Assembly (NCBI RefSeq): GCF_001368915.1
Contig: NZ_CSTE01000003.1
Span: forward strand, 186,001 to 250,000
Source of the DNA: Haloferax massiliensis
GTDB lineage: Archaea > Halobacteriota > Halobacteria > Halobacteriales > Haloferacaceae
Length of the DNA stretch: 64,000 bases
Direction of reading: 5' to 3'
Shown: piece after piece, positions 1-64,000 of the stretch
How positions within the stretch are numbered: position 1 is the first letter of the stretch
Layout: the number at the start of each line of letters is the position of its first letter
Position numbers and translations under genes: made by a program
The notes under the pieces: model-generated
What the model saw: only the letters and a program-made list of their open reading frames with translations
What the model was told of the DNA's origin: nothing
The model's database searches: none

Positions 1-630
1 GGTGTCCGTGGCGAGTTGGTCCGTGACTGTGTCGACGTTCTCGTAACTGTCCTCCGTGACGATGGCCTCCCAGGTGTGGCCGCGCAGTTCCGCCTCGGAG
101 TAGCCGAGAATCCCCTCGGCGCGCTCGTTGACGCCGACGATGCGGAAGTCCCTGTCGTACTCTATGACGCCGAGGGGCGACTGCTCGATGAAAAGCGAGA
201 GCCGTTGCTCGCTGGCCTTGAGAGCGGTCCGCGAGCGGTACTGCTCGACCGCGTTCTCGATGCGGTTGGCGAGGACGGTGTACTGGCTGGTCCCGTGTTC
301 CTTCTGGAGGTAGTCGGTGACGCCCGCGGAGATGGCGTCGCTCGCGACCTCCTCGCTTCCTTTCCCCGTGTAGAGGATAAACGGCAGTTCGGGGTCGTCC
401 TCGCGGACGGCGTCGAGGAAGTCGAGACCGTCGAGGCTGGGCATGTCGTAGTCCGAGACGACGCAGTCGAACTCCTCGTCGGCAAGTCTGTCGAGTCCCG
501 CCGCCACCGACGCCGCGGTCTCGACCCGGAATCGGTCGTGCTCCCGTTCGAGGAACGCCGCCGTCAACTCCGCGAAGGATTCGTCGTCGTCGACGTGCAG
601 GACGGCCACCTCGTTCACCGTCTCACTCAT
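1..630 (-). CDS. Response regulator receiver + PAS sensor protein (C-terminus beyond window)
   Basis: Reading leftwards from the ATG at 630, the first about 115 residues form a CheY-like receiver domain: acidic cluster D14-D16, probable phospho-acceptor D60 in VSDYDMPSLDG, T88 and K110. A PAS domain starts near residue 142 (SEQRLSLFIEQSPLG...) and the frame runs off the left edge after 210 residues. Receiver-PAS proteins of this type are common haloarchaeal signalling proteins that continue into a histidine kinase or a bat-type HTH output; the missing part decides which. Likely cytoplasmic. No relation to the neighbouring catabolic genes is visible. Confidence 0.85.
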   Translation of the reverse strand, partial: MSETVNEVAVLHVDDDESFAELTAAFLEREHDRFRVETAASVAAGLDRLADEEFDCVVSDYDMPSLDGLDFLDAVREDDPELPFILYTGKGSEEVASDAISAGVTDYLQKEHGTSQYTVLANRIENAVEQYRSRTALKASEQRLSLFIEQSPLGVIEYDRDFRIVGVNERAEGILGYSEAELRGHTWEAIVTEDSYENVDTVTDQLATDT

Positions 631-1420
631 AGCTGTTCGCCGTGAGTGTTCGACGGAAGATACTTAATCGTGACTGGGCCGGCGGCTCGGTCGAAGACGC
701 GCGAGTTCGCGGCCTCGGTGAACTGTTCGCTCGCCTCGCGGGCCTTGACCTCCAACACCGCGGGGGCGCGGCCGCGCTGTTGCTGTCCGAACCGTAGACC
801 GGTCCGAGACGAGACGCTGCGAGCGGCGGCGGCCGTCGACGACGACTGACCGCGAACCTCCGTCGTCCTCCTCACGAACCCTCTCATCGCGGACCGCGAG
901 ACGTACCGACGGTTCCCGACTGCGAGAGTAACCATCCGATTAAAAATATGTTTTTGAAAACACAATTAGTCTGATATTTAGATGCTCGTCTTTCTCCCGA
1001 CGCGTTCGAAAAAGCGATGCCACAGGCACACTCACGAGACGCTGTTCTACCGATACCGCCGTTGAGGGGCTTTAACGGGACTCGACGGTGGTATCTCGTC
1101 TGCGTGTGAACCTCTCTCGAAAGCCATCGTCCACGAACCGTGGTTCGTGACAGCATTGACCCCGGGGAGCGGGAGATACCGTTCCTCGCTGGCTTGAATC
1201 GCGGTTTCACCAATGAGTCTCCCCTGAACTACACCCGGCTTGCTATCGCTCGTCTTCGGAGGCTTGCGGGTGACGAGCGGTTTTCGACACCAATAGTATC
1301 AGATACTAATATAATCTCTAATTCTGATTATTCCGTGTTGAAAACCCGGCTAGCGAGCTCGTGGGCCGGCGCGGGCGTCCCCGTACAACTATACTGATTG
1401 CCGGCAATCACGACGGTACG
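631..1420. other. Intergenic stretch, no recognisable gene
   Basis: About 790 bases between the sensor gene and the alcohol dehydrogenase. It holds AT-rich segments (about 935-980 and 1298-1335) and short open frames on both strands, none of which resembles a known family or looks like a haloarchaeal protein. The motif CTATAC near 1388-1393 lies about 30 nt before the ATG at 1421 and is a plausible TATA element for that gene. Confidence 0.5.
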
Positions 1421-2482
1421 ATGCGCGCAGTGACTTTCACAACTCCCGGCGGCCCGCTCGAAATCCGGGAGATTGACGAACCGGAACTGGACGAGACGGG
1501 CGTCGTCGTGGAGACGGAGGCGTGCGGTATCTGCCGAAGTGACTGGCACGCGTGGCGGGGGGACCCGCTCTGGGAGTCCCGGGATTTCGACGACGGACAC
1601 GTTTTCGGCCACGAACCGGCCGGTGTCGTCGTCGAGGTCGGCAGCGAGGTCGAGCACGTCCGCGAAGGCGACCGAGTGACGGTCCCCTTCAACCTCGGTG
1701 ACGGGACGTGTCCGTCCTGTCGGTCGGGTCGCTCGAACGTCTGCGACAACCGTATCCCGCTCGGACTCGCACCCGAATCGAAAGGAGCCTTCGGAGAACG
1801 GTTCCACGTGCCGTGGGCGGACTACAACGTCGTCCACCTCCCGGACAGCGTCTCGTCGGTCGAGATGGCCGGTCTCGGCTGTCGGTTCATGACCTCGTTT
1901 CACGCCCTCGTCCACCGCGCAGACGTCACCGCGGGCGATTGGGTGGTCGTCTACGGGTGCGGTGGTGTCGGCCTGTCCGCCGTTCACATCGCCGACGCGC
2001 TCGGGGCCAACGTCGTCGCCGTCGACCTCTTCGACGAGAAGCTGTCGTTTGCGAGCGAACTGGGCGCTGTCGAAACGGTCAATGCGAACGACGTCGCCGA
2101 CGTCCCGGCGGCGGTGAGGGCGCTGACGGACGGCGGTGCCCACGTCTCTGTCGACGCCCTCGGAATCGCTGAAACGTGCCAGAACGCGGTCAAGAGCCTT
2201 CGAAAGAGGGGCCAGCACGTGCAGGTCGGGCTCACGTCGAACGAGGAGGGCGGCGAGGTCGCGCTCCCGACGGACCGGATGGTACTCAACGAACTCCAGT
2301 TCATCGGCGCGGTCGGTATGCCTCGACCGCGGTACGACGAACTCTTCAGAATGATGGACCGTGGCGGGCTCGACCCGGCGGCAGTGATATCCGAGACGGT
2401 GTCTCTCGACCGGACCCCCGAGATACTGGCTTCGATGACGGACTTCGACACCGTCGGCATTCCAGTGATCACCGAGTTCTGA
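1421..2482 (+). CDS. Zinc-dependent medium-chain alcohol dehydrogenase
   Basis: 353 residues, the normal length for MDR alcohol dehydrogenases. The N-terminal GroES-like domain has the catalytic zinc site (C35, then G-H64-E65) and a structural zinc loop with C97, C100 and C108; the usual first cysteine is replaced, with D94 nearby, a substitution also known from haloarchaeal MDR enzymes. A Rossmann fold follows with the YGCGGVGLSAVH nucleotide motif near residue 175. It oxidises or reduces an alcohol or sugar alcohol with NAD(P); the substrate cannot be read from sequence. The ATG at 1421 fits the conserved N-terminus MRAVTF; an upstream GTG in frame has no homologous N-terminus. It stands alone, before a convergent aldo/keto reductase. 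Confidence 0.9.
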   Translation: MRAVTFTTPGGPLEIREIDEPELDETGVVVETEACGICRSDWHAWRGDPLWESRDFDDGHVFGHEPAGVVVEVGSEVEHVREGDRVTVPFNLGDGTCPSCRSGRSNVCDNRIPLGLAPESKGAFGERFHVPWADYNVVHLPDSVSSVEMAGLGCRFMTSFHALVHRADVTAGDWVVVYGCGGVGLSAVHIADALGANVVAVDLFDEKLSFASELGAVETVNANDVADVPAAVRALTDGGAHVSVDALGIAETCQNAVKSLRKRGQHVQVGLTSNEEGGEVALPTDRMVLNELQFIGAVGMPRPRYDELFRMMDRGGLDPAAVISETVSLDRTPEILASMTDFDTVGIPVITEF

Positions 2483-2566
2483 CGGTGGCACTGGGAAAGA
2501 GCGCAGCCAAACGGGGGACTCCGCGCTCGCGTCGGCAGCCCGAACCCCTTCGACAGCCCGAATCGA

Positions 2567-3406
2567 CTACTCCGGAATCCCGTATACCTCCCGAGACCAG
2601 TCTTGTTCGAGCGTATCGTAGACCGGCCGGTTCCGGTCCAGCCCGTCGATACGTCGTTGGTCTTCCGTGTCGAGTTCCCAGTCGAACAGCGTACCGTTCT
2701 CCGCGATGTGCGTCGCGGAACTCGATTTCGGCAGGACGACGACGTCCTTCTCGACGGCCCACTTGAGGACGATTTGCGCGGGAGATTTGTCGTACGTCGC
2801 TGCGATATCCTGAATCGTCGAATCTTGGAGCACCTCCGTCCGCCCGAGCGGTGCGGCCGCTTCGACGGCCACCCCGTTCGACTGGCAGTAGTCGACCAGT
2901 TCGCGCCGCTGGAACCAGGGATGGAACTCGATCTGATTGACGGCGATGGGGACGTCGGTGACGTGCAACGCGTTGCTGAGCTGATAGCCGCTGAAGTTGG
3001 ATACGCCGACGTTGCGAACCTTCCCGTCGTCGGAGAGCGTCTTCATCGCGTCGAGCGTCTCTCGGAGCGAAATCGCCGGGTTCGGCCAGTGAATCAGATA
3101 CAAATCGAGATAGTCGGTGCCGAGTCTGTCGAGCGAGTCCTCACACGACTCGATGACGCTCCCGTAGTTGAGATTCGCCGGCAGTACCTTCGACGTGAGA
3201 AACAGCTCCTCGCGGTCGTAGTCCGCGAGCGTCTCGCCGATTTCGCGCTCGTTTCGATACCCTTCGGCCGTGTCGACGTGGGTGTAGTCGCCGTCGAGCG
3301 CGGCGCGAACAGATGCGCGAACGGTCGCTCCATCGATATCCCACGTTCCGAGGCCGACCTTCGGGAGGTCGTCTCCGCTCGGAAGTCTGACTGTCGAACT
3401 CGTCAT
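2567..3406 (-). CDS. Aldo/keto reductase
   Basis: 279 residues, a complete single-domain (beta/alpha)8 AKR. The catalytic tetrad is visible: Asp and Tyr in HVDTAEGYRNE, Lys in FLTSKV, His in LIHWPNP. The C-terminal half has the NADP(H) segment VVLPKSSS. Such enzymes interconvert aldehydes or ketones and alcohols in the cytoplasm. The start MTSSTVRLPSGD is preferred to the in-frame codon 12 nt upstream because it brings the first beta-hairpin to usual length. It diverges from a second AKR (3588-4394) and converges on the alcohol dehydrogenase; the three may together process sugar-derived aldehydes, which is inference from context only. Confidence 0.9.
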   Translation of the reverse strand: MTSSTVRLPSGDDLPKVGLGTWDIDGATVRASVRAALDGDYTHVDTAEGYRNEREIGETLADYDREELFLTSKVLPANLNYGSVIESCEDSLDRLGTDYLDLYLIHWPNPAISLRETLDAMKTLSDDGKVRNVGVSNFSGYQLSNALHVTDVPIAVNQIEFHPWFQRRELVDYCQSNGVAVEAAAPLGRTEVLQDSTIQDIAATYDKSPAQIVLKWAVEKDVVVLPKSSSATHIAENGTLFDWELDTEDQRRIDGLDRNRPVYDTLEQDWSREVYGIPE

Positions 3407-3587
3407 CGGCCGATACATCAGTACGCCATCGTATCAATCTACCCCCGTGCGGGGAGACGAGGACGAACGCAGTTCGGGTCAGACGGGTCGGGACTGAACG
3501 CGCAACGGTTCGGAGTTGTCCCGGTCGCTGCGTCGTGGACGTGCCGACGGCGAAAGAGTTTACTTGCAGATGCGGGTGATACGTCGT

Positions 3588-4394
3588 ATGGTACCATCGC
3601 TGCCACCAATCGGGCTCGGAACGTGGGAGAACGACGACCCGACGCAGTGCGCCCGGTCGGTCAGGACCGCCATCGAACTGGGATACAGACACGTCGACAC
3701 CGCAGAACACTACGGAAACGAATCGGCCGTCGGCGACGGGATCGCGTCCGCCGACGTGCCCCGCGACGAGCTGTTTCTCGCCACGAAAGTCCACCCGATA
3801 AGCGGTGGGATGACCCACGACGACGTCCTCGACGAGGCCGAAGCGAGCATGGAGCGACTCGGCGTCGACTATCTCGACCTCCTCTACGTCCACTGGCCGG
3901 TCGGGGAGTACGAGGCCGGGGAGACGCTCGGCGCGTTCGAACACCTCGTCGAGGAGGGTCTCGTGCGGAACGTCGGCGTGTCGAACTTCGACGTCGACCT
4001 CCTCGACGAGGCCCGCGGAGTCCTCGAATCACCGCTTTTCGCACACCAAGTAGAGATGCACCCGTTTTTACCGCAACGAGAACTCGTCGAAGACGCACAG
4101 CGCCACGATTACACGCTCGTCGCGTACTCGCCGCTCGCACGCGGCGCGGCTCTCACGAACCCGGTCATCTGTGATATCGCCGACCAGTACGAGACGTCGC
4201 CCGCGCAGGTGTCTCTCGCGTGGGTGACGAGCCACGAGAACGTCGTCGCGATTCCAAAAGCCACCTCGCGTGCCCACCTCGAAGACAATCTCGGTGCCGC
4301 CGCGCTCGAACTGGACGACGAAGCCATCGCCCGCATCGACGACATCGAACGGCGCACGCGATTCGTCGAGCGCGATGGTGCGCCGTGGCAGTGA
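3588..4394 (+). CDS. Aldo/keto reductase (second paralogue)
   Basis: 268 residues. The AKR tetrad is present: HVDTAEHYGNE (Asp, Tyr), LATKV (Lys), YVHWPVG (His), plus the cofactor segment VVAIPKATS. It is recognisably related to the divergent neighbour but clearly distinct, so it is not a recent duplicate. The ATG at 3588 is chosen because MVPSLPPIGLGTW matches the family start; a longer upstream frame lacks family resemblance. An AT-rich element (GAGTTTACTTG, about 3557-3567) lies roughly 25-30 nt upstream, fitting a leaderless promoter. Substrate unknown. Confidence 0.9.
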   Translation: MVPSLPPIGLGTWENDDPTQCARSVRTAIELGYRHVDTAEHYGNESAVGDGIASADVPRDELFLATKVHPISGGMTHDDVLDEAEASMERLGVDYLDLLYVHWPVGEYEAGETLGAFEHLVEEGLVRNVGVSNFDVDLLDEARGVLESPLFAHQVEMHPFLPQRELVEDAQRHDYTLVAYSPLARGAALTNPVICDIADQYETSPAQVSLAWVTSHENVVAIPKATSRAHLEDNLGAAALELDDEAIARIDDIERRTRFVERDGAPWQ

Positions 4395-4710
4395 GCGCCC
4401 CGACGAGTCGGTGTGCGACGAGAGTGAACGTGTTCGATGGTCACCACGAGGACGCGAGGACGATATGACAGGCGTACCCGTGTAATGCGCTGGGAATCGG
4501 ACCGGCCTGCGTCCGACGATAGTAAACCGCGGCGTGGCGGGCGACGACCGCGCTGAGCGTCCACAGCTACGGTTCGCTCCCGTGGTCAGGGGAACGCAAC
4601 CCAATCGACGCTGTCGCGTCGCAGCGTGCGAATGTTCAGTCGTGTCGAACGCGACCCGAACGCAGTGAACGAGGGAGATTGGTTAAGTCGCTCCCACACG
4701 AGGGGCCCGT
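4395..4710. other. Intergenic stretch, no gene recognised
   Basis: About 315 bases between the aldo/keto reductase and the cupin gene. No coding sequence with family resemblance was found. TTGGTTAAGTC (about 4679-4689) lies roughly 25-30 nt before the cupin ATG and may be its promoter. Confidence 0.5.
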
Positions 4711-5055
4711 ATGGACGTGCAATCGATGACGGACGACGGCGAAGAGGTACTGGACGGCGTCCACCTCGCGCAACTCGCAGCGGGGAGTCGGGGCAGCGTT
4801 CAACACTTCCGTATCGAGTCGGGCGCGCTCGTCGGAACGCACAGCCACGAACACGAACAGATCGGATGGGTGTCGTCGGGGGAGTTGCTGTTCACGGTCG
4901 ACGGGGAAGAGTACCTCGTCGGCCCGAACACCTCCTACGTGATTCCCGGTGCGACCCCGCACTCGGCGGAGAACCGCGGCGAGGTCGACGCCGTCGGTAT
5001 CGAGGTGTTCTCTCCGCCGCGACCGACACCGCCGTGGGAAGGTGACGACGAATAG
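4711..5055 (+). CDS. Cupin-domain protein
   Basis: 114 residues, a single small beta-barrel cupin. The metal-binding motif is seen in GTHSHEHEQIGWVSSGEL (His-x-His, then Glu) and the second motif in YVIPGATPHSAEN (His). Family members range from isomerases and dioxygenases to sensors; function cannot be assigned. An internal ATG five codons downstream (MTDDG) is an alternative start. Its place before the lactate-utilisation genes suggests, without proving, a link to sugar or organic-acid metabolism. Confidence 0.8.
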   Translation: MDVQSMTDDGEEVLDGVHLAQLAAGSRGSVQHFRIESGALVGTHSHEHEQIGWVSSGELLFTVDGEEYLVGPNTSYVIPGATPHSAENRGEVDAVGIEVFSPPRPTPPWEGDDE

Positions 5056-5204
5056 GCGGGACCCCGCCCCGCGGCGACGGACGCGCCGGCGACAGCAGTC
5101 GGCGACACCGGTCGAGCGCAGTGAGCGCCGCGACCGCTCGGTATCGATACGAGTCTCCGAGGCCCATGCCAACAATTATCATTTCCGTCCCGCATGATAC
5201 TGTC

Positions 5205-5711
5205 ATGGCTACCGGTACTATCGGGGCGTTCGAACGGTCGCTCACGGACGTCGGCGTGGAGTTGACGCGTACGACCCCCGCGACGTTTGCCGAGACGCTC
5301 GCGGGCGTCGTCGACGAACCGGCCGTCGGAACCCCGCTCGGGTTCGACGGCGTCTCGCTGAAGGACACCCCCGTAACGACGGAACTCACGCCGAGAGCCC
5401 TCACCGAAGCGCAGACCGGCGTCACGCCGGTCGGACGCGCCATCGCGCAGTACGGGACGCTCGTCGTCGAGTCGAACGCCGCCGGGAACGAACCCGTCTC
5501 GCTCTACCCGCCGACCCACGTCGGCGTCGTCCGCGAGAGCGATGTCCTCGCGGACGTGACCGAGGCGATGCCGCACCTCGCCGGGCGGTTTTCCGACGGC
5601 GGGTCGGTCGTCTTCGCCACCGGTGCGAGCGCGACCGGTGATATGGGCGCACTCGTGAACGGCGTCCACGGGCCGAAAACGGTGCGCGTGGTCCTCGTGG
5701 AGGGACTATGA
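5205..5711 (+). CDS. lutC: LutC-type LUD-domain protein
   Basis: 168 residues, one LUD domain (LutC/YkgG family), with the typical GRAIAQYGTLVVES and PPTHVGVVRESDVL segments and the C-terminal GVHGPKTVRVVLVEG. In bacteria LutABC oxidises L-lactate to pyruvate with electrons passing through Fe-S proteins; LutC itself has no cofactor motif. The ATG at 5205 is chosen because an AT-rich element (CAATTATCATT, near 5172-5182) lies about 28 nt upstream, as expected for a leaderless haloarchaeal transcript; an in-frame ATG at 5166 would sit on that element. Its stop overlaps the start of the next gene by 4 nt (ATGA), so the two are translationally coupled. Confidence 0.85.
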   Translation: MATGTIGAFERSLTDVGVELTRTTPATFAETLAGVVDEPAVGTPLGFDGVSLKDTPVTTELTPRALTEAQTGVTPVGRAIAQYGTLVVESNAAGNEPVSLYPPTHVGVVRESDVLADVTEAMPHLAGRFSDGGSVVFATGASATGDMGALVNGVHGPKTVRVVLVEGL

Positions 5712-7903
5712 GCCTCGAAGACCGCCGGGAGAAAGCGAGGCACATCCGTCATCTCCTGGAGACCGAAGGCGGCGCGATTCGCGAGAACACGACCGTGTTC
5801 AACGAAGACCGGTACGAAGTCTCCGAGAGTTTCGACGACTACGAGGACCTCCGCGGTCGGGCGCGCCGAATCAAGGAAGACGCAATCGACCGATTACCGG
5901 AACTCATCGACCGGCTCCGCGAGAACGTCGAAGCGAACGGCGGCGAGCTGTACGTCGCCGACGACGCGGCGGACGCCAATCGGTACATCGAAGGCGTCGT
6001 CGACGGCGAAGACGCCGAGACCGTGGTGAAATCGAAGTCGATGACGACGGAGGAGTTGGACGTCAACGACCACCTCGAAGACGTCGGCGTCGACGTCTGG
6101 GAGACCGACCTCGGCGAGTTCGTCCTGCAGGTCGCAGACGAATCCCCGTCGCATCTCGTCGGCCCCTCGCTCCACCGGTCACAGGAAGACGTCGCTCGAC
6201 TGTTCAACGACCGCTTCGACCCGGACGAACCGTTCGAAACGGCGGAAGAGCTCACGGCGTTCGCGCGCGACTACCTCGGAGAACACATCCGCTCTGCGGA
6301 CGTGGGAATGACCGGTGCGAACTTCGTCCTCGCGGATTCGGGCACGATTACGCTCGTCACGAACGAGGGGAACGCCCGCAAGACCGCGGTGACCCCCAAC
6401 ACGCACATCGCGGTCGCGGGCGTCGAGAAAATCATCCCGAGCGCCGACGAACTCCAACCCTTCGTCGAACTCATCGCGAAGGCGGCGACGGGACAGCCCA
6501 TCTCCCAGTACGTCACGATGCTCACCCCGCCCGTGGAGTCGCCGACCATCGACTTCTCTCGGCCGACAGAACCGCTCGGGTCGGGCGACGACGACAGGGA
6601 GTTCCACCTCGTCCTCGTCGACAACGGTCGGATGGCGATGCGAGGGGACGACCACCTCGAAGAGACGCTCTACTGCATCCGGTGCGGGGCGTGCGCGAAC
6701 TCCTGTGCGAACTTCCAGCACGTCGGCGGACACGCGTTCGGCGGCGAGACCTACACCGGCGGCATCGCGACGGGGTGGGAAGCCGGCGTTCACGGACAGG
6801 ACTCGGCGGCGACGTTCAACGACTTCTGTACGGGGTGTTCGCGCTGTGCTGACGCCTGCCCCGTCAAAATCGATATCCCGTGGATAAACACGGTCGTCCG
6901 CGACAGAATCAACCACGAACCGGACGAAAGCGCCTTCGACTTCCTCGTCGAGGGGCTGACTCCCGATGCGGAGCCCGGGGGCCTCGACGCGCAGAAGCGC
7001 CTGTTCGGGAACTTCGGCACGCTGGCGAGGGTCGGGTCGGCGACGGCACCGCTCTCGAACCGACTCGCGGAACTCGGACCGGTGCGGTCGGCGATGGAGC
7101 GATTGTTCGGCGTCGACGCCCGGCGCGACCTCCCGACGTTCGAGCGGGAGACGCTCACCGACTGGTTCGCCGCCCGCGACTCGCCGGACAACGACGGGCG
7201 CGAGGTCGTCGTCTACCCCGACGCGTACACCAATTACGTGCTCGTGAACCGGGGGAAGGCGGCGGTGAGGACGCTCGAAGCGCTGGGCGCGCAGGTCGAA
7301 CTCGCCACGCCGCAGGAGAGCGGCCGGGCACCGCTCTCGCAGGGGATGATACGGACCGCAACTCGGCGAGCGTCCGCGGTTGCCGCCGACCTGACGACGT
7401 ACATCGACGACGGGTTCGACGTCGCGGTCATCGAGCCCTCGGACCTCGCCGCGTTCCGCCGAGAGTACGGGAAGCTCCTCGACGAGGAGACACACGAGCG
7501 ACTCGCAGAGAACTCCTACGACGTCATGGAGTACGTCTACGGCTTGCTCAACACCGGGGCCGACGCGGGCGTGCTCGCCGAGCCGTCGGAGCCGCTGGCG
7601 TACCACAGCCACTGCCAGCAACGCACCCTCGGCGTCGAGACGTACACTGAAGCCGTCCTGACGGAACTCGGCTTCGACCTCCTCACCTCGGACGTCGAGT
7701 GCTGCGGGATGGCGGGGAGCTTCGGCTACAAAAGCGAGTACTACGAACTCAGCATGGACGTCGGGGGGGATCTCGAAGCGCAGTTCGCGGACGCGACCGA
7801 CCGCACGCTCGTTGCGAGCGGGACCTCCTGTACCGAACAACTCGGCGACCTGTTCCAACGGGAGGTCGTCCATCCGGTCGAACTCATCGCACCGGACGGG
7901 TGA
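5708..7903 (+). CDS. Fused LutB/LutA-type iron-sulfur oxidoreductase
   Basis: 731 residues, longer than LutB (about 470) because a LutA-like half is attached. Domains in order: LUD domain (about residues 50-310); two 4Fe-4S motifs, CIRCGACANSC from C323 and CTGCSRCADACP from C374; a linker; then a CCG domain with YHSHCQQRTLG (about 632) and DVECCGMAGSFGYKSEYY (about 660), as in LutA/GlpC/HdrB proteins. It should carry electrons from lactate or a similar 2-hydroxyacid to a membrane carrier. It overlaps lutC by 4 nt and precedes a LarA-family gene, consistent with a 2-hydroxyacid utilisation operon. The substrate is inferred; lactaldehyde-yielding sugar pathways would supply lactate. Confidence 0.88.
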   Translation: MSLEDRREKARHIRHLLETEGGAIRENTTVFNEDRYEVSESFDDYEDLRGRARRIKEDAIDRLPELIDRLRENVEANGGELYVADDAADANRYIEGVVDGEDAETVVKSKSMTTEELDVNDHLEDVGVDVWETDLGEFVLQVADESPSHLVGPSLHRSQEDVARLFNDRFDPDEPFETAEELTAFARDYLGEHIRSADVGMTGANFVLADSGTITLVTNEGNARKTAVTPNTHIAVAGVEKIIPSADELQPFVELIAKAATGQPISQYVTMLTPPVESPTIDFSRPTEPLGSGDDDREFHLVLVDNGRMAMRGDDHLEETLYCIRCGACANSCANFQHVGGHAFGGETYTGGIATGWEAGVHGQDSAATFNDFCTGCSRCADACPVKIDIPWINTVVRDRINHEPDESAFDFLVEGLTPDAEPGGLDAQKRLFGNFGTLARVGSATAPLSNRLAELGPVRSAMERLFGVDARRDLPTFERETLTDWFAARDSPDNDGREVVVYPDAYTNYVLVNRGKAAVRTLEALGAQVELATPQESGRAPLSQGMIRTATRRASAVAADLTTYIDDGFDVAVIEPSDLAAFRREYGKLLDEETHERLAENSYDVMEYVYGLLNTGADAGVLAEPSEPLAYHSHCQQRTLGVETYTEAVLTELGFDLLTSDVECCGMAGSFGYKSEYYELSMDVGGDLEAQFADATDRTLVASGTSCTEQLGDLFQREVVHPVELIAPDG

Positions 7904-8031
7904 CGTAGGCCGGTTCGGACGCTCCCCCCGCGGAGCGGTCAGCCGAACTCTCTCGCGGGCGTCCGCGGTGACTCTGGAAGCCGAGGGCTGACGGCGGCAG
8001 ACTTTTCTCAGACTGTGCGAAGGTATAGCAT

Positions 8032-9384
8032 ATGGCAAATAACGGCACTCAGCGGGACGGACCAGTCCCGATTTCCGAGGAGGCCGTCCTCGAAGTGAGC
8101 GGCATGGACTCGGTCCCGGAGATGGGAATCGTCGAACAGTTGTGGGAGACGGACCCGATTCCGAAAGCGGAGCTTCGAGACAGCGTGTTCGATGCGGTCG
8201 AAACGCTCGACTTCGACGCGGTTCCGGACGGCGGCGAAGTCGCCGTCGGGGCGGGGAGTCGCGGTATCGCAAACCTCCCGACCATCGTTAGCGGCGTCGT
8301 CGACGCGCTCGACGACCGCGGGTACGAGCCGTTCGTGTTCCCGGCGATGGGGAGCCACGGGGGCGCTACCGCCGAGGGCCAACGCGAGATGCTCGAAGCG
8401 CTCGGCGTCACCGAAGCGCGCATCGGCTGTGAGATTCGAGCGACGATGGACACGGTCGTCATCGGGAAGACGCCCGTCCGAGACGTCGAGGTCCACGCGG
8501 ACGCGAACGCGGCGGCCGCGGACGCGATAATCCCGGTCAACCGCGTGAAGCCCCACACGGACTTTCAGGGCGACGTGGAGTCTGGGCTCTCGAAAATGCT
8601 CGTCATCGGGATGGGGAAACAGCGCGGCGCGAAAGCGGCACACGACTGGGCCGCCGACTGGAGCTTTCGGGAGATGCTCCCCGAAATCGCGCGTCTGCAC
8701 GTCGAGAACCTCCCGATTGCCGGCGGCATCGCCATCGTCGAGGACGAACACGACGACACCGCGCTCATCGAGGGGGTGCCGCCGTCGGGCTTCTTGGACC
8801 GAGAGGCGGAACTCCTCGAACTCGCCTACGAGCGCCTCCCGACCATCCCGTTCGACGAGCTCGACGTGCTCGTGGTGGACCGGATGGGAAAGGACGTCTC
8901 CGGGGCGGGCATGGACACGAACGTCATCGGCCGAATCGTGTACGGGTTCGAACCGGACCCGCCGAAACCGGACATCACACGGATATTCGTTCGCGGGCTG
9001 ACGCCAGCCTCCCACGGGAACGGTTCGGGACTCGGGTCGGCGGACTTCGTCCACGCGGACCTGTTCGAGGAACTGAACTGGGGCGACACGCTGGTCAACG
9101 TTCTCACCGCGAGCACACCGCGGGCCGCTCGGATTCCGCCGGCCGTCGAAACCGACCGGTCCGGTCTCATCGCCTCGCTGTCCACCGTCGGCGTGAGTGC
9201 CCTCGAAGCGCCGCGCGTCGTCCGCATTCGCGACACGATGCGCCTCGACCGCATCGCCGCGTCGGCACCGCTCGTCGAGGAGGCGCGCGAACGCGACGAC
9301 CTGCGCGTCGTCGAAGAGCCAACCCCCGTCGAGTTCGAAGACGGGCAGTTCGCCGACGACGTCCTCGAAACGGGCGACCACTGA
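8032..9384 (+). CDS. LarA-family (nickel-pincer racemase superfamily) protein, copy 1
   Basis: 450 residues. The N-terminal half resembles the Lar_N/DUF2088 domain: VAVGAGSRGIAN at the place of the LarA DHTRP loop, PAMGSHGG with a histidine matching the LarA ATGCH motif, then RVKPHTDFQGDVESGLSKM, whose His and Lys match the LarA residues that position and bear the nickel-pincer nucleotide. LarA racemises lactate; homologues racemise or epimerise other 2-hydroxyacids. It directly follows lutC/lutB, so a racemase feeding a stereospecific dehydrogenase is a good guess. No LarB, LarC or LarE cofactor genes lie in the window. A second copy is at 40793-42112. Family placement is good, activity is inferred. 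Confidence 0.75.
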   Translation: MANNGTQRDGPVPISEEAVLEVSGMDSVPEMGIVEQLWETDPIPKAELRDSVFDAVETLDFDAVPDGGEVAVGAGSRGIANLPTIVSGVVDALDDRGYEPFVFPAMGSHGGATAEGQREMLEALGVTEARIGCEIRATMDTVVIGKTPVRDVEVHADANAAAADAIIPVNRVKPHTDFQGDVESGLSKMLVIGMGKQRGAKAAHDWAADWSFREMLPEIARLHVENLPIAGGIAIVEDEHDDTALIEGVPPSGFLDREAELLELAYERLPTIPFDELDVLVVDRMGKDVSGAGMDTNVIGRIVYGFEPDPPKPDITRIFVRGLTPASHGNGSGLGSADFVHADLFEELNWGDTLVNVLTASTPRAARIPPAVETDRSGLIASLSTVGVSALEAPRVVRIRDTMRLDRIAASAPLVEEARERDDLRVVEEPTPVEFEDGQFADDVLETGDH

Positions 9385-9433
9385 CCGTGGATGCACGAGA
9401 AACACTGATAACGCTCGAACGAAACCGTGTGGT

Positions 9434-10387
9434 ATGGAGCCATCACTCATACTACCGCCGGAGCGCGACGAACGGTGGGACCTCGCGAAACAGGTCGGCG
9501 TCGACACCGCCGTCGTCCACACGCTCGAAATCGGCGACGGGTCGCGACCGTGGCAGTACGACGAACTGCTCGCGTTGACTCGGGAGTTTCGTGACTACGG
9601 CCTCGACGTCGGGGTCATCGAAGGCTGTGTCCCGATTTCCGACGACACTCGACTCGGGCGCGACGGTCGCGACGAGGAGATAGAGCGGTTCAAGCAGTAC
9701 CTCCGAAACCTCGGTTCACTCGGCGTGCCGGTCGTCGCCTACGACTGGATGGCGGGCAAGCGCTGGGCGCGAACCTCGACGGCGCTTCCTGCCCGCGGAG
9801 GGTCGCTGACGACGGCGTACAGTAACGAGTTCATGGAGGACGCGCCCGAACAGGAACTCGCCCCCGTACGCGCCGACGAGTTGTGGGACGCTCTCGAACA
9901 CTTCCTCAACGAGGTGGTCCCGGTCGCCGAGGAAGCGGGCGTGAAACTCGCCTTGCACCCCGACGACCCGCCGATAGAGAACCTCCGCGGGGTCGACCGA
10001 ATCATCACGTCGCCGGAGCACTACGAGCGCGTGATGGGGATGTACGACAGCGAACACAACGGAATCACCTTCTGTCAGGGGAACTTCGCCGCGATGGGCG
10101 CGGACGTCCCGGAGACGATTCGGCGCTTCGGCGACCGAATCAACTTCGTGCATTTCCGCGACGTCGAGGGAACGAGCGAGCGGTTCGTCGAGACGTGGCA
10201 CGACGAGGGGCCGACCGACATGCGCGCCTGCGTCCAGGCGTACCGCGACATCGGCTTCGAGGGCCCGGTCCGACCCGACCACGTCCCGACGATGGCCGGC
10301 GAGGAGAACTCGAACCCGGGGTACATGACGCTCGGGCGACTGTACGCGACGGGGTATCTGAAGGGGCTGCTAGAGGCGGTCGAGTAA
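9434..10387 (+). CDS. uxuA: Mannonate dehydratase
   Basis: 317 residues, in the short class of the UxuA TIM-barrel family. Characteristic segments are LALHPDDPP, GITFCQGNFAAMGADVPE and RRFGDRINFVHFRDVEG, which hold the metal-binding His, Cys and catalytic residues, and RPDHVPTM near the end. It removes water from D-mannonate to give 2-keto-3-deoxy-D-gluconate (KDG) in hexuronate breakdown. The ATG at 9434 is used; the open frame extends further upstream but overlaps the LarA gene without homology. A KDG-type aldolase of the DHDPS family is encoded at 39350-40252, giving a possible next step. Confidence 0.9.
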   Translation: MEPSLILPPERDERWDLAKQVGVDTAVVHTLEIGDGSRPWQYDELLALTREFRDYGLDVGVIEGCVPISDDTRLGRDGRDEEIERFKQYLRNLGSLGVPVVAYDWMAGKRWARTSTALPARGGSLTTAYSNEFMEDAPEQELAPVRADELWDALEHFLNEVVPVAEEAGVKLALHPDDPPIENLRGVDRIITSPEHYERVMGMYDSEHNGITFCQGNFAAMGADVPETIRRFGDRINFVHFRDVEGTSERFVETWHDEGPTDMRACVQAYRDIGFEGPVRPDHVPTMAGEENSNPGYMTLGRLYATGYLKGLLEAVE

Positions 10388-10514
10388 CGGCCGGACGCTC
10401 GCGCCGTGACCGCTCTGCTCTCGACCGATGTACCGACGCCAGAGGCGGCGGTTCGACACGGGCGAGTACGGCGGAATCCCGGATGCCGGCCGCCGAACTC
10501 GGTTCCGGAGTCGG

Positions 10515-11555
10515 TCAGGCGATTCGGTTGTCGGGGTCCGCGCCGCCGATGAGGCTCTCTATTCCCTCGGCAATCATCCGGGGGCCGTTCGTCACGGCGT
10601 CGCGCGTCGACCCCGCGGTGTGCGGTGAGAGGACGACGTTGTCCATTTCGAGGAACGGGTGGTCCTCCGGGAGGGGCTCGGTCTCGAAGACGTCGAGCGC
10701 CGCCCCCGCAATCGACCCCGTTCGCAACGCGTCGACGAGCGCGGCTTCGTCCACGAGCCCCCCGCGGGCGGAGTTGACGAGTATCGCGGACTGGTTCATC
10801 CGAGCCAACTCGTCCCCGCCGAGCAGACCTCGCGTCTCCTCGGTCAGTCGCGCGTGAAGCGTCACGGCGTCCGCGCGTTCGAGCAGGCCGTCGAGCGTCG
10901 CGCGTTCGACACCGGCGTCGTCGAACGTCGACTCGTCCTGATAGGGGTCGTACGCGAGGAGTTCGGGGCCGAACCCCGAGAGCCGTCGGGCGACTTGTTG
11001 GCCGATGTTTCCGAACCCGACGATACCGATGGTCATCGCCTCGACGTCGCGGGGTAACCGGTCCGGGTCGAACTCTTGGCTCCACTCGCCGGCGTGGAGC
11101 GCGCTCGTGTGGTGCGGAATCTCGCGGACCTTCGCGAGCAAGAGGCTGACGGCGTAGTCGGAGACCGCGTTCTTGTTCCGTCCGGGCGCGTGGAGGACGG
11201 CGACGTCGTTCGTTTCGGCGGTCTCGATATCGACGTTCTCGACGCCTCCCCGTGCGGCCCCGACGACCTGCAGCGAGTCGCCCGCTTCGATTACCGACGC
11301 GGAGACCGGCGCTTTGTGAACGACGAGAGCGTCCACGCCGTCGAGGTGCGCTTCGATACTCGACGTGTCGTAATCGGACGGCCCCCTCGACTCCATCTCC
11401 ATCGTGACTTCTCGAAACCGTTCCGCGGAGACGTCGGCTTTCCAGTCGATACGGGAGAGCGACACGCCTTCGGATTCGAGGAACGACGCCGCCTCGTACA
11501 TGTACTCGCTCGGCTGTTGTGGGTCTCCGCAGAGGAGCACGGTTTCAATCGTCAT
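10515..11555 (-). CDS. D-isomer-specific 2-hydroxyacid dehydrogenase
   Basis: 346 residues. The NAD-binding motif GIVGFGNIGQQVARR is followed by the catalytic triad of the family: Arg in VNSARGGLVDE, Glu in ETEPLPEDHPF and His in LSPHTAGST. Family members include phosphoglycerate, glyoxylate and hydroxypyruvate reductases; there is no C-terminal ACT domain, so it is unlikely to be a regulated SerA. The ATG at 11555 lies inside the end of the kinase gene (11-nt overlap), which indicates one transcript with the kinase and aldolase. In that operon it could reduce or oxidise a 2-carbon or 3-carbon product of the aldolase; this is inference. Confidence 0.85.
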   Translation of the reverse strand: MTIETVLLCGDPQQPSEYMYEAASFLESEGVSLSRIDWKADVSAERFREVTMEMESRGPSDYDTSSIEAHLDGVDALVVHKAPVSASVIEAGDSLQVVGAARGGVENVDIETAETNDVAVLHAPGRNKNAVSDYAVSLLLAKVREIPHHTSALHAGEWSQEFDPDRLPRDVEAMTIGIVGFGNIGQQVARRLSGFGPELLAYDPYQDESTFDDAGVERATLDGLLERADAVTLHARLTEETRGLLGGDELARMNQSAILVNSARGGLVDEAALVDALRTGSIAGAALDVFETEPLPEDHPFLEMDNVVLSPHTAGSTRDAVTNGPRMIAEGIESLIGGADPDNRIA

Positions 11556-13089
11556 TCGTTTGGGTCTCCCGCTCAATCGACGTTAATTTTTCCCACGTGG
11601 CGGCGGTCCCCTCGGCGGCCAGTCGGTACGCGTCGTGGACCTCCCGGTACGCGTCAGTGTGCGCCGGCGTCGGGTCGTGCCGGCGTTCGACCCCGACGAC
11701 GCGTTCGACGGCGGATTCGACGTCGTCGTACAGGCCGACGGCGAGACCGGCGCAGATGGCGACACCTCGGGCGCCCGCCTCCTGACCCGTCGGGACGGCG
11801 ACCCGTTCGCCGAGAACGTCGGCGAACATCTGGGACCACACGGCGCTCTTTGCGCCGCCGCCGCCGAGGCGAACGTCGGTGAGCCCGTCTCCGGACGCCA
11901 GTTCCAGCAGTCGGTCGCTCAAGGAGAGGGCGACACCTTCGTATATCGACCGTACCATCGCGGCCCGGTCGTGTTCGATAGTCAGGCCGACGAACGCGCC
12001 GCGTTCGTCCGGGTCGTCGGTCGACCCCTGAAGGTTCGGGAGGAACACGAGCCCGTTCGAGCCGATTGGGACCTCCGCTACCGCCTCGTTCAGTCTGGCG
12101 TAGAACGCGGCGTCGGACGCCGCCTCGTCGTCCCAATCGCGACAACACTCCCGAGTGAACCAGTCGACCGCGGCCGCGGCGGACCGTGTTCCGCGGTACT
12201 GGAGCCACGCGTCCCCGAGGTAGCGCCGACTCAGCCCCCCGCCGTCGGCGGTGTTCGGGTCGGCGGAGACGTAGATGCTCTGCCCCCACGTACCGACGAT
12301 GAGCGACCCTTGCCCCGGTCGGAACGCGCCCGACCCGAGCGCCACAGCGCCGACGTCGTGAAGGCCGGACGCGACGGGCGTCCCGGCTTCGAGTCCGGTC
12401 TCGTCGGCCGCCGCCGCCGTCACCTCGCCACAGACCGCCGTGCTCTGGACGACGGGCGGCAGCGCGTCAGCGCAGTCGCCGAGTCCGAGCGTGTCGAACA
12501 GCTCCGACGAGTACGCCTCATCGTCGATGTCGTAGAAGACGCTCGCTTCCATCTCGTCCGTACAGACGACGTCCGTAAGCCGATATTTGAGGTAGTCCTT
12601 GCAGAACAGGAGCCGGTCGATGGCGTCGTAGACCGCCGGTTCTTCCTGCCGAATCCACCCGAGGATGCTCAACGGATCGGCGACGAACGGGTCGTACCCC
12701 GTAATCGCGCGAACCGCTTCCGAGCGGCCGCTTTCGTCCCACGCCTCGACGACGTCGCTCGCGCGGCTATCCAAGGACGTGATTCCGTCTCTGACCGGCT
12801 GTCCGCGGTCGTCGAGGGCGTACAGTCCGTGTCCGTGGCCGGAGACGCCGACCCCGGCGATGGCATCCGCCTCGACGGTGGACTCGCCGAGGACCGCTCG
12901 AATCGTCTCACACGTCACGTCCCAGAACGCCGGGAGGTCGCGCTCGACGCGGCCGGCGCGGGGGCGCTCGTTCGGTGTCGGCCGAACCGCGACCGCCCGC
13001 TCTCTCCCGTCGGTATCGAACACCGCGGCTTTGACGTTCGTCAACCCCGCGTCGACTCCGAGGAGGAGTGGGTCGTCTGCCGTCTCCAT
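11545..13089 (-). CDS. FGGY-family carbohydrate kinase (xylulokinase-like)
   Basis: 514 residues, full length for FGGY kinases. It has the first ATP-binding segment LLLGVDAGLTNVKAAVFD, the sugar-site region VGVSGHGHGLYALD, and the C-terminal ATPase segment VRLGGGGAKSAVWSQMFADVLG followed by the alanine/glycine-rich EAGARGVAICAG. It phosphorylates a sugar or ketose; the exact sugar (xylulose, ribulose, fuculose or similar) is not determined by sequence. It starts 6 nt after the class II aldolase stop and overlaps the dehydrogenase downstream, forming a tight three-gene operon (aldolase, kinase, dehydrogenase). A GTG three codons upstream is a possible alternative start. Confidence 0.88.
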   Translation of the reverse strand: METADDPLLLGVDAGLTNVKAAVFDTDGRERAVAVRPTPNERPRAGRVERDLPAFWDVTCETIRAVLGESTVEADAIAGVGVSGHGHGLYALDDRGQPVRDGITSLDSRASDVVEAWDESGRSEAVRAITGYDPFVADPLSILGWIRQEEPAVYDAIDRLLFCKDYLKYRLTDVVCTDEMEASVFYDIDDEAYSSELFDTLGLGDCADALPPVVQSTAVCGEVTAAAADETGLEAGTPVASGLHDVGAVALGSGAFRPGQGSLIVGTWGQSIYVSADPNTADGGGLSRRYLGDAWLQYRGTRSAAAAVDWFTRECCRDWDDEAASDAAFYARLNEAVAEVPIGSNGLVFLPNLQGSTDDPDERGAFVGLTIEHDRAAMVRSIYEGVALSLSDRLLELASGDGLTDVRLGGGGAKSAVWSQMFADVLGERVAVPTGQEAGARGVAICAGLAVGLYDDVESAVERVVGVERRHDPTPAHTDAYREVHDAYRLAAEGTAATWEKLTSIERETQTNDD

Positions 13090-13094
13090 GGGAC

Positions 13095-14093
13095 TCACGC
13101 GTACAGGCTCTCACCGGCGCTCCCGGAGAGCGCGGCGACCTCCGTCATCACGTCGGCGATTCGGTCCTGAACCTCCCGGCAGACCCGGTGAGGCGTGAAG
13201 TCGCGTTTGTCCGGCGACCACTCCGCGTCGCCGAAGAACCCCTGTCGGTCGTCGTCGACGCCCTCGGGGGGGAGGATGCTCGACTCGTGGTCCCGATAGA
13301 ACTCGCAGGCCGTCCTGGCGAACTCGTACTGATATCTGGTGTTCTTGTTCAGTTTACACACCCCCGTCGAGAGGAGCTCTCGGACCTGACTATCGGACAG
13401 CCCCGACGACCCGTGGACGACAAGCGGGGTGTCGAGGCCGTGGTCCGCCAACGCCTGCCCCACGTCGCGTGCGATGTCCGGGCGGAGTTCGAGGTCGCGC
13501 CCCTTCGAAACGCCGTGTTCCGTCCCGATGGAGATTGCGAGGAGGTCGACCCCCGTCCTGTCGACGAACTCGACGGCCTGTTCGGGGTCGGTGTAGTACG
13601 CTTCGGTCGTCTCGACGCCGCCTTCGAGACCTTTGATCATGCCGAGTTCGGCCTCGACGAGCATATCCTGTTCGCGGTTTCGAACCATCTCGACCACGTC
13701 GCGGGTGCGCGAGACGTTCTCTTCGAACGGCTCGTGCGAGGCGTCGACCATCAGCGAGGAGGGGACCCCGGAGGCGACGCACGATTCGAGGAACGCGCGG
13801 TCGTCTGCGGGAACGTGGTCGACGTTGAGAAACACGCCGACGTCGGCGTCTTCGCCGAGTTTCTCGACGTGCGTCGCCAGGATATCCAACCCCGTGTCGG
13901 GGTCGCCGTTTCCGGCGAACGCGGCGGTGTCGCGCTTCACCTGAACGACGAGGTCCGAATCGGCACGCTCCGCGCCGCGGACGAGTCCGGTCAGGATGTT
14001 CGTCTCCGTGATGTTGCTCGCGACGAACCCGTACCCGCTCGTTCGCGCCCGGTCGTAGACCGTGGATAGCTCCGACCCACGTGAGTATGTCAT
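13095..14093 (-). CDS. Class II (zinc) ketose-bisphosphate/ketose-phosphate aldolase
   Basis: 332 residues. Class II FBP-aldolase-family features: GYGFVASNITETNILTGL at the N-terminus, LNVDHV (Asp/His), EAELGMIKGLEGG (Glu ligand), SIGTEHGVSKG (His ligand), PLVVHGSSGLSD (His ligand) and CKLNKNTRYQ (phosphate-site region). It would split a ketose 1-phosphate or 1,6-bisphosphate into DHAP or glyceraldehyde phosphate plus an aldehyde. As first gene of the operon with an FGGY kinase and a hydroxyacid dehydrogenase, a kinase-aldolase route for a ketose is likely; it is probably not the housekeeping glycolytic aldolase. Confidence 0.88.
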   Translation of the reverse strand: MTYSRGSELSTVYDRARTSGYGFVASNITETNILTGLVRGAERADSDLVVQVKRDTAAFAGNGDPDTGLDILATHVEKLGEDADVGVFLNVDHVPADDRAFLESCVASGVPSSLMVDASHEPFEENVSRTRDVVEMVRNREQDMLVEAELGMIKGLEGGVETTEAYYTDPEQAVEFVDRTGVDLLAISIGTEHGVSKGRDLELRPDIARDVGQALADHGLDTPLVVHGSSGLSDSQVRELLSTGVCKLNKNTRYQYEFARTACEFYRDHESSILPPEGVDDDRQGFFGDAEWSPDKRDFTPHRVCREVQDRIADVMTEVAALSGSAGESLYA

Positions 14094-14544
14094 TGGTTGT
14101 CATTCACGGAGTGCTCTGAAATACGTGTCGGATACTTTCGAACGTCGCGGCGTCCACCGGCTCGAACCGATTGGTGGCAATCTGTTCGACGATGGTGAAC
14201 GCGACGGCGATAGCTTCACTTCACCGCGTCGAACGGGACCCCGCGCCGGTCGGTCGATTCGGCCGGATTAGCAACGAACCGTTACGATAATAGAAATGTA
14301 ACACGACTCTCCCGACGCTGTGCGACGATAGCGAACGGAGAGCTGCGTGCCGGCGGTTTCTCGGATAGAGTTCGTAGAACGTGCGGGTCGAGAGGTCGAT
14401 ATCGAACCGATTCGACACCCGCTCGTCACGTTCGCGGGTCGGACCATCCGGTAATAGTGAACTGGACTCGGGAGGTGGAGTGATTCGAAGCCGGGAACGC
14501 CACGGGACGGGTCGCTCGGCCGGGTGCTCTCGTACCGACCGGCG
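14094..14544. other. Intergenic stretch, no gene recognised
   Basis: About 450 bases between the aldolase start and the end of the FAH-family gene. It contains the promoter region of the leftward aldolase operon and lower-GC sequence around 14270-14300. No open frame with family resemblance was seen on either strand. Confidence 0.5.
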
Positions 14545-15414
14545 TTAGACAGTCGTGACCGTGTTTTCGAGGACGCCGATGTCGTCGATTTCGATGCCGA
14601 TGTGGTCACCGGGTTCGAGGGTGAATCCCTCGTCGGGGACGAGTGCCGTCCCGGTCAACAAGACCGCCATCTCGGGGACGACGTTGTGTCGAGTGAAGTA
14701 CGAGACGAGTTCCTCGCACGACTTCACCATCTCCGACGTCGAGGTCGACTCCTCGTAGAGAACGGTCCCGTCGCGTTCGATGCGCATCGACATTTCGAGC
14801 CCGTGCGGGTCGCTCACCGACTCGGTGGACGCGACGCACGGTCCGATTGAACAACAGCGGTCGTATATCTTCGCTTGCGGCAGGTACAGCGGGTTCTCGC
14901 CCTCGATGGAACGACTGCTCACGTCGTTGCCGACAGTGTAACCGACTATCTCACCCCGGTAGAGGACCACCGCGAGTTCGGGCTCTGGGACGTCCCACGT
15001 GGAGTCGCCTCGGACACCCACTGTCTCCCGTGGACCGACCGTCCTGCTCTCCGTCGCCTTGAAGAAGATTTCGGGACGGTCCCCCTCGTAAACGTCGAGG
15101 TAGACGTCCGGTGTCCCGCTTTCGGCCTCTCGCGCCTGCTCGCTGATGTGGTACGTGACGCCCGTGGCCCACACCTCGTCGGGAGCCACCGGACGCCCGA
15201 TTCGCTCGTCGAGATAGTCGGAAGAGAGTCGCTCCGCGTCGTCGATGAGCCCCTCGGCGACGTCGTCGATAGTCTGCTCAGTGATGTTTGCCGCCCGAGC
15301 GAGATCAGAGAAGGTCTCTACGTTGGGGTTCGCACTGGTGAGATCGTAGACGTCGTCGCCGTCGGACGCAGCGAGTGCTGAACGCTCTGTCCCCGCAAGT
15401 GCGTGGTAGCGCAT
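14545..15414 (-). CDS. FAH-superfamily enzyme, probable 2-keto-3-deoxy-pentonate dehydratase
   Basis: 289 residues. The fumarylacetoacetate-hydrolase fold is indicated by EIFFKATESR, VPEPELAVVLYRGEIVGYTVGNDVSSRS (metal-binding Glu residues and the GNDVS motif), YLPQAKIYDRCCSIGPC, and LEPGDHIGIEIDDIGVLENTV at the end. Length and the two-part architecture match archaeal 2-keto-3-deoxy-D-arabinonate dehydratases (XacD/KdaD type), which act in oxidative pentose pathways and yield 2-oxoglutarate semialdehyde. That assignment is inference; other FAH members hydrolyse acylpyruvates. It is transcribed leftwards and alone, with another FAH gene behind it. Confidence 0.8.
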   Translation of the reverse strand: MRYHALAGTERSALAASDGDDVYDLTSANPNVETFSDLARAANITEQTIDDVAEGLIDDAERLSSDYLDERIGRPVAPDEVWATGVTYHISEQAREAESGTPDVYLDVYEGDRPEIFFKATESRTVGPRETVGVRGDSTWDVPEPELAVVLYRGEIVGYTVGNDVSSRSIEGENPLYLPQAKIYDRCCSIGPCVASTESVSDPHGLEMSMRIERDGTVLYEESTSTSEMVKSCEELVSYFTRHNVVPEMAVLLTGTALVPDEGFTLEPGDHIGIEIDDIGVLENTVTTV

Positions 15415-15670
15415 GAAAAGACGGAACGCCCACTACTACATAATTGTTACTGAGGGATGTGAGTTCCGTATCGCCGCGAGTGGACGAGGGGCCCGCTCAC
15501 GATATGGATGGGCCGGAAGTAACGGAAAGAAGAGACGGGTTGGTTGCGGCGGTGTCACAGTTAGTCACGCGACCGATGGCTGATAGTCTGATGTGCCGCC
15601 TCTTCCTCCCGTACAACACACCATGTGTTATCGTTGCACATGAACCTTTGGGCGGAACCCCGCTTTCCGG

Positions 15671-16402
15671 TCAGTCGGACCGGACGGTATGCTCCAGCGT
15701 CCGAATGCCCTCGATATCGACTTCGACACGGTCGCCGTCGGAGAGCGGACCGATGCCTTCGGGGGTCCCGGTGGAGATCACGTCCCCCGGTTCGAGCGTC
15801 ATGTACGTCGTAATCTCTGCGATCAGTTCTGGAATCGTGAAGATGAAATCGGCCCGCGAGGAGTCCTGTCTCGTCTCTCCGTTGACTCTGAGTTCGATGC
15901 TCGCGTCTGCCGGGACCTCGTCGGGGGTCGAGACGACGGGCCCGAGCGGTGCGCTGTTGTCGAACGCCTTGCCGCGAATCCAGTTCTGTTCGACCTCTTG
16001 GTCGTCTCGGTTCGAGATGTCGTTCAGACACGTGAACCCGGCGACCACGTCCATCGCGTCGTCCGGTTCGACGTTCCGGCACTGCTCGCCGATAACGACG
16101 CCCAGTTCGGCTTCGTAATCGACGCGCTCTTTCCCGGCGGGAAGGGTGACCGCGTCTCCGTGCGCTGCGAGCGCGTTCGGCGGCTTGAGGAACAGCAGCG
16201 GGCGCTCCGGGATGTCCATCCCCGTCTCCTCGGCGTGTTTCTCGTAGTTCAGACCGACGCATACGATTTTACTCGGCTCACACGGCGGAAGAATGTCGAC
16301 CGCTGTCGGGTCGAACGTTCTTCCACCGAACGAGACTCCGTCGTCGGTCCATTCGCCGGTTCTGACACTCCCCGCCGGGTCGCGGAATCTCACGCGATGC
16401 AT
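15671..16402 (-). CDS. FAH-family hydrolase/isomerase
   Basis: 243 residues. Typical motifs of the FAH family: IVCVGLNYEKHAEETG, PLLFLKPPNAL, VDYEAELGVVIG (metal-binding acidic residues), VAGFTCLNDISNRDDQ, GKAFDNSAPLGP and LEPGDVISTGTPEGIGPLSDGD. Members hydrolyse acylpyruvates or diketo-deoxy sugar acids, or isomerise and decarboxylate homoprotocatechuate intermediates. In this sugar-acid context a 2,4-diketo-3-deoxy-aldonate hydrolase (giving pyruvate plus a 2-hydroxyacid such as lactate) is attractive because lactate-utilisation genes lie in the same region; not provable here. The ATG at 16402 gives the family N-terminus; it diverges from the IclR regulator. Confidence 0.8.
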   Translation of the reverse strand: MHRVRFRDPAGSVRTGEWTDDGVSFGGRTFDPTAVDILPPCEPSKIVCVGLNYEKHAEETGMDIPERPLLFLKPPNALAAHGDAVTLPAGKERVDYEAELGVVIGEQCRNVEPDDAMDVVAGFTCLNDISNRDDQEVEQNWIRGKAFDNSAPLGPVVSTPDEVPADASIELRVNGETRQDSSRADFIFTIPELIAEITTYMTLEPGDVISTGTPEGIGPLSDGDRVEVDIEGIRTLEHTVRSD

Positions 16403-16565
16403 GTCTGAGGGAGACACGCGCTCCTGGCAAAACGGTTTCGCCGTCGACAACTCCGGCGTCGAAACATCGACTTTTCACCGCGATGGTCCCGACTCCGTTC
16501 GCGGGCGAGTGACGCGGGTACCTAGCGATGACGAACAGATATCCGACAATCGTGAACAACAATTA

Positions 16566-16582
16566 TTAACGATGAATGTTAA
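16566..16582. promoter_or_regulatory. Small inverted repeat before the IclR gene
   Basis: TTAAC (16566-16570), 7-nt spacer, GTTAA (16578-16582), directly before the start codon of the IclR regulator and overlapping its AT-rich promoter. Its position suits an autoregulatory operator, but the arms are only 5 bp long, so this is weak evidence. Confidence 0.35.
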
Positions 16583-16594
16583 CCAGTGTCTAGA

Positions 16595-17359
16595 ATGGGA
16601 ACGAACATGGCAAACACGATCGGGGCGTTGGGGACCTCGCTCGAAATCCTCGAAGCGCTGAAAGAGCGGGAATCAGCGGGCGTCACGGAGTTAGCCACCG
16701 AACTCGGCCTCCCGAAGAGTACGGTGTACAGTCATCTCCGAACGCTCCGAGAACACGAGTACGTCGTCCAGCGAGACGGGAAGTACTGCATCGGCCTCAA
16801 GTTCCTCAGTCTGGGCGAACACACCCGAGACCGGATGCCGCTTTACGAGGTGGCGAAGCCCGAGGTGAACGGACTCGCCGAGCAGACCGGAGAACTCGCG
16901 AACCTGCTCGTCGAAGAACACGGCGAAGGCGTCTACCTCTTCCGCTCGAAGGGCGAACAGGCGGTCTCGCTCGACACGCACGCCGGCATGCGCGTCAAGC
17001 TCCACTGTACGTCGCTCGGGAAGGCAATCCTCGCGTACCTCTCCGAGAAGCGAGTCGATGAGATCATCGAGCGCTGGGGTCTCCCCGCACAGACCGCGAC
17101 GACCATCACCTCGCGCGAGGCGCTCGAAGAAGAGCTCGCGGCGGTTCGCGAACGCGGATACGCCTACGACAAGGGAGAACGTCTCTCGGGCCTCCGGTGT
17201 ATCGCGGCACCCATCAAGAACCCGGACGGTCACGCTATCGGGGCCGTGAGCGTCTCCGGCCCGACGAGTCGGATGAAGGGCGAGCGGTTCGAATCGGTGG
17301 TCCCAGAGCAGGTCATGAGCGCCGCAAACGTCATCGAACTCAACCTGACGTACTCGTAG
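16595..17359 (+). CDS. IclR-family transcriptional regulator
   Basis: 254 residues. N-terminal winged helix (about residues 12-75) with TSLEILEALKERESAGVTEL and LPKSTVYSHLRTL as recognition region; C-terminal IclR effector domain with VKLHCTSLGKAILAYL, KGERLSGLRCIAAPI and HAIGAVSVSGPTSRM. Such regulators control sugar and aromatic catabolism genes in haloarchaea (XacR-type activators belong here). It lies between the FAH genes and the UxaA set, and diverges from one FAH gene, so these are candidate targets. The ATG at 16595 or the one at 16607 (MANTIGALG) may be the true start; both are preceded by AAcAATTATTAAC-type AT-rich promoter sequence. Confidence 0.9.
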   Translation: MGTNMANTIGALGTSLEILEALKERESAGVTELATELGLPKSTVYSHLRTLREHEYVVQRDGKYCIGLKFLSLGEHTRDRMPLYEVAKPEVNGLAEQTGELANLLVEEHGEGVYLFRSKGEQAVSLDTHAGMRVKLHCTSLGKAILAYLSEKRVDEIIERWGLPAQTATTITSREALEEELAAVRERGYAYDKGERLSGLRCIAAPIKNPDGHAIGAVSVSGPTSRMKGERFESVVPEQVMSAANVIELNLTYS

Positions 17360-17550
17360 CGGTCTGCACGCCGAGAGGCGTGCCTTCCGGACATTCACGC
17401 GACCGACCTTCGTTTCCCCTCCCTTCCGGCCGCTGTCGCCGTCCCGTTCTGTCTCGAACTCGCGGCCGACCGACGCACTCTCCCGAGCAACTGCGCTGGG
17501 CGTCCGGTTGGCGGCGTCGACAACGAAAACACGGTGACTCAGCAGAGCCG

Positions 17551-18663
17551 TCACATAGACGGGCCGACGCGGGTGATAGCGAACTCTGTCAGGCCGTGTC
17601 CCTCGGCGAGACACGCCTCGCCGTTTGCGACGGCGACCAGTCGCTCCAGTAAGTCGCCCGGCGCGCCGCGCCGCGCCGAGAGGTCGATATCGTTCGGGAG
17701 CGCCGCCGCGGTCCCCGGGTCGCCTGTCACCTTGACGACCGGGACGAGCGGGTGCCCGGAGAGGATTCCGTCGCCGGTGACGTGAACGACGACGTTCGCG
17801 CCCGCTGCGGCGAGCGCCGTCGTCGCCTCGGCGAACCGAGACGGCGCGTCGACGGCGGCGAGGCCCGCCGAGAGGGTCGCGCGCTCACCGTACGGGAGCA
17901 CTTCGGAGACGGCGTTTTCCCCCCACGCTCGCGTGACGTCCTCGAACGGGCGGTCGCGGGCGAACTGGCCGACGCGAGTCGCGCGAGCCGGGTGGCCCTC
18001 GTGTCTGTCGAGGAGGGCGTCCATCGAATCCCGTGCCTCGTCCGTTGCGGCGTCGCGCGCCTCGTCCGGGTTGGCGACCAGACGCTCGTTACCGGCGGCG
18101 ACCACGCGACCCCCGGCGTCGACGATTTCGTCGGCGACGTGGCCCACGAGCGGGTCGGCAGACTCTATCGTGGACGCGTCGAGGTCGCTCGAAACGACGC
18201 CGAGCGTCAGGTCGCTGAGGTCGGCGACCGTCTGTGACGTGCGCCGCGACTGGGCGAGTTCGGTCGCGGCTTCGACGCCTCGTTCGACGCACTCGTCGGT
18301 CCCGCCGACGCCCTGAATGGACAGTTCGCGGACGGTGACGCCGCGGGATTCGAGCGCGGTCGCCACCTCGGCGCTCTGGACTTCCTCACACCCGAGTCCG
18401 ACCACGACCGTTCCGGCGACGTTCGGGTTCTGCGCTATCGACAGGAGCGTCCGGCGAGTCTGTTCGTTGTCGGCACCGAGCTGGGCGCAGCCGTGGTCGT
18501 GCGGGGTCGCCACGGCTCCGTCCACGCGCGCGGCGATTCGCTCGGCGACGATGTGCGAACAGATGACCGACGGGAGAACCAAGACGTTGTCGCGGACACC
18601 GACCGTTCCGTCCGCTCGCGGCGTCCCCTCGAACGTCCGACCGGAGATTCTCGGAGTGCTCAT
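17551..18663 (-). CDS. UxaA-family large-subunit-like protein, degenerate active site
   Basis: 370 residues, homologous over its length to UxaA-type dehydratase/sulfo-lyase large subunits: GVRDNVLVLPSVICSHIVAE, ATPHDHGCAQLGADNEQTRR, IAQNPNVAGTVVVGLGCEE and the C-terminal GHPLVPVVKVTGDPGT. However, at the place of the conserved VECGGSDATSG motif it reads GVVSSDLDASTIES, without cysteine, and the GNQEGGLTTIEEKS segment is missing. The paralogue at 18971-20158 keeps both. It may be a structural or regulatory partner, or act on another substrate. It overlaps the small-subunit gene by 4 nt and is last in a three-gene operon. Confidence 0.8.
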   Translation of the reverse strand: MSTPRISGRTFEGTPRADGTVGVRDNVLVLPSVICSHIVAERIAARVDGAVATPHDHGCAQLGADNEQTRRTLLSIAQNPNVAGTVVVGLGCEEVQSAEVATALESRGVTVRELSIQGVGGTDECVERGVEAATELAQSRRTSQTVADLSDLTLGVVSSDLDASTIESADPLVGHVADEIVDAGGRVVAAGNERLVANPDEARDAATDEARDSMDALLDRHEGHPARATRVGQFARDRPFEDVTRAWGENAVSEVLPYGERATLSAGLAAVDAPSRFAEATTALAAAGANVVVHVTGDGILSGHPLVPVVKVTGDPGTAAALPNDIDLSARRGAPGDLLERLVAVANGEACLAEGHGLTEFAITRVGPSM

Positions 18664-18974
18664 GCCGTCTCCCCTCCCGCGGCCGCGCGGTCACCGCGTC
18701 CCCGCGTACTCTCGCAGTTGTGGGTGTGGACCCACTCGCCGACCGCTATCGCCTGCGTCGCCGTTCCGATGACCTCGCCGTACTTCCGGACTTCTCCGCC
18801 CGAGTCCACCGGTTCGAGCGCGACCTTGTGCCCGAACGGAACGTCCCCCGCGAGGACGACAGTCCGGTCGTCGGTCTCGATTTCGGTGTCCGCGTCGAGG
18901 TCGTCGACTGTCGTTCCCACGTTGTCGGACGCGCTCAGTCGGAGGAGCGCATCGTCCAGGACACGGCCCTTCAT
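18660..18974 (-). CDS. UxaA-family dehydratase small subunit (SAF domain)
   Basis: 104 residues corresponding to the N-terminal SAF domain of altronate/galactarate dehydratases: VPFGHKVALEPVDSGGEVRKYGEVIG and IAVGEWVHTHNCES match the family closely. In two-component members the SAF unit pairs with a separate large subunit. It sits between two large-subunit genes with 4-nt overlaps on both sides, so all three should be made together; one SAF unit may serve both. Confidence 0.85.
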   Translation of the reverse strand: MKGRVLDDALLRLSASDNVGTTVDDLDADTEIETDDRTVVLAGDVPFGHKVALEPVDSGGEVRKYGEVIGTATQAIAVGEWVHTHNCESTRGRGDRAAAGGETA

Positions 18975-20158
18975 CCGCTGACCTCCGCGGTCAGCTCTTC
19001 CGGCTGTATCTCGTTTATCGCGAACTCCTCTAACCGCCGATGTTCGGCCTCAGTGCGGCGGCCGTTCGCCACCTCGACGAGCGTCTCGAAGATGCGGGCA
19101 CCGACCGAGTCTATCGACTCGCCGTCGAAGACCGTCCCCGCGTTCACGTCGATGTTGTTCGACATCCGGTCCCACGTCTTCGGGTTTCCGGTCACCTTGA
19201 TGACGGGCGCGAGGGGATTCCCGGTCGTGCTCCCCCGGCCGGTCGTGAACGCGACGACCTGCGCCCCGCCAGCGACCTTCCCGACGACGCTCTCGACGTC
19301 GTACCCCGGCGTGTCCATGAGGACGAGTCCGCCGTTCGTCGGCAGTTCGTCACCGTAGTCGACGATGCCGCGAATCGGCGTCGTCCCGCCCTTGGAGATG
19401 GCTCCAAGGCTCTTTTCTTCGATAGTTGTCAGCCCGCCCTCCTGATTTCCGGGCGTCGGCTGTGCGCCGCGGAGGTCGACGCCCATCAGCTCGGCCATCC
19501 CCTCGCGCGCCTCGACGCGTTCCAAGATACGCTCCCGCGTCTCCTCGGAGACGCATCGGTCGGCGAGGATGTGTTCCGCGCCGATGAACTCCGGCGTCTC
19601 GCTGAACGAGGCGGTCCCGTCCGCCTCGACGAGGCGGTCGCACGCGGCACCGACGGCGGGGTTGGCGGCGATTCCGCTCGTCGCGTCGCTCCCACCGCAT
19701 TCGACCCCGAAGACGAGTTCGGAGACGTCGGCCTCTTCGCGCCTCGCGCGGTCCGCTTCCGCTTTCAGTCGACCGAGGCGGTCCGCACCTTCCGACAGCG
19801 CGTTCGCGGTTCCGCCCGCCTCCCTGATGGTGAGCGTCTCCGTCGCCTTCCCCGCGGTTGCGATGCCGTCCGCAACCGTCTCGGCGTCGATGTCCTCCGT
19901 TCCGAGTTCGACGACGAGCGCGGCGCCGACGTTCGGGTTTCGACCGGTCCCGACGAGGACGCGCTCGGTCTGTCGTCGTGCCGGGTCGGGCTGGCTCGTT
20001 CCGAGTTGGTGCGGCGTCGCCCGCGCCCACGCCCCCGCCTCGTCTGCGATGGCGGACGCGACCGAAGACGCCGCGACCGACGTCGGAACGACGGCGACGT
20101 GGTTTCGGACACCGACCCGGCCGTTCGACCGTCGGTATCCTTCGAACGTATGTCCCAT
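18971..20158 (-). CDS. UxaA-family dehydratase large subunit (altronate/galactarate dehydratase-like)
   Basis: 395 residues. Family motifs: GRVGVRNHVAVVPTSV, FGVECGGSDATSGIAANPAVG (conserved cysteine motif), TPGNQEGGLTTIEEKSLGAI, TPGYDVESVVGKVAGGAQVV and KVTGNPKTWDRMSNNIDVNAG. The family removes water from altronate or galactarate, or sulfite from sulfolactate; the sugar-acid surroundings favour altronate or an aldarate as substrate. The ATG at 20158 is used; a GTG two codons upstream is possible. First gene of the operon with the SAF subunit and the second large-subunit-like gene; it diverges from the acid-sugar kinase at 20244. Confidence 0.88.
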   Translation of the reverse strand: MGHTFEGYRRSNGRVGVRNHVAVVPTSVAASSVASAIADEAGAWARATPHQLGTSQPDPARRQTERVLVGTGRNPNVGAALVVELGTEDIDAETVADGIATAGKATETLTIREAGGTANALSEGADRLGRLKAEADRARREEADVSELVFGVECGGSDATSGIAANPAVGAACDRLVEADGTASFSETPEFIGAEHILADRCVSEETRERILERVEAREGMAELMGVDLRGAQPTPGNQEGGLTTIEEKSLGAISKGGTTPIRGIVDYGDELPTNGGLVLMDTPGYDVESVVGKVAGGAQVVAFTTGRGSTTGNPLAPVIKVTGNPKTWDRMSNNIDVNAGTVFDGESIDSVGARIFETLVEVANGRRTEAEHRRLEEFAINEIQPEELTAEVSG

Positions 20159-20243
20159 GTTCACAATCCATGGCTAGCACCGTGTTAGTCTTTTCGCTGG
20201 CGGGGGAGGGATTTTAGTAGTAGTCCCCCCCGTCTCCACGTGT

Positions 20244-21533
20244 ATGCTTCCGTCCGGACTCGTCATCGCAGACGACCTCACCGGGGCGACGGACACGGGT
20301 CACGAGTTCGCCGCTCGCGGACTCCGAACGCTCGTCTCGGCGTCGCCCGCGCCGTCGGGGAACTCCCGTGCCGAGACGGACGTCTGGGTCGTCGATACGG
20401 ACAGCCGGTACGCCGACCCGTCGAGGGCGGCGGCGGCGGTCCTCGACGCCGTCGCCACCGGTGACCACTCGTTCGTCTACAAGAAGGTCGATTCGACGCT
20501 CAGGGGGAACCTCGTGAGAGAGACCGACGCCGTGCTCGACGCGACGGCGGCGGACCTCGCGCTCGTGGCACCCGCTTCCCCGAGAAACGGGCGGACGACC
20601 GTCGAGGGCTACCATCTCGTCGACGGCACTCCGGTCGCGGAGACCGCCGCCGGCGACGACCCGGACAAACCCGTCGAGACGTCGCACCTCCCCACGCGGT
20701 ACTCCGCGTCGTCCTATCCCGTCTCTCGGTTGCCGGTGAACCGCGTGGCAACGGGACCGGCGGCCGTCGCGGACGCGCTGCGGGAACAGGCTCGGACGGG
20801 CCGCGGCATCGTCGTCGCCGACGCGTCGCACGAGCGGCACCTCGAAGCCCTCGCGGACGGCGCGGCACGTTCGGGACTGGACGTCGTCTACGTCGGGAGC
20901 GCGGGGCTCGCCCGATACGTCGAGACGCCGCCCCCCAGCGGTGCCGGCCCGGCGTCGGTTCCCCCGCGAGACCGAACGGTCCTCTGCGTCGTCGGGAGCA
21001 CGAACCCGGCGACGCTCGACCAACTCGACGCGCTCCCGGCGGAGTCGGTCGTCTCGCTGGACCTCGGGAGGGCCGTCGAGAACCCTGCCGGTGCGAGCGC
21101 CGACGCCGCCGCGGCCTGTTCGGAACGCCTCGCGGACCGCGGGGTCGCCGCGTTGGTCTCCGCGCCTGACGACGACGCCCCGCGACGCGCGCTCGACGCG
21201 GGCCGACGCCTCGGCATCGATGGCGCGACGGTCCGCGCTCGGGTGGGCGAGACGCTGGGTTCGACCGTCGAACGGCTCTGGGCCGAGGGACCCCCGACGC
21301 CGGGGTCGATGTTCGTGACCGGCGGCGCGGTGGCCGCCGACGCCTTCGAGTCGCTGGACGCGGACGGCGTGGTCCTCTCCGGGACGGCCGTCGAAGAGGG
21401 GATTCCCCTCGGTCGCCTGTCGGGTGGGGTCGCCGACGGCGTCCCGGTCGTGACGAAGGCCGGCGCGTTCGGCACCCCCGGGGCAATACGTAAGTGCATC
21501 GCCCGTTTGAGTGGGGACGATGAGCACGAGTAA
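20244..21533 (+). CDS. Four-carbon acid sugar kinase (DUF1537/OtnK-type)
   Basis: 429 residues. N-terminal domain: LVIADDLTGATDTGHEFAARG, FVYKKVDSTLRGN (substrate-binding KKxDSTLRG motif), LVAPASPRNGRTTVEGYHLV. C-terminal nucleotide-binding domain: VLCVVGSTNPATLDQL, MFVTGGAVAADAFESL, PVVTKAGAFGTPGAI. These kinases phosphorylate threonate, erythronate or 2-oxo-tetronate. The next gene is a PdxA2-type dehydrogenase whose start lies within the last codons of this one, exactly the pair known from bacterial D-threonate/D-erythronate degradation, which ends in dihydroxyacetone phosphate and CO2. An AT-rich element (ATTTTAGTAGT, about 20212-20222) lies upstream. Confidence 0.9.
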   Translation: MLPSGLVIADDLTGATDTGHEFAARGLRTLVSASPAPSGNSRAETDVWVVDTDSRYADPSRAAAAVLDAVATGDHSFVYKKVDSTLRGNLVRETDAVLDATAADLALVAPASPRNGRTTVEGYHLVDGTPVAETAAGDDPDKPVETSHLPTRYSASSYPVSRLPVNRVATGPAAVADALREQARTGRGIVVADASHERHLEALADGAARSGLDVVYVGSAGLARYVETPPPSGAGPASVPPRDRTVLCVVGSTNPATLDQLDALPAESVVSLDLGRAVENPAGASADAAAACSERLADRGVAALVSAPDDDAPRRALDAGRRLGIDGATVRARVGETLGSTVERLWAEGPPTPGSMFVTGGAVAADAFESLDADGVVLSGTAVEEGIPLGRLSGGVADGVPVVTKAGAFGTPGAIRKCIARLSGDDEHE

Positions 21534-22521
21534 CCCCCTAATCGCCGTGACGATGGGCGACCCCGCGGGTATCGGTCCGGAAGTCGCCGTCAAAGCGTTC
21601 CCGTCCGTGACGGAGTTCGCGCGCGTGGTCGTCGTCGGCGACCTCGGCGTGATGCGACGCGCGAGAGACGCCTGCGACGCGGAGTTCGACGTGCGCGCGG
21701 TCGACTCCGTCGAGTCCGTCGACGACGACCCGACCGCGCTGTCGGTCATCGATTGCGACAACGTCGACGACCTCGTCCACGGCGAACTCCGCGAGGAGTA
21801 CGGTGCCGCGAGTCTCGCGTACGTCGAACGCGCCATCGACCTCGCGGTCGAAGGGGAGATAGACGCAATCGCCACGGCCCCCATCAACAAGCAGGCGACG
21901 CGGATGGCGGGAAGCGAACACGCGGGCCACACCGGACTCCTCGCCGCGCGGACCGACACGGAGAACTACTCGATGATGCTCATCGAGGACGACCTGCGCG
22001 TGACCCACGTCAGCACGCACGTCCCGCTCCGCGAGGCGTGCGAGCTCGTGACGACGGAGAACGTCCTCGAAACCGTCCGCGTGACCGACGACGCGCTCCG
22101 GAACCTCGGTATCGAGTCCCCCCGCGTCGCCGTCGCCGGGTTGAACCCGCACGCCGGCGACGGCGGCCTCCTCGGCGACGAGGACGACGACGAAATCGCG
22201 CCCGCGGTCGAGCGTGCCGTCGCTGACGGCATCGACGCGACCGGACCGATATCACCGGACACCGTGTTCGTCCGCGCCGCCCGAGGCGAGTTCGACTGCG
22301 TCGTCTCGATGTATCACGACCAGGGTCACATCCCGTTGAAGATGCTCGGGTTCGACGCGGCGGGGGGCGTCAGCGGCGTCAACATGACTATCGGGTTGCC
22401 CATCGTCCGAACCAGCGTGGACCACGGAACCGCCTTCGACATCGCCGGCGAGGGAATCGCCAGCGAGACGAGCATGGTCGACGCGATTCGGGTGGCCGCC
22501 GACGTCGCCCGTCATCGCTGA
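21520..22521 (+). CDS. PdxA-family 4-phosphate dehydrogenase (PdxA2, tetronate 4-phosphate type)
   Basis: 333 residues. PdxA signatures: AVTMGDPAGIGPEVAVKAF, ATAPINKQATRMAGSEHAGHTGLLA (metal-binding His), GLNPHAGDGGLLGDED (metal-binding His), VSMYHDQGHIPLKMLGF (metal-binding His) and TSVDHGTAFDIAGEGIA. Archaea generally make pyridoxal phosphate by the PdxS/T route, so this is better read as the PdxA2 branch acting on threonate/erythronate 4-phosphate, with NAD-linked oxidation and decarboxylation. The 14-nt overlap with the kinase supports this. The start MSTSNPLIAVTMG is chosen over an in-frame codon 9 nt upstream. Confidence 0.9.
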   Translation: MSTSNPLIAVTMGDPAGIGPEVAVKAFPSVTEFARVVVVGDLGVMRRARDACDAEFDVRAVDSVESVDDDPTALSVIDCDNVDDLVHGELREEYGAASLAYVERAIDLAVEGEIDAIATAPINKQATRMAGSEHAGHTGLLAARTDTENYSMMLIEDDLRVTHVSTHVPLREACELVTTENVLETVRVTDDALRNLGIESPRVAVAGLNPHAGDGGLLGDEDDDEIAPAVERAVADGIDATGPISPDTVFVRAARGEFDCVVSMYHDQGHIPLKMLGFDAAGGVSGVNMTIGLPIVRTSVDHGTAFDIAGEGIASETSMVDAIRVAADVARHR

Positions 22522-22569
22522 TGTCGACGGTGACCGCGGCGACCCCCGCCGAACCCGACTGGCCGACGC

Positions 22570-23667
22570 TCACCACGACGTGATTTCGACGTCGCGCAGT
22601 GGCCGTTCGAGGGGAACGCTCACCTGACCGCCCGTGAACTCGGAGACGTACAGCGCGACGATAATCTCCAGCGACCGCGTCGCCTCCTCGCCCGTCGACG
22701 GGTTCTCCGCGTCGCCGCGGAGCATCGCCTCGACGTGTCTCGCCGCGTTCGGGAACGCGTTGCGGTAATCTTCGTCCCAGGTCCACGCGCCGTCGATACC
22801 GGGGAGGTCGGTCTCGACGTGCTCTCCGTCTTCGAGCCGCCAGTACCGCCACTCCCCGTCGTCGTTGTTCATGTACAGTTTCCCCTCGGTGCCGACGAAC
22901 TGGAGCGTCATCGACGAAATCTCGCGCGGGACGGTACAGTCGACGGTGACGAACGTCCCGTCGTCCGTGACGACGAACCCCCCACCGCCGGCGTCGTCGA
23001 CGTCGGCCGCCGCGTCGAGCGACTCGACGGCCTCGTTCTCCCCGTTGACGTAGCCGGCGACCCGGTCGGCGCGGGCGTCGAGGAGGTAGACCAGCGTGTC
23101 GAGGAGGTGGGTGGAGTTACGCATGAGCTCCATGCGGAACTGCGTCGCCACCGAGCGGACGTCGCCGAGGAGTTCGTCTTCGACGAGGAGGTCGCGTAAG
23201 CGACGCAGTTTGTCGGTGAACCGAAACGAGTGGTTGACGACGAGTTCGGTGGCCGTCTCGTCGCAGGCCGCGACCATCTCCTCCGCGTCGGAGACGGCCG
23301 AGGCAATCGGTTTCTCGCACCAGATGACGTCCGGGTCGGCCGCCGAGCGGGCCGCATCGATGACGTGGTCGGCGTGGAGGTACGAGGGCGTGCAGACCGA
23401 GACGACGTCGAGGTCTTCGTTCGCCAGCATGGCTTCGTGACCGATGTACCGCCCCGCCTCGGGGACGTCCCACGCCTCGCCGAAGCGACCGAGTTTCGCC
23501 TCGTCGACGTCGGCCACCGCCACGAGTTCGATGTCCTCGGTCTCGTCGTACCCCCCGGCGTGGCTCGCGCGCACTTTCGCCTTCCCGATCTGTGAGTCGT
23601 CGTGCATCCCGAGGATTCCCATTCCAGCGATGCCCCCGGTTCCGATGATTCCGGCCCTGTAGGTCAT
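22570..23667 (-). CDS. Gfo/Idh/MocA-family NAD(P)-dependent oxidoreductase
   Basis: 365 residues. Rossmann motif AGIIGTGGIAGMG at the N-terminus, VVSVCTPSYLHADH and the family motif WCEKPIA; the C-terminal half is the alpha/beta substrate domain with VNHSFRF and GTEGKLYMNND. An insertion between the strand and the first helix (GMHDDSQIGKAKVRASHAGG) is longer than usual. It would oxidise a sugar, inositol or sugar acid. The stop of the enolase-superfamily gene at 23670 is 2 nt before the start, so the two form an operon transcribed leftwards. Confidence 0.88.
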   Translation of the reverse strand: MTYRAGIIGTGGIAGMGILGMHDDSQIGKAKVRASHAGGYDETEDIELVAVADVDEAKLGRFGEAWDVPEAGRYIGHEAMLANEDLDVVSVCTPSYLHADHVIDAARSAADPDVIWCEKPIASAVSDAEEMVAACDETATELVVNHSFRFTDKLRRLRDLLVEDELLGDVRSVATQFRMELMRNSTHLLDTLVYLLDARADRVAGYVNGENEAVESLDAAADVDDAGGGGFVVTDDGTFVTVDCTVPREISSMTLQFVGTEGKLYMNNDDGEWRYWRLEDGEHVETDLPGIDGAWTWDEDYRNAFPNAARHVEAMLRGDAENPSTGEEATRSLEIIVALYVSEFTGGQVSVPLERPLRDVEITSW

Positions 23668-23669
23668 GA

Positions 23670-24845
23670 CTACTCGTAGATGTGGACGCTGCCGGTCGCG
23701 TTCGCTTCGACGTACTCCCAGTCGTAGTCGACGCCGAGGCCCGGCCCGTCCGGGACGGGAACGGTCCCGCGCTCGTCGATGGTATCGAACATGTCCGAGT
23801 AGTCACCGCGGTAGACCGGGGGTTGGGTGTTGTTCGCGAGCGGGTGGACGAGCGCGAGTTCGTAGTAGTTCGCGTTCCGGGCCGCCGCCATGCAGTGTCT
23901 CTGTGCGGGGCCGGGGGCGTGGAACTCCACGTCGAGGCCGAAGCCCTCGGCGACGCGGACGATTTTCATCGCGCCGGTGATACCGCCGTCGTACTCGGGG
24001 TCCGCGCGGACGAAGTCGGTCGCCCCGCTGGCGACGAAGTCCGTGTGCGGTTCGAGCCCGCGGACGTGCTCGGTCTGGAGCAGCGGCGTGTCGATGAGTT
24101 CGCGGAGCTTCTGGTGGCCGTGCTGGGAGATGCCGCCGTCCCGATAGGGGTCTTCGAGCCAGAGGTAGTCGTACTCGTCGCACGCGCGACCGACTTTCAA
24201 CGCGTCGGCGAACGTCGCCAGTTCGCACGCGGGGTCGACCATCAGGTCCATCTCGTCGCCGACGCGTTCGCCCACCGCCCGGACCGTCTCGACCTCTCGG
24301 CGCACGTCTCGCGCGTCGTCGCCCCCGCCCCAGCCGTGAATCTTGAACCCGGGGAACCCGGCGTCACGACACTCCTCGGCGAAGTCGGCGTAGGCCTCGG
24401 GCGAGTCGAGACCGCCCGCCTCGTCGCCGTGATACGTCGACGCGTACGTGGGGAGTCGGGTCCGATACGTCCCGAGGAGTTCGTGAATCGGCGCGTCGTA
24501 GTACTTCCCGGCGAAGTCCCACAGCGCGATATCGACCGGGCCGATTCCCATCCGGTCGTACTTTCGGAGCGCCCGCTTGACCTCGCTCCAGTGTCGCTCC
24601 CGTTCGAGGGGGTTCTTCCCGACGAGGTAGTTCGCGAACGTGTTGATCTGCGCCGCGCCCGGCGAGTTCCCACCGATGTACTCGCCAGTGATTCCCTCGT
24701 CCGTGTGTATCCGGAGCGCGAACAGTTTTCGCTCGGTCGTCTCACCGGGGGCGTAGACGAGGTTGAACCCGTGGCCGTCCGTGCCGACGTCGTCGAGCGT
24801 GTAGCTGAATTCCGTCGACTCGATTTTCGTGATAGTCGGTGCCAT
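23670..24845 (-). CDS. Enolase-superfamily (mandelate racemase type) sugar-acid dehydratase
   Basis: 391 residues. N-terminal capping domain (about 1-125) and a barrel with the metal ligands expected for the superfamily: LMVDPACELAT (Asp), YLWLEDPYRDGG (Glu), and LLQTEHVRGL (Glu). The general-base position is in GFKIHGWGGG, and the barrel end has VEFHAPGPAQRHCMAAAR with a histidine. These enzymes dehydrate aldonates or aldarates to keto-deoxy acids. The substrate is unknown; an aldarate would fit the aldolase at 38426 and the reductase at 25568. The ATG at 24845 is supported by TTTATTA (complement of 24869-24875) about 27 nt upstream, a leaderless promoter. Confidence 0.88.
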   Translation of the reverse strand: MAPTITKIESTEFSYTLDDVGTDGHGFNLVYAPGETTERKLFALRIHTDEGITGEYIGGNSPGAAQINTFANYLVGKNPLERERHWSEVKRALRKYDRMGIGPVDIALWDFAGKYYDAPIHELLGTYRTRLPTYASTYHGDEAGGLDSPEAYADFAEECRDAGFPGFKIHGWGGGDDARDVRREVETVRAVGERVGDEMDLMVDPACELATFADALKVGRACDEYDYLWLEDPYRDGGISQHGHQKLRELIDTPLLQTEHVRGLEPHTDFVASGATDFVRADPEYDGGITGAMKIVRVAEGFGLDVEFHAPGPAQRHCMAAARNANYYELALVHPLANNTQPPVYRGDYSDMFDTIDERGTVPVPDGPGLGVDYDWEYVEANATGSVHIYE

Positions 24846-25567
24846 ACGTCGGCTCACACAGGGGCACCTAATAAATGCTCTCACGCCCCCGGCACTCGGT
24901 TTGCCCGAAACTCACGTCGTGTTCGCCCTTCGAGAGAAACTGCGTTCGAAGCCACGCGACCCCGGCGGGACGTCGACACCGGCAGTCCCACGATGAACAC
25001 TCCTTCGAACGCGGGACGAGAAGGCTCCCAGCGTCCGTCCTGTGATATTCGATTTCCGCCCCGCCGTTTACTATCGCCGCACGAAAACCCGAATCGGCCC
25101 TGTGAGACGCCGATACGCACGTTTTGCGGTGTCTCTCCATCACCATTACAACCGTATGGGTGTAAGTGTGTGATTAGGTACAGATACTGCGACGGCGGAA
25201 GCTATCAATGAACGATTGTTCCGTGTTACTTGAGTTCATCATTATTGTTCATATGGTAGCCGGACAAATCCACCGAACGTACACCTATTCTCGAATCGTA
25301 ATCCGTGGGTTGACGCTCTCTCATGTGGGGTGTTGTCAATACTCACGTTCATCATCGGTAAACGGAACCGAGCGGACGGACGCAGACGGACCTGTGAAGG
25401 CGACTCAGAATCGCCGTTCGAACGCGTCCACCCATCCGAGGGACACCCGACCGAGAGAGCGCGGTTTCGCCCGACCGCCGTGGTCGAATCCACGGTATCT
25501 GAACCGACCGACGGGCGCTGTTCGATACTGTCGCACGATTCCGCGGAACGCACTCGTTCGGTTCGGG
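24846..25567. other. Intergenic stretch with promoter of the dehydratase operon
   Basis: About 720 bases. The left end carries the leftward promoter of the enolase-superfamily gene. The 25140-25370 part is AT-richer than the surroundings and has several copies of the short word GTTCA/TGAAC (about 25209, 25235, 25247). No gene-like frame was found on either strand; it may be a degraded gene or a long regulatory region. Confidence 0.45.
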
Positions 25568-26461
25568 CTACTCGATTCGGGCGGCCTCGTCGACCGTGTC
25601 TTCGAGGATTTTGATGACCGCAGAGTGGTCGTCGCGGCCGTACCCGGAGGTCTCCATCGCCTTGTACGCCTCGTGGACGACGGACGTCGCGGGCATCGGT
25701 GAGCCGTACTCCTCTCCGGCCGCCGTCGCGATTCTGAGGTCTTTGTACTGATACGAGGCGAAGAACCCCGGGTCGAAGTTTCCGCGGATGACCCGCGGCG
25801 CTCGCTCGCGGAGCGCCCAACAGCCGGCGGCACCGCCACTGATCGCGTCGACGACGGCTTCGAGGTCGGCACCCGCCCGCTGCGCCAACACGAGCGCCTC
25901 GGAAACCGCCTGTAGCGTACACCCGACGACGATTTGATTACACGCCTTGGTAATCTGTCCGGCGCCGGCGTCGCCGCAGTAGGTGACGGTCGACCCCATC
26001 GCGGCGAAGAGCGACGCGTGCGCGTCGAACGTCTCGCGCGAGCCGCCGACCATTATCGAGAGCGACCCGTCTCTGGCCCCCTCTTCGCCGCCGCTGACTG
26101 GTGCGTCGAGCATCGAGACGCCCCCCGCTTCGAGCTCCTCGGAGAGCCGCTCTGTGGCGACGGGAGAGATTGTGGACATGTCGATGAGCACGTCACCGCT
26201 GTCGAAGCCGTCGGCCAACCCGTCGTCGCCGTACACGACCTCCTCGACCGCCTCGGTGTCCGGAAGGACGGTGACGACGACATCCGCTTGGGATGCGACC
26301 GCGGACGGAGCCGACGCGGCCGTCGCCCCTAACTCGGCTAACGAGTCGACCGCCTCCCGCGAGCGGTTGTGAACGACGACGTCGAACCCCGCATCGAGGA
26401 CGTTCTCCGCCATCGGTTTTCCCATGATTCCAACGCCGACGAACCCGATAGTTTGTGGCAT
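25568..26461 (-). CDS. garR: Tartronate semialdehyde reductase-like beta-hydroxyacid dehydrogenase
   Basis: 297 residues. 3-hydroxyisobutyrate dehydrogenase family: NAD(P) motif IGFVGVGIMGKPMAENVL, substrate motif LDAPVSGGEEGARDGSLSIM and catalytic lysine in GAGQITKACNQIVVG. The DAPVSGG...DGSLS form is closest to GarR, which reduces tartronate semialdehyde to glycerate in aldarate breakdown. With the HpcH/HpaI aldolase (GarL-like) at 38426 this would complete the route from 5-keto-4-deoxy-glucarate. It diverges from the chaperonin gene at 26558; the two share a 96-nt promoter region. Confidence 0.85.
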   Translation of the reverse strand: MPQTIGFVGVGIMGKPMAENVLDAGFDVVVHNRSREAVDSLAELGATAASAPSAVASQADVVVTVLPDTEAVEEVVYGDDGLADGFDSGDVLIDMSTISPVATERLSEELEAGGVSMLDAPVSGGEEGARDGSLSIMVGGSRETFDAHASLFAAMGSTVTYCGDAGAGQITKACNQIVVGCTLQAVSEALVLAQRAGADLEAVVDAISGGAAGCWALRERAPRVIRGNFDPGFFASYQYKDLRIATAAGEEYGSPMPATSVVHEAYKAMETSGYGRDDHSAVIKILEDTVDEAARIE

Positions 26462-26527
26462 GTGGTATCACGAATCTCGCCCCGTCCACTTAGCAGTTGA
26501 GGTGACAGCAATCGAACAGAACATAGA

Positions 26528-26535
26528 TTTATATA
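26528..26535 (+). promoter_or_regulatory. TATA box of the chaperonin-like gene
   Basis: TTTATATA, centred about 26 nt before the ATG at 26558. This is a near-ideal archaeal TATA element for a leaderless transcript and supports that start codon. Confidence 0.7.
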
Positions 26536-26557
26536 CCGTGCTACGCTCCGCCAAACT

Positions 26558-28243
26558 ATGGCTCACGACACGAACGCGGAGACGGGCGATTGGCTCGCCC
26601 GTGACGAGGCGGCGCGAGCGTACGTCGTCGGTGCGACCCGTGCGGTCGAGTCTCTCCTCGCTTCGACCTACGGCCCCCGAGGGTCCACATCTCTCGTGCA
26701 GACGGTCGACGGGCAACAGGTGCCCGAGACCGTCGTGACGGCCGATGCGGGTCGACTCCTCGACGCGATAGAACGCGGTGACGGGTTCGTTCACCCGATT
26801 GCCGCGCTGTTCGTCGACGGCCTCGACTCCGTCCGACGCGGACTCCACGACGGGACCACGACCGCCGCGCTCCTCGCCGCCGGACTCGTCGAGGAAGGTG
26901 CTCGACTCAGCGAGTCGGGCCTTCACGAGGGCACGTTGACGGTCGGATACGCGATGGCCGCGAACCGGGCGGGGAAGGTACTCGACGACCTCGCGCGCCC
27001 GATTACCGCCGCCGACCGCGACCGCCTTCGCGAGGTCGCCGACACGGCCATGACGACCGACCTCTCGCAGTCTCGTCGGGACGCGTACGCCGACGTCGTC
27101 TCGACGGCGGTCGCCGAGCTCGCGGGGTCGACGGAGGGGCAGTGGTTCGACACCGACGACGTCAGCGTGCGAACGCGCGCCGGCGACGGGGTAGCACTCG
27201 TCCGCGGCCACGTCATTCGACGACGACCGGGTGCCCACGAGACGAGCGAGAAGAGCCGGCTCTCGTTCGACTGGACACCGTCCGTCGAAGGTGTTCTGTC
27301 GGACGCCCGAATCGCCGTCCTCGAACGCGACATCGATGTCGAAGAGACGGCGACCAGTTTCGGAAGCGGCGAGGGCGCGGCCGTCTCGCTCGGCTCGGCA
27401 GGGGCGGTGACGGCCTACACCGCGGCGCGTACCAGCGCGATAGACGACGTGGCGGCGAGCGTCGCCAGCCTCGGTGTCGACGTGCTCGTCGTGCGCGCGG
27501 AGCTCGATGACGCGGTCAAGAACGCGCTCGAATCGCGGGGCGTCGCGGTCGTCGACCGCGCGCAGTACCCGAAATCGGACGTCCACCGCGTCGCCCGTGC
27601 GACGGGGGCGCAGGTCGTCGGCCACGTCTCCGACCTCGACGAGTCGAAGCTCGGCCGAGCGGGGCGCGTGACCGAGCGGCGAGTCGGAGACGAGAAGTGG
27701 ACGACCATCGGGGAGTGCGAGGGACCGGTGTTCACCGTCGTCGTCGAGACGCCCACCGAACAGGGGCGGACGGCCCACGAACGACTCGTCGAAGACGCCG
27801 TCGAGACGACGGCGGTCGCGGCGATGGACGGACAGGTCCTTCCGGGTGCGGGCGCGGCACCGCTCGCGGTCGCTCGGGACCTTCGACGGTTCGCGAGCGG
27901 CGTACAGGGGAAAGAGCAACTCGCGATCGAGGCGTTCGCCGACGTGTGCGAATCGCTCGTGCAGACGCTCGCCCGTAACGCCAGCTACGACCCGCTCGAA
28001 GCTCTCGCCGCCGTTCGAACCGCGCACGCTGACGCGGCGACCGACCCGGCACCGGTCGGCTTCGATGCCGCGCGCGGCGAACCGGCGGACGCGTGGGAAC
28101 TCGGCGTCGTCGAGCCGCGACGAGTCTTCTCACAGGCGCTCGACAGCGCCGTTGCGACGTCGGAACAGCTCTCCACCATCGACGCCGTCGTCTCTCCCGG
28201 TATCGATCTGGACGAGCTCGACCCGCAGATAGAACACGACTAG
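26558..28243 (+). CDS. Divergent group II chaperonin (thermosome-like), paralogue 1
   Basis: 561 residues, thermosome length. Recognisable positions: STYGPRGSTSLVQ (usual LGPKGMDKMLV), VVTADAGRLL (usual TNDGATIL), HDGTTTAALLAAGL (usual GDGTTTAVVLAG), VEDAVETTAVAAMDGQVLPGAGAAPL (usual ...DDA...VVPGGGAPE), NASYDPLEALAAVRTAHA and WELGVVEPRRVFSQAL near the end. The three aspartates used for ATP hydrolysis in the family appear kept, but the phosphate-binding GGGA is GAGA and the first glycine of GDGTT is His. So it probably folds as a chaperonin with altered ATPase. It is convergent with a second divergent paralogue and not near housekeeping thermosome genes. The client is unknown. Confidence 0.85.
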   Translation: MAHDTNAETGDWLARDEAARAYVVGATRAVESLLASTYGPRGSTSLVQTVDGQQVPETVVTADAGRLLDAIERGDGFVHPIAALFVDGLDSVRRGLHDGTTTAALLAAGLVEEGARLSESGLHEGTLTVGYAMAANRAGKVLDDLARPITAADRDRLREVADTAMTTDLSQSRRDAYADVVSTAVAELAGSTEGQWFDTDDVSVRTRAGDGVALVRGHVIRRRPGAHETSEKSRLSFDWTPSVEGVLSDARIAVLERDIDVEETATSFGSGEGAAVSLGSAGAVTAYTAARTSAIDDVAASVASLGVDVLVVRAELDDAVKNALESRGVAVVDRAQYPKSDVHRVARATGAQVVGHVSDLDESKLGRAGRVTERRVGDEKWTTIGECEGPVFTVVVETPTEQGRTAHERLVEDAVETTAVAAMDGQVLPGAGAAPLAVARDLRRFASGVQGKEQLAIEAFADVCESLVQTLARNASYDPLEALAAVRTAHADAATDPAPVGFDAARGEPADAWELGVVEPRRVFSQALDSAVATSEQLSTIDAVVSPGIDLDELDPQIEHD

Positions 28244-28298
28244 CTCGAAGCGATTTTCGCGCTCCGCAGAACAGAGACAGTGACGACCGGGGAGCCGG

Positions 28299-29855
28299 TT
28301 ACTGTACCGGCGGCGTCGGTTCGTCGTCAGCGAGGTCCGACGCGGAAAGCTGTCCGTCGATTCGGATGAGTTGGACCGCGAGGTCGGTCGCCGCACCGAG
28401 GATATCGCGCTGGAGACGACGCGGTTCGACGACCGGGTCCGCGTCGAGAACGTCCCGAATCTCGCCCGAGAGCGCGTCGACGCCCATCGAAGAACGGCCC
28501 TCCGTGTGAGCGACGCGCAGGCGGAGCACGCCCGTCCAGCCGTCGAGTCCCGCGCTCGCGGCCAACTGTCGCGGGATTGCCGTGAGCGCGCGAGCGAACC
28601 CCTCCATCGCGAGCTGTTCGCGGCTCGCGGTCCCCCGCGCGGCCTCCCGAACCGACCGTTCGAGGTCGATTTCCGTCGCCCCGCCGCCGGGGACGACCCG
28701 CTCGTCGGCGAGCGCGTGGAACGTCGCGCTGATGGCGCTCGTGGCACTGGCCTCGAACGCCGAGACCGACCGCGGGTCGGGTGCGCGACACAGGAGCGTG
28801 TACACCCGTTCGGCGGTCCCCTCGACGGTGACGAACTCTCGTCCGGCGAGTCGTTCGAACCCCACGTCGGCGGTTCCCATCGTCTCGGGCGTCGCGTCTT
28901 CGAGCGTGGGGACGACCTGCCCGCCGGTGTTTCGAACGAGCCGCCGCATGACGTCGTCGTCGACGCGCTCGATTGCGGTGATGCCCGCGTCTGCCACCCG
29001 CGTCTTCACGCGGTCGTTGATTGCGCCCTGCGTCGCGATGAACCGGCACCCGGCTTCGGCGGCGTCCGACAGCGTCCGCCGGAACTGGTCGCGCTCGTAC
29101 GCACCGATGTCCGCTCGGTCTTCGAACGAATCCACGTCGAGTGAAATCGACCGCTCGGACGAGTCGGTCGCCCCGCCGAGTCGAGGGACGTCCACCGTCG
29201 ACGAGAGGAGCGCGACGCCGGCGTCTCGTTGACGACGAGGCATCGCCTCCGAGACCAGCGGGGTCTCGATGACGACACCGTCGACGAGTTCGGTGTCGCC
29301 GACGCCGCCGATTCGCGCGACCACGTCGACGCTCGCCCGACCGCCGTCGACGGAATCGTCTGCCGACGCGTCGGTGACGGCGTTCGCGATGGCTTCGCTC
29401 ACGTGTCGGCGGGTGGCCGGGTTCCGCGTCCCGGTGAGCGCGGTCTCCGCAACCCGCTCGGCACCGACGAGCGACAGTGGACGGGCACGCGCGTCGAGTC
29501 GGTCGATAGCGACGTCGAACGCGTCCCTGTACCCGCGCGCGACGACCGTGGGGTGAAGCCCCCGTTCGATGAGGTCGTCCGCCTGACTGAGCAGCGCGCC
29601 CGTCAACAGCACCATCCGAGTCGAGCCGTCCCCCCGCTCGTCGCGGAAGTCGGTCGCCGCGTCTCGGAGCAGGGTCGTCGCGGGGTCGTCGAGTTCGAGT
29701 CGTTCGAGGAGCAGGCTACTCGAAGCGGTCGTGGTCACGCGCCCGCCCGATTCGACGACGAGTTTGTTCGTCCCGAACGGCCCCAGCGTCGTCCCCACGA
29801 GGTCGCACACGCGGTCGACGTCGGCGAGGAGCGCGTGCCGTGCGTCGGAGTCCAT
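28299..29855 (-). CDS. Divergent group II chaperonin (thermosome-like), paralogue 2, probable ATPase-deficient
   Basis: 518 residues. Family features: LVGTTLGPFGTNKLVVES, RGDGSTRMVLLTGALL, ERVVPGGGATEIDLERSVRE, SREQLAMEGFARALTAIP and PVVEPRRLQRDILGAATDLAVQLIRID. The nucleotide glycines are better kept than in paralogue 1, but two catalytic aspartates are missing: the TNDG position reads TTASSS and the acidic residue before the GGG motif (GroEL D398 equivalent) is alanine in FEASATSAISATF. The C-terminus is short and lacks the Gly-Met-rich tail. Likely binds nucleotide weakly or does not cycle. It is convergent with paralogue 1 (55-nt gap) and divergent from the ABC importer. Confidence 0.85.
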   Translation of the reverse strand: MDSDARHALLADVDRVCDLVGTTLGPFGTNKLVVESGGRVTTTASSSLLLERLELDDPATTLLRDAATDFRDERGDGSTRMVLLTGALLSQADDLIERGLHPTVVARGYRDAFDVAIDRLDARARPLSLVGAERVAETALTGTRNPATRRHVSEAIANAVTDASADDSVDGGRASVDVVARIGGVGDTELVDGVVIETPLVSEAMPRRQRDAGVALLSSTVDVPRLGGATDSSERSISLDVDSFEDRADIGAYERDQFRRTLSDAAEAGCRFIATQGAINDRVKTRVADAGITAIERVDDDVMRRLVRNTGGQVVPTLEDATPETMGTADVGFERLAGREFVTVEGTAERVYTLLCRAPDPRSVSAFEASATSAISATFHALADERVVPGGGATEIDLERSVREAARGTASREQLAMEGFARALTAIPRQLAASAGLDGWTGVLRLRVAHTEGRSSMGVDALSGEIRDVLDADPVVEPRRLQRDILGAATDLAVQLIRIDGQLSASDLADDEPTPPVQ

Positions 29856-29898
29856 AACCGTCCTGTCGATGGTCGCTCATCATAAGTGTACGGGACTG

Positions 29899-29927
29899 AT
29901 ACACAATACCATTCTCATATTGTGTAT
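29899..29927. promoter_or_regulatory. Perfect 10-bp inverted repeat, candidate operator
   Basis: ATACACAATA (29899-29908), 9-nt spacer, TATTGTGTAT (29918-29927): a perfect dyad in the 131-nt region between chaperonin paralogue 2 (leftward) and the importer operon (rightward). A further copy of the half-site word, ATTGTGTATG, occurs at 29963-29972 between the TATA-like TTTAAG (29954-29959) and the ATG at 29987, and the word ACACAATAC recurs at 33491-33499 just before the importer ATPase gene. This suggests one regulator for the transport genes, and perhaps for the chaperonin. Confidence 0.6.
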
Positions 29928-29986
29928 GATAAATCGCCATCAATGGAGAAACATTTAAGTCGATTGTGTATGTTGACCTTATCACA

Positions 29987-31570
29987 ATGTCACGTAGTGG
30001 CACGGGCAGTGGTGAACGTAGTGAAGACGCCAGTACCGAGACCGACGAGCATCCATCGAGACGGCGGTTCATGCAGTCGGCGGCGGCCGCGTCGACCGTC
30101 GGGGCACTCGGTGCGCTCGCAGGTTGTACTGGTGGCGGCGGAGAAAACAACGACGACAGCGGGTCCGACTCGGACACGGACTCGGGGTCCGACTCGAACA
30201 CGGACTCGGGGTCCGATTCCAGCGGTTCCGAGAGCATTACCATCGACTACCTGAACGCACAGGCGGCGGAGAACTCTTCGATTAAGTCGCACTTCCAGGA
30301 GTCGTTGAGCACCTTCGAAGAACAGCAGGGCAACGTCACGGTGAAGATGCAGACGGCGTCCTACGGGGACATCCGGTCGAAACTCGCCTCGACGGTGTCG
30401 AGCGGGAATCCGCCGACGATGGCCGAGTCCGGCGGTGGTGGGCTCCAGTTCTACCTCGACGGGAAGGTGCCCGACCACTCTCCCTTCATCGAGGGGACGG
30501 ACCGACTCCCCGGCGACTACACGGCCGCGAACCTCGATTCCGCGAAATACCGCGGTGAGTACTGGTCCGCGGGCGGGATGCGCCACACGAACAGTAACCT
30601 CGGAATCAACCCGAAACTGTTCAGTCAGGTCGGCGTCAGCGACCCGGCCTCGGAGCTCTCGACGTGGAGCGGGTTCCTCGACGCGGTCCGTCGAATCGAC
30701 GAGCAGACTGACGCGATCGCCTACGAGGAAACCGGCGTCCCCGGCGACCTCGAATCCTACTGGGGGTACGCACGGACGGCATACACCGGCGGCACCGACC
30801 CGTGGATGCGTCAGAGCGACGACCCGGAGCACCCGACTATCGTCGTCGCCAACGAGGACCACGAAGACCAGGGCAAGACCGACGGCATGATCAAGACCTG
30901 TGTCAAGATGGCCCACGAGTTCAGCAGTTCGGAGTCCGCCCAGCGCGGCGACGAGGAGATACCGTCCCTCATGCTGACCGGCAGGGTCGCGTCGTTCAAC
31001 TACGCCGTCCCGACGGCGAACCGCTGGCGCGCTATCAAAGAAGACGTCCAGTTCGGCTGGAACGGCGGCGAGGGCGACTTCATGCTCCTCCCGCACCCGA
31101 AGGTCGACGCCGAGTTCGGCAGCAACTTCGGCATCAGCGAACTGGAGGGCGTCGAAGGCGAACACGGCGGCCACATGTGGGCACTCGAACAGCAGCAGAC
31201 GCTGTTCAACGCGAGCGACACGAAGCAGAACGCCGCGTGGGACCTCAACATGTTCCTCCTCGGCGACGACGAGTTCGTCCTGCCCGCGTGGGGCGAACAC
31301 TACGAGTCGCTCCCCGGACTCCAGCCCAAACTGCAGAAGATTCTCGACGAGTACGAACTCGCACAGAGCACCGAGCAGGCCTACAAGAACGCCGACACCT
31401 ACGGCGAGCAGTACTCGACGACGGGCGCGTCGTGGGACGTCAGAGACACCGACCCGATTCGGTGGACCGATATCAACGAGACCATAAGCGAAGCCATCGC
31501 CGGACAGCACACCATCGAGGAGACGCCGTCGCTCGTCCGCTCGCGCATCCAGGACCGCCTGGCACAGTAG
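29987..31570 (+). CDS. ABC transporter solute-binding lipoprotein (CUT1 sugar family)
   Basis: 527 residues. N-terminus has a Tat motif (SRRRFMQSAA, from residue 24) and a lipobox LAGC with the lipidated Cys at residue 47, so the protein is exported folded and anchored outside the membrane. A Ser/Asp-rich linker of near-repeats (DSDTDSGSDSNTDSGSD) follows, then an extracellular solute-binding family 1 domain. Such proteins capture sugars, oligosaccharides or sugar acids for the importer. The ATG at 29987 is supported by an AT-rich promoter about 30 nt upstream. First gene of a four-gene importer set; substrate not readable but probably one of the acids degraded by nearby enzymes. Confidence 0.9.
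   Translation: MSRSGTGSGERSEDASTETDEHPSRRRFMQSAAAASTVGALGALAGCTGGGGENNDDSGSDSDTDSGSDSNTDSGSDSSGSESITIDYLNAQAAENSSIKSHFQESLSTFEEQQGNVTVKMQTASYGDIRSKLASTVSSGNPPTMAESGGGGLQFYLDGKVPDHSPFIEGTDRLPGDYTAANLDSAKYRGEYWSAGGMRHTNSNLGINPKLFSQVGVSDPASELSTWSGFLDAVRRIDEQTDAIAYEETGVPGDLESYWGYARTAYTGGTDPWMRQSDDPEHPTIVVANEDHEDQGKTDGMIKTCVKMAHEFSSSESAQRGDEEIPSLMLTGRVASFNYAVPTANRWRAIKEDVQFGWNGGEGDFMLLPHPKVDAEFGSNFGISELEGVEGEHGGHMWALEQQQTLFNASDTKQNAAWDLNMFLLGDDEFVLPAWGEHYESLPGLQPKLQKILDEYELAQSTEQAYKNADTYGEQYSTTGASWDVRDTDPIRWTDINETISEAIAGQHTIEETPSLVRSRIQDRLAQ
30162..30217 (+). repeat. 24-bp tandem repeat in the lipoprotein linker
   Basis: Two nearly identical 24-bp units (30162-30185 and 30186-30209, one mismatch) and the start of a third encode the Ser/Asp-rich linker behind the lipid anchor. 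Likely a length-variable spacer holding the binding domain away from the membrane. Confidence 0.75.
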
Positions 31571-31605
31571 ACGGAGGGAGACACCTCAACAGGCCACCCA
31601 AACGA

Positions 31606-31622
31606 TTTTATACGCTATAAAA
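31606..31622. promoter_or_regulatory. Palindromic AT element between binding protein and permease genes
   Basis: TTTTATACGCTATAAAA is a perfect 7-bp-arm palindrome with a 3-nt centre. The left TTTATA lies about 25 nt before the ATG at 31635, so it can serve as an internal promoter; as a hairpin it could also mark the end of the abundant binding-protein transcript. Both roles are guesses. Confidence 0.5.
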
Positions 31623-31634
31623 TACAAAAATATC

Positions 31635-32576
31635 ATGTCACAAGAAACCACACAAAACATCAGACAGAAGTATGGGCTAGAGGAGACCACGCTCATGGAC
31701 CGGGTTCGGGAGAACTGGATCGGCTACCTGTTTATCGTCCCGACGTTCGTGATGTTCACGATCCTGTTTTACTACCCCATCGTCAGAGGTGTCTACCTGA
31801 CGTTCACGAACACCCGGCTCGGCCAAGCCGGTAGTTTCGTCGGCCTCGAAAACTACTCGTGGCTGCTGACGAACGACCTGTTTCACTTCGCATTCGGCTG
31901 GACGCTGGCCTTCGTCTTCGGCACGACGCTCCTGCAACTGGTCATCGGCCTCATCGCGGCCCTGCTCCTGAGCGAACTCCGGAGTCGATGGCGAGACTGG
32001 ACGAGCGCGATCATCATGTCCCCGTACTTCTCCGCGCCGCTCGCGGGAGGTGTCATCTGGATGTGGTTCCTGAACAGCGACTTCGGGATGCTCCCCATGA
32101 TACTCTCCGACTTCCTCGGCGTTCAGGCGCCGGCGTTCCTCGCCGACGGTATCTGGCCGTACGTCTCACTTATCGTCGCCCAGTCGTGGCACGACTACGG
32201 GTACGCGGGCATCATCTACGCCGCCGCTATCGTGGGAATCCCCCGCGAGCAGTACGAGGCGGCGGCGCTGGCCGGGGCGGGGCGACTCCGGCGCTTCCGT
32301 GACGTGACGTTACCGCACCTCGTCACGCCGACGATTATCATCCTCGCGCTCCGCACCGCGTGGAACGTCGCGGAGTTCGCACAGCCGTTCGAGTTGACCG
32401 GCGGTGGCCCGGGAACCCGGACGATGTTGATGAGTATCCTCACGTACGAGACCGCGTACGTCAACCTGCAGTTCTCGCGGGCGTACACGCTCGGGATGGC
32501 CATGATCCTCGTCTCCATGACCGCGGCCATCTTCTACGTGACCGTCATCAAGGACGAAGAGGAGCTGTACGTCTAA
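31635..32576 (+). CDS. ABC sugar permease (MalF/UgpA type)
   Basis: 313 residues with about six membrane segments; the first follows WIGYLFIVPTFVMF near residue 28. The EAA loop that contacts the ATPase is EQYEAAALAGAGRLRRFRDV near residue 206. First of the two channel subunits of the CUT1 importer, followed after 2 nt by the second. Confidence 0.92.
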   Translation: MSQETTQNIRQKYGLEETTLMDRVRENWIGYLFIVPTFVMFTILFYYPIVRGVYLTFTNTRLGQAGSFVGLENYSWLLTNDLFHFAFGWTLAFVFGTTLLQLVIGLIAALLLSELRSRWRDWTSAIIMSPYFSAPLAGGVIWMWFLNSDFGMLPMILSDFLGVQAPAFLADGIWPYVSLIVAQSWHDYGYAGIIYAAAIVGIPREQYEAAALAGAGRLRRFRDVTLPHLVTPTIIILALRTAWNVAEFAQPFELTGGGPGTRTMLMSILTYETAYVNLQFSRAYTLGMAMILVSMTAAIFYVTVIKDEEELYV

Positions 32577-32578
32577 CC

Positions 32579-33412
32579 ATGATTAACGAGACTCGCCGCA
32601 GCCGATTCCTGCTGTACGCCGCCCTCGGTGTCTTCGCGGTCTTCGCGCTGACGCCGTACTTCTGGGTCGTCCGAACGTCGCTTCTGACGAACTTCGCCGC
32701 GATTAGCCCCGAGACGGGCTACCTCCCGGCGCTGGACGCGCTGACGCTCGCCGCGTACACGGACATCTGGAACCAGTTCGACTTCGTGACGTTCTTCAAG
32801 AACAGCGTTATCGTGTCCATCTCGGCGACGCTCATCTCGTTGGTGTTCTCGATTCCGGGCGCGTACGCGTTCGCACGACTGGACTTCCCCGGGCGGAAGC
32901 TCCTGTTCTACACCGCCGTGTTCACGATCATGTTCCCCTGGATCGTCATCACCATCCCGGTGTACGAGGTGTTCTACGTCTTCGGACTGATAAACACCCT
33001 GCCGGGTATCATCATCGCGCTGTCTATCTTCGTCCTGCCACAGACCATCTGGCTGTTACAGGGCTTTTTCAGACAGGGCATTCCGGAGAACATCGAAGAG
33101 GCGGCGCTCATCGACGGGCACACGGAAATCGGTGCGTTCCTGCGCATCGTCCTCCCGCTTTCGGCACCCGCGGTGGGCGCGGCCGCGCTCTTCTCGTTCC
33201 TCACGGCGTGGAACAACTTCCTGTGGGTGTTCGTCCTCACGAGCGACGAGGACGTCCGAACCGCCACCGTGGCGATTCACTTCATCCTCGGGAGCGACGT
33301 GCTCCGCGAGTGGAACATCCTCATGGCGGCCGTGGTGCTACTGGTCGCGCCACCGGTCGTCTTCTACGGCCTCTCACAGCGCTACGTCGGAGAAGGCCTC
33401 GGGGGTGCCTGA
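32579..33412 (+). CDS. ABC sugar permease (MalG/UgpE type)
   Basis: 277 residues, about six membrane segments, beginning with SRFLLYAALGVFAVFALTPY, a typical MalG-type N-terminus. The EAA loop reads ENIEEAALIDGHTEIGAFLR near residue 171. It pairs with the MalF-type permease just upstream. The ATG at 32579 is chosen because it lies 2 nt after the preceding stop and gives the normal length; a longer upstream frame would overlap the first permease. Confidence 0.92.
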   Translation: MINETRRSRFLLYAALGVFAVFALTPYFWVVRTSLLTNFAAISPETGYLPALDALTLAAYTDIWNQFDFVTFFKNSVIVSISATLISLVFSIPGAYAFARLDFPGRKLLFYTAVFTIMFPWIVITIPVYEVFYVFGLINTLPGIIIALSIFVLPQTIWLLQGFFRQGIPENIEEAALIDGHTEIGAFLRIVLPLSAPAVGAAALFSFLTAWNNFLWVFVLTSDEDVRTATVAIHFILGSDVLREWNILMAAVVLLVAPPVVFYGLSQRYVGEGLGGA

Positions 33413-33505
33413 AGACCCGAGTTCCAGTGGTGGACGGAGACCGTCTGCCACCCCGGGGACACGAATAAATAACAGACCGACAAACCAACCACACAATACG
33501 TTACC

Positions 33506-34660
33506 ATGGCACGCGTTGAATTTGACAACATTACGAAAGTATTCGAAGACACGTCCGGCCCAATCGTCGCCGTCGAGGAGCTGTCACTCGACATCCCCGA
33601 CGGCGAGTTCGTCGTCTTCGTCGGCCCCTCGGGCTGCGGGAAGTCGACGACGTTGCGAATGCTCGCCGGGCTCGAAAACATCACGGACGGGGAGATTCGC
33701 CTCAACGGCGAACCGGTAAACGACGTCTCACCCCGCGACCGCGACATCGCGATGGTGTTCCAGTCGTACGCGCTGTACCCCCACAAGACCGTTCGCGGTA
33801 ACATGGGGTACGGCCTCAGCCTGAGTACCGACCTCAACAAAGAGGAGGTCGACCGGCGGGTCGTCGAGGCCGCGGAGATGATGGGTATCGAGGACCTGCT
33901 GGACAAAAAGCCCGGTAGCCTCTCGGGCGGGCAGCAACAGCGCGTCGCGACTGGCCGCGCAATCGTCCGCGAACCGGCGGTGTTCCTGTTCGACGAACCC
34001 CTCTCCAACCTCGACGCCCAACTCCGCAAACACATGCGGACGGAGCTCTCGCGCATCCACTCCGAACTCGGCATCACGACGATATACGTCACCCACGACC
34101 AAGAAGAGGCGATGACGATGGCCGACCGAATCGTCATCCTCAACGACGGACAGCTTCAGCAGGTCGGCTCGCCGAAGGAGGTGTACTACCGCCCGGCGAA
34201 CACGTTCGTCGCCGACTTCATCGGGAGTCCGAGCATGAACTTCTTCGACGTCGACCTCGAAGTCGCAAGCGACGGGACCGGAACGCTCGTCGGGAACGGC
34301 TTCAGGTACAGCGTCTCCGATTCGCTCGTCGACCTCGTCGGCGGCGAGGGAGAATACGTCCTCAGTGTCCGTCCGGAGAACCTCAACGTCGACCCGTCGG
34401 CCTCCGGCGAGAAGTCCTTCGAGGCGACCGTCGACGTCGTCGAGGTCATCGGCTCCGACAACTTCATCTACCTCGACGTCGCGGGCAAGGAGTGCCGCCT
34501 CCGCGCCCCGTCCGAAACCGAACCCGAAGAAGGGGACGTCATCACCGTGACCTTCGAGGAAGACGACCTCCACCTGTTCGACCGCAACACCGAGGAAGCG
34601 CTGATTCACGGACACGAACGCGCTGAATCGTCGCCGAAGATAATCGAATCGGAAGCCTAA
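33506..34660 (+). CDS. ABC transporter ATP-binding protein (MalK/UgpC/MsmK type)
   Basis: 384 residues. Walker A GPSGCGKST, Q-loop VFQSYALYPH, signature LSGGQQQR, Walker B VFLFDEPLSNLD, H-loop TIYVTHDQ, then a C-terminal OB-fold/TOBE regulatory domain (about 240-370) with VLSVRPENL. It powers the importer encoded by the three preceding genes. It has its own spacer of 93 nt with AATAAATAAC about 40 nt upstream and the operator-like word ACACAATAC immediately before the start, so it may be separately regulated. Confidence 0.93.
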   Translation: MARVEFDNITKVFEDTSGPIVAVEELSLDIPDGEFVVFVGPSGCGKSTTLRMLAGLENITDGEIRLNGEPVNDVSPRDRDIAMVFQSYALYPHKTVRGNMGYGLSLSTDLNKEEVDRRVVEAAEMMGIEDLLDKKPGSLSGGQQQRVATGRAIVREPAVFLFDEPLSNLDAQLRKHMRTELSRIHSELGITTIYVTHDQEEAMTMADRIVILNDGQLQQVGSPKEVYYRPANTFVADFIGSPSMNFFDVDLEVASDGTGTLVGNGFRYSVSDSLVDLVGGEGEYVLSVRPENLNVDPSASGEKSFEATVDVVEVIGSDNFIYLDVAGKECRLRAPSETEPEEGDVITVTFEEDDLHLFDRNTEEALIHGHERAESSPKIIESEA

Positions 34661-34761
34661 CGAACCGCACCCCCCGTCCCCCGCCTCCCGCCGCAACGGC
34701 GCCGTCGGCATTTCCGCCCCCGCGGGGGAACGCTTTTGCTCTCACTCGGCGACGTTCGTGT

Positions 34762-35817
34762 GTGACATACTCTATCTCGATTCTCCCGGGGGACGGTATC
34801 GGCGTCGAGGTCATCGATGCGACGCGGCCGCTCCTCGACGACGCCGCTAACGCGGGCGGATTCGACGTCGAGACGACGCGGTACGACTGGGGGAGCGAAC
34901 GCTACCTCGAAGCGGGGTCGATGATGCCGGACGATGCCATCGAGACGCTCGAACCGTGCGATGCGATTCTCCTCGGTGCCGTCGGACACCCGGAGATTCC
35001 GGACCACGTGACGCTCCGCGGGATGATGCTCCCGATTCGAAAGGCGTTCGACCAGCAGGTCTGTAAGCGCCCCTCGGTGCTCTTCGACGGCGTCGAGAGC
35101 CCGCTCCGCGGATACGACGGGGGCGATATCGACTTCGTCGTCTACCGGGAGAACACCGAAGGCGAGTACGCCGACGCGGGGGGCCACGAGCATCGGGGCT
35201 ATCCGCACGAAGTCGCGGTTCAGACGGCCGTCTACACCCGAAAAGGGACCGAAACGGTCGTCCGTGCGGCGTTCGAGGAGGCCCGGTCGCGCGAGGGCCG
35301 GCTGACGAACGTGACGAAGTCGAACGCACAGGCACACGGGATGGTGTTCTGGGACCGAATCGTCGAGGAGGTCTCGTCCGAGTATCCCGACGTGACCGTC
35401 GAACGCCTGCTCGTCGACGCGGCGTCGATGGACCTCGTCCGACGGCCGGAGGAGTTCGACGTCCTCGTGGCGTCTAACCTCTTCGGCGACATTCTCACGG
35501 ACATCGGAGCCATCGTCAGCGGGAGCATGGGGATGGCCCCCTCGGCGAACATCAACGTCGAGGGGCACTCCCCGTCGATGTTCGAACCGGTCCACGGGAG
35601 CGCCCCGGACATCGCGGGACGGGGAATCGCCAATCCCCTCGCGACGGTCCTCTCGGTTTCGATGCTCTTCGACCACCTCGGCGAGAGCGAGGTCGCCCGT
35701 GACATCCGGCGCGCGGTCGAGTCACAACTCGCCGACGAAACGGCACCGAGAACCCCCGACCTCGGCGGGTCTTCCACCACCGAGACGGTCGTCGAAGACA
35801 TCAGGACGCGCCTCTAA
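34762..35817 (+). CDS. Tartrate/D-malate/isopropylmalate-type decarboxylating dehydrogenase
   Basis: 351 residues, beta-decarboxylating dehydrogenase family. Motifs: ILPGDGIGVEVI, YRENTEGEYADAGG, VTKSNAQAHGMVFWD, ASNLFGDILTDIGAIVSGSMGMAPSANIN (metal-binding Asp residues) and FEPVHGSAPDIAGRGIANPLA (adenine-binding loop). The KSNAQ and YRENTEGEY forms and the sugar-acid context favour tartrate or D-malate over isopropylmalate. Starts with GTG (no ATG near the conserved N-terminus TYSISILPGDG). About 100 nt after the importer ATPase and in the same direction. Confidence 0.88.
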   Translation: MTYSISILPGDGIGVEVIDATRPLLDDAANAGGFDVETTRYDWGSERYLEAGSMMPDDAIETLEPCDAILLGAVGHPEIPDHVTLRGMMLPIRKAFDQQVCKRPSVLFDGVESPLRGYDGGDIDFVVYRENTEGEYADAGGHEHRGYPHEVAVQTAVYTRKGTETVVRAAFEEARSREGRLTNVTKSNAQAHGMVFWDRIVEEVSSEYPDVTVERLLVDAASMDLVRRPEEFDVLVASNLFGDILTDIGAIVSGSMGMAPSANINVEGHSPSMFEPVHGSAPDIAGRGIANPLATVLSVSMLFDHLGESEVARDIRRAVESQLADETAPRTPDLGGSSTTETVVEDIRTRL

Positions 35818-35824
35818 TCGACCG

Positions 35825-36964
35825 ATGCACCGCCTTCGCGGGAACCGAGGTGACGACGCGAGCCAGTTCGCGGCGCGGCTGCGCCGCCTCGACGTGGAGA
35901 CGTTCGCCCGACTGGTGTCCGACCTCTGGGTCGAACGCGGCCGGTCTGTCGCGCGGGATGGGGCCACCATCACTGTCGGCGACGGGAGCACCCCGCGTTC
36001 CCTCGTCGTGACTCACCGGCCCCCGTCGGCGGTCGCCGGCGATGTCGTAGTCACGTCCCGGCTCTCCGACGACCCGAGCGTCGTCGACGCGGCCGAGTTA
36101 CTCGACGTCGTTCGGTACGCGGTCGACAGAGACCGGTCGGCCGAGATACTCGCGGGCTATCTCGGCCCCTCGGCGGACCGCTTTTGCTCGCCCCGATTCG
36201 ATTCCGCCGACGAGTCACGGGGCGTCGACCGGCTGACGACCCTCACGAGCGGTGCAGTCGTCGCAGTCGTGGCGGTGTTCCTCTTCGCGGGCGTCGGTGT
36301 GGTCTTCACTCACGCCGGTCTGACACCGGTTGTGGATTCACCCGCCACCGCGACTGCCGACCAGCGCGAGGGGGAACTAACGACGGCGACGGCGCGACCG
36401 AAGTCCGAAACCGACGCTCAAGGCGGTGAAAACGGAAGCGAGAACGCGCCTGCCGACGTCGAAACAGTCTCGTACTCGGCCATCGGCTGTCCCGCTCCAC
36501 CGAGAAACGTTCGCCCAGCGGAACTCGCCCCGGCCGTCGTGCCGGGGGCGAGCGCCGGTGGACTCGACGGGTGGCGGCAGAGCCCGGCGACGTCCGACCC
36601 GCCGGACGAACCGGACCGACTTCGCGACCCGACTGCGCGGCACGCGGTGACGTACGTGCCACCGTCCGGTCACAGGCTGACGCTCGAAATCAGTCTGTGG
36701 CCGTCGCTGCGAGCCGCGCAGTCGGATGTATCGGCGTTTGCACCGCGCAACGAGACGGTCGTACGGTGGGGTCAGTACACGCTCGTCGTCAGTGGGACCA
36801 CGCCGGACGGCGACCCCCTCGCGAGGGACCGGACGACCGTCTGGTCCCGGCCGCTCCTCTCGGAGGTGCGGTCCCCGTCGGGGAGTCGGCTGGGGTACCG
36901 GTGTCTCGATTCGTTGCTCGACGAATCCGCGCCGTCGACGGCCGCGCCTCCGACCGCCCCGTGA
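35825..36964 (+). CDS. Uncharacterised membrane-anchored protein
   Basis: 379 residues, not recognised. An N-terminal soluble domain (about 1-115, with ETFARLVSDLWVERG, vaguely like the start of Mrr-type nuclease domains; low confidence) is followed by one membrane helix (about 141-163), a low-complexity Thr/Ser/Glu-rich stretch (about 165-210) and a C-terminal globular domain with four scattered cysteine/proline positions. The C-terminal part is probably extracellular. Begins 7 nt after the dehydrogenase but its function looks unrelated to sugar acids. Confidence 0.65.
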   Translation: MHRLRGNRGDDASQFAARLRRLDVETFARLVSDLWVERGRSVARDGATITVGDGSTPRSLVVTHRPPSAVAGDVVVTSRLSDDPSVVDAAELLDVVRYAVDRDRSAEILAGYLGPSADRFCSPRFDSADESRGVDRLTTLTSGAVVAVVAVFLFAGVGVVFTHAGLTPVVDSPATATADQREGELTTATARPKSETDAQGGENGSENAPADVETVSYSAIGCPAPPRNVRPAELAPAVVPGASAGGLDGWRQSPATSDPPDEPDRLRDPTARHAVTYVPPSGHRLTLEISLWPSLRAAQSDVSAFAPRNETVVRWGQYTLVVSGTTPDGDPLARDRTTVWSRPLLSEVRSPSGSRLGYRCLDSLLDESAPSTAAPPTAP

Positions 36965-36998
36965 AAGGTTTATGGTCGATGAAACCAGACGAACGAAC

Positions 36999-37283
36999 AT
37001 GACACACGGACCGGACGCGGTTCACGCTCTCGTCGAGGAGTCGGGCTGGGAGTACCCCGTCTCAGTTCGCCGAGTGGAGCGCGAGCACGCGTTGGCGAAC
37101 GTGCAGGTGGACGCGGACGGGAACTCCATCATGGTCGCGGAGTTACTCGGGAAGGCCGAGGCGGACCGATTCGAGAGTTACGATGACCTCGTCACCAAAC
37201 TCGGACCGGTGTTCGAAGCCGAGAGTAAGCGGCGGAAGGTCGGGCTCTTCGGCCGCATCAAACAGACGTTCCTCGGGGGGTGA
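36999..37283 (+). CDS. Small conserved-looking haloarchaeal protein
   Basis: 94 residues, acidic N-terminal part and a basic tail (ESKRRKVGLFGRIKQTFLGG) that could touch a membrane. Family not recognised. GGTTTATGG (about 36967-36975) is a TATA-like element about 28 nt before this ATG; a second in-frame ATG at 36972 lies on that element and is less likely. It sits between two membrane proteins and may belong with them. Confidence 0.6.
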   Translation: MTHGPDAVHALVEESGWEYPVSVRRVEREHALANVQVDADGNSIMVAELLGKAEADRFESYDDLVTKLGPVFEAESKRRKVGLFGRIKQTFLGG

Positions 37284-37287
37284 CGGC

Positions 37288-38361
37288 ATGAACAAACTCC
37301 GCGCGTTCGTCGTCGTCGGCTGTTTGACGCTCGCTGTCGCCCTCGCCTTCGTCGAACTCCGATACGGCTACGGCCCCGCTTCGAGAGGCGGGTACGTCAC
37401 GGCGCTCGTCGCCGTCGTCCTCCTCCCGGCGGTTCCGGTGGTCGCCGCACACGCGAAGTTCGCGCTTCGACGGCTCGCCGAGTACCGACGAAACGGCTCC
37501 GGACTCAGTTTCGAGCGCGACTCCATCTTCGTCTCGGCGGACACCGTGAGCGACGCCGAGCAGGCGCTCACCGACATCGAAGCGGCCGTCGAAGCGGCGG
37601 ACGAGTACGACGAGTGCCGCCGCGACAGATTCGGAGAGGGGCGCGGCCTCAACGTTCGCCACACCGGATTTCACAACTCGTTCGTTCGCGTCGCCGGCGA
37701 CGGCCGCCTCGTCGTGACGGGGGCGTCGCAGAACACGCACTCGCTGGCGGCGCTCGTCGAACGCGTCGCGTCGCTGACGATGGAACGGACGCGCGCACAC
37801 CCCTTCTTCGCCCGCAAGCCGGTTCGAGGGGCCCCCAGAGCGTTCCTCGGGCTCTTCCTCGTCGTGGTGTTCGTCTTCGGTGCCGGCGGCGTCGTGGGTG
37901 CGGCCTACCCGGCGGACGCCTACAGCGCACCCGAGCGGGCCGTGCTCGTCGGTTACGACGCGCGCGCGGCGGCGACGCCCGGATACGACGCGACGGACGC
38001 CACGCTCGACAAGGCCGCGTTCCTCGTCGACTCGCTCGGCGAGGAGGCGGTCGAAATCGGGTGGGACCGCGACGACGCGGACAAACTCACCACCCACGGG
38101 CGACAGGCGGTCTTCCTCTCCGAGACGGTGTCGGCACAGCTCAGCGCGGCCCGCGAAGACGCGTCGGCGACGAGCGAGCGCGAACGCGTCGCCACGCTCG
38201 AAGCCGACCTGCACGCCGCGGAGTGTCGGGTCGCCGCGCAGATAACCGACCGCGTCGAGTCGGGGAACGTCGAGGGAGACGCGAGCGCGCTCGTCGGTGC
38301 GGGCGAGTCGCTCCGCGCGAGCGCGGCGGATGCGGGGTACGCGTGTTCGACCGAGGCGTGA
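37288..38361 (+). CDS. Uncharacterised multi-pass membrane protein
   Basis: 357 residues, not recognised. Predicted membrane helices at about 6-23, 36-54 and 184-206; a soluble domain of about 120 residues between the second and third, and a C-terminal domain of about 150 residues rich in Ala/Glu/Asp (probably helical, outside). It starts 4 nt after the small protein gene, so the two are very likely co-translated. Confidence 0.65.
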   Translation: MNKLRAFVVVGCLTLAVALAFVELRYGYGPASRGGYVTALVAVVLLPAVPVVAAHAKFALRRLAEYRRNGSGLSFERDSIFVSADTVSDAEQALTDIEAAVEAADEYDECRRDRFGEGRGLNVRHTGFHNSFVRVAGDGRLVVTGASQNTHSLAALVERVASLTMERTRAHPFFARKPVRGAPRAFLGLFLVVVFVFGAGGVVGAAYPADAYSAPERAVLVGYDARAAATPGYDATDATLDKAAFLVDSLGEEAVEIGWDRDDADKLTTHGRQAVFLSETVSAQLSAAREDASATSERERVATLEADLHAAECRVAAQITDRVESGNVEGDASALVGAGESLRASAADAGYACSTEA

Positions 38362-38425
38362 ACCGACCGCTGGAACCCCCCGAGCATTGCGAAGCTATAC
38401 CTGCGCTACCCCCGAGTGTGGTCAC

Positions 38426-39202
38426 ATGGTCGAACACGATGGGTTGAAACGCGCCGGACGGTCGCCGGACCAACTGATTGGCACGTGGGCCGTGATTCCC
38501 CACCCGAGCACCGCGGAGCTGCTCGCCGGCGTCGGATACGACTTCGTCGTCTTGGACGCGGAGCACACGCCGATGTCGTACGAGACGATAGCGGACATGA
38601 TTCGCGCCGTCGACGCGGCACCGGGTGAGACGGAAACCCTCGTCCGGGTGCCGGACGACGCCCCCGCGACGCTGAAACGGACGCTCGACCTCGACCCGAC
38701 CGGCGTCCTCGTTCCGATGGTCGAGACGCCGGAACAGGCCGCGGCGGTCGTCGACGCCAGTCGCTACCCTCCGGCGGGAACGCGGGGACTCGGTCTCGGC
38801 CGCGCGACGGGGTACGGGCGCACGCTCGGCGAGCACGTGGAGGCCGCCGAAGAGACGGTCGTGAGGTACGTTCAACTGGAGTCCGAGCGCGCGGTCGGGA
38901 ACGCCGACGCCATCGCGGCGGTCGACGGAATCGACGGCGTGTTCATCGGACCGGTCGACCTCTCGATGTCGATGGGCTGTTTCGGTGAGTGGGACGACGA
39001 CGACTTCCTCGAAGCGGTCGACCGCACCGTCGCGGCCGCGGCCGACGCCGGAGTGGCGGTCGGAACCCTCGCGACCGACGCCGCCCAGCGGGCGACCCGC
39101 ATCGACTGGGGTGTCGACTATCTGGTCGCCGGCGTCGACGCGCTCCACCTCTCCGACGGGGCCGTCGACGCCCTGGACCACAGCACCACGCTCGGCGACT
39201 GA
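38426..39202 (+). CDS. HpcH/HpaI-family class II aldolase (GarL/RhmA-like)
   Basis: 258 residues. Family motifs: GTWAVIPHPSTAELLAGVGYDFVVLDAEH, LVRVPDD, LVPMVETPEQA, RYPPAGTRG, YVQLESERAVGNADAIAAVDGIDGVFIGPVDLS; the Glu of QLESE and the Asp of GPVDLS bind the divalent metal. These aldolases split 2-keto-3-deoxy aldonates or 5-keto-4-deoxy-glucarate into pyruvate and an aldehyde. Together with the GarR-type reductase (25568-26461) an aldarate route is plausible. The ATG at 38426 gives the normal length. Confidence 0.88.
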   Translation: MVEHDGLKRAGRSPDQLIGTWAVIPHPSTAELLAGVGYDFVVLDAEHTPMSYETIADMIRAVDAAPGETETLVRVPDDAPATLKRTLDLDPTGVLVPMVETPEQAAAVVDASRYPPAGTRGLGLGRATGYGRTLGEHVEAAEETVVRYVQLESERAVGNADAIAAVDGIDGVFIGPVDLSMSMGCFGEWDDDDFLEAVDRTVAAAADAGVAVGTLATDAAQRATRIDWGVDYLVAGVDALHLSDGAVDALDHSTTLGD

Positions 39203-39349
39203 CGCTGCGACGGCGCGCCTGTCGTTCGGTCGCCCCGCACCATCTTTCCGTCCGCCTGCGACGCCGTCGGGTGGCATCCCCGTCGGATTTCGCATCGCCT
39301 ACGATTCGGGTCCGAGCCCGCGGCAACCGAAGGCGGCGAGTGCGCTCCG

Positions 39350-40252
39350 TCAGCGATACGCGGCGACGGTCGGCTCGACGAGCGACGAAATCTCGTCGCG
39401 GGCAGCCTCGTCGACCCCGACGAGCGGGGGTCTGACCTCGTCCGTTTCGAGGACGCCGCGGGCGCGGAGGGCCGCTTTCGTCGCCGGCGCGAACCCGTGT
39501 TCGACGCACTGTTGGAACAGCGGCGCGATGTGTCGCTCGTGGATTCGGCGCGCCTCGGCGACGTCGCCGCGGTCGGCCGCGGTCGCGGCGGCGACGAACG
39601 CTTCGGGGACCACGTTCGAGAGCGCGTTGACGCCCCCGGTCGCGCCCAACACGAGTCCCGGGACGAGGTGGCTGTCGAACCCTTCGAACAGTTGGAACCC
39701 CTCGGGAGTCCGTCGGAGTAGCTCCGAGAAGTAGTTCAAATCGCCGCTCGAATCTTTCAGACCGAGGACCGCGTCGCGCCCGGAGAGTTCGACGACGGCG
39801 TCCGCGTCGAGCGACCGGCCGACACAGGCGGGGATGTTGTAGAGGTACAGCGGGAGCGCCGCATCGTCGGCGACCGCCTCGACGAACGCGACGTCGCCGG
39901 CCGGGTCGTTCGCTCCGTGGAAATACGGAAGCGTGATGAGCGCGGCGTCTGCACCGGCCTCGGCCGCGGCGTCGATTCGGTCGACAGTCGCTTTGACGCT
40001 CGTCGCGGCGGTGCCCGCCATCACCGGCGTGCCGTCGGCCCGCTCGACCGTCGTCGAGAGAACCGCGCGGAACTCGGCGTCGTCGAGACTCGCGAACTCA
40101 CCCGTCGTTCCACAGGGGACGAGTCCATCGACGCCGCCGTCGACGACGTGGTCGACGAGTGTTTCGAGCGCCTCGTGGTCGACCGCGCCACCGTCGAACG
40201 GCGTGACGAGCGGGCAGTGTACACCAGCGAACCGTCGTGCTACGTCTGTCAT
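39350..40252 (-). CDS. DHDPS/NAL-family aldolase (KDG aldolase-like)
   Basis: 300 residues. Class I (Schiff-base) aldolase: GLVPCGTTGEFASL (GTTGE motif), YLYNIPACVG (catalytic Tyr) and LGLKDSSGDLNYF (Schiff-base Lys), GATGGVNALSNVVPE. It cleaves 2-keto-3-deoxy sugar acids such as KDG to pyruvate and glyceraldehyde, or acts on a C5/C6 relative; the housekeeping lysine-pathway enzyme is less likely in this setting. The ATG at 40252 is chosen because upstream residues lack homology and lie in a divergent promoter region shared with the UspA gene. Confidence 0.87.
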   Translation of the reverse strand: MTDVARRFAGVHCPLVTPFDGGAVDHEALETLVDHVVDGGVDGLVPCGTTGEFASLDDAEFRAVLSTTVERADGTPVMAGTAATSVKATVDRIDAAAEAGADAALITLPYFHGANDPAGDVAFVEAVADDAALPLYLYNIPACVGRSLDADAVVELSGRDAVLGLKDSSGDLNYFSELLRRTPEGFQLFEGFDSHLVPGLVLGATGGVNALSNVVPEAFVAAATAADRGDVAEARRIHERHIAPLFQQCVEHGFAPATKAALRARGVLETDEVRPPLVGVDEAARDEISSLVEPTVAAYR

Positions 40253-40344
40253 CGTCTCGTACTCCCGCCGATGCCAGTTATATGTTCTCACGGCTCGGCG
40301 CGAGGCGTCAAGATTTATGTACATATGTGAAAACATGGCACACG

Positions 40345-40773
40345 ATGACGATACTGGCAGCAGTCGATGGAGAGCAGAAACCGGACCGCGTCGTGACGAT
40401 CGGCGAAGACCTCGCGGACGCGTTCGACGACCAACTCGTCGTCGTCAACGTTCTCAACCAGAGAGAGTTCGAGGAGAGAGACGACGTCCACCAGACGGGG
40501 TACACGGTCGAAGACGGTCAGAACGACGCCGAATCGGTGGCACGCTCCGTCGTCAAAGCGACCACTGACCGGCCGGGACAGGTCCAGACGCGCGGCCTCG
40601 TCGGCGAGGTTGTCGACGAACTGCTGGGCGAGACGGAGCGACTCGACGCGTCGTACCTCGTCATCGGCGGGCGAAAGCGTACGGCGGTCGGGAAGGCGCT
40701 GTTCGGAAGTACGACGCAGTCGGTCCTCCTGAGCGCGGACGTCCCCGTCGTCGCGGTCATGGACGAAAAGTGA
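40345..40773 (+). CDS. Universal stress protein (UspA family)
   Basis: 142 residues. Begins MTILAAVDGEQKPDRVV and ends with the UspA ATP-loop pattern VIGGRKRTAVGKALFGSTTQSVLLSADVPVVAV split over residues 107-139. Haloarchaea have many Usp proteins; those beside transport or catabolic genes are thought to bind ATP and sense energy state. It is 19 nt before the second LarA-family gene and probably co-transcribed with it. GATTTATGTAC (about 40311-40321) is an AT-rich promoter element. Confidence 0.88.
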   Translation: MTILAAVDGEQKPDRVVTIGEDLADAFDDQLVVVNVLNQREFEERDDVHQTGYTVEDGQNDAESVARSVVKATTDRPGQVQTRGLVGEVVDELLGETERLDASYLVIGGRKRTAVGKALFGSTTQSVLLSADVPVVAVMDEK

Positions 40774-40792
40774 ACACGGGACTCAGACACAG

Positions 40793-42112
40793 ATGGTTAC
40801 ACTCGACCTCCCCAGCCGAGAGCGACTCGAAGCGGTAAACGACGCCTCGGTAGACGACCTTCCGGCCTTCGCGACCGTCCGCTCGGTTTCGGACCCCCCG
40901 GAGGTAGACGACGTCCGAGCGAGCGCCGTCGAGGCGCTCGACGACATACCGGCGTTCGAGACGCTTCCGTCGGGGTCGTCGGTGGCGATTACGGCCGGAA
41001 GTCGCGGCATTCACGACATGCCGGCCGTCCTCGCGGCGGTGGTCGAGGAACTCCAAAACCGGAACCTCGACCCGTTTATCATGCCCGCGATGGGGAGCCA
41101 CGGCGGCGCGACCGCGGACGGACAGGTCCAGACGTTGGCCTCGCTCGGCGTCACCGAGGCGTCGATGGGCTGTGAAATCCGCTCGTCGATGGCCGTCGAG
41201 CGAGTCGCCGAAGACCCGAACGGCGAGCCGATATACGCGGCGAGAGACGCGCTCGAAGCCGATGCAATCCTCCTCGCGAACCGCGTGAAACTCCACACCG
41301 ACTACCGCGGTCCGATCGAATCCGGGCTCTGTAAGATGGCCGTCGTCGGCCTCGGGAAGCACCGCGGAGCCGAGAACATGCACAACGCCGCAATCGCTCG
41401 CGGGTTCGACGAGGTCATCCCCGAGCGCGCGGAGATACTGCTCGCCGAGACCGATATCGTCGGCGGTATCGCCGTCGTCGAGAACGACCACGAGCGCGCC
41501 GCCTTCATCGAGGGCGTCCCCGCCGAGGGGCTTCCCGAACGGGAGTCTGAACTGCTCGAACGGTCGAAAGAGCTGTTCCCGTCGCTCCCCGTCGACCAGT
41601 TGGACTTCCTGATGGTCGACGAACTGGGAAAGAACATCAGCGGGACGGGGATGGACACGAACGTCGTCGGCCGGGTCTGGTTCCACAACCAACCCGAAGT
41701 GAACTCGCCGGAGATAACGCGCATCTACGTCCGTTCGGTCACGGCGGAGTCGCACGGCAACGCAATCGGCATCGGCCTCGCCGACTACGTCAACCGAAGT
41801 CTCGTCGAAGCGGTCAATTTCGAAGATATGTACGTCAACATCACCACGAGCGGCGAACCCGAACGCTCGAAGATTCCGTTTGTCGTCCCCTGTGATGCGA
41901 CGGCGTTCGTTCTCGCGGCTTCGATGACCGGTGTCCCCGACCTGAGTGAGATGCGCATCGGCCGCATCACCAACACGCTCGAACCGGGGACGATGCTGGC
42001 TTCCGAACCCGTGCTCGAAGACTTAGCGGGACGAGACGACGTCGAAATCGGCGAACGTCGACGCCTCGAATTCGATGCCGACGGCACGCTCGTCTCTGCT
42101 ATCGAGGAGTAG
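40793..42112 (+). CDS. LarA-family (nickel-pincer racemase superfamily) protein, copy 2
   Basis: 439 residues, homologous throughout to the copy at 8032-9384 but clearly diverged. Shared positions: VAITAGSRGIHD, PAMGSHGGATADGQ (His), RVKLHTDYRGPIESGLCKM (His and Lys at the LarA cofactor positions), GGIAVVENDHERAAFIEGVP and SGTGMDTNVVGR. Activity is presumably racemisation or epimerisation of a 2-hydroxyacid. It follows uspA closely rather than lactate genes, so the two copies may differ in substrate. Confidence 0.75.
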   Translation: MVTLDLPSRERLEAVNDASVDDLPAFATVRSVSDPPEVDDVRASAVEALDDIPAFETLPSGSSVAITAGSRGIHDMPAVLAAVVEELQNRNLDPFIMPAMGSHGGATADGQVQTLASLGVTEASMGCEIRSSMAVERVAEDPNGEPIYAARDALEADAILLANRVKLHTDYRGPIESGLCKMAVVGLGKHRGAENMHNAAIARGFDEVIPERAEILLAETDIVGGIAVVENDHERAAFIEGVPAEGLPERESELLERSKELFPSLPVDQLDFLMVDELGKNISGTGMDTNVVGRVWFHNQPEVNSPEITRIYVRSVTAESHGNAIGIGLADYVNRSLVEAVNFEDMYVNITTSGEPERSKIPFVVPCDATAFVLAASMTGVPDLSEMRIGRITNTLEPGTMLASEPVLEDLAGRDDVEIGERRRLEFDADGTLVSAIEE

Positions 42113-42977
42113 TCACGGCGCGGACCGGACCGAGCGAATGGCGGTCGGACCGACTCGGTCGCACGCCGCTTCGAACTATCTCACGAATTGTCAGTTTTCA
42201 CAAATACGTTATATTCTATCACGAGGCGGTTAGAATCTCCGTAATCGCGTTCGCCCGTCGAGCGTAGGTCCGGTTCGCTATTCGAATGAATTGTGCAGGT
42301 GATCTAAAATACTACTGCGTCCGCTTGTGTCCTTTTGCCCCGCGGCACTGGGAACGACCGACTGGAATCCACGGGTCTGAAACCGGGTGTCGACGAAGAT
42401 TCGAACTGAACCGCCGGCTCCGCCGTTTATCAGACACGAGCTTGAATCCCGGACTGTGGCTAATTCGGAAGTCTACTCGTCTCTGGACAATGTCGTCTCT
42501 CACGTCTTTCGTACAGACGCGAGTCGTGGGGACCGGTCCAACCCTCCGAACAGCGCAACGTCGAGAGTCACGGTTCTCCCGCGCTATAGTGTATTGAAAC
42601 CGCATTTCCAACAGACGTTGAATCTGACGGCAGATTCGTCGGCTACGAATCCCTCCGAGTCGAATACGGCGTCTGCGGTGCTTTTGACGTTCAAGACGAG
42701 GTGTGTGACTAAACTATCCGTAGTAACTGTGCGGAGTCGGTGGACACCCCCACGCCGGCCCGCTCGAACACATATGCGAACTAGTATTTTCTCGAATAGT
42801 TAATCTGACGTACTAGACGCGGTAATCCGGACCAGTCAGCATTCGCCTCGGTCCCCATAGAGCCACCCGCAGTTCTCGTCGCTGTGCCCCGACGCGTCGG
42901 GTCAGTTGCAACGCCCAGTTACAACCGCGCTGTCTGACTCGCGCAGAAGGCGGGGACGAACCGACCGTTCGCGGCAC
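42113..42977. other. Long intergenic stretch, possible decayed sequence
   Basis: About 865 bases of lower GC than the neighbours, between two convergent transcription units. No intact gene. On the minus strand around 42590-42705 a short frame ends in VRFNVCWKCGFNTL and a stop; it has no start codon and could be the tail of a decayed small protein. The two flanking genes point towards each other, so no promoter is needed here. AT-rich patches at about 42190-42220 and 42785-42815 may hold terminators. Confidence 0.4.
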
Positions 42978-45900
42978 TCAGTCGTCGCCGCGTGCGGCGC
43001 TGCCAGCGCCCGCGTCCGGAGTCCGCAGCACGTCCGGGTCGGCGTCCGGTCCGAGCGGTTCGACGCGCACGCTCGACACCTTGTACTCCGGAATGCCGGC
43101 CTGCGGGTCGAACGTCTCCTGCGTGAGTTTGTTGACCGCGCCGGCCGCGAAATGCATCGGGATGAACAGCGTCCCGTCGCCGACGCGGTCGGTCACCGTC
43201 GCCTTGACGACGATGTCGCCGCGGCGGGACTCGACCTTGACGTACTCGCCGTCTGAAACGCCGAGTTCCGCGGCCGTCGTCGGGTTAATCTCGATGAAAC
43301 TCTCGCCGACGTGGCTCATGAGACCCTCGACGCGCCGGGTTATCTGTCCGGTGTGCCAGTGGTAGAGGACCCGCCCGGACGTGAGCGTGAGGGGGTACTC
43401 CTCGTCGGGGAGTTCGCCGGGGTGGCCGCCGTCCGCCGGCACGAAGCGGGCGAGTCCGTCGTCGAAGTTGAAGTTCCCCTCCTCGTAGTCGTAGAGGTAC
43501 GGCGTGCCGGGGTGGTCGTCGTCCCAGCACGGCCACTGGAGTCCGTGCTCGTCGCCCGATTCGAGACGCTCGTAACTGACGCCCCCATAGATGGGAACTA
43601 GGTCGCTGATCTCATCCATGACCTCTCGCGGGTGGTCGTAGCCCCACTCGTAGCCCAGTCTGGCCGCCAGTTCCTGCGTAATCTCCCAGTCCTGACGCGC
43701 CTTCCCGGGCGGTTCCGCGGACGCTCGAACCCGCTGGACACGACGCTCGGTGTTGGTGAAGGTGCCGTGTTTCTCCGGCGAAGTCGCCGCCGGCAGCACC
43801 ACGTCGGCGTGCTCCGCGGTCTCCGTCATGAAGATGTCCTGTACGACGAGGAAGTCCAAGCTATCGAGCGCCTCGCCGGCGTGCTGGATGTCGGGTTCCG
43901 AGAGCGCGGGGTTCTCCCCGACGATGTACATCCCGCGGAGATTGCCCTCGTGGGCTTCGGCGAGCATCTCCGGCACTTTGAGACCGGGTTCCGTCGGTGG
44001 ACGCTCGCCCCACACCTCGGCGAACTTCTCGCCGACCTCGTCGTCGGCCGGGTCCTGGTATCCGGGGAGACTGCCGGGCAGAGTCCCCATGTCGCCGCCG
44101 CCGCCCTGCACGTTGTTCTGGCCCCGGAAGGGCGACAGTCCGGCACCCGGTTTCCCGACCTGCCCGAGCGTGAGCGCGAGGTCGGCCATCGCGAGGAGGT
44201 TCTCCGTGCCGTGGCTGGATTGGGTCATGCCCATCGCCCAGCCGAAGACGACGTTCTCGGCGGCGGCGAGCGTCTCGGCGGCCGACTGCAGTTCGGCGGG
44301 AGAGACGCCGGCCAGTTCCTCGACTTTCTCGGGGGTGAACGCCTGGACCTTCTGCTTGACCGCTTCGAATCCGTTCGTATTCCGTTCGATGAACGCCTCG
44401 TCGTGCAGGTCGTGCTCGATGAGGTATCGGATGAGGCCGTTGAGCCACGCCACGTCGTAACCGGGCGTCGTTCTCGTGTACTGGTCTGCGTGTTCGGCGA
44501 TGCCGATTTTCCGGGGGTCGAACACCACGAGGTCGGCCCCGTCGCGGACGTTCTGCTTGATGCGGGTCGCCAACACCGGATGCGACTCGGTCGTGTTCGA
44601 CCCGCTTATGAGGTAGGCGTCGGCCTCGCCGATGTCCTCGTTGATGCGGTTCGTCATCGCGCCGTAGCCGAGCGTCTGTTGGAGCGCCGCCACCGTCGAC
44701 GAGTGGCAGAGCCGGGCGCAGTTGTCGATGTTCTTCGTGCCGAGCACCTGCCGCGCGAACTTCTGGACGAGGTACGCCTCCTCGTTGCTCCCTTTCGACG
44801 ATGCGAGGCAACTGACCGCGTCGACGCCGTGTTCGTCCTGAATCTCGCGGAGTTCGCCGGCGACGTAGTCGAGCGCCTCGTCCCACGACGCCGCCTCGAA
44901 CTCGCCGTCGTCGTTTCGAATCAGTGGTCTCGTGAGCCGGTTTTCGCTGTTGGCGAACTCGTGTCCGAACTTCCCTTTCACGCACGTCGAGAAGTTGTTG
45001 GCCGGTGCGTTGTCCGGGTCGTCGACGGGCTGGACGCCGAGGGCGTTCCCGTCTTTGCCCCACATCTCGAACCGACAGCCGACCGCGCAGAACCCGCAGG
45101 TCGTCTCCGCTTTGTCGACCTTGCCCAGTCGGTAGTCGCTGACGAGCGACGCGACGTCGAACAGCCGGCCCTCGGAGAGGGTCCGCGCCGCAAGGTTCTC
45201 GGCGGTGTGTTCGCCCGCGAGCATGGCCTTCCGACCGTACTCCCCGAGGAAGTCGGACGCTCGGCGTTTGCTCTGGGCCATGTATCGGGCGACGCCGCTC
45301 CGTCCATCCTGTCCCGCCTCGGCTTCGCCACCGGCGCTCCCCGCGCTACCGGGGGCGGGCGAGCGGTTCGGTGCCGTCGTGTCGTCGATGGTCTCCGCCT
45401 CCTCGTGTTCGATGACGTTCCCGACGGAGTTCCGCTGCGTGAACCCCGGGAGCGGGAGCGTCCCCGCGCCACCGATGTCCTTCTCGGTCAGGGCTCCGGT
45501 CGGACAGACCGTGGCGCAGTGACCGCAGGAGACGCAGTCTGAATCCCCCATCGTCTCGGCGTCGGACTGGAAACCGATGCGGGTGTCCGCACCGGACCCC
45601 TCGATACGGAGCACGCCTTCGACCTGAACGTCGTTACAGCCCTCGACGCACCGGTTACAGAGGATGCACTTGTTGCGGTCGATTTGGATGAACGAGGAGC
45701 TGTCGTCGAGCGGTTCGTACTCGCTTCGCTCGTCGAACACGCCGTAGCGCGGATGGTCGACCCCCTCGCTGATGGCCGTCTCCTGGAGCTCGCACCGGCC
45801 GTTCCCGTTACAGGTCGTACAGCGCAGATTGTGGTTGGAGAGGACGAGGTCGAGGTTGACGCTCCGGCACTCCTCGGCGGCCGACGTATCGGTCTCGACC

Positions 45901-46304
45901 GTCAGCCCGTCCGTCGCCGGGAACGAACAGGAGGGGACGACCCCGTGTTCGTCCGTCTCGACCATGCAGGTTCGACACTCGCTCCGAGGGCCGATTTCGT
46001 CGCTCGCGTCGCCGTCGCGGTCGTAATAACAGAGCGCCGGAACGTCGGCGTCTCCGTCGAGGCTGTCGGAGCCGGGGTCCACGCTCACGACCTCGTCGTC
46101 GACGGCCTGCATGGCGTCGATGACGGTCGACCCCGGCGGGACGGTGACCGGGGTCCCGTTGACGGTGACCGTCGTCGGGCTCTCTCCGCCGGTTCCGACG
46201 GGCGGGTCGTTCGCGGTCCCGGTCTCGAACTCAGCCGTGACCGACGTCTCGTGCTGTGGGTCGTCTATCTCCGGAACGCCCGGAAGTGGGTCGTCAGTAC
46301 TCAT
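42978..46304 (-). CDS. fdhA: Formate dehydrogenase alpha subunit (molybdopterin, multi-Fe-S)
   Basis: 1108 residues. In order: 2Fe-2S ferredoxin-like domain (C92, C110, C113, C126), a His/Cys 4Fe-4S domain (H158, C162, C165, C171), two 4Fe-4S motifs (C213/216/219/223 and C257/260/263/267), a linker of about 130 residues, then the molybdopterin catalytic domain with CGFCAVGCRFEMWG...STC (4Fe-4S) and NCARLCHSSTVAALQQTLG, whose Cys is the likely Mo/W ligand. It matches NAD-linked-type FdhF/FdsA proteins that oxidise formate to CO2; no Tat signal, so cytoplasmic. Its start overlaps the end of the NuoF-like gene by 4 nt (ATGA). Confidence 0.9.
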   Translation of the reverse strand: MSTDDPLPGVPEIDDPQHETSVTAEFETGTANDPPVGTGGESPTTVTVNGTPVTVPPGSTVIDAMQAVDDEVVSVDPGSDSLDGDADVPALCYYDRDGDASDEIGPRSECRTCMVETDEHGVVPSCSFPATDGLTVETDTSAAEECRSVNLDLVLSNHNLRCTTCNGNGRCELQETAISEGVDHPRYGVFDERSEYEPLDDSSSFIQIDRNKCILCNRCVEGCNDVQVEGVLRIEGSGADTRIGFQSDAETMGDSDCVSCGHCATVCPTGALTEKDIGGAGTLPLPGFTQRNSVGNVIEHEEAETIDDTTAPNRSPAPGSAGSAGGEAEAGQDGRSGVARYMAQSKRRASDFLGEYGRKAMLAGEHTAENLAARTLSEGRLFDVASLVSDYRLGKVDKAETTCGFCAVGCRFEMWGKDGNALGVQPVDDPDNAPANNFSTCVKGKFGHEFANSENRLTRPLIRNDDGEFEAASWDEALDYVAGELREIQDEHGVDAVSCLASSKGSNEEAYLVQKFARQVLGTKNIDNCARLCHSSTVAALQQTLGYGAMTNRINEDIGEADAYLISGSNTTESHPVLATRIKQNVRDGADLVVFDPRKIGIAEHADQYTRTTPGYDVAWLNGLIRYLIEHDLHDEAFIERNTNGFEAVKQKVQAFTPEKVEELAGVSPAELQSAAETLAAAENVVFGWAMGMTQSSHGTENLLAMADLALTLGQVGKPGAGLSPFRGQNNVQGGGGDMGTLPGSLPGYQDPADDEVGEKFAEVWGERPPTEPGLKVPEMLAEAHEGNLRGMYIVGENPALSEPDIQHAGEALDSLDFLVVQDIFMTETAEHADVVLPAATSPEKHGTFTNTERRVQRVRASAEPPGKARQDWEITQELAARLGYEWGYDHPREVMDEISDLVPIYGGVSYERLESGDEHGLQWPCWDDDHPGTPYLYDYEEGNFNFDDGLARFVPADGGHPGELPDEEYPLTLTSGRVLYHWHTGQITRRVEGLMSHVGESFIEINPTTAAELGVSDGEYVKVESRRGDIVVKATVTDRVGDGTLFIPMHFAAGAVNKLTQETFDPQAGIPEYKVSSVRVEPLGPDADPDVLRTPDAGAGSAARGDD

Positions 46305-47821
46305 AGTTTGTCAGTACAGGTTCCGCTGGGACAGCGGCCGTCGGCGTGTGCTTCGAAACTCGATTCGAACTCGTCCATCGCGGTCAGCACCGGTCGCGGC
46401 GCACGAGCCCCGATTCGGCAGTTGCTCGACCGGGCCATGACCCGCCCGAGTTCGCGTATCTTCTCCCGGTCGTACGAGCCCCGGTAGACCGCTCGCACCA
46501 GTTCGGTGAGTTGGACGGTTCCCTCCCGACCCGGCACGCACCGCCCGCTGTTGGCTTCCGAGGCGAAGTTCGCTCGTTGACCGGCGGTGGCGACCGGACA
46601 CCGCTCGTCGTTCAACAGTTCGACGACGCCGTCCGTGCCGAGGCCGGCCGCGGTCAGTTCGTCCGCGGTCGGTGTGATATCCAACGTCCGAGTGACCCCG
46701 CCAAAGACACCGCCGACGCAGGCCATCTTGAACGAGCCCTCCAGTTCGACGGCGTTCCGAACCGCCGAGAGGCGGGCGTCCGACCCGACCTCTATCGTCG
46801 CGGGCGCGGCCACGTCCCCGGTGACAGTCAACAGTCGCGTCGCCGAGGCGGACCCGTCCTCATCGGTACTCTCGGGACCCGAGAGTGCGTGGTGTACCTG
46901 TGCGAACGTCCGCGGCGAATGGATGACCGTGGGGCGACCGAAGAGTCCGTACTCGGCCGGCGATGGTGGCTGGAGACGGGGTTCGATTCGGTCCGCACCC
47001 TCAATCGCTTCCAGCGCCGCCGTCGGTGCGCCGGCGCGGTACTCGTCCGGCCCCGTGGCGACTCTCGGAACGACCGGTAGTTCGTCCGCGGCGGCGTCGA
47101 CGGCCCGCCGGAGGTGTTCTCGGAGTTCGGTGTCGGTCTCCGCGAGATAGATGACCGCGTCGGTCGTCCCGAGGTACTCGGCGACGGCCGCCACGCCGTC
47201 GAGCACCGACATCGGCGACCCGGCGAGGAGCGTTTCGTCCGCCCACTGCCTGTCGTCCGCGTCGTTCGCGTTCACGACGACCACCGGGTCGCCGTCTGTC
47301 TCTCGCGCGCGCCGCCACGCGTCGGCGACCGGGTCGTCAGCGCTGGCGTCGCCCCTTCCTCGACCGACGAGGCCGGCGTCCGCGATAGCACCCGCGTCTT
47401 TGTCGAGCGACTGGAACTGACACCCCTCCGGGTCCAGCGGGTCGACCCACCCGCAGGGACCGAGGACGCGCCGCCGACCTACCGCGAGCGGCCCGTTCGT
47501 CGGCACCGGTAGCGTCGTCGTCTCGGCGTCGTGCTCGACGACCGCCGCGGCACCGTCCGTCGGTAACGCCCCGTCTTCCACGTCGGCGACGATTTCCCGG
47601 GCTCTCGGTGCGTCCGGAGCCGGGAAGAACGCGGTCCGCCCCGCTCTGGTCGCCAGAACCAGCGGGTCGTACTCGCTGATTCCGGTCGGTCCCGTTCGCA
47701 GGACCGGGACGGAGTCGGCGGCGGCGCGCGCGCTGCTCAAGACACGCTCCCCGCGCTCCGTTCGTCCGGCTCCCGAAACCCGGACGGTCGGCGACGGGGT
47801 CGCCTTGCCTGTGCGATTCAT
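46301..47821 (-). CDS. NuoF/FdsB-like subunit with degenerate FMN and Fe-S sites
   Basis: 506 residues, homologous to the FMN/4Fe-4S subunit of complex I and NAD-linked formate dehydrogenases: EPRLQPPSPAEYGLFGRPTVIHSPRTFAQVHHAL is the well-kept region (residues approx. 290-325). But GLRGRGGAGFPTG is GLVGRGRGDASAD, the NADEGEPGTFKDR motif is NANDADDRQWADE, and the Cys cluster SCGKCxPCREG reads NSGRCVPGREG, so two of four cluster cysteines are gone. NAD reduction by the usual mechanism is doubtful. It is the first gene of the operon with fdhA. The ATG at 47821 follows a TATA-like TTTTTTAAC element about 28 nt upstream. Confidence 0.82.
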   Translation of the reverse strand: MNRTGKATPSPTVRVSGAGRTERGERVLSSARAAADSVPVLRTGPTGISEYDPLVLATRAGRTAFFPAPDAPRAREIVADVEDGALPTDGAAAVVEHDAETTTLPVPTNGPLAVGRRRVLGPCGWVDPLDPEGCQFQSLDKDAGAIADAGLVGRGRGDASADDPVADAWRRARETDGDPVVVVNANDADDRQWADETLLAGSPMSVLDGVAAVAEYLGTTDAVIYLAETDTELREHLRRAVDAAADELPVVPRVATGPDEYRAGAPTAALEAIEGADRIEPRLQPPSPAEYGLFGRPTVIHSPRTFAQVHHALSGPESTDEDGSASATRLLTVTGDVAAPATIEVGSDARLSAVRNAVELEGSFKMACVGGVFGGVTRTLDITPTADELTAAGLGTDGVVELLNDERCPVATAGQRANFASEANSGRCVPGREGTVQLTELVRAVYRGSYDREKIRELGRVMARSSNCRIGARAPRPVLTAMDEFESSFEAHADGRCPSGTCTDKL

Positions 47822-48022
47822 TCTCACGGTTAAAAAGACGCGGTGGGGTTAAAAAATCATCCCAATCCGGTCCCGGTGGCGCGCGGTTTCGGGGCGTTCA
47901 ATCCCCCGGACTCGAAGCCGGTCCAACCGCGATTGGCACGAGATTGCCACGGCAGATGGCGCTCCCAGACGGCAGCGACCGGAGCAAAGAGCTAATGCGG
48001 CGACGCGTTGTTCCCCGAGGTG

Positions 48023-48295
48023 ATGACGAACCCACGGTTCGACGACGTCCGAGAGACCGCGGCCGACGCGACCCGCGAAGACGACGTCCTGTCTGTGTAC
48101 ACCGGACTCGTCCACGACGACGGTCGACGCGAGTACTACTTCGCCAACGACACCGAAGACGCATCGGAGCTACGCGAGACGGCGGCCGTCCAACTCGGGA
48201 TGATGGTTCGGGTCCTCGCGGACCGCTCCGAGAGCGACGTCGAGGAGATCACCGACCTCGCGGCCGAGCGGGCGGAGAACATGCGGTTGGAGTGA
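48023..48295 (+). CDS. Small acidic hypothetical protein
   Basis: 90 residues (MTNPRFDDVRET...), strongly acidic and with haloarchaeal codon usage, while competing minus-strand frames are basic and look like shadows. No motif or family recognised. It stands alone between the FDH operon promoter and ridA. Confidence 0.6.
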   Translation: MTNPRFDDVRETAADATREDDVLSVYTGLVHDDGRREYYFANDTEDASELRETAAVQLGMMVRVLADRSESDVEEITDLAAERAENMRLE

Positions 48296-48403
48296 CCGCG
48301 GTCTCCGACACCGGCCGCTCGAACGCGAGTTCTCGTCGGTGAGTGTCGTCTCAAAAATCCTCACGCGGGTCGGGGCCAGATGCGTCCGCTCGGGACCGCG
48401 ACC

Positions 48404-48784
48404 CTATTCGGTCGCCGCTATCGCTTCGATTTCTATCGCCGCCCCTTTCGGCACGTTCCCGACCTCGACCGCGCTACGCGCCGGCGGTTCCTCGTCGAAG
48501 AACTCGCTGTACACCTCGTTGAACTCCTCGAAGTCGTCGATGTCGTCGAGGAAGACTGTCGTTTTGAGCACGTCGTCGAGGGAGCCGCCCTCCGAGACGA
48601 GAATCGCTTCCACGTTTTCGAGACACCGCTTCGTCTGGTCGCCGACAGAGGCGTCGTCGAGTAGCTCCCCGTCGGGCGTGAGCGGCAGTTGGCCCGCAGT
48701 GAGGACGAGGTCGCCGTTCGTCGTCGCCTGACTGTACGCGCCAACGGCCGCCGGTGCGTCCGAAATGCTAATCGTGCGCTTCAT
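48404..48784 (-). CDS. ridA: RidA-family reactive imine/enamine deaminase
   Basis: 126 residues, normal for RidA (YjgF/YER057c/UK114). Motifs: AVGAYSQATTNGDLVLTAGQLPL, TKRCLENVEAIL, KTTVFLDDIDDFEEFNEVYSEFF and PARSAVEVGNVPKGAAIEIEAIA (with the substrate-binding Arg in PPARSAVEV). Hydrolyses reactive enamine/imine intermediates from amino-acid-degrading PLP enzymes. The ATG at 48784 is the family start; upstream frame residues lack homology. Confidence 0.92.
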   Translation of the reverse strand: MKRTISISDAPAAVGAYSQATTNGDLVLTAGQLPLTPDGELLDDASVGDQTKRCLENVEAILVSEGGSLDDVLKTTVFLDDIDDFEEFNEVYSEFFDEEPPARSAVEVGNVPKGAAIEIEAIAATE

Positions 48785-49094
48785 AGCCGGCCGTTTCGAA
48801 CGGGCCGTATTAAATCCACGTCCGGGACGAACCGGTCTCACGATATGTGTGCCATCTGCCATTCCGTGGCGTCACTCGGCTTGCACGTCGGCTACTCCTC
48901 GTCTCGAACTTCGGAGCCTCGCGGGTGTCTCGGCCCTGCCGACACCCACGCAGAAAACACGAATAGTAACGAACATGACACGATGAAACACCCACCAACG
49001 ATATTTAAGCGTTGAAGTGCCGAGAACCGTGAAAGACATTCGCACCCGATCTATAAATGGCATCCGTCCGCAGAGACCGAGCGGAGCCCGAACA
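48785..49094. other. Intergenic region with two TATA-like elements
   Basis: About 310 bases, divergent promoters of ridA and the formaldehyde-dehydrogenase-type gene. GATATTTAAGC (about 48999-49009) and CTATAAATG (about 49050-49058) are both plausible rightward TATA boxes; the latter fits a near-leaderless transcript from about 49080. No gene seen. Confidence 0.5.
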
Positions 49095-50258
49095 ATGTCA
49101 ATGGACGCAGTCGTCTACAAAGGCGAACGAGAGGTCGCAGTCGAAGCGGTCGAAGAGCCGCAGATTGAACATCCGAACGACGTCGTTATCGACATCACGA
49201 CGACCTGCATCTGCGGGTCCGACCTGCACATGTACGAGGGTCGGACGGCGGCGGAACCGGGAATCGTGTTCGGCCACGAGAACATGGGTATCGTCGAGGA
49301 GGTCGGCGAGGCCGTCAGCGGCCTCGAAGTCGGCGACCGCGTCGTCGCGCCGTTCAACGTCGCCTGCGGCTTCTGCGAGAACTGTGAGAACGGCTACACC
49401 GGCTTCTGTACCAACGTCAATCCGGGATTCGCCGGGGGAGCGTACGGCTACGTCGCCATGGGGCCGTATCAGGGGGGTCAGGCCGAGAAGCTCCGCATTC
49501 CGTACGCCGATTTCAACGCGCTCAAACTGCCGGACGGACGGGAGCACGAGGACTCGTTCTCGCTCCTCGCGGACATCTTCCCGACGGGCTGGCACGGCAC
49601 GGAACTCGCCAATCTCGAATCCGGTGACTCCGTCGCTATCTACGGGGCCGGTCCGGTCGGCCTGATGGCCGCCTACAGCGCCAAGCTCAAGGGCGCGGCC
49701 GAGATTTACGTCGTCGACCGCGTCCCCAGTCGCCTCGCGCTCGCCGAGGAACACTGCGACGCCACGCCCATCAACTTCGAGGAGGGCGACCCCGTCGAAC
49801 AGATCAAAGAGATTCACGGCGGCGGCGTCGACAAGGGCGTCGACGCGGTGGGCTATCAGGCCATCGACCCCGACAAGGAAGCCGACAGCGCGTACGACCC
49901 CGCCCGGGAGAACCCGGCCGTCGTCATCAACAACCTCATTCGGACGGTCCGTCCGACCGGCGAACTCGGTATCCCGGGTCTCTACGTCCCCGACGACCCC
50001 GGCGCTCCCGACGAGATGGCTGCGCAGGGACGTCTCGGCATCGACTTCGGTCTCCTGTTCGAGAAAGGGCAGGCGCTCGGTACCGGCCAGTGTAACGTCA
50101 AGGAGTACAACCGAAAGCTCCGAGACATGATAATCGAGGGCCGAGCCGACCCGAGTTGGGTCGTTTCCCACCGCGTCGACCTCGAAGACGCGCCCGAGAT
50201 GTACGAGAAGTTCGACAACCGCGAGGAGGGCGTCACGAAGGTCCTGCTGGAACCCTAA
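49095..50258 (+). CDS. Zn alcohol dehydrogenase, glutathione-independent formaldehyde dehydrogenase type
   Basis: 387 residues. Catalytic zinc residues in TTCICGSDLHMYEGR and FGHENMG, a complete structural zinc loop ACGFCENCENGYTGFC, Rossmann motif VAIYGAGPVGLMAAY, and the long loop between the domains (DKGVDAVGYQAIDPDKEADS) that marks the PdhA/Fdh-type MDR branch. It oxidises formaldehyde or another aldehyde/alcohol with NAD. Formate dehydrogenase genes lie about 1.3 kb to the left, so a formaldehyde-to-CO2 route is plausible. Start at MSMDAVVYKG; MDAVV six nt later is equally possible. Confidence 0.87.
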   Translation: MSMDAVVYKGEREVAVEAVEEPQIEHPNDVVIDITTTCICGSDLHMYEGRTAAEPGIVFGHENMGIVEEVGEAVSGLEVGDRVVAPFNVACGFCENCENGYTGFCTNVNPGFAGGAYGYVAMGPYQGGQAEKLRIPYADFNALKLPDGREHEDSFSLLADIFPTGWHGTELANLESGDSVAIYGAGPVGLMAAYSAKLKGAAEIYVVDRVPSRLALAEEHCDATPINFEEGDPVEQIKEIHGGGVDKGVDAVGYQAIDPDKEADSAYDPARENPAVVINNLIRTVRPTGELGIPGLYVPDDPGAPDEMAAQGRLGIDFGLLFEKGQALGTGQCNVKEYNRKLRDMIIEGRADPSWVVSHRVDLEDAPEMYEKFDNREEGVTKVLLEP

Positions 50259-50327
50259 CGGTAACCGTCGCTTCCCCCTCTGATTTTCACCGGTACTCCT
50301 TTGACGGTCACCCCGGTAGTTCGGTCT

Positions 50328-50489
50328 ATGTGCCAGTACTGTAGCTACCGGTACCACGACGGCTGGACCCAGCTGTTGGAGTACGACGAGGTTTACCAGA
50401 CGGCGGTCGGCGGTGAGTCGGAGTCGACCTACGGCTTCCACGAGTCGTGGGACGAACTCCGAGACGAGGTCGACCTCGGCGCGGCCTAA
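50328..50489 (+). CDS. Small CxxC protein
   Basis: 53 residues beginning MCQYCSYRYHDGWTQLL, with one CxxC pair at residues 2-5 and an acidic C-terminal part. One pair alone would make half of a zinc site, so it may dimerise around a metal or be a thiol switch; no family recognised. Its stop abuts the stop of the CobW-type gene at 50490 (convergent, no gap). Confidence 0.6.
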   Translation: MCQYCSYRYHDGWTQLLEYDEVYQTAVGGESESTYGFHESWDELRDEVDLGAA

Positions 50490-51623
50490 TCAGGCGGACT
50501 CCCGGGGGAACGGGTCGTCGGGATACGACGCCGCCCGCTCGTCCGTCGTCGCTAGACACTCGTCGAGTTCTCCGCTCAGTGCCGCCTCGTCGAGGTCGCG
50601 GCCGATGAACACGAGTCGCGTTTCGGGGTCATCGTCTCCCCACTGACCGATGGGGCCGGCCTGTACCGACGGCCCCGCCTGACTCACGCCGAGCACCGTC
50701 TCGGGACGACTCGCGACCCACGCGAACCCCTTCGCGCGGACGACGTTCCCCCGCCAGTCGTCGAGCCAGTCATCGAGTCGGTGCGGATGGAACGGGCGGT
50801 CCCGCCGGTAGACGAAGGACTCGACGCCGTGGGCCGTCGCCGCCGAGACGTCCTCGTCGTGGGCGCGTCCGCTGTCGCGGCCGTGGTCGTGGTTGCCGTT
50901 CGCCTCGCCATCGTCGCCCGTGAGCGCGCGTTTCCAGCCTTGGTGGTGTTTCGCAGCGTCGAAATCGAACCGTCCCGTATCGAGAACTCGCCCCGACTCG
51001 ACTCCGCTGTGTGTCGTCCGGTGGATGGTCGCACGGGGCTGGAGTTCTCGAATCTCGGCTTCGACGGCGTCCAGCGCGTCGTCGGGGACCATGTCGCACT
51101 TGTTCAGCAACAGCACGTCACAGAACTCGACCTGCTCGACGAGAACCTCCGTCAACGGACGCTCCGGGTCGGGGGCGGCGTCCGGGAGCGATTCCGCCGG
51201 GTCGAACGCCTTCCAAAACCCGTAGGCGTCGATGACCGAGACCGTGGTGTCCAACCGGAACTGCTCCGGCAGACCGCCCTCCTCCGACTCGCGCGTCAGC
51301 ACCCGCGCAATCGGGAGCGGTTCGCTGATTCCGGAGGCCTCGATGAGAAGGTAGTCGAACGAACGCATTTCGGCCAACCGCGTCACTTCGGTCACGAGGT
51401 CGTCCTGCAATCGGCAGCAGATACAGCCGTTCGAGAGGTCGATTAGCCCGTCGTCCGCCTCGGAGGCGACTAACTCGGCGTCGACGTTCAGTTCGCCCAT
51501 GTCGTTGACGACGACGGCTATCTCCCTCCCGCCGGGGTCGTTCAGGAGTCGATTGACCAACGTCGTTTTGCCCGCGCCGAGGGGCCCGCTGATGACCGTA
51601 ATCGGAGTTTCAGCCGTGGACAT
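50490..51623 (-). CDS. CobW/G3E-family GTPase (metal chaperone type)
   Basis: 377 residues. Walker A GPLGAGKTT (residues 13-21), metal-binding CxCC motif in LSNGCICCRLQDDLV, switch segment LIEASGISEPLP, base-recognition NKCDMV, a histidine/acidic-rich loop (HDHGRDSGRAHDED) and the C-terminal CobW domain with FHPHRLDDWL and KGFAWVASRPE. G3E GTPases insert or store Zn, Co or Ni. It lies between a zinc dehydrogenase and an AOR-family gene; its metal is unknown. The start MSTAETPIT gives the normal N-terminus; an upstream in-frame ATG at 51737 would add 38 residues without homology. Confidence 0.88.
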   Translation of the reverse strand: MSTAETPITVISGPLGAGKTTLVNRLLNDPGGREIAVVVNDMGELNVDAELVASEADDGLIDLSNGCICCRLQDDLVTEVTRLAEMRSFDYLLIEASGISEPLPIARVLTRESEEGGLPEQFRLDTTVSVIDAYGFWKAFDPAESLPDAAPDPERPLTEVLVEQVEFCDVLLLNKCDMVPDDALDAVEAEIRELQPRATIHRTTHSGVESGRVLDTGRFDFDAAKHHQGWKRALTGDDGEANGNHDHGRDSGRAHDEDVSAATAHGVESFVYRRDRPFHPHRLDDWLDDWRGNVVRAKGFAWVASRPETVLGVSQAGPSVQAGPIGQWGDDDPETRLVFIGRDLDEAALSGELDECLATTDERAASYPDDPFPRESA

Positions 51624-51892
51624 GTCGATGCTGTGTGTCGACTCGCGGGTGGCTGTAATCAATGCTGGGTCGCCTCGCTCGACCCGAGTGTAGAACCCCT
51701 CACACCGGACCTCCGTTCGAAACTCGTCTTCTTCCATTACTGATAGGTCGGGTTTCGTGGCTGTTCGCGTCGGTCGACCCCCGCGAATCGAACTCTCGGC
51801 GTTGTTGGACACGTTCGCGCCACCGAACCCGCTCGCCCGCCGTGGCACACCGGCATCATCTTTTTTGCTCGCCGGTCCTGACGGATGATCTG

Positions 51893-53647
51893 ATGGTCCC
51901 CCCCGTCCCCGACCGACTCCTCACGGTCGACCTGTCTTCCGGTTCGGTCGAGAGTACGCCGATTCCGGACGAGTGGCGACAGCGGTACCTTGGCGGAAAA
52001 GGGCTGGGCGCCCGCTATCTCTACGACGAACTCGACGCCGGCGTGGACCCGCTGGGTGACGAAAACGCGCTTCTATTTATGCTCGGCCCGCTGTCGGGGT
52101 ATCTCCCGGGCGAGTCGAGATACGCCGCTATCACGAAATCCCCGCTCACGGGCTGTTTTCTCGATTCCTATGCGGGCGGCGAGTTCCCCGACTCGCTGGC
52201 CGGCGCGCTCGGGCCACATATGGGTCTGCTCGTGACGGGTGTCGCGTCCGACCCCGTCACCCTCGTCATCGAAGGCGGGGACGCCACGATTGCTCCTGCC
52301 GAGACGTGGGGGGCCGACACGGTCGAAACGGCGCGAGCGTTCCCCGACGCGTCGGTCGCGTGCATCGGCCCGGCGGGAGAACACCATATCGCCTACGCCA
52401 CTATCGCCTCGGACGAAGGCGAGCACCACGCTGGTCGAGGGGGCGCGGGAGCGGTCATGGGTTCGAAGCGACTGAAGGCGGTCGTCGCGCGGGGAGAGCC
52501 ACCCGAGGGGTTCGACGACCTTCGGGAGGCCTACGCCGCGAAGTACCGAGAGACCGCCACCGGACGCTGGCTCCGGGCCAGTGGAACCGTCGAGACCATC
52601 GATTTCGCGAACGAAATCGGCGCGCTCTCGACGCGAGGCTGGCGCGATGGACACCTCGAACAGACGGACGAACTGGGAATCACTGCGGTCGAAGACAGCG
52701 CCGTCGGTCGCGAGTACGCCGACACGGCGGCTCCGGGGGGATTTCGCGTACCGACGGACGAGGGCGACCACGTGCCGCGGGGCGCCACCGCGATGACGCT
52801 CGGGGCCGGACTCGACATCCACGACTTCGACGCCGTCGCCGAGTTGGGACAGACCTGTGACCGGCTCGGGATGGACCTCATCAGCGCCGGCAGCGCGGTC
52901 GCGTGGACCATCAACGCCGACGCCGCCGGCGTCCTCGACCGTCCACTGTCGTTCGGTGACGCCGACGGAGCGCGCGCCCTCTTACGGGAAATCGCCAACC
53001 GGACGACGGACCTCGGCGACGCGCTCGCGGACGGGGTCGATGCCGCGGCGTCGCGGTACGGCGGGAGAGAGCTCGTCCCCACGGTCAAGTCGATGGAGCT
53101 ACCGGCCTACGACCCGCGCGGCGCGCAGAGCATGGCGCTGGCGTACGCGACCAGCGACCGCGGGGCCTGCCATCGACGGGCGCGACCCATCGAACGCGAG
53201 GCGTTCGACGGAGAGTGGGGAGCCGACCGGACCGCGGAGGCGGTCGTTCGCGAGCAGGACCGGCGGTCGGTACTCTGGAGTCTCATCGCCGACGACTTTT
53301 TCGGCGACGCGCTCGACGACCTCGGGCGAGCGTGGCTCGAATCGGTCGGTCTCGAACCCGCCGGGGAACTCGCCACGGTCGGTGAACGGATTTGGAACGT
53401 GACGCGCCTGTTCAACGTCCGTGAGGGAATCTCGCGCGCTGACGACGCATTGCCGGCCACGCTCCAAGAGCCGCTTGAGAGGGGCCCGCGCGCCGGTGCA
53501 GTCGTCGACCGCGACGACTTCGACTCGATGCTCGACGCGTACTACAGCCGCCGCGGCTGGGCCACCGATGGCGTGCCGACGGCGCAGACCATCGACCGCC
53601 TCGACCTCACCGAACTCGCCGCCGACCTGCACGCGCTCCGCGATTGA
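51893..53647 (+). CDS. Aldehyde ferredoxin oxidoreductase (AOR)-family protein without cluster cysteines
   Basis: 584 residues, near the usual 600. Pterin-cofactor motifs are kept: YLGGKGLGARYLYDE, MLGPLSGYLPGESRY, SPLTGCFLDSYAGGEFP, IGPAGEHHIAYATI, GRGGAGAVMGSKRLKAVV and YATSDRGACHRRA. But the place of the CxxCxxxC cluster motif reads VGREYADTAAPGG, with no cysteine, and the fourth ligand site (DxxGxC) is SLIADDFF. So the 4Fe-4S cluster next to the tungstopterin seems absent. Family enzymes oxidise aldehydes to acids with ferredoxin. Neighbours (CobW GTPase, YqeC, MobA) support a metal-cofactor setting. Confidence 0.85.
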   Translation: MVPPVPDRLLTVDLSSGSVESTPIPDEWRQRYLGGKGLGARYLYDELDAGVDPLGDENALLFMLGPLSGYLPGESRYAAITKSPLTGCFLDSYAGGEFPDSLAGALGPHMGLLVTGVASDPVTLVIEGGDATIAPAETWGADTVETARAFPDASVACIGPAGEHHIAYATIASDEGEHHAGRGGAGAVMGSKRLKAVVARGEPPEGFDDLREAYAAKYRETATGRWLRASGTVETIDFANEIGALSTRGWRDGHLEQTDELGITAVEDSAVGREYADTAAPGGFRVPTDEGDHVPRGATAMTLGAGLDIHDFDAVAELGQTCDRLGMDLISAGSAVAWTINADAAGVLDRPLSFGDADGARALLREIANRTTDLGDALADGVDAAASRYGGRELVPTVKSMELPAYDPRGAQSMALAYATSDRGACHRRARPIEREAFDGEWGADRTAEAVVREQDRRSVLWSLIADDFFGDALDDLGRAWLESVGLEPAGELATVGERIWNVTRLFNVREGISRADDALPATLQEPLERGPRAGAVVDRDDFDSMLDAYYSRRGWATDGVPTAQTIDRLDLTELAADLHALRD

Positions 53648-53775
53648 ACACCGCCCGAACGCCCGGTCGGCGACCGATACGGGCGAACCAGCTGTCCGCG
53701 GGTCCTCGACCGCCCACTCGCGGCTGACGAACCCCACCCCGTGTCACTTTAATCGCGTCCCCTCGTGGAACGAAT

Positions 53776-54507
53776 ATGAAGCTTCGTGATGCGCTCTGCG
53801 CTCGAAGCGGCGTGATCTGCGTCGTCGGCGCGGGCGGGAAGAAATCCACGCTGTACGCGTTGGCGCGTCAACTCGACCGCGCCGTCGTGACGGCGACGGT
53901 TCGCATCCCAATCTTCGACCAGCACGTCGACGACGTGCTCGTGACCGACGCTCCGGTCGCCGCGCTCCAGCGCGTGACGGACTGGCCGGTGGGCGTCGTC
54001 CCCGACCGCGACCGCGACGACCGCTACCGGGGGTACGACCCCGACGTGGTCGACGACATCGGGGCATCCGACGCCGCCGACGCCGTGCTCGTGAAGGCCG
54101 ACGGCGCTCGGATGCGCGAATTCAAAGCACCGGGCGACCGCGAACCTCAGCTCCCGGCGACTGCCGACACCGTCCTCCCAATCGCCAGCGTCCACGCGGT
54201 CGGTGAACCGCTCGCTGACGATACCGTTCACCGCCCCGAACGGGTCGCCGCCCTCACCGGTCTCGACCCCGGCGACACGATTCGCCCGTCTGACGTCGCA
54301 ACGGTCCTCACGAGCGAGCGCGGCGGCCTCGCGGACGTCCCCGACGGCGCGACGGTGATTCCCGTGCTGAACAAAGTCGACGATTCGGCGCTCGAAGCGG
54401 TCGCGCGAGAGGTTGCTTCGGACATCCTCGCTCGGTCCGACGTTCCGCGCGTCGCTCTGACGCGGTTGACGGCGTCCGATCCCGTCGTGGCCACCGTGGA
54501 GCGCTAG
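53776..54507 (+). CDS. YqeC-like accessory protein for molybdenum/selenium enzymes
   Basis: 243 residues. Walker-like VVGAGGKKSTL (residues 16-26), then VLVKADGARMREFKAP corresponding to the EADGSR motif, and VIPVLNKVDD near the end, as in YqeC, an accessory protein of molybdenum hydroxylases with a putative selenium cofactor. Its exact role is unsettled. A TATA-like ACTTTAATC (about 53745-53753) about 28 nt upstream supports the ATG at 53776. Its stop overlaps that of mobA by 4 nt (convergent). Confidence 0.8.
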   Translation: MKLRDALCARSGVICVVGAGGKKSTLYALARQLDRAVVTATVRIPIFDQHVDDVLVTDAPVAALQRVTDWPVGVVPDRDRDDRYRGYDPDVVDDIGASDAADAVLVKADGARMREFKAPGDREPQLPATADTVLPIASVHAVGEPLADDTVHRPERVAALTGLDPGDTIRPSDVATVLTSERGGLADVPDGATVIPVLNKVDDSALEAVAREVASDILARSDVPRVALTRLTASDPVVATVER

Positions 54508-55115
54508 CCCAACCGTTCCGCCGCGTGGGCGAACTCTTCGGGGGTGTTGATGTTCTCGAAGGTGTCGAGGCTCGCGTGCTCGCACACCTCGTCCTCCCCG
54601 AGGACGACGTAGTCAAGCGCGAACAGCGGCTCGATGATTTTGTGGTTCCCCTCGGCCAGCGCGAGTTCGCACGCGTCGGCCATCGCCGAGGCTCGGTACA
54701 CCGCGTGAGTCGGTTGGAACCAGCCGTCACCGACCCGCGGCACGGCGGCGTCGCGGCCGGCCGCCCGGTCGAACAGCCGGTCGATGAGCACGGGTTCGAG
54801 AAAGGGCATGTCGCAGGCGGCGACGAACGCGTACTCCGTCTCCACGGCCCGCAGGCCCGTCATGATTCCCGCCATCGGTCCCTCGTCACACTCCGCGTCT
54901 TCCGCAACCGTCACCGGGTGGTCGTAGCCGTCGAGCGCGGTTCGGAGTGCAGCGGTCTGTTCCGGTCGGCAGTTGACGACGAGGGTGTCGATTACGCCGG
55001 CCATCCGGTCGGCGACGCGGCGGATGAGGGGAGTCCCCGCGAGCGATGCGACCGCCTTGTCCCCCTCGCCGAACCGCGTCGAGTATCCCCCGGCGATGAT
55101 GACTCCAGTTCGCAT
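54504..55115 (-). CDS. mobA: Molybdenum cofactor guanylyltransferase (MobA type)
   Basis: 203 residues. Nucleotidyltransferase signature GVIIAGGYSTRFGEGDKAVASLAG, metal-binding AACDMPFLEP, EGPMAGIMTGLRAV, and NINTPEEFAHA at the C-terminus. It attaches GMP (or transfers another nucleotide) to molybdopterin, as needed for bis-MGD enzymes such as the formate dehydrogenase at 42978-46304. The ATG at 55115 is the family start; earlier residues in the frame lack homology. Confidence 0.87.
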   Translation of the reverse strand: MRTGVIIAGGYSTRFGEGDKAVASLAGTPLIRRVADRMAGVIDTLVVNCRPEQTAALRTALDGYDHPVTVAEDAECDEGPMAGIMTGLRAVETEYAFVAACDMPFLEPVLIDRLFDRAAGRDAAVPRVGDGWFQPTHAVYRASAMADACELALAEGNHKIIEPLFALDYVVLGEDEVCEHASLDTFENINTPEEFAHAAERLG

Positions 55116-55730
55116 ACCGGGGTCCACTCTCTCGCTCTCCAAAGCAGTTGTGCTCCGAGCAGTTGTGCTCCGACCCGTGTCGCCCGGCGGTCGACGACGC
55201 CGCCGGACTTCGCGCGTTTCCCGTTTTTCCGAGGCATCCCATCCCCCGAGTTCGGGCCGTGAAAGCGGTCGAGAACGCATCACAGTCATGACACGGCTAG
55301 CCCTGTTATCCAATTTTCAATCCGATTAAAACTAACGCGGCACCCTGAGACGAAGAAACGTCGCGTGGACCGGCGTAACGCGTGGTGTGCCGAGCCGCGT
55401 CTCTGGATACGTCTCGATGTTTCGGAGACTATCTAGGATGCTAGCGGGACACCTGAAGCGACCGGTTCGCCAGTCGGTGACGACGAGTACAACACCCGAC
55501 AACTACGCTGACGGCTGTCGATACCACTCGGCGTCGTCGTCGTGGACGCGGTCACGTGATGCTTCGACGAGTGAGTTTCGTATCTTACACGAAATCGAAA
55601 TTGACATATTCGATATCTTTCTATCTAACGAGACTATCCGACATCAAACCATCTCCCGTCAGAGATATCGACAGTCAGTAATCACTGAGTATATCGCAAT
55701 CAAACTACTTATATGATTATCTGATAACTG
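55116..55730. other. Intergenic stretch with a short tandem duplication and AT-rich tract
   Basis: About 615 bases. A 15-bp unit (AGCAGTTGTGCTCCG) occurs twice in tandem at 55143-55157 and 55158-55172, just upstream of mobA. The part 55560-55730 is strongly AT-rich for this genome and includes CTTATATGATTATC shortly before the sulfatase remnant. No gene seen; possibly a site of past recombination. Confidence 0.45.
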
Positions 55731-55988
55731 ATGACGACGCTCCTCGGCCGGACCGTCGTCACGTCGGACCACGGGAACATGATCGGAGACCGCGCCGCAC
55801 CGGTTCCGATTCGAGAGTGGGGCCACCCGCCGGGGATATACACCAAGGAACTCGTCACGATTCCGTGGCTCGTCCACGACAACGGAGAGCGAAGAGAGAT
55901 CGTCTCGGGCGAATCCGTCGCTACCGACGCAGCGGTCTCGTCGGACGTCGTCACGAAGCGGTTGGAGAACCTCGGCTACGTCGATTGA
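55731..55988 (+). pseudogene. C-terminal remnant of a sulfatase (alkaline phosphatase superfamily)
   Basis: 85 codons. GRTVVTSDHGNMIGD, APVPIREWGHPPGIYTKEL and VTKRLENLGYVD are the C-terminal core and tail of haloarchaeal sulfatase-type hydrolases; the DHGN metal motif is the last of several required sites, and the N-terminal about 350 residues with the nucleophile are missing. A start codon and an AT-rich promoter precede it, so it could be transcribed, but it cannot be an active enzyme. Confidence 0.75.
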
Positions 55989-56100
55989 GGCCGGCGTCGG
56001 CTTCCTCGGTGTTTGACCTCGGTGGGCGACCCACCACTCACACGATTCACGCCGCCGAGACGAAAACGACGCGACGGCCCGACAGCGTCGTCGAACTCAC

Positions 56101-56298
56101 GTTCCGGACGCGGAACTGCTCGCCCGGACGACGCGAACCCGCCCCCTCGAAACGCAGTCCTCGCTCCGGATGACCCTCGAAGACCGCCTCACGCCCCGAC
56201 AACTCGAAGTGCTCCAGACGGCCTACGAAAGTGGGTACTTCGAGTCCCCGCGCGCCCAGACCGGCACGGACCTCGCCGCCGTTCTCGATATCTCGCAG
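56101..56298 (+). pseudogene. Remnant of a bat-type HTH transcriptional regulator
   Basis: The plus frame reads VPDAELLARTTRTRPLET, then LTPRQLEVLQTAYESGYFESPR and TGTDLAAVLDIS, the C-terminal HTH_10 (bat) helix-turn-helix of haloarchaeal regulators. The usual last helix (TFxxHLR) is absent because the sequence diverges after 56298, and the N-terminal sensor part is missing. About 66 residues remain, inactive in this form. Confidence 0.7.
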
Positions 56299-56299
56299 G

Positions 56300-56401
56300 C
56301 GATCGACTTCTCCTGTTACGACGACAGACGACTCCGACGCCGTCGCATGGGCGGAGGAGATTTTCGAACGGTATCGTGACGCTGGCGAACTGGTGGCCTG
56401 A
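56300..56401 (+). pseudogene. Possible C-terminal remnant of a FilR1-type winged-helix regulator
   Basis: In a frame different from the bat remnant, the sequence reads TTTDDSDAVAWAEEIFERYRDAGELVA and stops at 56401. This resembles the C-terminal end of the FilR1 domain of haloarchaeal HTH regulators (acidic DxxDAVxWAEEyFERYR pattern). Only about 30 residues, so the match is tentative; it adds to the impression of a patch of decayed genes. Confidence 0.45.
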
Positions 56402-57014
56402 CCGCGGTCCTTCCCCTCGCCCGCGTCGCCACCGCGATACCGTCGCTTCCGATAAAATGTCATATTATTTATATTTTCGGATGAGCTCTGCCGTCGGGCG
56501 AACCGAAGCGGTTAGACAGTATAGTATTGCATAAATTATGTGAAGTCCTTCGGTGTTCGACCGGCATCTCACCCGCGGGTCCGGAGCCGGACAGTCGGTG
56601 CCACCCGTCTGAACGAAACACGGCAGATACAGCCCCTAACAGTCGTGTTTCTCATAGATTCGACGGGGTGACGAAGCCGTCGGAATCGATCGCGAAGCGC
56701 GTGAACCCCGCGACACCACGAGTCGCTGATCCACCGATTGATAATGTTATTTTTACCCAATACTACTTGTTGTCGTTGGTCGGTTTCGAGGATATTCTCT
56801 CGTGGAAATATCCTCACATATCAGATGGGATCTATTATTGGAACCGCTCGGGAACCGCGCTCAGCGTCGAGATACGGACGGACCGATGGCCTCGATGCGC
56901 GAGTGTGTCCGAGTCGTTGGGCGACCGTGATGACGGCGGGAGACGCCGTGACGCCGCGTTCGCTCCGCGACCGTCGCCCCGAACTGTTCGTTCCAGTGTG
57001 GGCTTCTGCTCGTA
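56402..57014. other. Intergenic stretch, no gene recognised
   Basis: About 610 bases right of the gene remnants and before the 3' end of the transporter gene. GC is lower around 56440-56540 and 56740-56840 (for example ATAATGTTATTTTTACCC). No frame with family resemblance on either strand; plausibly decayed sequence continuing the remnant patch. Confidence 0.45.
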
Positions 57015-57899
57015 TCAGTCGTCGACAGACTCCGTGGTCTGAGCCGATTGGCCCCGTTCTCGCGGGGTTCGCTTACCGAGTTCGCCGCTCGCAACCATCA
57101 GCGCCGCGAGCATCACCAGCGCGCCGACGAGGAGGACGGTCAGCACGTCCGGGTCCTGGAAGTTCTGCGCCCCGACGACTAACGCGGCGGAGATATTCCG
57201 CTGTGCCGTCCCCAACCCCAGCACCGATTTCCGGTCGGTCGCGTCGCCGCCGAGGAGATAGCCGATGGCGAACGCCCCGGCGACGAACGCCAACAGGGCG
57301 ACGAGCACGCCCGTCCCGAGGACGGCCAGCAGGTTCTGGACGTTCAACACCAGCATGAGCACGACGAGGAACACCAGCGCGGTGGTCGACGTCTGCGCCA
57401 TGATGGGTTGGACGCTCGCGGCGAGGTCGGCGTAGCGGGCGTTCACCACCAGTCCGAGGGCGAGCGGGAGGAGCATCAGCAGTATCAGCGAGTTCGCGAT
57501 ATCGAATGGATTCACCTGAACGCCCGGCAGCAAAAGCGGTAACACCAACGGGACGTACGCCACCGTCGTCACCATCAGGAGCACCATCACCCCGACGTCG
57601 AACGCGACGTTCCCCTTCGCCACCTCGACGAGTTTCGGGAGGAACGGTGCTCCCGCCGCGGTCGCAAGCAGTAGCAGGCCGATGCCCTGTCCCTCGGTCA
57701 TCGGGACGACGGCGACGAGTGCGTACCCGAGCACCGGGACGAACACGAAGTTCGCCGCGAGCGCTTTCGCTACGACGGCCACGTCCTTCAGCGGGTCGAG
57801 TATCTGGCCGAGCGTCAGGCTCAACCCCATCGCAAGCATGCTGGTCACGACGAAGACCAACACCGACAGCGTTGCGAGTGATTCGAGGACGACGGCCAT
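57015..57899 (-). CDS. BASS-family (bile acid:sodium symporter-like) transporter
   Basis: 294 residues, about nine or ten membrane helices. MAMGLSLTLGQILDPLKD and the crossover-type segments ATAAGAPFLPKLVEVAKGN and LGLGTAQRNISAALVV (BASS motif with RNISAAL) are visible. Members move organic anions (steroid-like compounds, keto acids, sulfonates or arsenite) with sodium. It starts 18 nt after the sulfatase stop and is transcribed with it, which suggests transport of a sulfated substrate or of the product; inference only. Confidence 0.85.
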   Translation of the reverse strand: MAVVLESLATLSVLVFVVTSMLAMGLSLTLGQILDPLKDVAVVAKALAANFVFVPVLGYALVAVVPMTEGQGIGLLLLATAAGAPFLPKLVEVAKGNVAFDVGVMVLLMVTTVAYVPLVLPLLLPGVQVNPFDIANSLILLMLLPLALGLVVNARYADLAASVQPIMAQTSTTALVFLVVLMLVLNVQNLLAVLGTGVLVALLAFVAGAFAIGYLLGGDATDRKSVLGLGTAQRNISAALVVGAQNFQDPDVLTVLLVGALVMLAALMVASGELGKRTPRERGQSAQTTESVDD

Positions 57900-57917
57900 C
57901 GTCGGTGGTCCTCCGAG

Positions 57918-60236
57918 CTACTCCTGTGCCATGATGCGGTCCATCTCGGCCTCGGGGTGGACGAACGCATCTCCGCTGACGTCGACGGTCACCCGGGCGA
58001 TGTCGCCGGTGAACGCGAACGGCACTCGCTCGCGGTACGCCGCGGTGACGGTGCTGAGCGCGTCGCGGCCACAGCTCAACCCCGCGGTGAGCCCCATCGT
58101 TATCGGGAGCGTCCGCGGAATCGTTCCCTCGCCGACCTGTTCGTCGTCGTAGTAGAGTCGGACCGTTCCGGGCGCGCCCTTCCCCTCGGCGGGGTCCGCC
58201 TCGCCGGTGGCCTCGAACTCCATCCGGAGGCTGACTTCGCCCTCCGGAACGCGCGTCTCGGCGACGACGTCGTACTCCTCGACGCCGACGTAGTTGTACA
58301 CGTAGCGCAGGCGGTCGTCTTCGACGTACAGCGAGTACCCGCCGGAGCGAGAGCCGTGGGCGAGGAGGGTTCCCTCCGCGCCGCCCTCGGGGATGGTCAC
58401 GTCCGCGGTGATGCTGTGGCTGCGATTGAGCACCTTGACCGCGGCGTTCACCGGGACGTACTGGCCGCCGGGGTAGTAGACGTACTGTTCGCGGGGGCGA
58501 CCCGGCTCCGGGCGCTCCTCGACGAAGCGCTGGACGCTCCGCCCGTCGAGCGGCAAGACGTCGTACTTGCCGGCCTCGGTCCACCACAACTGGACGAGTT
58601 CGAGCAGTTTCTCGGGGTGGTCAGCGGCGACGTCGTGGGCCTCCGAGAAGTCTTCGGCGACGTGGTACAGCTCCCAGTCGGAGTCCGCGAGCGAGGTGGT
58701 CGAGAGGTCTTCGGCGGTGATCTCATCACCGAGCGGCCACGGGTGAACGGCCCGCCATCCGTCGTGGTAGACCGCCCGGTACGCGAACATCTCGAAGTAC
58801 TGGCTCGTGTGCCGTTCGGGCGCGTCGGGGTCGTCGAACGTGTACGCGAAACTCGTCCCTTCGATGGGGGACTGGGCGATGCCCCGTATCTCGTCGGGGG
58901 CCGCCACGCCGAGCAGTTCCAGAACCGTCGGGACGACGTCGATGGCGTGGACGAACTGGCTCCGTATCTCGCCCGCCGCGTCGATACCCGCGGGCCACGA
59001 GACGACCATCGGGTCGCTCGCGCCGCCGCGGTGCGTCTCGCGTTTCCAGCGTTGGAACGGGGTGTTACCGGCCCACGTCCAGCCCCACGGGTAGTGGTTG
59101 AAGTAGTTCGGGCCGCCGAGTTCGTCCATCGCTTCGAGGTTGTCTTCGAGGCTCTCCGGGACGTTGTTGAAAAAGCGGTTCTCGTCGACGGACCCGGTCG
59201 GGCCGCCCTCGGCGCTCGCCCCGTTGTCCGAGACCGTCACGACGAGCGTGTTCTCCAGTTCGCCGAGCTCTTCGAGGTAGTCGAGCACCTTCCCGACCTG
59301 TGCGTCGGTGTGTTCGAGGAAGCCCGCGAACACCTCCATCATCCGCGCGTAGAGTCGCTGTTCGTCGTCGGAGAGGGTGTCCCATCGCCGAACGTCCGGG
59401 TTCTGGGGCGAGAGCTCGGTTCCCTCGGGAACGACCCCCAGTTCGATTTGTCGCTCCAGAATCCGCTCGCGGGCCTCGTCCCACCCCATGTCGAACTCCC
59501 CGGCGTACTTGTCGGCCCACTCCCTCGGCACTTGGTGCGGGGCGTGACACGCGCCGGGACAGAAGTAGGTGAAAAAGGGCTTGTCGGGGTCGACCTGCTT
59601 GGCGTCGCCGATGAACTCGATGGCCCTCTGGGCGAGGTCCTCGGTGAGGTGATAGCCCTCCGCCGCCGTCGCTGGGGGGTCGACCTGGTGATTGTCGTAG
59701 ACGAGCGAGGGGGTGTACTGGTCGGTGTCGCCGCCGAGGAAGCCGTAGTAGCGTTCGAACCCGCGGCCGAGCGGCCAGCCGTCGTACGGGCCGGCCCCGC
59801 TCATCGACTCCGCCGGGGCGAGGTGCCACTTCCCGACGGCGAAGGTGCTGTAGCCCTGTTGGCCGAGCACCTCCGAGAGGAAGCCGTTCTCGTGGGGGAT
59901 GTGGCCGTTATAGCCGGGGAACCCCGTCGATATCTCGGTGATACCGCCCATCGCGTTCGAGTGGTGATTGCGCCCGGTCAAGAGACACGAGCGCGTGGGC
60001 GAACAGAGCGCGGTCGTGTGGAAGTTGCTGTACTGGAGGCCGTTCTCGGCGAGTCTATCGATGTTCGGAGTGTCGGCGAGGCCGCCGTAACAGCCCAACT
60101 GGCCGAATCCGACATCGTCGAGGACGACCATGAGGACGTTTGGAGCGGTTTCCGACGCTCGGGTCGGCTCGGGCCACCAGGGTTCTGATTCGTCGTACGT
60201 GCGGCCGATACGGCCGTGAAACTCTTGTTGAGACAT
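57918..60236 (-). CDS. Arylsulfatase (type I, formylglycine-dependent)
   Basis: 772 residues. Metal-binding VLMVVLDDVGFGQLGCYGG (Asp40/41), the modification motif TALCSPTRS with C78 to be turned into formylglycine, GKWHLAP (Lys, His), and TLVVTVSDNGASAEGG (Asp, Asn). A large C-terminal domain (from about 540) is typical of the long arylsulfatases (AtsA/AslA type). No signal peptide or lipobox, so it seems to act inside the cell. It hydrolyses sulfate esters. Its maturation needs a formylglycine-generating enzyme, encoded at the right edge of the window (apparently frameshifted). In an operon with the BASS transporter. Confidence 0.92.
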   Translation of the reverse strand: MSQQEFHGRIGRTYDESEPWWPEPTRASETAPNVLMVVLDDVGFGQLGCYGGLADTPNIDRLAENGLQYSNFHTTALCSPTRSCLLTGRNHHSNAMGGITEISTGFPGYNGHIPHENGFLSEVLGQQGYSTFAVGKWHLAPAESMSGAGPYDGWPLGRGFERYYGFLGGDTDQYTPSLVYDNHQVDPPATAAEGYHLTEDLAQRAIEFIGDAKQVDPDKPFFTYFCPGACHAPHQVPREWADKYAGEFDMGWDEARERILERQIELGVVPEGTELSPQNPDVRRWDTLSDDEQRLYARMMEVFAGFLEHTDAQVGKVLDYLEELGELENTLVVTVSDNGASAEGGPTGSVDENRFFNNVPESLEDNLEAMDELGGPNYFNHYPWGWTWAGNTPFQRWKRETHRGGASDPMVVSWPAGIDAAGEIRSQFVHAIDVVPTVLELLGVAAPDEIRGIAQSPIEGTSFAYTFDDPDAPERHTSQYFEMFAYRAVYHDGWRAVHPWPLGDEITAEDLSTTSLADSDWELYHVAEDFSEAHDVAADHPEKLLELVQLWWTEAGKYDVLPLDGRSVQRFVEERPEPGRPREQYVYYPGGQYVPVNAAVKVLNRSHSITADVTIPEGGAEGTLLAHGSRSGGYSLYVEDDRLRYVYNYVGVEEYDVVAETRVPEGEVSLRMEFEATGEADPAEGKGAPGTVRLYYDDEQVGEGTIPRTLPITMGLTAGLSCGRDALSTVTAAYRERVPFAFTGDIARVTVDVSGDAFVHPEAEMDRIMAQE

Positions 60237-60460
60237 GGTCTGGTCGTTCTGGTCGTTGCATCAGCACCGAGTTACTATCGCGGACGGACAGTTTGTGCAG
60301 CAGCCAATGACAACGAAACTATCGATGTGTTGTCTATTAAATCTATTTCGATGACAATTGTATAGTCAGCCGCCGACAACTGTCTGGGCGGGCGTCATCT
60401 GTCGATAGCCGGTCGTGTTGGCGCAGAACCATTTATCTGTATTTGAATCGAATACGAGCC

Positions 60461-62176
60461 ATGGCCGGGGTCGAAGAGCAGTTACTGACACTGCTGTACC
60501 TGTTCGGGGTCGCCGCAGTCGCCGGTCTGCTCACGGTGCGATACACCCGTCTGCAGTACACGACAGGACTGCTGCTTGCCGGATTACTCATCTCCGTACT
60601 CGGTTCGCCCGTCGAGGTCGCTCTCACGTCCGACCTCATCCTGCTGGCGCTGCTCCCGGCCCTGATATTCAACGACGCAATCGAGATCGACGTCGAGGCG
60701 TTCCGCGAGAACCTCGTTCCGATACTGGTGCTCGCGGTCGTCGGACTGCTGTTCTCCATCGCGCTCATCGCCGCCATAGGACAGTTCGCGTTCGGGTTCT
60801 CGCTGGCGGTCGCGATCCTCTTCGGTGCGATTATCATGCCGACCGACCCCGTGTCGGTCCTCGCAATCTTCGAAGACCTCGGCGTTCCCGAGCGACTCAA
60901 CATCCTCGTCGAGGGTGAGAGCCTCTTGAACGACGGCGTCTCTATCGTGGTCTATTCGTCGGTCCTCGCGGTCTTCGTCGAGGCGAGGTCTCGGGGGCTC
61001 ACGGTCCGGGAGTTCGCCACTATCGGCGCGTTCATCACCGACGTCGGTCTCGGTATCGTCGTCGCGCTCGTCGGCGGGGCGCTCGTCGGGGCCGCGGCCG
61101 GGTACGTCGGGTACGCCCTCGTCTCGCGGGTGGACGACGAGCTAATCGCGGTTGTCCTCTCGTTTCTCGTCGCCTACGGCGTCTTCATCCTCCTCGACAT
61201 TCTCGGCAGTAGCGGTGTCATCGGCACGCTGACCGCCGGTGTCGTCCTTGCGAGTCGCCTGAGCCGCACGGCGGTTTCCCCCGAGACGAGTTACACCGTC
61301 GGCGCGGTCTGGGAGTACGCGGCGTTTATCGCCAACACGCTCGTCTTCGTCGCGCTCGGGGTTATCACGCCCTTCGACCTGCTTCTCGAATACGGTGTTC
61401 AAATCGCCGCCGCCATCGTCTTCGTGTTTCTCGCGCGGGCGGTGGTCGTCTACCCGCTCGTCGAACTCCTCAATCGGCGGTCGAGCCCCGCGATTCCTCG
61501 CGGCTACCAGCACGTGCTCGTCTGGAGCGGTATCCACGCATCGGTCTCAATCGCGCTCGTTCTCGGATTCGCGGAAGCGTTCCCCGGCCCCCTCGCGGAA
61601 CAGCTCTCGGCACTGGTTTTCGGCGTCGCCGCGTTCACGCTCCTCGTCAACGGGCCGACGATGGGAGCCGTCATCAGCCGCGTCGGAATCAGCGGACAAC
61701 GGCCGTCGCAACGGCTCTACGAGGCGCTCATCGGCCGCCTGCACGGGGTCGACGCCGCGCTCGATACCGCGGAGCGACTGCTCGAACAGGACCGCATTCC
61801 GACGAGCGTCTTCGATGACCTCACCGCGACGTACAAACGCGAACGCCTCGAACTCGAAGCCGCCATCGAATCCCTCCTCGCGCGGTATCCGGACATTCGA
61901 GAACACGAGGAACGACTCGGGCGCCATCGCATCCTCATCGCGGAGTTCGAGGCGATTCGCGGGGCAATCAAGCGAGGAGAGATAAGTCAGGAGGTCGGCG
62001 ACCGCTTGTTGCGTGACGTCGAAGCGGACATCGACCACGCCCTCTCCGACGAAGGGACAGTTCCCGGGCCGAGACCGGGTCGGGACCCCTACTGGCGTCA
62101 CCAACTCGAACAAGTCGGCCTCGATGCCGAGCGGGCCGACGACGCAACCATCGGTGAGGGAACGGAGGGCCCCTGA
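60461..62176 (+). CDS. CPA1-family Na+/H+ antiporter (NhaP type)
   Basis: 571 residues. Around 11-12 membrane helices up to residue about 410, with the ion-site motif TDPVSVLAIFEDLGVPERLNILVEGESLLNDGV (residues approx. 128-160) typical of CPA1; then a cytoplasmic helical tail of about 160 residues (LDTAERLLEQDRIPTSVF...), as in NhaP/NhaG proteins. Exports Na+ in exchange for H+, useful in a salt-in halophile. The ATG at 60461 is preferred; CCATTTATCTG (about 60429-60439) lies about 28 nt upstream as TATA element. Confidence 0.9.
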   Translation: MAGVEEQLLTLLYLFGVAAVAGLLTVRYTRLQYTTGLLLAGLLISVLGSPVEVALTSDLILLALLPALIFNDAIEIDVEAFRENLVPILVLAVVGLLFSIALIAAIGQFAFGFSLAVAILFGAIIMPTDPVSVLAIFEDLGVPERLNILVEGESLLNDGVSIVVYSSVLAVFVEARSRGLTVREFATIGAFITDVGLGIVVALVGGALVGAAAGYVGYALVSRVDDELIAVVLSFLVAYGVFILLDILGSSGVIGTLTAGVVLASRLSRTAVSPETSYTVGAVWEYAAFIANTLVFVALGVITPFDLLLEYGVQIAAAIVFVFLARAVVVYPLVELLNRRSSPAIPRGYQHVLVWSGIHASVSIALVLGFAEAFPGPLAEQLSALVFGVAAFTLLVNGPTMGAVISRVGISGQRPSQRLYEALIGRLHGVDAALDTAERLLEQDRIPTSVFDDLTATYKRERLELEAAIESLLARYPDIREHEERLGRHRILIAEFEAIRGAIKRGEISQEVGDRLLRDVEADIDHALSDEGTVPGPRPGRDPYWRHQLEQVGLDAERADDATIGEGTEGP

Positions 62177-62240
62177 CGCAACCCGACGGCCCTGACGACC
62201 CTGACGACTCCCAACGGCACCGACGCAGGTCTCGGCTCTC

Positions 62241-62268
62241 GGCTCACCTCGGCTCACCTCGGCTCACC
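62241..62268. repeat. 10-bp tandem repeat at a gene end
   Basis: GGCTCACCTC occurs twice in full and once in part (62241-62250, 62251-62260, 62261-62268), running into the stop codon of the leftward YjdF-like gene. A short slippage-type repeat; no function apparent. Confidence 0.6.
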
Positions 62269-62932
62269 GGTTCGGCGACCTGCCTTCGAGCCTCTCCGCG
62301 AGGTCCGTGGAGAGACCGGTCAGGTGGGCCGTCCCGAAGGCGGCGACCAGTAGACCGCCGAGCGTGTTGTAACACAGGTCGAGGACGGTATCGTCGAGGC
62401 CGTACTGCGTGAGCACCTCCGCGGTGCCAAACACCCGGGCCGCGACGCTGATGTAGAACTCAAGGAGTTCCCACAGGACGCCGAACGCCATGACGAACAG
62501 GAGGAGGTACGCGAACATGAACTTCGGCGGCATGTTGATGTTCGCCGTGCGCACTTGGAAGGTCCGAGTCACGGCGTAGGCGGCCCCCGCGACGAGGGAC
62601 GACGACAGCGCGTGGGTCATATGATCCCACCACCAGACCGCCGTGTACGCGCTCAGGAAGTCGAGGCCGGGAAGCGGGAGCGTTCCCAGCGCGTGGAGGA
62701 ACATCGCGACGGTAATCCAGAGGACGATTCCGACGTGCATCGTGAACGCGTATCTGCGCTCGATGACCGCCGGGAGGAGCGTCACGAGCAGCCCGACCGC
62801 GGCGTTGACGGCGACCCCCGAGTTCCCGTAGGAGACGCCGACGGCGAAGATGAGAAGCATCAGAACCTGCAGCGCGCGAGTGACGGCTCGCTGGGCGGTG
62901 AGCGAGACGCTCGACCCCCGTTCTTGAATCAT
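62264..62932 (-). CDS. YjdF/DUF2238-like membrane protein
   Basis: 222 residues with about six membrane helices. The segments WWWDHMTHALSSSLVAGAAYAV, GVLWELLEFY and DDTVLDLCYNTLGGLLVAAFG (His, Glu and Asp in or near membrane segments) match the pattern of YjdF/DUF2238 inner-membrane proteins. Function unknown. Its start overlaps the stop of the upstream membrane-protein gene by 4 nt, so they form an operon. Confidence 0.7.
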   Translation of the reverse strand: MIQERGSSVSLTAQRAVTRALQVLMLLIFAVGVSYGNSGVAVNAAVGLLVTLLPAVIERRYAFTMHVGIVLWITVAMFLHALGTLPLPGLDFLSAYTAVWWWDHMTHALSSSLVAGAAYAVTRTFQVRTANINMPPKFMFAYLLLFVMAFGVLWELLEFYISVAARVFGTAEVLTQYGLDDTVLDLCYNTLGGLLVAAFGTAHLTGLSTDLAERLEGRSPNR

Positions 62933-63531
62933 CCCGCCACCCCCTCGTCGGGACCGCGTTCGAGGTTCGCGGCGAGTTGCCGGCGGAAGTACCAGCGGAA
63001 GACCAGCCCTGCCGTGACGCCCGCGAGCAACGCCGCGGTGAAAATCACCATGAGTTCGTCGTTGGTCTCGACGAATCTCGTCCCGAGATACGCGGCCGAG
63101 GCCGCGGAGCCGACGGTCCAGAATCCCGTCGTTGCGAGCGTCGTCAGCACGACGAAAACGATTGCGAACCCCGGCGTCATCCGGACCGTCGTCGTCATCT
63201 GGAGCGCGACGACCACGAGCATCGCGAGGGTGGCGATGCTGAGACCGACGACGACGTCGCGGAAGAACGACGGCTGGACCGCTCCGGCCGCGAGTGGCAG
63301 CGACGCGAGGAGCAAGAGGGGCCAAGAGACGATTCGCGTCCAGTCCCCGCCGGTAACCGCCGGCACGACGGCGACGACCGCCGCGATCCCGGCGACTGTC
63401 GCGTGTACCAACAGGCCGTTTCGGACGCTCAGAACCGAGATTCCGACGAGTAGCGCGACGAGCATCCAAGCGATGACCGCGTTCGTTCGGTCGGCTCTCA
63501 CAAACCACTCTTCGGGTAGCTGTTGACTCAT
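62929..63531 (-). CDS. Multi-pass membrane protein of unknown function
   Basis: 200 residues with about five or six membrane helices (for example AVIAWMLVALLVGISVL at the N-terminus, and PGFAIVFVVLTTLATTGF). No motif recognised. First gene of the pair with the YjdF-like gene. The AT-rich sequence around 63600-63625 (AATATTAATAAAG) may carry its promoter. Confidence 0.65.
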   Translation of the reverse strand: MSQQLPEEWFVRADRTNAVIAWMLVALLVGISVLSVRNGLLVHATVAGIAAVVAVVPAVTGGDWTRIVSWPLLLLASLPLAAGAVQPSFFRDVVVGLSIATLAMLVVVALQMTTTVRMTPGFAIVFVVLTTLATTGFWTVGSAASAAYLGTRFVETNDELMVIFTAALLAGVTAGLVFRWYFRRQLAANLERGPDEGVAG

Positions 63532-63677
63532 GGGTAGGCACCGACCACCGAGGGAGTCCGTCCGTGGCTCCGCTCTGCGGGTTCGTACGGTACCGACTAT
63601 TCACTGCGAATATTAATAAAGATTCTCGCGTCGGTTCGTGGCGGTCGGGAGGCGGTCAGTCGGCAGTTAGTCGGTAG

Positions 63678-64000
63678 TCAGCCGGTGGCACCGGAGACGA
63701 CACAGCGGAACCCGACGTGCGTCGTCGTGGTGTCGATGGGCTCGGGGTAGCGCGCGGCGGGGCGGTACCGAACGCAGTAGTTCGGAGCGCAGAGGTGGGA
63801 CCCGCCTTTCAGCACTTTCCGCGGTATCCGACTCGGGTCCCGCGGGCCCACGCTCTGCGCCCTGGTCCCGCCGCGGGGGTTCTTCGGCGCAAGCACGCGG
63901 GCGTCTCGCCGCCGGTTCGGGCGCGGAACCAGTCGTTCGTCCACTCCCACACGTTCCCGATGATGTCTTCGAGACCGTACCCGTTCGCGGGGAACGCGCC
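63678..64000 (-). pseudogene. Formylglycine-generating (SUMF1/FGE-type) enzyme, C-terminal part, apparent frameshift; 5' end beyond window
   Basis: Read leftwards from the edge, one frame gives [25 protein letters not shown], a classic FGE segment. After about 63895 homology continues in another frame: [37 protein letters not shown] and THVGFRC. The two catalytic cysteines of FGE (CAPNYC) are kept. A net loss of one base near 63885-63897 (GCAAGC, where CCAPKNP is expected) explains the shift. FGE converts the sulfatase Cys to formylglycine. If the shift is real, the product is broken; if it is a sequencing error, the gene is intact. Confidence 0.75.

Follow-up and report, generated by a model that had tools for sequence, protein, structure and literature searches.

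A cysteine-less relative of tungsten aldehyde oxidoreductases is inherited with formate dehydrogenases and YqeC in haloarchaea and may handle their cofactor

What is the role of a protein of the aldehyde ferredoxin oxidoreductase (AOR) family that has lost the ligands of its 4Fe-4S cluster? This question is raised by one gene in a stretch of 64,000 nucleotides of Haloferax massiliensis, which was analysed as a whole and is referred to here as the window. A classification from 2026 that covers over 4,000 AOR-family members takes a large subunit bearing a single 4Fe-4S cluster as the mark of its simplest class, and the available part of this source mentions no cluster-less clade (PMC13328260). 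The gene is placed as follows.

51893..53647, plus strand: Cys-less AOR-family gene, stop included; unbroken 584-aa translation; orthologs share the same Met start region

In this study, we found by Pfam profile search that AFOR_N (PF02730, 3.6e-61) and AFOR_C (PF01314, 8.6e-89) cover the full 584-aa product. With scores far above the cut-offs, the protein belongs by its domains to the AOR/WOR family, and the closest solved structures are canonical tungsten AORs at ~33% identity. An AlphaFold2 model (pLDDT 94.7) was compared with 1AOR, and 565 residues were matched at 1.9 A (Z 49). The Cys-less protein is thus predicted to keep an intact AOR fold. The same genome has two further AOR-family genes, L001 and L003, each with all four cluster cysteines. 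The solved H. volcanii enzyme WOR83 corresponds to L001 and not to the Cys-less gene. Since L001 and L003 are canonical, the product of 51893-53647 is a third, deviant paralog.

Residues of canonical enzymes are numbered as in P. furiosus AOR. This reference agreed with the homology alignment, and C288, C291, C295, C494, E313 and H448 fell on the right letters. Alignment of the window protein to it gave the following replacement.

52703..52741, plus strand: V271-G283, VGREYADTAAPGG, in place of Cys288-x2-Cys291-x3-Cys295

In the same alignment, the Cys494 position was Asp467 of the window protein. An earlier note on this DNA had claimed that all four cluster cysteines are absent, and this was borne out across the clade. 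None of 88 aligned full or near-full clade members had Cys at 288, 291, 295 or 494, whereas all four were present in 42/42 non-clade AORs, among them bacterial and archaeal proteins of ~34-40% identity, placed in one alignment with 47 of the clade members. The 88 consisted of 41 full-length orthologs, taken from plasmid records and from the window's family, and 47 members from an all-species search, with a few genomes in both; a partial member (L124) was without the 494 region. The absence of cysteines is far beyond chance. In a tree built with the Cys columns left out, the Cys-less rows formed one clade with an SH-aLRT of 100, and one change was needed. The note had proposed checking whether a whole clade is without the cysteines; this is so, through a single loss at the base of the haloarchaeal clade, in an ancestral haloarchaeon. 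Clade members span Haloferacaceae, Natrialbaceae, Haloarculaceae, Halobacteriaceae, Haladaptataceae and other haloarchaeal families, and none of the best 80 loci gave a Cys-less member outside the haloarchaeal class.

The full-length homology to AOR would fit an ordinary AOR whose cluster ligands have been displaced, or a decaying pseudogene, and we consider both very improbable. The note had named a Cys set elsewhere in the chain as the case against its claim, and no new conserved set was found in the clade alignment. The remaining conserved cysteines were C157, C322 and C426, of which C322 and C426 are family-wide positions also present in canonical AORs; the three are not replacement cluster ligands. 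Between orthologs, dN/dS was about 0.2 (~0.18-0.23; dN 0.07-0.20, dS 0.39-0.85), and 55-60% identity is kept across many haloarchaeal families. The gene is therefore under purifying selection and not decaying, and a pseudogene was rejected on this ratio together with the conservation. In-frame stops in the AOR paralogs of one genus proved to be ordinary C-terminal stop codons.

The nearest proteins in the tree were those of a Cys-bearing haloarchaeal sister clade (Natrialba magadii pNMAG01 and others), 43-48% identical to the Cys-less protein. The two clades have N93Y, R182H and the loss of D489 in common. Unlike the Cys-less clade, the sister clade keeps all four cysteines and Tyr312-Glu313.

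The following segments of the window protein bear on the metal site and the pterin motifs; statements on pocket residues rest on alignment positions.

52775..52786, plus strand: P295-A298, PRGA instead of PEYE (Glu311-Tyr312-Glu313), with R296 and G297 constant throughout the clade
52859..52876, plus strand: D323-D328, DRLGMD, the kept first pterin motif (D338xxGxD343)
53162..53179, plus strand: G424-R429, GACHRR, with the kept His448 equivalent (H427) and the clade-specific R428
53276..53296, plus strand: W462-D468, WSLIADD instead of D489SAGLC494, with W462 and D467 constant throughout the clade

Glu313 was replaced by Ala, Gly or Ser throughout the clade and retained in all non-clade relatives, Glu311-Tyr312 were lost too, and R296-G297 were found in 46/46 clade members. 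The AOR active-site set Thr243/Glu313/Tyr427/His448 comes from the available part of the 2026 classification, according to which Glu313 is conserved in aldehyde-oxidising members (PMC13328260); three of the four residues were kept. The loss of Glu313 had been overlooked in the earlier note. It strengthens the note's view, supported by the residues, that the usual way out for electrons has been lost. The clade kept Thr243, Tyr427 (Phe in two members), His448, D343 and usually D338, and the GRGG segment is also common with AORs. The second pterin motif, D489xxGLC494, was replaced by WSLVADD-like segments across the clade. The claim that the pterin motifs are kept therefore held for the first motif (DRLGMD) and failed for the second (WSLIAD in the window protein). 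D489 varies in Cys-bearing relatives as well, so its loss is not specific to the clade. Asn93, which binds Mg in P. furiosus AOR, is Tyr in the Cys-less protein and in several Cys-bearing relatives. Because the second motif and Asn93 are both changed, the protein may not bind two pterins, with the proviso that both also vary in the Cys-bearing relatives.

With the tungsten AOR/WOR enzymes (P. furiosus AOR, 1AOR; A. mobile WOR1, 9MQX; H. volcanii WOR83, 9Q1T) the Cys-less protein has in common the two Pfam domains, ~33% identity, the same predicted fold (Z ~50), Thr243, Tyr427, His448 and the D338 motif. It differs from them in being without the cluster cysteines, Glu313 and the second pterin motif. 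It may still be an enzyme, namely a cluster-free W/Mo-pterin protein in the one-carbon pathway of formate dehydrogenase (FDH), which would either carry out a non-redox reaction (formation of formate by hydration or hydrolysis) or pass its electrons to another acceptor, for instance a flavin or quinone. The kept first pterin motif and equivalents of His448, Tyr427 and Thr243 speak for such an enzyme, as do new invariant charged residues (R296, R428 and D467) at the old active-site and cluster positions; the loss throughout the clade of Glu313 argues against it. Catalysis of this kind seems unlikely on balance, but it is a serious alternative, since the His, Tyr and Thr of the metal site persist and conserved Arg and Asp residues have newly appeared.

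The neighbours of the gene in the window are as follows.

42978..46304, minus strand: FDH alpha of 1108 aa with NuoG-like N-terminal domains (type A) and Cys-His at the metal (NCARLCHSS)
46301..47827, minus strand: NuoF-like partner subunit of FDH
50490..51848, minus strand: CobW/ZigA-like GTPase metallochaperone, divergent neighbour, adjoining the gene mainly within the same genus
53776..54507, plus strand: YqeC (TIGR03172, 4.4e-52), the gene directly downstream, same strand, after 128 bases
54504..55313, minus strand: MobA-like nucleotidyltransferase (PF12804), convergent; true start uncertain

The window FDH (alpha and NuoF-like subunits) is of the NAD type and lies upstream of the Cys-less gene. 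A zinc dehydrogenase beside the FDH genes (window 49017-50258) resembles glutathione-independent formaldehyde dehydrogenase (TIGR02819, 345 bits, below the cut-off). Among 41 clade neighbourhoods of up to ~18 kb, FDH alpha was present in 26 and MobA in 12. A second set of 53 loci, many of them belonging to other families, had YqeC in 20, MobA in 14 and FDH in 26, with YqeC or FDH in 39. Not one of the 8 Cys-bearing comparison loci had YqeC, MobA or FDH in its flanks, and the flanks examined in the sister clade likewise had no homologue of the three, unlike the Cys-less loci. Antisense ORFs in this G+C-rich DNA gave false clusters in the neighbourhood comparison. In annotated plasmid records, formate-THF ligase, serine hydroxymethyltransferase, betaine transport and demethylation genes, and formamidase were located near some copies, and these neighbours fit a one-carbon setting. 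Their occurrence in several genomes would also suit the enzymatic alternative. On the other hand, the clade neighbourhoods share no partner redox subunit, and no single metabolic gene is tied to the Cys-less gene as strongly as the cofactor genes YqeC and MobA are.

The distribution of the gene was examined in 148 genomes of the window's family, drawn evenly with one genome per species, and 104 of them carried it. FDH alpha genes were assigned to type C (stand-alone, ~712 aa, 68-100% identical to one query) or type A (NuoG-fused, at least 65% identical to the window's FDH alpha). All 75 of the 75 genomes with type C had the Cys-less gene, as did 27/30 with type A, the exceptions being G052, G093 and G113. 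Overall, the gene was present in 100/103 genomes with type A or C and in 4/45 with neither (p 3e-28, phi 0.89). Since genomes are not independent data points, the comparison was also made within genera. In 9 of 10 genera with both states the gene went with FDH types A/C, one genus was a tie, and none showed the opposite. As a control, the canonical AOR of these genomes gave a phi of 0.64; within genera, 4 went the same way and 6 were ties. The Cys-less gene thus tracked FDH types A/C better than the canonical AOR in both directions. A side effect of molybdoenzyme-rich genomes was rejected as the cause, because the canonical AOR is clearly less correlated (phi 0.64 vs 0.89). No FDH lay within 20 kb of 60/101 Cys-less copies, so the match is not only one of physical linkage or of a travelling cassette. 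YqeC was present in 103/104 carriers, the lone exception being a genome 79% complete, compared with 15/44 non-carriers (p 1e-18), and it lay within 1.5 kb of 49/105 Cys-less copies. Co-occurrence alone does not separate a maturation factor from a metabolic partner.

That the gene is strictly co-inherited with FDH types A and C, and that the redox centre and Glu313 are lost, would also fit a non-catalytic partner of FDH. Such a protein would act as an accessory subunit, a stabiliser or a sensor that binds FDH or the cofactor pool, with no transfer of cofactor. We regard this as quite improbable. The gene is mostly unlinked to FDH, which is unusual for a subunit, and a single subunit common to the NuoG-fused type A and the stand-alone type C is less likely because the two differ in architecture.

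A link to every FDH was rejected, as types B and N do not follow the Cys-less gene. Both are found in genomes that have no Cys-less protein, and some of the genomes with type N have no YqeC; FDH can therefore be matured without the Cys-less protein. In the window's genome, a second YqeC stands directly beside a second FDH, of type B (G000:C2:1193623-1196324), and this pairing is also seen in congeneric species without the Cys-less AOR.

FDH requires a sulfido ligand, and in bacteria FdhD provides this ligand and delivers the cofactor. In its known setting YqeC acts in chalcogen-ligand maturation, and MobA adds GMP. In M. extorquens, FdhD is essential for the activity and metal content of FDH, and its deletion abolishes both (PMC13197769; see also PMC12140954 and PMC6239281). 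A search for FdhD (PF02634) gave 0/148 family genomes and 0/194 class genomes (65 genera), with control organisms detected. In 59 relatives searched even at E<=1, with working controls, no FdhD was above the cut-off. FDH alpha genes are common in haloarchaeal genomes without detectable FdhD. We found nothing in the open-access literature on Cys-less AORs or on a missing FdhD in haloarchaea.

YqeC is known from selenium-dependent molybdenum hydroxylases, where it occurs alongside YqeB and SelD (PMC2276186). The haloarchaeal loci have YqeC in common with this maturation set, of which the AOR relative is not a member. YqeB was detected in 1/148 family genomes and SelD over the cut-off in 1/148, and carriers were without YqeB and true SelD except for G039. 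This setting was therefore rejected for the YqeC of carriers, which must serve something else; its constant company is the Cys-less gene and FDH. A C. difficile mutant deleted for yqeC showed no clear phenotype (PMC11448449). G039 has a classical SelD-YqeB-YqeC set (G039:C1:2520639-2523534, the L082 region), distinct from its other YqeC.

The reading that we tentatively prefer, at slightly less than an even chance, is that a retired AOR scaffold has come to work with YqeC in handling the Mo/W-pterin cofactor of FDH types A and C. A former tungsten aldehyde oxidoreductase, whose cluster and catalytic Glu disappeared a single time in an ancestral haloarchaeon, would have been retained as a partner of these two FDH types. 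Its fold may still serve as a cradle for the Mo/W-pterin, holding the cofactor or a late precursor while YqeC (chalcogen ligand) and MobA (GMP) act on it, and the cofactor would then be passed to FDH. From gene content and residues, we infer that the protein binds the pterin cofactor, hands it on and contacts FDH, YqeC or MobA. FDH carries bis-MGD and AOR binds bis-MPT, so the Cys-less site would need a precursor or an adaptation. Because haloarchaea are without FdhD, the protein may help to build or load the FDH cofactor, and so take over some of the work that falls to FdhD in other organisms. This proposed role resembles that of the FDH-specific cofactor chaperones FdhD and FdsC, and the gene goes with FDH; the likeness is a claim about how the protein works, since it has no FdhD-NarQ domain (PF02634) and matches the two AOR families only. 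That the Cys-less protein and YqeC replace FdhD in both loading and sulfurating the Mo/W cofactor of haloarchaeal FDHs is possible, though somewhat doubtful. FDH types B and N and the three type A genomes without the gene stand against a strict form of this claim, and an obligate replacement for every haloarchaeal FDH is not supported, because types B and N exist without the Cys-less protein. The earlier note had left a choice between a non-redox enzyme, another acceptor and a cofactor carrier; gene content favours FDH-linked cofactor handling, and catalysis in the same pathway is possible too.

These results describe a large, old and conserved AOR clade that dropped its cluster, otherwise standard to the family, together with the catalytic Glu, and became firmly linked to FDH. 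Haloarchaea have many FDHs and no detectable FdhD, and the AOR relative with YqeC is a directly testable candidate for cofactor sulfuration or loading. The pair occurs in Haloferax, a genetically tractable host. At some loci (L040:12202-14394 and similar), a protein with FlpD and many 4Fe-4S domains, an FDH homologue and a DUF7124 protein lie directly downstream of the Cys-less gene, and these are possibly a further FDH type.
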